From Stephanodiscus triporus (taxonomy: Eukaryota; Bacillariophyta; Thalassiosirophyceae; Thalassiosirales; Thalassiosiraceae), in the NCBI GenBank assembly GCA_036939755.1, contig JALLAZ010000667.1, positions 1 to 12,973 on the forward strand: a DNA stretch of 12,973 nt. The letters run 5' to 3'. The notes under the pieces are model-generated. The model had not been told where the DNA came from. It was given only the letters and a program-made list of their open reading frames with translations, and did not search any database. Shown here one piece after another: positions 1-12,973 of this stretch; the first letter of the stretch is position 1; each line of letters starts with the position of its first letter. The position numbers were made by a program, and so were the translations under genes.

Positions 1-55
1 TACGATATTATTGTGTTGCCTGGATTGGGCTTCTCTTTTCCTCTTTGTCTGGAGG
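1..55. repeat. 55-bp direct repeat, copy 1
   Basis: Bases 1-55 are identical to bases 409-463, starting TACGATATTATTGTG and ending TTTGTCTGGAGG. The copies are 408 bp apart start to start. Just after the identical block both copies carry GCTGTTTGCTT (first copy about 65-75, second about 480-490), separated from the block by unlike sequence, so homology probably extends past a small indel. Copy 1 begins at the window edge and may continue to the left. It is non-coding or part of a decayed mobile element; no terminal inverted repeats or target duplications can be established. Confidence 0.9.
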
Positions 56-1237
56 TTTGTCATTGCTGTTTGCTTCATTTTCGTCATTGTTGTTGTTGTG
101 AGTTTCTTTTTCCAATCATACGGGCAAGTATCATCTCACACAATTCCTCCAATTGAACAGGCACCATCATCATACTTTACCCCTTTCTAACATGTGGATC
201 AAGAAATGCTGCATACAAAAAATTAGGATGGACAAATACGTAGAGAGAGATTAGATAGATATATGAAAACTGCATCTGTGTTGGGGCTGGTCGAAATGAG
301 AAAAAGAAAATGGATGAGAAAATGCTCTGAGCGTGTGTGACTGTGTCCCGATCAGCTAAAAAAGAGAGTTTTAGAGCTTTGCACCTAATATGTACCCTAA
401 ATTAGTAGTACGATATTATTGTGTTGCCTGGATTGGGCTTCTCTTTTCCTCTTTGTCTGGAGGAGGCGGAAGAGGAAAGCTGTTTGCTTGCCTTATTGAT
501 TATTGAGTGTATCATGTGAATGGGGAATCCTCTTTTTTGGTCCCAGACCAATAATTGGTCCCTATGTCTTCTTCTTTTGAGGGACGGCTCCTGCATGTGG
601 ATCTGGGATACTAGAATCTTCCACTATCACTTAGAGTGAGCCTATGCCCCCCTAGCCCCCGCCCCCACCACCCCCCTCCTTCGGAAGTAATCATCCACAC
701 CATCCATAGGGATCCCCAATGTCACGACAACCATTGTGAGGGGAGGAGGGAATCAATGCTCACCCCCCATCAATGCAGCCCCCCTAAGGAAATCACAACA
801 GCCATAATTATCGCAGCTGCAAGAATTGCAATTGCAACTCGCAACCACCATGGCGGCCCTCACAACTATCATGATCACCACAACCACACAACCATTGCCC
901 ATTGCCAGATGAGGACAAGAAGGGTATTGATGCCTCCCACTGTTCAAGGCTACAACAGCAGTGTTGATATCTGCAGTGGTAAGAATGGATCGAGGAGAGG
1001 AAGAGGAGGTGACCCTCCTGTTTCTGTTATATCTTGCCCTCCCGAGCATGCTTTGATGGCAATGTGTCAACTCAATAATGCAGTCATCAAGATCAGCAAT
1101 GGAACATAGTGGTGGACCTCATTGACGCCGTCGAAAACCTTCCACCCCAGACAATCAGGATCTACTCTTGATAGATCAACATACCAGACGATCGTCATTG
1201 GGTCGTACATCGACATCAACAGCAATGTTGTTGATGA
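56..1237. other. Gene-free left flank, possibly decayed mobile DNA
   Basis: Apart from the second 55-bp repeat copy, no convincing gene is visible. Short open frames exist on both strands at 640-1110, but they are His/Cys/Pro-rich low-complexity translations of CA-rich and CCCC-rich DNA and resemble no family I know. A palindrome with 7-bp arms and a 1-nt centre (GACCAAT-A-ATTGGTC) lies at 546-560, flanked by two GGTCCC words (539-544 and 557-562). The region is consistent with old transposon or intergenic DNA. Confidence 0.5.
409..463. repeat. 55-bp direct repeat, copy 2
   Basis: Perfect second copy of bases 1-55. After it the sequence diverges (AGGCGGAAGAGGAAA) before the shared GCTGTTTGCTT. 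The perfect identity in otherwise non-coding, decayed DNA implies either a recent duplication or a recently active repeat family. Confidence 0.9.
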
Positions 1238-1630
1238 CTATTGGAGATGTCGTACAATTGATTCATTTGCAGAAGCGAACTTGTAAGTACTCATTTCCTC
1301 TGCCATGATCCACACAAGCTCGGAATGAATTGTAGGAACTGCTTTGGGTCCGGGACTATTCTTCAAAAGCTTACGCATGTATGGCCACAGGCAAATGTCT
1401 TGGTGGCCATAAGAGTTAACTTCTGGATGGAGAAGCTTGCCAACCTCAACACCCACACCGGTTTCTTCGTGGACCTCTCTTTTGACAGCAAGCAAAAAAC
1501 ACTCGCCATCCTCGACCTTGCCTCCAACGAACTTGAACAGGTCCTAAAGACACTTACCCTTTGCTCTCCTCCCAATTAACTAGGTAGAGACCTTCTCTTT
1601 TTATGACCCAGCACATACAACATCAATCAT
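1238..1630 (-). pseudogene. MutT-like Nudix hydrolase pseudogene (three in-frame stops)
   Basis: Read in one continuous minus-strand frame from ATG (1628-1630) to TAG (1238-1240), this gives 130 codons, the length of bacterial MutT (about 129 aa). A complete Nudix box is present at codons 37-59: GG-KVEDG-E-x7-REVHEETGV, matching G-x5-E-x7-R-E-U-x-E-E-x-G-U. Upstream is the typical RRA...FKFVGGK strand-loop that precedes the box in MutT (RR..EFPGGK), and the C-terminus ends in a MutT-like FASANESIVRHL. Three stops interrupt the first 30 codons: TAA at codon 10 (1601-1603), TAG at codon 17 (1580-1582) and TAG at codon 29 (1544-1546). Spacing to MutT is otherwise preserved, so no frameshift is needed. 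MutT-type Nudix enzymes hydrolyse oxidised or non-canonical NTPs; this copy should be inactive unless the stops are sequence errors, are read through, or an intron removes them. A start after the last stop would have to be non-ATG and would lose the N-terminal strands. Confidence 0.85.
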
Positions 1631-1718
1631 GATTTCTTTCTTTTTGTGAAATTAAAAAACACTCTTTTTATTCTTGCAAACCAAGACACTTCAGTCCTAC
1701 TTACCACCTCCCAATAAA

Positions 1719-2156
1719 ATGTCCACCACCTCATCTCCATCATGGGAGGAGGACTTCAATGATTCGTCTGATGAAGATGACATGGTTGTCGAAGTCAAAG
1801 AATCCGTTGAAAGTGATGTTGACAAAGACTTTGCTGATGACAGCAACAATGGTGACGATAATGACAATGACGATAATGACAATGACGATAACAACAATGA
1901 GGATAACGACAATGACGACAACAATGAAGAAGAAGGCAACGATGACTTAGATGACAATGGCAGTGAATACATCGATCCAAAACAATTCTTACTCACTTTT
2001 AGCGAGAGTGAATTTGACAGACAAATAGAAACATCACTAGACAGAGATAGAAATGCTGAGAGACATATTTTAGTCGACATAACAAATCGCATCCACATCT
2101 ACAATAAGCTGGATGAGATTGGATTGAGAGGAATGCAGTTGGTTTGGAGAATCTAA
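1719..2156 (+). CDS. Hypothetical acidic Asp/Asn-rich protein, 145 aa
   Basis: The ORF starts at an ATG in favourable context (AAAATGTCC) and ends at TAA 2154-2156. The N-terminal half is strongly acidic, with S/D/E-rich stretches and an Asn/Asp tract encoded by a 15-bp tandem repeat at about 1857-1925. The last 60 residues are ordinary composition (IDPKQFLLTFSESEFDRQ onward) and resemble no family I recognise. The +1-shifted frame stays open for about 36 codons past the stop region (GNAVGLENLKTNLNKL and so on), which could mean a frameshift or a missed splice. It sits 88 bp from, and divergent to, the Nudix pseudogene, in the decayed left part of the window, so it may be a remnant of a mobile element or not a gene at all. 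Confidence 0.35.
   Translation: MSTTSSPSWEEDFNDSSDEDDMVVEVKESVESDVDKDFADDSNNGDDNDNDDNDNDDNNNEDNDNDDNNEEEGNDDLDDNGSEYIDPKQFLLTFSESEFDRQIETSLDRDRNAERHILVDITNRIHIYNKLDEIGLRGMQLVWRI
1857..1925 (+). repeat. Imperfect 15-bp tandem repeat coding Asp/Asn
   Basis: About four to five imperfect copies of a unit like GACGATAATGACAAT. The first copies are nearly exact and later ones carry AAC or GAG substitutions. It encodes the D/N tract of the 1719-2156 ORF. Confidence 0.75.
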
Positions 2157-2515
2157 AGACCAACCTCAACAAGCTCACATGCACAATAGACCAAGGAGGG
2201 ATATTTGGGCCTTCCATCTTTTTCGCAAGACGCAAGCAAGGATTATTGACGAACCCATAGTTTGGCATGATTCATCCATCAATTCTGCTTGGGAGCGACT
2301 TGCAGATTCAATACTTGACACAAAATGCCAAAGCAAATTGTTGCAGTTTTAACGAACAGCCTATGCAATGTGAAAGTGGTCAATACAAATATGCATACAT
2401 TCATATTCATATTTTTTTAATAATAACAATTCACTATTTGTGGCGTTGTTTTCGCTGAATGAGTAGGGTATGTGTAATTTGTTTTGACTGAAAAATGATG
2501 GAATACGCAGGCAGA
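2157..2515. other. AT-rich spacer without recognisable gene
   Basis: Between the acidic ORF and the end of the next gene I see no supported gene. The stretch around 2395-2445 is AT-rich (ATTCATATTTTTTTAATAATAA) and could contain 3'-end processing signals for the minus-strand gene ending at 2516 or for the plus-strand ORF ending at 2156. Confidence 0.4.
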
Positions 2516-5500
2516 TTACTCATGAGTTGGCGTTACGAGTTTCATCGGTAACGTGATTTCATCTGGCAACGTCGGAAGGGTAGGAGCATCAATCGGCAAG
2601 TATGGCCCATCCTTGCAATGTTGCACTGCAGTCGTTGTTCTGTCGGGATCACGTAGAGAGAAACAGTCGAGTGCCCTTGCCGCCGCGGCATTCATCGCCT
2701 GTTTCTTGGTTTCTTAATGGTTGGAGGGGGAAAGCATTGCAACAAATAAACTGAGGGAGAGGGGGGGGGGGGGGGGATAAAGGTCAAAAACCTAAGATAT
2801 AAACGAAACTTACTGTACCAGTAGGTGCAGCAACCTGGGACCTCAAGCACTGCATCCAAGCCATCATCAGCACTCCTACAGTCACCACATGCAAAATGCT
2901 CTCCCGTCAAAGGACACGTGAAAACGCATGTAAACTTCTGTGCATGAGACTTGGCGCTGTTTGTCCAGGTGGTGAAATAGGACTTCAACGTTTGGGCCTG
3001 CTCAATTGATAATCCTTTTTTAATGTAAAATTGATACAGCTCTGCCCTGGGGGCTGCATCCATGGAAGTGACATAGGATGGTAATGGCAATGACGATGGG
3101 GCGTTGCCGGACCGTGTCGTACCATCAGGTGATGACCCACTTGAATTATATCCCTTCTTGCTCATCGTCCTCTCTCTTGTTGACGAATCGTCAAAGCATG
3201 GAGCTGACGATAGTGATGGCCGCTCAGAAAACGCGTCCCGAGTAATATCATAGACTTCTTCGTTGGGTCCCTTGTCGACATACGGTGGTACCACCTGCTT
3301 TCCATTTCTAAAACCAGCTGAACTAGAATGGACGGCCGGCGATAGAGATGGCTTATCAACAAAGCTGCTACGCGTGATATCTTCAAATCCTTCTTCCTCT
3401 GATGCTTCTTCTTCTTCCGCGCATTCTGTAGCCCTCCGAAAAGTCGCATCCGTTTCCTCCAATCCAACAGCGAGCCTTTCCTTGTCAAGATGATCCTGTT
3501 CGGCATTCCAAGGCCCCTCTTTTGATTCCGACCTCGTCTGACCCACAACTGCGTCATCGCTTGTATCTTCCTCCGTCGACATATTGACACTGCTTAAACT
3601 TCGCATCAACGCCCTCCGATGACCCTTCTTCATGAAGTACAGATCCTCGTCAATTATCTCCCTCAAAATGTCATTGTTATCAAAACCATCCTCGATCAGA
3701 TGGTGGAAATACGATATGGCATCGTCCTCCTGTAAGTTGGGTAGGTGAGTCAGGAGCCAGTACATCACCTCCTCGTATGCTGGTTGCCGCTCTTCATTTT
3801 CTCCTACTTCCACGTCATCCGCCTCATCCTCCTCCTTCGTCAATAGACCATCATTATTTATTGGACCCGAATCATCGACATCGGACTGCTTGCCGTTCGG
3901 TCTGACCCTCGATGTCGCAATATTCGCATCCCTGACGACCGAGGACGTACGATCCAACGTCGAAAGCGGCGCCCTCGTGATGTCGAACGCATCCTCCATT
4001 CCACCGCTGCTGCCGCCGCCTCTGCCTGCGACCCTGGACGTGCCATCCAACGCGATGTCATAATAATCCCTCACGTTCTTCAACTCGGGGGGGATGTCGC
4101 TGCTGCGCTTGAATTTGGCGCCGCTGAAATTAGACGATACCATGTCGATGTTCGACTTGAACGGGCGGGGCTTGTCCAGATATCGTTGCTGCTGCTGCGA
4201 CGACGACGGCGACGAGGTCGACCAGTTGTTCGTCGTCTTCTTCGTGGAATCCAAATTCCACGAGAAGGAATTGCTGTCGAGGTACTTGTCGGCCTCGGTC
4301 GGGCTGCGTATCGTGGCAGTGACCATGTTCAGATTCCTGACGAACGCGCGCGGCGTGTCTAGGTACAATTCGTCGTCCCGCGCGGCCGGCGAGGCCGTCG
4401 ACGCGCCGTTGTTGACTACGACATTCGACGACGACGACGACGACGACGCGTGGACGGGTCCGCCTCCGTTCATCCTCCAGACGGCGTTGGTCGCCTTCCT
4501 CGTCGCTGACGTCGTCGACGGCTCCGTGGAAAGGTTCGACGAGAATCGATGCACGTCGAGGTATCCCCTCCCGCCGTCCCCCCCGTCGTTCTCCTCCCCG
4601 TATTTTCCCGCGATCTTCCTCGGGATCGGATGACCCAGAAGTCTAGCCCTGTTGGGTGAGAAGTTGTGCGCCACGTCCCTGTGCCCCTCCCCCCCTCCCC
4701 CCCCTCGTCCTTTACCCCCGACGTCTTGCAAGCTCGACGCCACCTGCCCCGACGTCGCGCCGAGACGGCGAGTCGAGCCGGAATTCACCCGCAGCATGAA
4801 CGATTCCCGATCTGTCCCGAAGTGCTGTCGGGTGATGTCGAACGAGTCGCCGTCGCCGGGTACGTCGTCCACCGCCGCAGTAGCCCCGTCGGGACCACGT
4901 TCGACCGCCGACGACGCCGCCGCCGCCGACGACGACGTCGACGTCGTTCGCCCCCCGACGGAATTGACCAGTGTAGACGGACGATCCCTCGGGAACTCCT
5001 TGGTTATGTCGAGCCTCGCCGCCCCCGCCCCCGCCCCCGCCTTCGACGTCGTCGTCGTCGTCGTTCGTCCCACGGCGTTGACCAGGCTGGACGGACGATC
5101 CCTCGGGAACGCCTTCGTGACGTCCAGCGCGGCGGCCGCCGCCGCCGACGACGACGACGCGATCTCCCCGTCCCGCCCGGACGACGACGACGTCGTCGTT
5201 CGTCGTCCGTCGTCGTCGTCGTCCTCCCCCTCCTCCCCCCCCCTGCCGGTCCTACGTCGATCTCGCGTCATCCGTCGGTACAGCGACGACGCCCGGCTGC
5301 CTCCTCCTCCTCTCCCCCCCCCCCCGACGGCCGCGACGTCGTCGTCGTCGTTCGTCCGATCCCCCCCCGTCCAACTCCCCATCGTCGTCCCGGAGGAGGA
5401 GGAGGAGGAACGAGGAGGAGGAGGACGACGGCCGTTCATCTCGGACTTCTCCTCGTCGGGGAAGGCGGACGGGAACGACGACGTCCGGTCGGATCTGCGC

Positions 5501-5877
5501 CCGCGACGACGTCCTGTCCCGCCCCCACCGTCCCGTTCCTCCGGGAAGAGGTTGCGCGTGATGTCGTACGCGGCGGCGGAGGAGGAGGAGGAGGGCGGCG
5601 ACGGCGATGGCGATGGCGATGGCCGACCGCCGTCGACGACGATACGACGGGGGGGGGGACGATCGTCGTCGTCGTCGTCGTCGTCGTCGCGCTCGCGTCC
5701 GAGGAGGGGGGGGAAGAAGGACGACGACGAGGAACGACCACGACGACGATCGTGCATCATCGTCGACTTGGCCGGGAGGAAGGACGACGTGGGCGAGAAC
5801 AGGACAACAACGACGACGACGACGACGACGACGACTGACGTCGCCGGTAAGAGATGACGAGTGTGGACGATCCTCAT
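2516..5877 (-). CDS. SAM-like plus dsRBD-like protein with D-I-T-R motif array and presequence
   Basis: Two exons, complement(join(2516..2712,2814..5877)), give 1086 aa. The start at 5877 is the first ATG of the open frame; the frame stays open upstream without another Met. Residues 1-35 look like a signal peptide: basic/His n-region, V15-V25 core, then SPTSS and Phe33-Leu-Pro, resembling the Phe-containing cleavage site of diatom plastid preproteins. Residues 45-330 are low-complexity S, D, G, R, T and A tracts. About 13 degenerate motifs [FYL]-D-[IV]-T-[RK]-x2-F-x3-[DR]-P-S follow, at about 104, 251, 289, 346, 400, 439, 505, 532, 566, 605, 631, 832 and 876. Residues 699-762 form a SAM-like helical domain (GFDNNDILREI...DEDLYFMKKGHRRALMR). 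Residues about 945-1041 resemble a dsRNA-binding domain: KFTCVFTCPLTGEHFACG strands, then YKTKKQAMNAAAARALDCF, like the KKxAxxxAAxxAL helix. Residues 1042-1086 are a Pro/Thr-rich tail. An RNA-binding or scaffold role, perhaps in the plastid, is inference. It is divergent to NDUFS6 over a 244-bp space. Confidence 0.8.
2713..2813 (-). other. 101-nt GT-AG intron with C16 tract
   Basis: On the minus strand the donor follows TACA (A|GTAAGT) and the acceptor is CATTAAG|AAACC. Splicing joins ...CCTYWY to KTKKQAMNAAAA, opens a 65-codon second exon to TAA at 2516-2518, and creates an uninterrupted dsRBD-like helix. Unspliced reading gives Pro-rich nonsense and a stop at 2692. Within it, 2761-2776 on the plus strand is G16, so the transcript carries C16, lying 47 nt upstream of the acceptor. 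A second candidate acceptor (CCCTCAG) would lead to a premature stop. Confidence 0.8.
4957..5127 (-). repeat. 114-bp tandem duplication inside the motif array
   Basis: Residues 251-269 and 289-307 of the SAM/dsRBD-like protein are near copies (LDVTKAFPRDRPSSLVNAV and LDITKEFPRDRPSTLVNSV), one 38-residue (114-bp) step apart. DNA identity is also high: the word GGACGATCCCTCGGGAA occurs on the plus strand in both copies. This is the youngest visible step in growth of the motif array. Confidence 0.85.
5812..5835 (-). repeat. (GTC)8 microsatellite coding the signal-peptide core
   Basis: The plus strand reads (GAC)8, which is eight GTC codons on the coding strand, followed by two GTT codons and one more GTC. 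Together they encode V15-V25, the whole hydrophobic core of the putative signal peptide. Related GAC/GTC-class tracts at 5662-5688 (D9) and elsewhere encode Asp, Ser, Thr and Arg homopolymers. Confidence 0.9.
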
Positions 5878-6121
5878 CGGGGAGTGGGAGGGGGGTTCCG
5901 TTTCGTCGTTCGTTTGTCTCTTCTCTTCCTCTCCGGGGGGACGAATGGGCGTCGTTGTTCGTAAGTAGTAGTAGGTACCATACCATACGCTCAGCGCCAG
6001 TGGAAGAGTTGCGGCGCGCGGGAAGCACGAAAATATTAATATCGGCGATCGTGGACTCCCGATAAATAAGTACTCACGAAGTGACTCTCGCGTCGCGTCC
6101 GAGCACACAAAACACACCGCA
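5878..6121. promoter_or_regulatory. Shared 244-bp divergent intergenic region (inferred bidirectional promoter)
   Basis: It separates the ATG of the minus-strand SAM/dsRBD-like gene (5877) from the ATG of NDUFS6 (6122), so both 5' ends must lie here. The only standout element is an AT island in GC-rich surroundings, with the palindrome ATATTAATAT at 6033-6042 and GATAAATAAG at 6061-6070. These are 50-90 bp upstream of NDUFS6 and could serve as an initiation region. No canonical TATA box position is assignable. Confidence 0.5.
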
Positions 6122-6816
6122 ATGATCTCCGCCCTCTTCCTCCGACGAGTCGCCGCCGGACGAGGTCGGCATTCCGTCGTCGCCTTCGCCCCGTCCTCCC
6201 ACCACCATCACCGCCACCACGGGAGGAAGGCGATGACGACGAATGCGATCGTTCCGCCGATCGTTCCGGAATCGGTCATGTCCGGGGAGGACAAGACTGT
6301 CAACCGCTTCACGAGGACGGAGAGCATCGTGAGTTTGTTTTCCCCATCTCCCATCCCATCCCATCATCGACTTTTTTCGTGCGCCGTCTTCGTTGCTTGT
6401 TTGTTTGTTTGTTTGTTTGTTTGTTTGTTTGTTTGTGTTTGTCGGATGTATCGTATCCTCGTTCGTCGGACGCTGAAGGCCATCGTCCGTCGTCGCATAT
6501 TATTATATTATTATGACTAACCCCCCTCCCCCCCCATCCTCTCGCCGAAACGTCTGCCCCCCCCCCCCCTCACCCACCCACCCACCCCTCCCAGTACAAA
6601 TTGGGAAAACACCGATCGAACGCCCTGGAGCTCGTGAACGCCGTGCCCGTGATCGAGGTTAGCGGCAACATCGCGGTCTGCGACGGAGGGGGGGGCGCGC
6701 TCGGCCATCCCATCGAGTACATCAAGCTCGACGGACGAAATCACGAGGAGGCGGTCTCGTGCATTTATTGCGGATTGAGGTACAGGATGAAGGACGATCA
6801 TCATCATCACCATTGA
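6122..6816 (+). CDS. NDUFS6: Mitochondrial complex I zinc-binding subunit NDUFS6 (13 kDa)
   Basis: Exons 6122-6328 and 6595-6816 join in phase 0 (ESI|YKLGKHR) to give 142 aa. The C-terminal domain is diagnostic of NDUFS6: AVCDGGGGALGHPIEYIKL followed by SCIYCGLRY. Predicted zinc ligands are Cys98, His107, Cys125 and Cys128 (C-x8-H-x17-C-x2-C). The family protein sits at the base of the NADH-oxidising arm of respiratory complex I on the matrix side and is needed for late assembly. Residues 1-49 contain no acidic residue, are Arg-rich and carry a His-rich run, which fits a mitochondrial targeting presequence. The protein ends in five histidines (DDHHHHH), echoing the short His tail of animal NDUFS6. 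The H-to-C spacing is slightly longer than in mammals, by a small loop insertion. Confidence is high because the splice junction restores the conserved domain. Confidence 0.95.
6329..6594 (+). other. 266-nt GT-AG intron of NDUFS6 with simple repeats
   Basis: The donor is ATC|GTGAGT and the acceptor CTCCCAG|TAC. The intron holds a (GTTT)9 microsatellite (6399-6434), a C13 run (6557-6569) and a CCCACCCACCCACCCC block (6573-6588) just before the acceptor. The coding phase and conserved NDUFS6 sequence on both sides support the junction. Confidence 0.9.
6399..6436. repeat. (GTTT)9 tetranucleotide microsatellite
   Basis: G occurs exactly every four bases from 6399 to 6435, with TTT between, giving nine full units. 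It is intronic in NDUFS6. Confidence 0.95.
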
Positions 6817-7177
6817 GAGATGCCCCGGATGTATCGTCTCTTCGGGGGGGGGGGGGTTCTGGGGGGGAGGCGGAGGAGGAGGAGGCGGCCGTCGGGGGAG
6901 GGTTGGAGGCATTCGATTGTTGTCGTTTGATAAAAATGAGGGGACTGGAAGTTTTAGACCGGACCCTCGGAAAGATGAAAACCAATGAGGCGCGCGATAT
7001 GTGATCGGGTGTACAGTTAATGGGGCCAGAGGCCCCGAGTGGGTTGAAGATAACATCATAATGAAACTACGTTGTTCCTTGATGATAATTCATGTACTCT
7101 ATTGTGGAATTACCGTGCAACCTCTAGAGGTGGAGAGATGTACGTAGTTCGGGATGAATTGACGAATGCAAAAGTTT
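6817..7177. other. 361-bp tail-to-tail spacer with G-runs and a small hairpin
   Basis: This space lies between the convergent stop codons of NDUFS6 and the 668-aa gene, and should contain both 3' UTRs. It begins with G13 (6844-6856), G7 (6861-6867) and purine-rich GGA repeats. A perfect hairpin GGGGCC-AGA-GGCCCC lies at 7022-7036. The remainder has no convincing ORF and no tRNA-like fold that I could identify. Confidence 0.6.
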
Positions 7178-9184
7178 CTAAATTTGACGTGAGAATGCCG
7201 AGGATTTCGTATCGAGGAGGCGGGGCATCGCACGCGCATAGGCTAACGACGTATCGTATTGATTGATGCTGTCGTCGCAGAGAGACGCCCATCGTTGGAG
7301 GGGTTTTACTTGAATTGTGTGCCAAGGGTTCAGAGGATCGACTACCGTCGGATACCCGGTCTTGTCGCCGGGCACGTCTTTTCGGCTGAACATCAGAGCC
7401 GACAAGATGCAGGACACTCGCTTCGCGCTCGACGAATCGTGATGCTCGTGGTCTTGGTCGGATTGGGAGAGGGCAAGGCAAGCGAGGACGACGTCTGCAA
7501 TATCCCCCCATCCCTCCTCGTGCAATCGACCCCCTCCAAACATAGACTCACGGCGCTGACGCTTCGGAATTGGCTCGCCAGTTCTTGTCGCTACTCCCCT
7601 ATCAGCGACTTGTGCGCGATCAGCCGCTATATCGAGAAGAAATCTGGCCCTGCCAGTGATGCACTGGGAAGTGACGGCGCGAAGCAACGAAAGGGCAAGG
7701 ACGTCATCCCCTTCACAGTAAGATGGACTTTTCAGGGCTTCAAGGCCGATGGTAACACGACAGAGCCGAAACAGCAAGTCGTCGGCGAGAATCATCACAT
7801 TCTCGACATCGTGCGTGCTGTCGCATGCACTTCGCAGGAAATGTAACGCATCGTGGAAACAAGAAACAGCAAACCTCGCGTAGGATGACAAGAGTGGAAG
7901 GAAGATAACGTGTACCTCGGGATTGTGTTCTAAACACAAGTTGTCCATCGATTCGGCAGTGCCAACGACCATAGTCATGTGACGGACGACATCTTTCAGC
8001 GCAAACACGATGCTTTCCGAGGCACCCTCGATGACGCCACCATTCTTTTCGCTCTCAATAATATTTCCGCCAATGACCGACTCTGAATTTTCGATCAGAT
8101 GTAATGCCGATTGAATGCTAACGACATGGTAACGAACAATCAAAGTGTGAACACCTTTGGCCTCGTCATCGCTCAAACGTCGAACCTTTTGCTCATCGAC
8201 ACCGTGTGCCCACAATTCGAACAAATCGGCAGTGAACCCATCGAAAGAAACACATCCCATTTCCTCTCTGACAACATTGGCAACATGTTTCAGAAGGTAA
8301 CCGATGAAGTAGCCAATGTGACCAGATGACTCAACGCATTGGCCATTCTGATCGCATACAAAGTAATGCATGAGAATGTGTGCCAACCGAAGAGATTCTT
8401 TCGATGACAAATGCGAAAAAATAGTTCGGCATTCATCTATATCGCCATCGCCACCCTGATCGCACTCGTACATCGCACGCTCGAGATCATACCCCTCGGA
8501 GAGTGAGTTCAAAAGCTTGAGAATCGGATCGAGATTCGATACCGTCCTCGCTGATGTATCCCCGTTGCAAATTTGAACGACCTCGTCGATCATGTCGTAT
8601 ACGTGCCTATCTTCGAGCGCGGGATGAGATACCCGAAAGTGCTTTCGTATAACGTCCGAGGAAATGCAAGCGAAGTTGAAACAAATCCGTTCCATGGACG
8701 AATGATAACTCATCTCCCGTCGCGGATCATCACGAACCTCGTCCGCCGAGAAATCTTCTCGCCGCAATAGCGTCCTCGGGACGGACGTGAGCAATGCCAC
8801 CAGAAAGTCCACGATGTCGTCCTCCCCTCGCTCTGCGAAGCCGCCATCGTCGTCCGGCGGGGAGTCGCAATGACGTCGATGATCGCACAGCGCCGACTCG
8901 AAGTCGGACGCCGCGCTCTCCACGCGAGTCGCCGCGCGCAGGCGCCGCGTCTGCCACGCGCGGCGGCCTCCGCCCGATCGTTCCGACGGGGGCGGCGGGA
9001 GCGATCCGGAGAGGGAGGAAACGTACGTCCCCTCCGACGACGATGCGCCGCCGCCCGCCCCGCCGGCGGCGGCTCGGACGTCATTGTTCAACAAGTCGTT
9101 ATCGCGATGACCGACGTTGACGATCTCATCAATGGAGAGGGCGATATGGATCGCATTTCGAATCTCGATTGAAGCTTCCTCCAT
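7178..9184 (-). CDS. Unrecognised helical protein, 668 aa
   Basis: An intronless ORF from ATG 9182-9184 to the TAG at 7178. The frame is open for 15 codons further upstream but without another ATG. I do not recognise a family. Residues 37-122 are a low-complexity insert (Ala/Gly/Ser, then Pro, Arg/Asp). Residues 123-520 are mostly amphipathic helical sequence rich in Leu, Ile, Val and His, with segments such as LRLAHILMHYFVCDQN and HIGYFIGYLLKHVANVV, suggestive of a helical-repeat scaffold. A short basic KRQRR (541-545) could be a nuclear localisation signal. No catalytic motif, signal peptide or convincing membrane segment is visible. Residues 423-455 resemble intron sequence at their borders (GAG|GTACAC...GAAG), but removing them shifts to a frame that soon stops, so I keep them as coding. 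It shares a 243-bp divergent region with the 2H phosphoesterase gene. Confidence 0.75.
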   Translation of the reverse strand: MEEASIEIRNAIHIALSIDEIVNVGHRDNDLLNNDVRAAAGGAGGGASSSEGTYVSSLSGSLPPPPSERSGGGRRAWQTRRLRAATRVESAASDFESALCDHRRHCDSPPDDDGGFAERGEDDIVDFLVALLTSVPRTLLRREDFSADEVRDDPRREMSYHSSMERICFNFACISSDVIRKHFRVSHPALEDRHVYDMIDEVVQICNGDTSARTVSNLDPILKLLNSLSEGYDLERAMYECDQGGDGDIDECRTIFSHLSSKESLRLAHILMHYFVCDQNGQCVESSGHIGYFIGYLLKHVANVVREEMGCVSFDGFTADLFELWAHGVDEQKVRRLSDDEAKGVHTLIVRYHVVSIQSALHLIENSESVIGGNIIESEKNGGVIEGASESIVFALKDVVRHMTMVVGTAESMDNLCLEHNPEVHVIFLPLLSSYARFAVSCFHDALHFLRSACDSTHDVENVMILADDLLFRLCRVTIGLEALKSPSYCEGDDVLALSLLRAVTSQCITGRARFLLDIAADRAQVADRGVATRTGEPIPKRQRRESMFGGGRLHEEGWGDIADVVLACLALSQSDQDHEHHDSSSAKRVSCILSALMFSRKDVPGDKTGYPTVVDPLNPWHTIQVKPLQRWASLCDDSINQYDTSLAYARAMPRLLDTKSSAFSRQI

Positions 9185-9427
9185 TGTATTTGGGCTGGCG
9201 CAGCGATAATAGTTGGCATAGAAGACCAACCAAAGTGGAAACTGTCTGCTTGCGTCTGGCGCGGAAAATGCTTCTGTACTGGCTCCACGTAGGGATTAGT
9301 ATCGTAGATATCGTCCTGTAGCGCAACCAAAAGATGGAGATAGAAGATGTCATGAAAATGAATGCGGCTCAGAGTTTGCTGCTCTCTCTAGAACCCATGT
9401 ACTGTCTTTATCCATGAATACATCATC
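9185..9427. promoter_or_regulatory. Shared 243-bp divergent intergenic region (inferred bidirectional promoter)
   Basis: It lies between the ATG of the 668-aa minus-strand gene (9184) and the ATG of the 2H phosphoesterase gene (9428), so the 5' UTRs and promoters of both must lie here. I see no clear TATA box or repeated operator-like word. The call rests on gene orientation only. Confidence 0.45.
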
Positions 9428-10570
9428 ATGCCGCAATATATCAGCAACGCAAAATTGCCGCGCTTCCCTTCTCAGATGCTTTTCTGCCTGGCACGTTGTA
9501 ATCATGTTGCAAGTCATCGACTCAGCACGCAAAACAGCAGCCCTCCTCATGTGAGGAGAGTGAGCAACAATCATGGCATCCTAAACAATCAGCAACCGCC
9601 GCTGCAAAGCGACGTTGATCCCCCAAATGACTATCAACATGATGGATCTGGCTCAAAATTTGGTCCAGTACTGCGCAAGGGAAACGATAATGTCGGTAGC
9701 AATGGAAGAGTACGAAATTCCTATCTTAAGATCATCATGAATGATAATGTATTTGACCAACTTCATCATACGGTCTGTCAGATAAGGCATTTATGGGAAG
9801 AGGAAAATAATATAAATGATCACACAAAACAATCAATGTCGACGAAAAAATCACGACGGCAATTACTCATCAAACCGCGATCACTCAATTCATTGCACAT
9901 GACATACTTCTTTGCAGGGACGGTCTTGGAGGAAATGGCATGTGAGGAATTGCAACTTTGGAAAACAATGGTCAAGAAATGCGTGGTGGCGCACAGCAAC
10001 GTATCTCCAGTTGACTACTATCTACGTTTCAAGTCCATCATCGTTTTCCCGCCTTCCCGTTCCAATTTGATTGTGGCGGTTTTTGAAGCTTCTTCTGCAC
10101 TTGAAGAATTGTATGAAAAATTGTGCGAATTGGCGGTGATGGAGAAACAGAGCACAACAGACACGAAGATCGGCAACGATAACTCTATGAGGAATGAAGT
10201 TTTTGTAGAGGAGATGAATGATTGGAGGGCGTACGAGTTTCCATTGCTGCGAGAGCTGACATTAAATCAACAACCACAGCGAAAGCAACATCGATTCCGG
10301 CCGTGGGTTGCCCATGTCACCTTGGCAAACCTTGTGGGAGGATCAAAAGGAGAAGTTAATAGATTGAGCAAATGGTTGGCTGATAAAACACATCAGCTAC
10401 AGTGTGCCGGGGTGAAAAGTAACGGTGAAAATTCGCAACCCTTATCTGTGACTTCGGCCAAACCAAATGGGGCGGATGAAAAAAATATTGCTGTACTGGG
10501 ATTGGAACTGGGTGGGCCAGTTCCTGGACATGCTGATATCGCTTGGGATTTCCCTTTTGGTGAGATATAA
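9428..10570 (+). CDS. 2H phosphoesterase (LigT/ThpR-like RNA cyclic phosphodiesterase family), 380 aa
   Basis: An intronless ORF with ATG in good context (A at -3) and stop TAA 10568-10570. Both signature motifs of the 2H superfamily are present: H-M-T at 157-159 (SLHMTYFFAG) and H-V-T at 296-298 (RPWVAHVTLANL). Between them, FKSIIVFPPSRSNLIVAVF followed by LEELYEKL matches the LigT-type strand and helix that carry the FPxxR element. Family members hydrolyse 2',3'-cyclic phosphate ends or 2'-5' linkages of RNA and related nucleotides; the substrate here cannot be assigned. Residues 1-61 contain no Asp or Glu and are rich in Arg, His, Ser and Asn, which fits a mitochondrial or plastid transit peptide. 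Linkers at about 50-95, 240-262 and 325-352 make it longer than the usual 180-200-aa bacterial enzyme. It converges with ASCC2, with stops 55 bp apart. Confidence 0.85.
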   Translation: MPQYISNAKLPRFPSQMLFCLARCNHVASHRLSTQNSSPPHVRRVSNNHGILNNQQPPLQSDVDPPNDYQHDGSGSKFGPVLRKGNDNVGSNGRVRNSYLKIIMNDNVFDQLHHTVCQIRHLWEEENNINDHTKQSMSTKKSRRQLLIKPRSLNSLHMTYFFAGTVLEEMACEELQLWKTMVKKCVVAHSNVSPVDYYLRFKSIIVFPPSRSNLIVAVFEASSALEELYEKLCELAVMEKQSTTDTKIGNDNSMRNEVFVEEMNDWRAYEFPLLRELTLNQQPQRKQHRFRPWVAHVTLANLVGGSKGEVNRLSKWLADKTHQLQCAGVKSNGENSQPLSVTSAKPNGADEKNIAVLGLELGGPVPGHADIAWDFPFGEI

Positions 10571-10625
10571 TTCACGTGCGCTATATAAGTAGGAGAACTG
10601 AGCGCTTAAACTATAGGAAGTATCC
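10571..10625. other. 55-bp convergent intergenic space
   Basis: This lies between the stop codons of the 2H phosphoesterase and ASCC2 genes. It is too short for two separate 3' UTRs, so the transcripts very probably overlap tail to tail. It contains CACGTG (10573-10578) and TATATAAG (10582-10589), which look promoter-like but are positioned between two 3' ends. Confidence 0.6.
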
Positions 10626-12662
10626 TCATATGACCATACCGCCAGCAGCCTTTTTCGAAGCACGATCTTTTCTATGATGGTTGCCAATCTTGGACTTGTT
10701 GTCATTCTTCCTCCTTTTTTGTAGTTTAGATAAGTCACCATCTCCTGCTTTATTCCGATTGGTGTTGTGTTCACCCTTTGAGTCCGAGTCGCCACCCCGA
10801 CCGCCACTGCCGCCTCTCCCCTCGGTCCCTGCACCTCTAGCTGGAGTGCTAACGCTACCACCCACGGTGCCCCCTCTTCCCTTCTGGCCACCACGTTTGA
10901 TGGGCAAGTACTTTCCGTCAGGACCAATCAATCTTCCGCCCTTTCCTTTATCCGGGCCACGATATTTCGTTCCGTCCCCATCGTCCTCCAGCTCATTGTC
11001 TTGTTCGTTATCAGCCTTGGCTTTGCCATGTCTACCACCTGCACGGTTCGAATTTCTATTGCTATCCCAAAATCTACTCTCAGCATCAATGTCCTTGATT
11101 ATTGTATTGTACTTCCTCCACATCTCCTGCTCATTCTTCGCACCTCCTCTATCATATTTTTGATGAACATTGTGGATATCCACATCGTACAAGCCCTCAT
11201 CCAACCCGCCAATGCCCCCTGCAATCCCTCCGTCATCTCCTATGCCATCATATTGGTCGTCGTAGTCGTCGTCATATTCATCTCGCATTGATTCAACTCG
11301 GTCGTAGTCTGCTGCCTCGTCAGACACGCTTAACCCGCCCAAATTCCTAGAAACATTCTCAATCAAAAACGCCTCTTCTTCTGCCTTGCGTTCCAGGTAT
11401 TTAATATGTTCCTTTTGTATCTTGGCGTGTTCTTTCCCATCATCCTTCGCTGTTGATCCACGATGTAGGTTGACGTTAGCGCTGTAGCGGTCGACTCTAT
11501 CGCGGAGTCTACGAGGAAGATTGGAAGGAATTGTCAGTAGCCGTGGGTGAATATCATTTCTATTTCCACCGTCGGACATATCTAGTAGAGCCTCTAACGT
11601 TCTTTCGACATCATGGCTGTAGCATTTTAGGGCTTCTTCAATGTACCCCTCCCCTAAAGCGGGTAGCACGGATCTTATGTGATCGATTTGAACTTCAGTC
11701 AGACTCTCCGATTTGGGTTGACTGGTGGACTTGACTTGCAAGATGGAAGCTGATTCAACAATGCACGGCTGTGGCACTTTACTTCTGGGTGACGAACGCA
11801 GCATTGCCAAAAGATATTGCAATTGTGGAGGTGGTGAAGCATCTTTTCCTTGAAACTTGGAAGATAGGGTGGCTTGAAACTCGTTTTCCAGATCCAGCAT
11901 ATCTCCTAGAGCACAGTTATATTCTCCTGATAATGATTGAATGTTTTGAATCACCGTCATAATGCTTGATAATTGCACGTCTATATCCTCTTCACTTTTT
12001 CCAGAGCTAATCACAATACCATATAAGAGCATCCTGGACAGGGCTCTCAATATTGATTTTTTCATAAGATCCCCACCGGGTCCATCACCCCTATCTTTCT
12101 TGTTTGATACGTAATCATAAACCCAAGATAAGGACACAAATACCAGTTCCAACTCATATCGCCCTTCCTCGGGAGGGATTGTCAGACAGCAGTATTGACA
12201 TGCATTCACAGAGGAGATGTATATGCCACATAATGCCTCAGTCGCTTCAATGATATCATCCCACGAAATGATAGAAGCCGTGGGGTGAGATTTCGCAATC
12301 ATGGAACGGATTGCGGAAATAGCGGGAGAGGGCGGCGAAGGTGCTGACGCTGCAAACGAGGCCACCATCGATGCATAGGAGAGGTGAAGATTATGAAGTA
12401 ACACGTTGTGCACATATTTTCTGGGAAGTGTAGCCACCATGATGTCAAATGCGTCGATGAGAGCAACGACGCGGACATCGTTGCTGCTTCTCGAATGGCA
12501 CGAGTATAGAACCCGCCCGATGCGATAGAGAGTGATCGACGATGGCAGCTGGTTTTTTAGAAAACTGTTACTGCTTGGTTTTGGGGCGACAGCTTGGGCT
12601 TCGAAAGACCTCGCAACCTCCGCAGCGAGGGATCTTATTTCCTCGTCGGCGAAACTCTTCAT
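10626..12662 (-). CDS. ASCC2: ASCC2 homologue (CUE-domain subunit of ASCC/RQT complex), 678 aa
   Basis: An intronless ORF. An in-frame TAA lies three codons before the ATG at 12660-12662, and A is at -3. A CUE domain spans residues 322-363 (IRSVLPALGEGYIEEALKCY...LEALLDM), closely matching the VxxLLPDLGEGFI-type CUE of ASCC2, which binds ubiquitin chains. Residues 461-473 (DEYDDDYDDQYDG) are the acidic YDD signature that follows it in ASCC2, and the C-terminal RRKNDNKSKIGNHHRKDRASKK matches the conserved basic end. Residues 1-300 are helical and correspond to the ASCC3-binding part, though about 100-150 residues shorter before the CUE domain than in human, so an upstream exon cannot be excluded. 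Residues 565-640 are Gly/Arg/Lys-rich. The family protein links ubiquitinated stalled ribosomes to the ASCC3 helicase in ribosome quality control, and also acts in alkylation-damage repair. It is cytosolic or nuclear, with no targeting signal seen. Confidence 0.9.
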   Translation of the reverse strand: MKSFADEEIRSLAAEVARSFEAQAVAPKPSSNSFLKNQLPSSITLYRIGRVLYSCHSRSSNDVRVVALIDAFDIMVATLPRKYVHNVLLHNLHLSYASMVASFAASAPSPPSPAISAIRSMIAKSHPTASIISWDDIIEATEALCGIYISSVNACQYCCLTIPPEEGRYELELVFVSLSWVYDYVSNKKDRGDGPGGDLMKKSILRALSRMLLYGIVISSGKSEEDIDVQLSSIMTVIQNIQSLSGEYNCALGDMLDLENEFQATLSSKFQGKDASPPPQLQYLLAMLRSSPRSKVPQPCIVESASILQVKSTSQPKSESLTEVQIDHIRSVLPALGEGYIEEALKCYSHDVERTLEALLDMSDGGNRNDIHPRLLTIPSNLPRRLRDRVDRYSANVNLHRGSTAKDDGKEHAKIQKEHIKYLERKAEEEAFLIENVSRNLGGLSVSDEAADYDRVESMRDEYDDDYDDQYDGIGDDGGIAGGIGGLDEGLYDVDIHNVHQKYDRGGAKNEQEMWRKYNTIIKDIDAESRFWDSNRNSNRAGGRHGKAKADNEQDNELEDDGDGTKYRGPDKGKGGRLIGPDGKYLPIKRGGQKGRGGTVGGSVSTPARGAGTEGRGGSGGRGGDSDSKGEHNTNRNKAGDGDLSKLQKRRKNDNKSKIGNHHRKDRASKKAAGGMVI

Positions 12663-12973
12663 TGTAATATTTTATGGTTTTACTTCTCTCTCCCCATATG
12701 CAGCCTATGCCAGTTTGTGGTACATATTATTTCCGCCGATCCGCGCCTGCTGCTTGTGTGGTGAGTGCTTAAATAATGGCATTCATAACCTGTCGGCGCC
12801 CTCTTCCGTGGAGGGTACAATCGGTCGAAGGGGTGTTATCTTGTGTATGTGGCAGACGCGTCAAAAAGATACCAATTCCTACATGAAAAGCTGCAGAGTT
12901 TCTCTCTCCCCACACCGAGAGAGCAGCGGAAATAGAGTTAAAAAACAAACTAGAGAGAGAACCCCGTCATGCT
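12663..12973. other. 5' flank of ASCC2, no gene seen
   Basis: The last 311 bp hold the promoter or 5' UTR of ASCC2 and no supported ORF. A short inverted repeat CTCTCTC (12902-12908) and GAGAGAG (12917-12923) with an 8-nt gap lies near the right edge, followed by another GAGAGAG run at about 12953-12960. A divergent gene could start just beyond the window. Confidence 0.5.

Follow-up and report, generated by a model that had tools for sequence, protein, structure and literature searches.

Introduction

In Bicaudal-C, the polymer formed by the SAM domain concentrates bound mRNA in cytoplasmic granules (PMC10513324), and in the Arabidopsis organelle protein TRIC1 the SAM oligomer is needed for RNA binding (PMC11063897). 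In Chlamydomonas, the pyrenoid kinase KEY1 carries the Rubisco-binding motif of the condensate scaffold (PMC13086578). Little is known about what organizes RNA or the pyrenoid matrix in the plastids of centric diatoms. Here we describe a gene of the diatom Stephanodiscus triporus, located in a window of 12,973 nucleotides (the whole stretch of DNA analysed; contig JALLAZ010000667.1, assembly GCA_036939755.1), whose product looks built to organize a chloroplast assembly, possibly one containing RNA. Its plastid leader, a motif array of conserved order, a SAM fold and a family in the Thalassiosirales are supported by our observations. Every single part is of a known kind, and the combination of these parts with the motif array is apparently undescribed.

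Gene structure and plastid leader

The preliminary description had placed the gene at 2516-5877, which proved exact once a single GT-AG intron was spliced out; the translated product has 1086 amino acids from two exons (Table 1). The intron lies inside the last, dsRBD-like domain, and its site is supported by the relatives, because their gene models break at the same place. Ten of the 19 sequences with a dsRBD-like domain (the query protein included) read on into a K[KN]x[AS]M helix, helix 2, and the other nine (P0001, P0002, P0007, P0010, P0011, P0015, P0016, P0025 and P0026) end or derail directly past WYS[KE], the same point as the intron. In P0005, additional residues are inserted exactly at this junction.

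Table 1. Coordinates of the gene and its parts, in positions of the window
Feature	Position	Strand	Basis
Whole gene, coding span including stop	2516..5877	-	splice and translation; relatives' conserved junction
Exon 1	5877-2814	-	
Intron (GT...AG)	2813-2713	-	
Exon 2	2712-2516	-	
Bipartite plastid-type presequence, residues 1-60 (end approximate)	5698..5877	-	by eye and rule of PMC4329603
Motif 1, YDITRNLFPEE (D105)	5530..5568	-	PSSM and alignment
SAFxxxEKSEMNxRxPPP conserved segment, about residues 137-154	5416..5469	-	relatives' consensus
Motif 2, LDVTKAFPRDRPS (D252)	5089..5127	-	PSSM and alignment
Motif 3, LDITKEFPRDRPS (D290)	4975..5013	-	PSSM and alignment
Motif 4, FDITRQHFGTDRE (D347)	4804..4842	-	PSSM and alignment
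Motif 5, RDVAHNFSPNRAR (D401)	4642..4680	-	PSSM and alignment
Motif 6, (Y)LDVHRFSSNLS (D441)	4522..4560	-	alignment
Motif 7, (Y)LDTPRAFVRNLNM (D507)	4324..4362	-	alignment
Motif 8, (Y)LDSNSFSWNLDS (D534)	4243..4281	-	alignment
Motif 9, (Y)LDKPRPFKSNIDM (D568)	4141..4179	-	alignment
Motif 10, YDIALDGTSR (D607), weak: 1.5 bits; Asp in 18/20 rows	4024..4062	-	PSSM and alignment
Motif 11, FDITRAPLSTLDR (D632)	3949..3987	-	PSSM and alignment
SAM domain, residues 700-761	3595..3780	-	HMM, profile, predicted structure
Motif 12, EDITRSSFVDKPS (D833)	3346..3384	-	PSSM and alignment
Motif 13, YDITRDAFSERPS (D877)	3214..3252	-	PSSM and alignment
dsRBD-like domain, residues 940-1041, split by the intron	2654..3060	-	HMM, alignment, model

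The whole protein gave no Pfam match at E ≤ 1. Its pI is 5.35, with 6.45 for residues 39-690 and 6.1 for the dsRBD-like region; runs of R, S, D and G abound in the first 600 residues, and a long stretch is predicted to be disordered in the model of an ortholog. Further short segments, SEMN, VNTGT, LSTT and WxxEQN, are common to the relatives. In the P0004 model a helix predicted at 654-699, with pLDDT of about 80-90, includes the WIAEQN segment.

Diatom plastid import is marked by Phe at +1 of the cleavage site (PMC4329603). Judged by eye, the N-terminus has the makeup of a diatom bipartite presequence (signal peptide, ASAFAP-like site with Phe at +1, S/T/R-rich transit part), beginning with a hydrophobic signal peptide, followed by TSS/FLPAKS, in which Phe33 stands at +1, and then by an S/R-rich transit part. 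This agrees with the plastid-type leader reported in the preliminary description, as do similar sites in the family: a hydrophobic N-terminus with a small residue followed by Phe was recognized by eye in 13 of 40 relatives, in the forms VHSF, VQSF, VQTF, VQPF, VAAF, THSF, VYGF and ADGF. P0021 has ANAF after a weakly hydrophobic start, P0015 has a hydrophobic stretch without Phe, and the first leader of P0033 is part of a merged YGGT gene. Most remaining relatives have no hydrophobic start, perhaps being incomplete models, and were counted neither for nor against the leader.

The motif array

Thirteen short motifs centred on an aspartate, of the general form D-[IVTK]-[TP]-[RKQ]-x(1,2)-F, were found in the chain, where about 13 had been proposed. 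Eight sites of the query protein reach at least 8 bits with a PSSM, against a mean of 0.025 and a maximum of one in 200 shuffles; the 100 sites behind the matrix, some of them redundant, came from P0003-P0022 and exclude the query protein, two near sisters and P0023. Forms that have diverged to YLDxPRxF get low scores from this matrix, yet they align with the motifs of relatives. In an alignment of 22 rows including the query protein, the anchor is Asp or Asn in 20/21, 15/15, 16/16, 18/20, 14/15, 15/15 and 16/20 rows with a residue at the position for motifs 1-7, and in 19/20, 20/20, 18/20, 16/20, 17/19 and 17/17 for motifs 8-13, counts that the alignment itself partly favours and for which the identity of motifs versus linkers serves as the control. 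That comparison used 12 relatives hand-picked from the 21 others in the alignment, nine rows from other lines or near-duplicates being dropped: identity to the query protein is 0.55 in motif columns versus 0.23 in linkers, and 0.81 at the anchor Asp versus 0.21 at other Asp residues. As for the expectation that motif spacing is conserved in relatives, the order of the motifs held, but linker lengths vary. A 114-bp tandem duplication at 4915-5147 contains motifs 2 and 3, which suggests that the array may grow by duplication of this kind.

SAM and dsRBD-like domains

The HMM limits of both domains agree with the residues assigned to them earlier, 699-762 and 945-1041. For the SAM-like fold the earlier assignment stands: the region is predicted with pLDDT 87 as the five-helix bundle of SAM domains (PF00536), matching solved SAM structures, and its profile finds ANKS1B and Caskin chains in the PDB at E of about 4e-6 to 7e-6. 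Against our preferred reading, the best PDB matches to the region by E-value are protein A three-helix scaffolds, and a Foldseek search with the SAM model gave NusA in its first row and no row reaching E 0.001. Among 20 SAM domains of the family compared with Pfam, SAM_1 was matched by seven (best 1.1e-3) and DEP by ten (best 2.9e-3), and one member, P0024, passes the curated SAM_1 cut-off (30.5 vs 23 bits). The SAM alignment has an acidic mid-loop and a basic KKGHRRAL end-helix, charges that hint at head-to-tail polymerisation and are only suggestive.

The C-terminal domain is probably a divergent dsRBD, a claim of the preliminary description that holds in part. The RNA-contact positions canonical for dsRBDs are the loop GPxH and the helix-2 KKxAK. 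In the family alignment 17 of 19 sequences have the loop His (all but P0025 and P0026), with GPSH literally in P0017 and P0032 and the GPxH/SH loop mostly kept; 9 of 10 have the helix-2 KK, and Met takes the place of the third Lys in KKxAK. Measured against the Pfam dsrm cut-off of 23 bits, which is intended for whole proteins, the excised domain of the query protein falls short at 18 bits, while among the excised domains of eight relatives P0017 passes with 24.1, six lie at 11.4-17.5 and the last is not matched at all; the whole proteins P0017 and P0032 reach 19.4 bits. The match spans most of the profile in P0009, P0006 and P0017.

Structure prediction, which had been proposed as a check on both folds, gave a good SAM model and, for the dsRBD-like region, one of moderate confidence in the ortholog P0004 (pLDDT 42-85 by blocks of ten), with predicted helices at 804-813 and 818-828, strands at 845-848, 855-858 and 873-876, and a helix at 879-894. 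A Foldseek search with the whole long P0004 model as query matched no dsRBD, nor did the domain profile against the PDB, and hhalign against seven dsRBD pieces aligned helix 2 alone (probability 17). These outcomes count against our preferred reading, as do the sub-cut-off score of the query protein, the Met in KKxAK and the region's pI of 6.1. The domain also occurs four times in P0023, a protein with weak PPR matches, and, in the query protein's own genome, twice in C24, a frame of 470 codons.

Family and paralogs

Family searches, each scoring about 8000 candidates, gave 23 matches with residues 560-1086, 17 with part of P0008 and 26 with a profile; the three lists overlap and together comprise P0001-P0041 without P0031, a translated piece. 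The named members are a minority of the matches from these candidates, and all belong to the Thalassiosirales, the order of Thalassiosira, Cyclotella and Cyclostephanos: Thalassiosira sp. AJA248-18, T. exigua, T. profunda, T. oceanica, Cyclostephanos tholiformis and the bearer of the CCRYP_ locus tag, presumably Cyclotella cryptica. With HMMs built here, SAM was found in 39 of 41 sequences (40 relatives and the query protein, P0031 being left out), the dsRBD-like domain in 20 and both in 19. That the dsRBD-like domain was not seen in 21 of the 41, many being partial models, counts against our preferred reading.

The same genome holds three further SAM frames of this type, two of which combine motif and SAM. 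C376 (1222 codons) has two SAMs and DITR motifs and is 55% identical to Cyclostephanos P0022; C526 (494 codons) combines a SAM with a pair of DITR motifs and a stretch resembling PDZ, lies directly downstream of kinase-like frames, is 73% identical to Cyclostephanos P0027 and belongs to a kinase-like family lacking catalytic residues; C547, of 188 codons, has a SAM without DITR. A kinase-like part, DITR and SAM are joined in P0028-P0030. P0029 scores above the Pfam Pkinase cut-off, but reads VVHRKLNPSN and NFG at the catalytic sites; active kinases have HRD and DFG, and P0029 is probably a pseudokinase because HRK and NFG replace them. Since the motif occurs in SAM plus dsRBD-like, double-SAM and kinase-like proteins, it is a vocabulary common to at least three lines of SAM proteins.

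Discussion

The reading we prefer, and hold tentatively, is that of a multivalent scaffold of the stroma, whose SAM domain lets it self-associate and whose motifs recruit partners; it would probably hold RNA and nucleate a plastid RNA-protein assembly. The nuclear-encoded protein would be imported into the plastid stroma and sit there as a flexible chain. Its SAM domain may self-associate, as the acidic mid-loop and the basic end-helix suggest, and could also join SAM paralogs encoded in the same genome. The D-I-T-R motifs may act as stickers that bind a single abundant plastid partner or a small number of them, and the dsRBD-like end may hold structured plastid RNA (an rRNA, an intron or an mRNA); the chain would then nucleate an RNA-protein assembly by a design like that of Bicaudal-C. 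An RNA-granule scaffold, as proposed in the preliminary description, is by this analogy a reasonable reading of the design. More doubtful is a wider Thalassiosirales plastid condensate system, in which three scaffold lines (SAM plus dsRBD-like, long double-SAM and kinase-like proteins with SAM) would share one sticker vocabulary, interlock through their SAM domains and form an RNA-containing or pyrenoid-linked body organized like an RNP granule.

The scaffold could also work with proteins alone, the dsRBD-like part being a degenerate domain for protein interaction; the chain and its SAM paralogs would then organize an enzyme or membrane complex. Such a role would explain why dsrm stays below the cut-off for the query protein and all excised domains but one, the loss of the third Lys, the missing loop His in P0025 and P0026, and the several family members seemingly without the domain; in one paralog line, moreover, a PDZ match below the threshold was obtained for one protein and a kinase domain match for another. 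We consider it rather unlikely, given that the RNA-contact positions are kept (loop His 17/19, KK 9/10), that the P0017 domain lies above the cut-off and that the domain recurs fourfold in a PPR-like protein. An ordinary low-complexity plastid protein drifting without any scaffold role is disfavoured as highly improbable: the R/S/D/G runs of the first 600 residues and the fast-changing linkers (0.23 identity) would fit it, but conservation is selective, favouring the motifs and both domains over those linkers.

A component of the centric-diatom pyrenoid, whose motifs would bind Rubisco or another pyrenoid protein while SAM crosslinks the chains and the kinase-like paralog is co-resident, is likewise unlikely. 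The plastid leader suits this role, a disordered chain with repeated stickers is the design of EPYC1 and PYCO1 (PMC10288592), the motif is common to a kinase-like paralog, for which KEY1 offers a comparison (PMC13086578), and linkers of different algae are without shared sequence homology (PMC13159521). However, the protein is acidic, both as a whole (pI 5.35) and over residues 39-690 (6.45), the KWSP motif is absent from the sequence as read, the dsRBD-like domain would have no obvious role there, and the HRK and NFG of the kinase-like P0029 point to a probable lack of kinase activity. Known Rubisco linkers are basic; by analogy a linker role is possible, but weakened because of the acidic pI.

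Our searches agree with the earlier statement that no such family has been described. The locus tags of six relatives have no mention in the literature searched, to which the T. pseudonana pyrenoid proteome (Nam et al. 2024) does not belong, and the titles and abstract openings found on SAM domains together with diatoms, plastids, chloroplasts or pyrenoids show nothing on such a protein. If our preferred reading is true, a eukaryotic granule design of SAM, RNA-binding domain and multivalent motifs has moved into a secondary plastid. Because several species of Thalassiosira and, judging by the locus tag, Cyclotella cryptica carry members of the family, location, partner and RNA are directly testable.

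Comparison with known systems

The SAM domains of CASKIN, ANKS, Eph and SHIP2 (PF00536) have the same fold and a similar sequence profile, but belong to metazoan signalling proteins of unrelated architecture. With PF00035 the C-terminal domain shares the predicted order of elements, in most sequences the GPxH/SH loop and the helix-2 KK, and the AAA signature of the last helix, and one relative exceeds the cut-off (24.1 vs 23 bits); it differs in the sub-cut-off score of the query protein, in the change of the third Lys to Met and in a variable insert ahead of the last strand. TRIC1 and TRIC2 are SAM proteins of tRNA import into mitochondria and chloroplasts in Arabidopsis, and are of the membrane PRAT type, with no known motif array or dsRBD.

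Like PYCO1 and EPYC1, the query protein appears as a disordered plastid protein with repeated short stickers (PMC10288592). The sticker is another one, however, and with repeats present but a pI of 5.35 the acidic query protein departs from Rubisco linkers of the EPYC1/PYCO1 type. To our knowledge, PYCO1 and EPYC1 have no SAM or dsRBD. KEY1 and P0027-P0030 are both kinases or kinase-like with the sticker of a scaffold; KEY1 is active, whereas P0029 reads HRK and NFG and carries a SAM.

Bicaudal-C (BICC1) is cytoplasmic and has KH domains in place of a dsRBD-like one; none was matched in the query protein by Pfam at E ≤ 1. We know of no D-I-T-R array in Bicaudal-C. The likeness lies in the design, in which RNA-binding domains and a disordered chain are combined with a self-polymerising SAM, and which the protein described here would share through its putative SAM self-association and RNA binding.

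Relatives and paralogs outside the window

The kinase-like part, the DITR docking motif and the SAM domain are combined in a paralog on another S. triporus contig (L040, C526) and in four protein relatives (P0027-P0030), with a PDZ-like part in one line. In the kinase-like part, P0029 reads HRK and NFG; judged by sequence, this protein, which shares the DITR sticker, is probably a pseudokinase. Within C526, TEGLTAEEAEGVRNARLDDA units are repeated in a frame upstream.

The divergent dsRBD-like domain also occurs in P0023, a relative of 1686 aa, which has four copies of it along with weak PPR matches. At the 470-codon frame of L041 on contig C24, searching the S. triporus genome for SAM domains gave no match.

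The T. oceanica protein P0033 (THAOC_25079) is a double-SAM member fused with a YGGT protein, and its inner CAAFAPP leader suggests that the gene model has joined two neighboring genes. A single FDITKPTFDLLSLRP lies in the N-terminal part of a 525-codon frame of the S. triporus genome (L044, C1041), where it may be a chance occurrence.

Other reading frames in the window

Head-to-head with the main gene (5877-2516), a short forward frame from 6122 on begins with MISALFLRRVAAGRGRHSVVAFAPSS and has an AFAP-like site; it is perhaps a first exon. The 683-codon frame at 7179-9229 (-) had no Pfam match at E<=1.

Reading frames with their positions and features
Frame	Position	Strand	Feature
frame with an N/D-rich acidic stretch	window 1674-2156	+	stretch coded by 15-bp tandem repeat, 1853-1922
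380 codons	window 9428-10570	+	weak 2'-5' RNA ligase superfamily match
678 codons	window 10627-12662	-	CUE match below threshold; R/G-rich tail
470 codons (L041)	outside the window: C24:18000-22500, frame 1392-2801	-	two dsRBD-like copies

The CUE match scored 20 bits against a Pfam cut-off of 21.1, and the 2'-5' RNA ligase superfamily match 19.6 against 27. With its R/G-rich tail, the CUE frame is reminiscent of ASCC2, and together with the adjoining 2H-phosphoesterase-like frame it resembles the ASCC1/ASCC2 pair.
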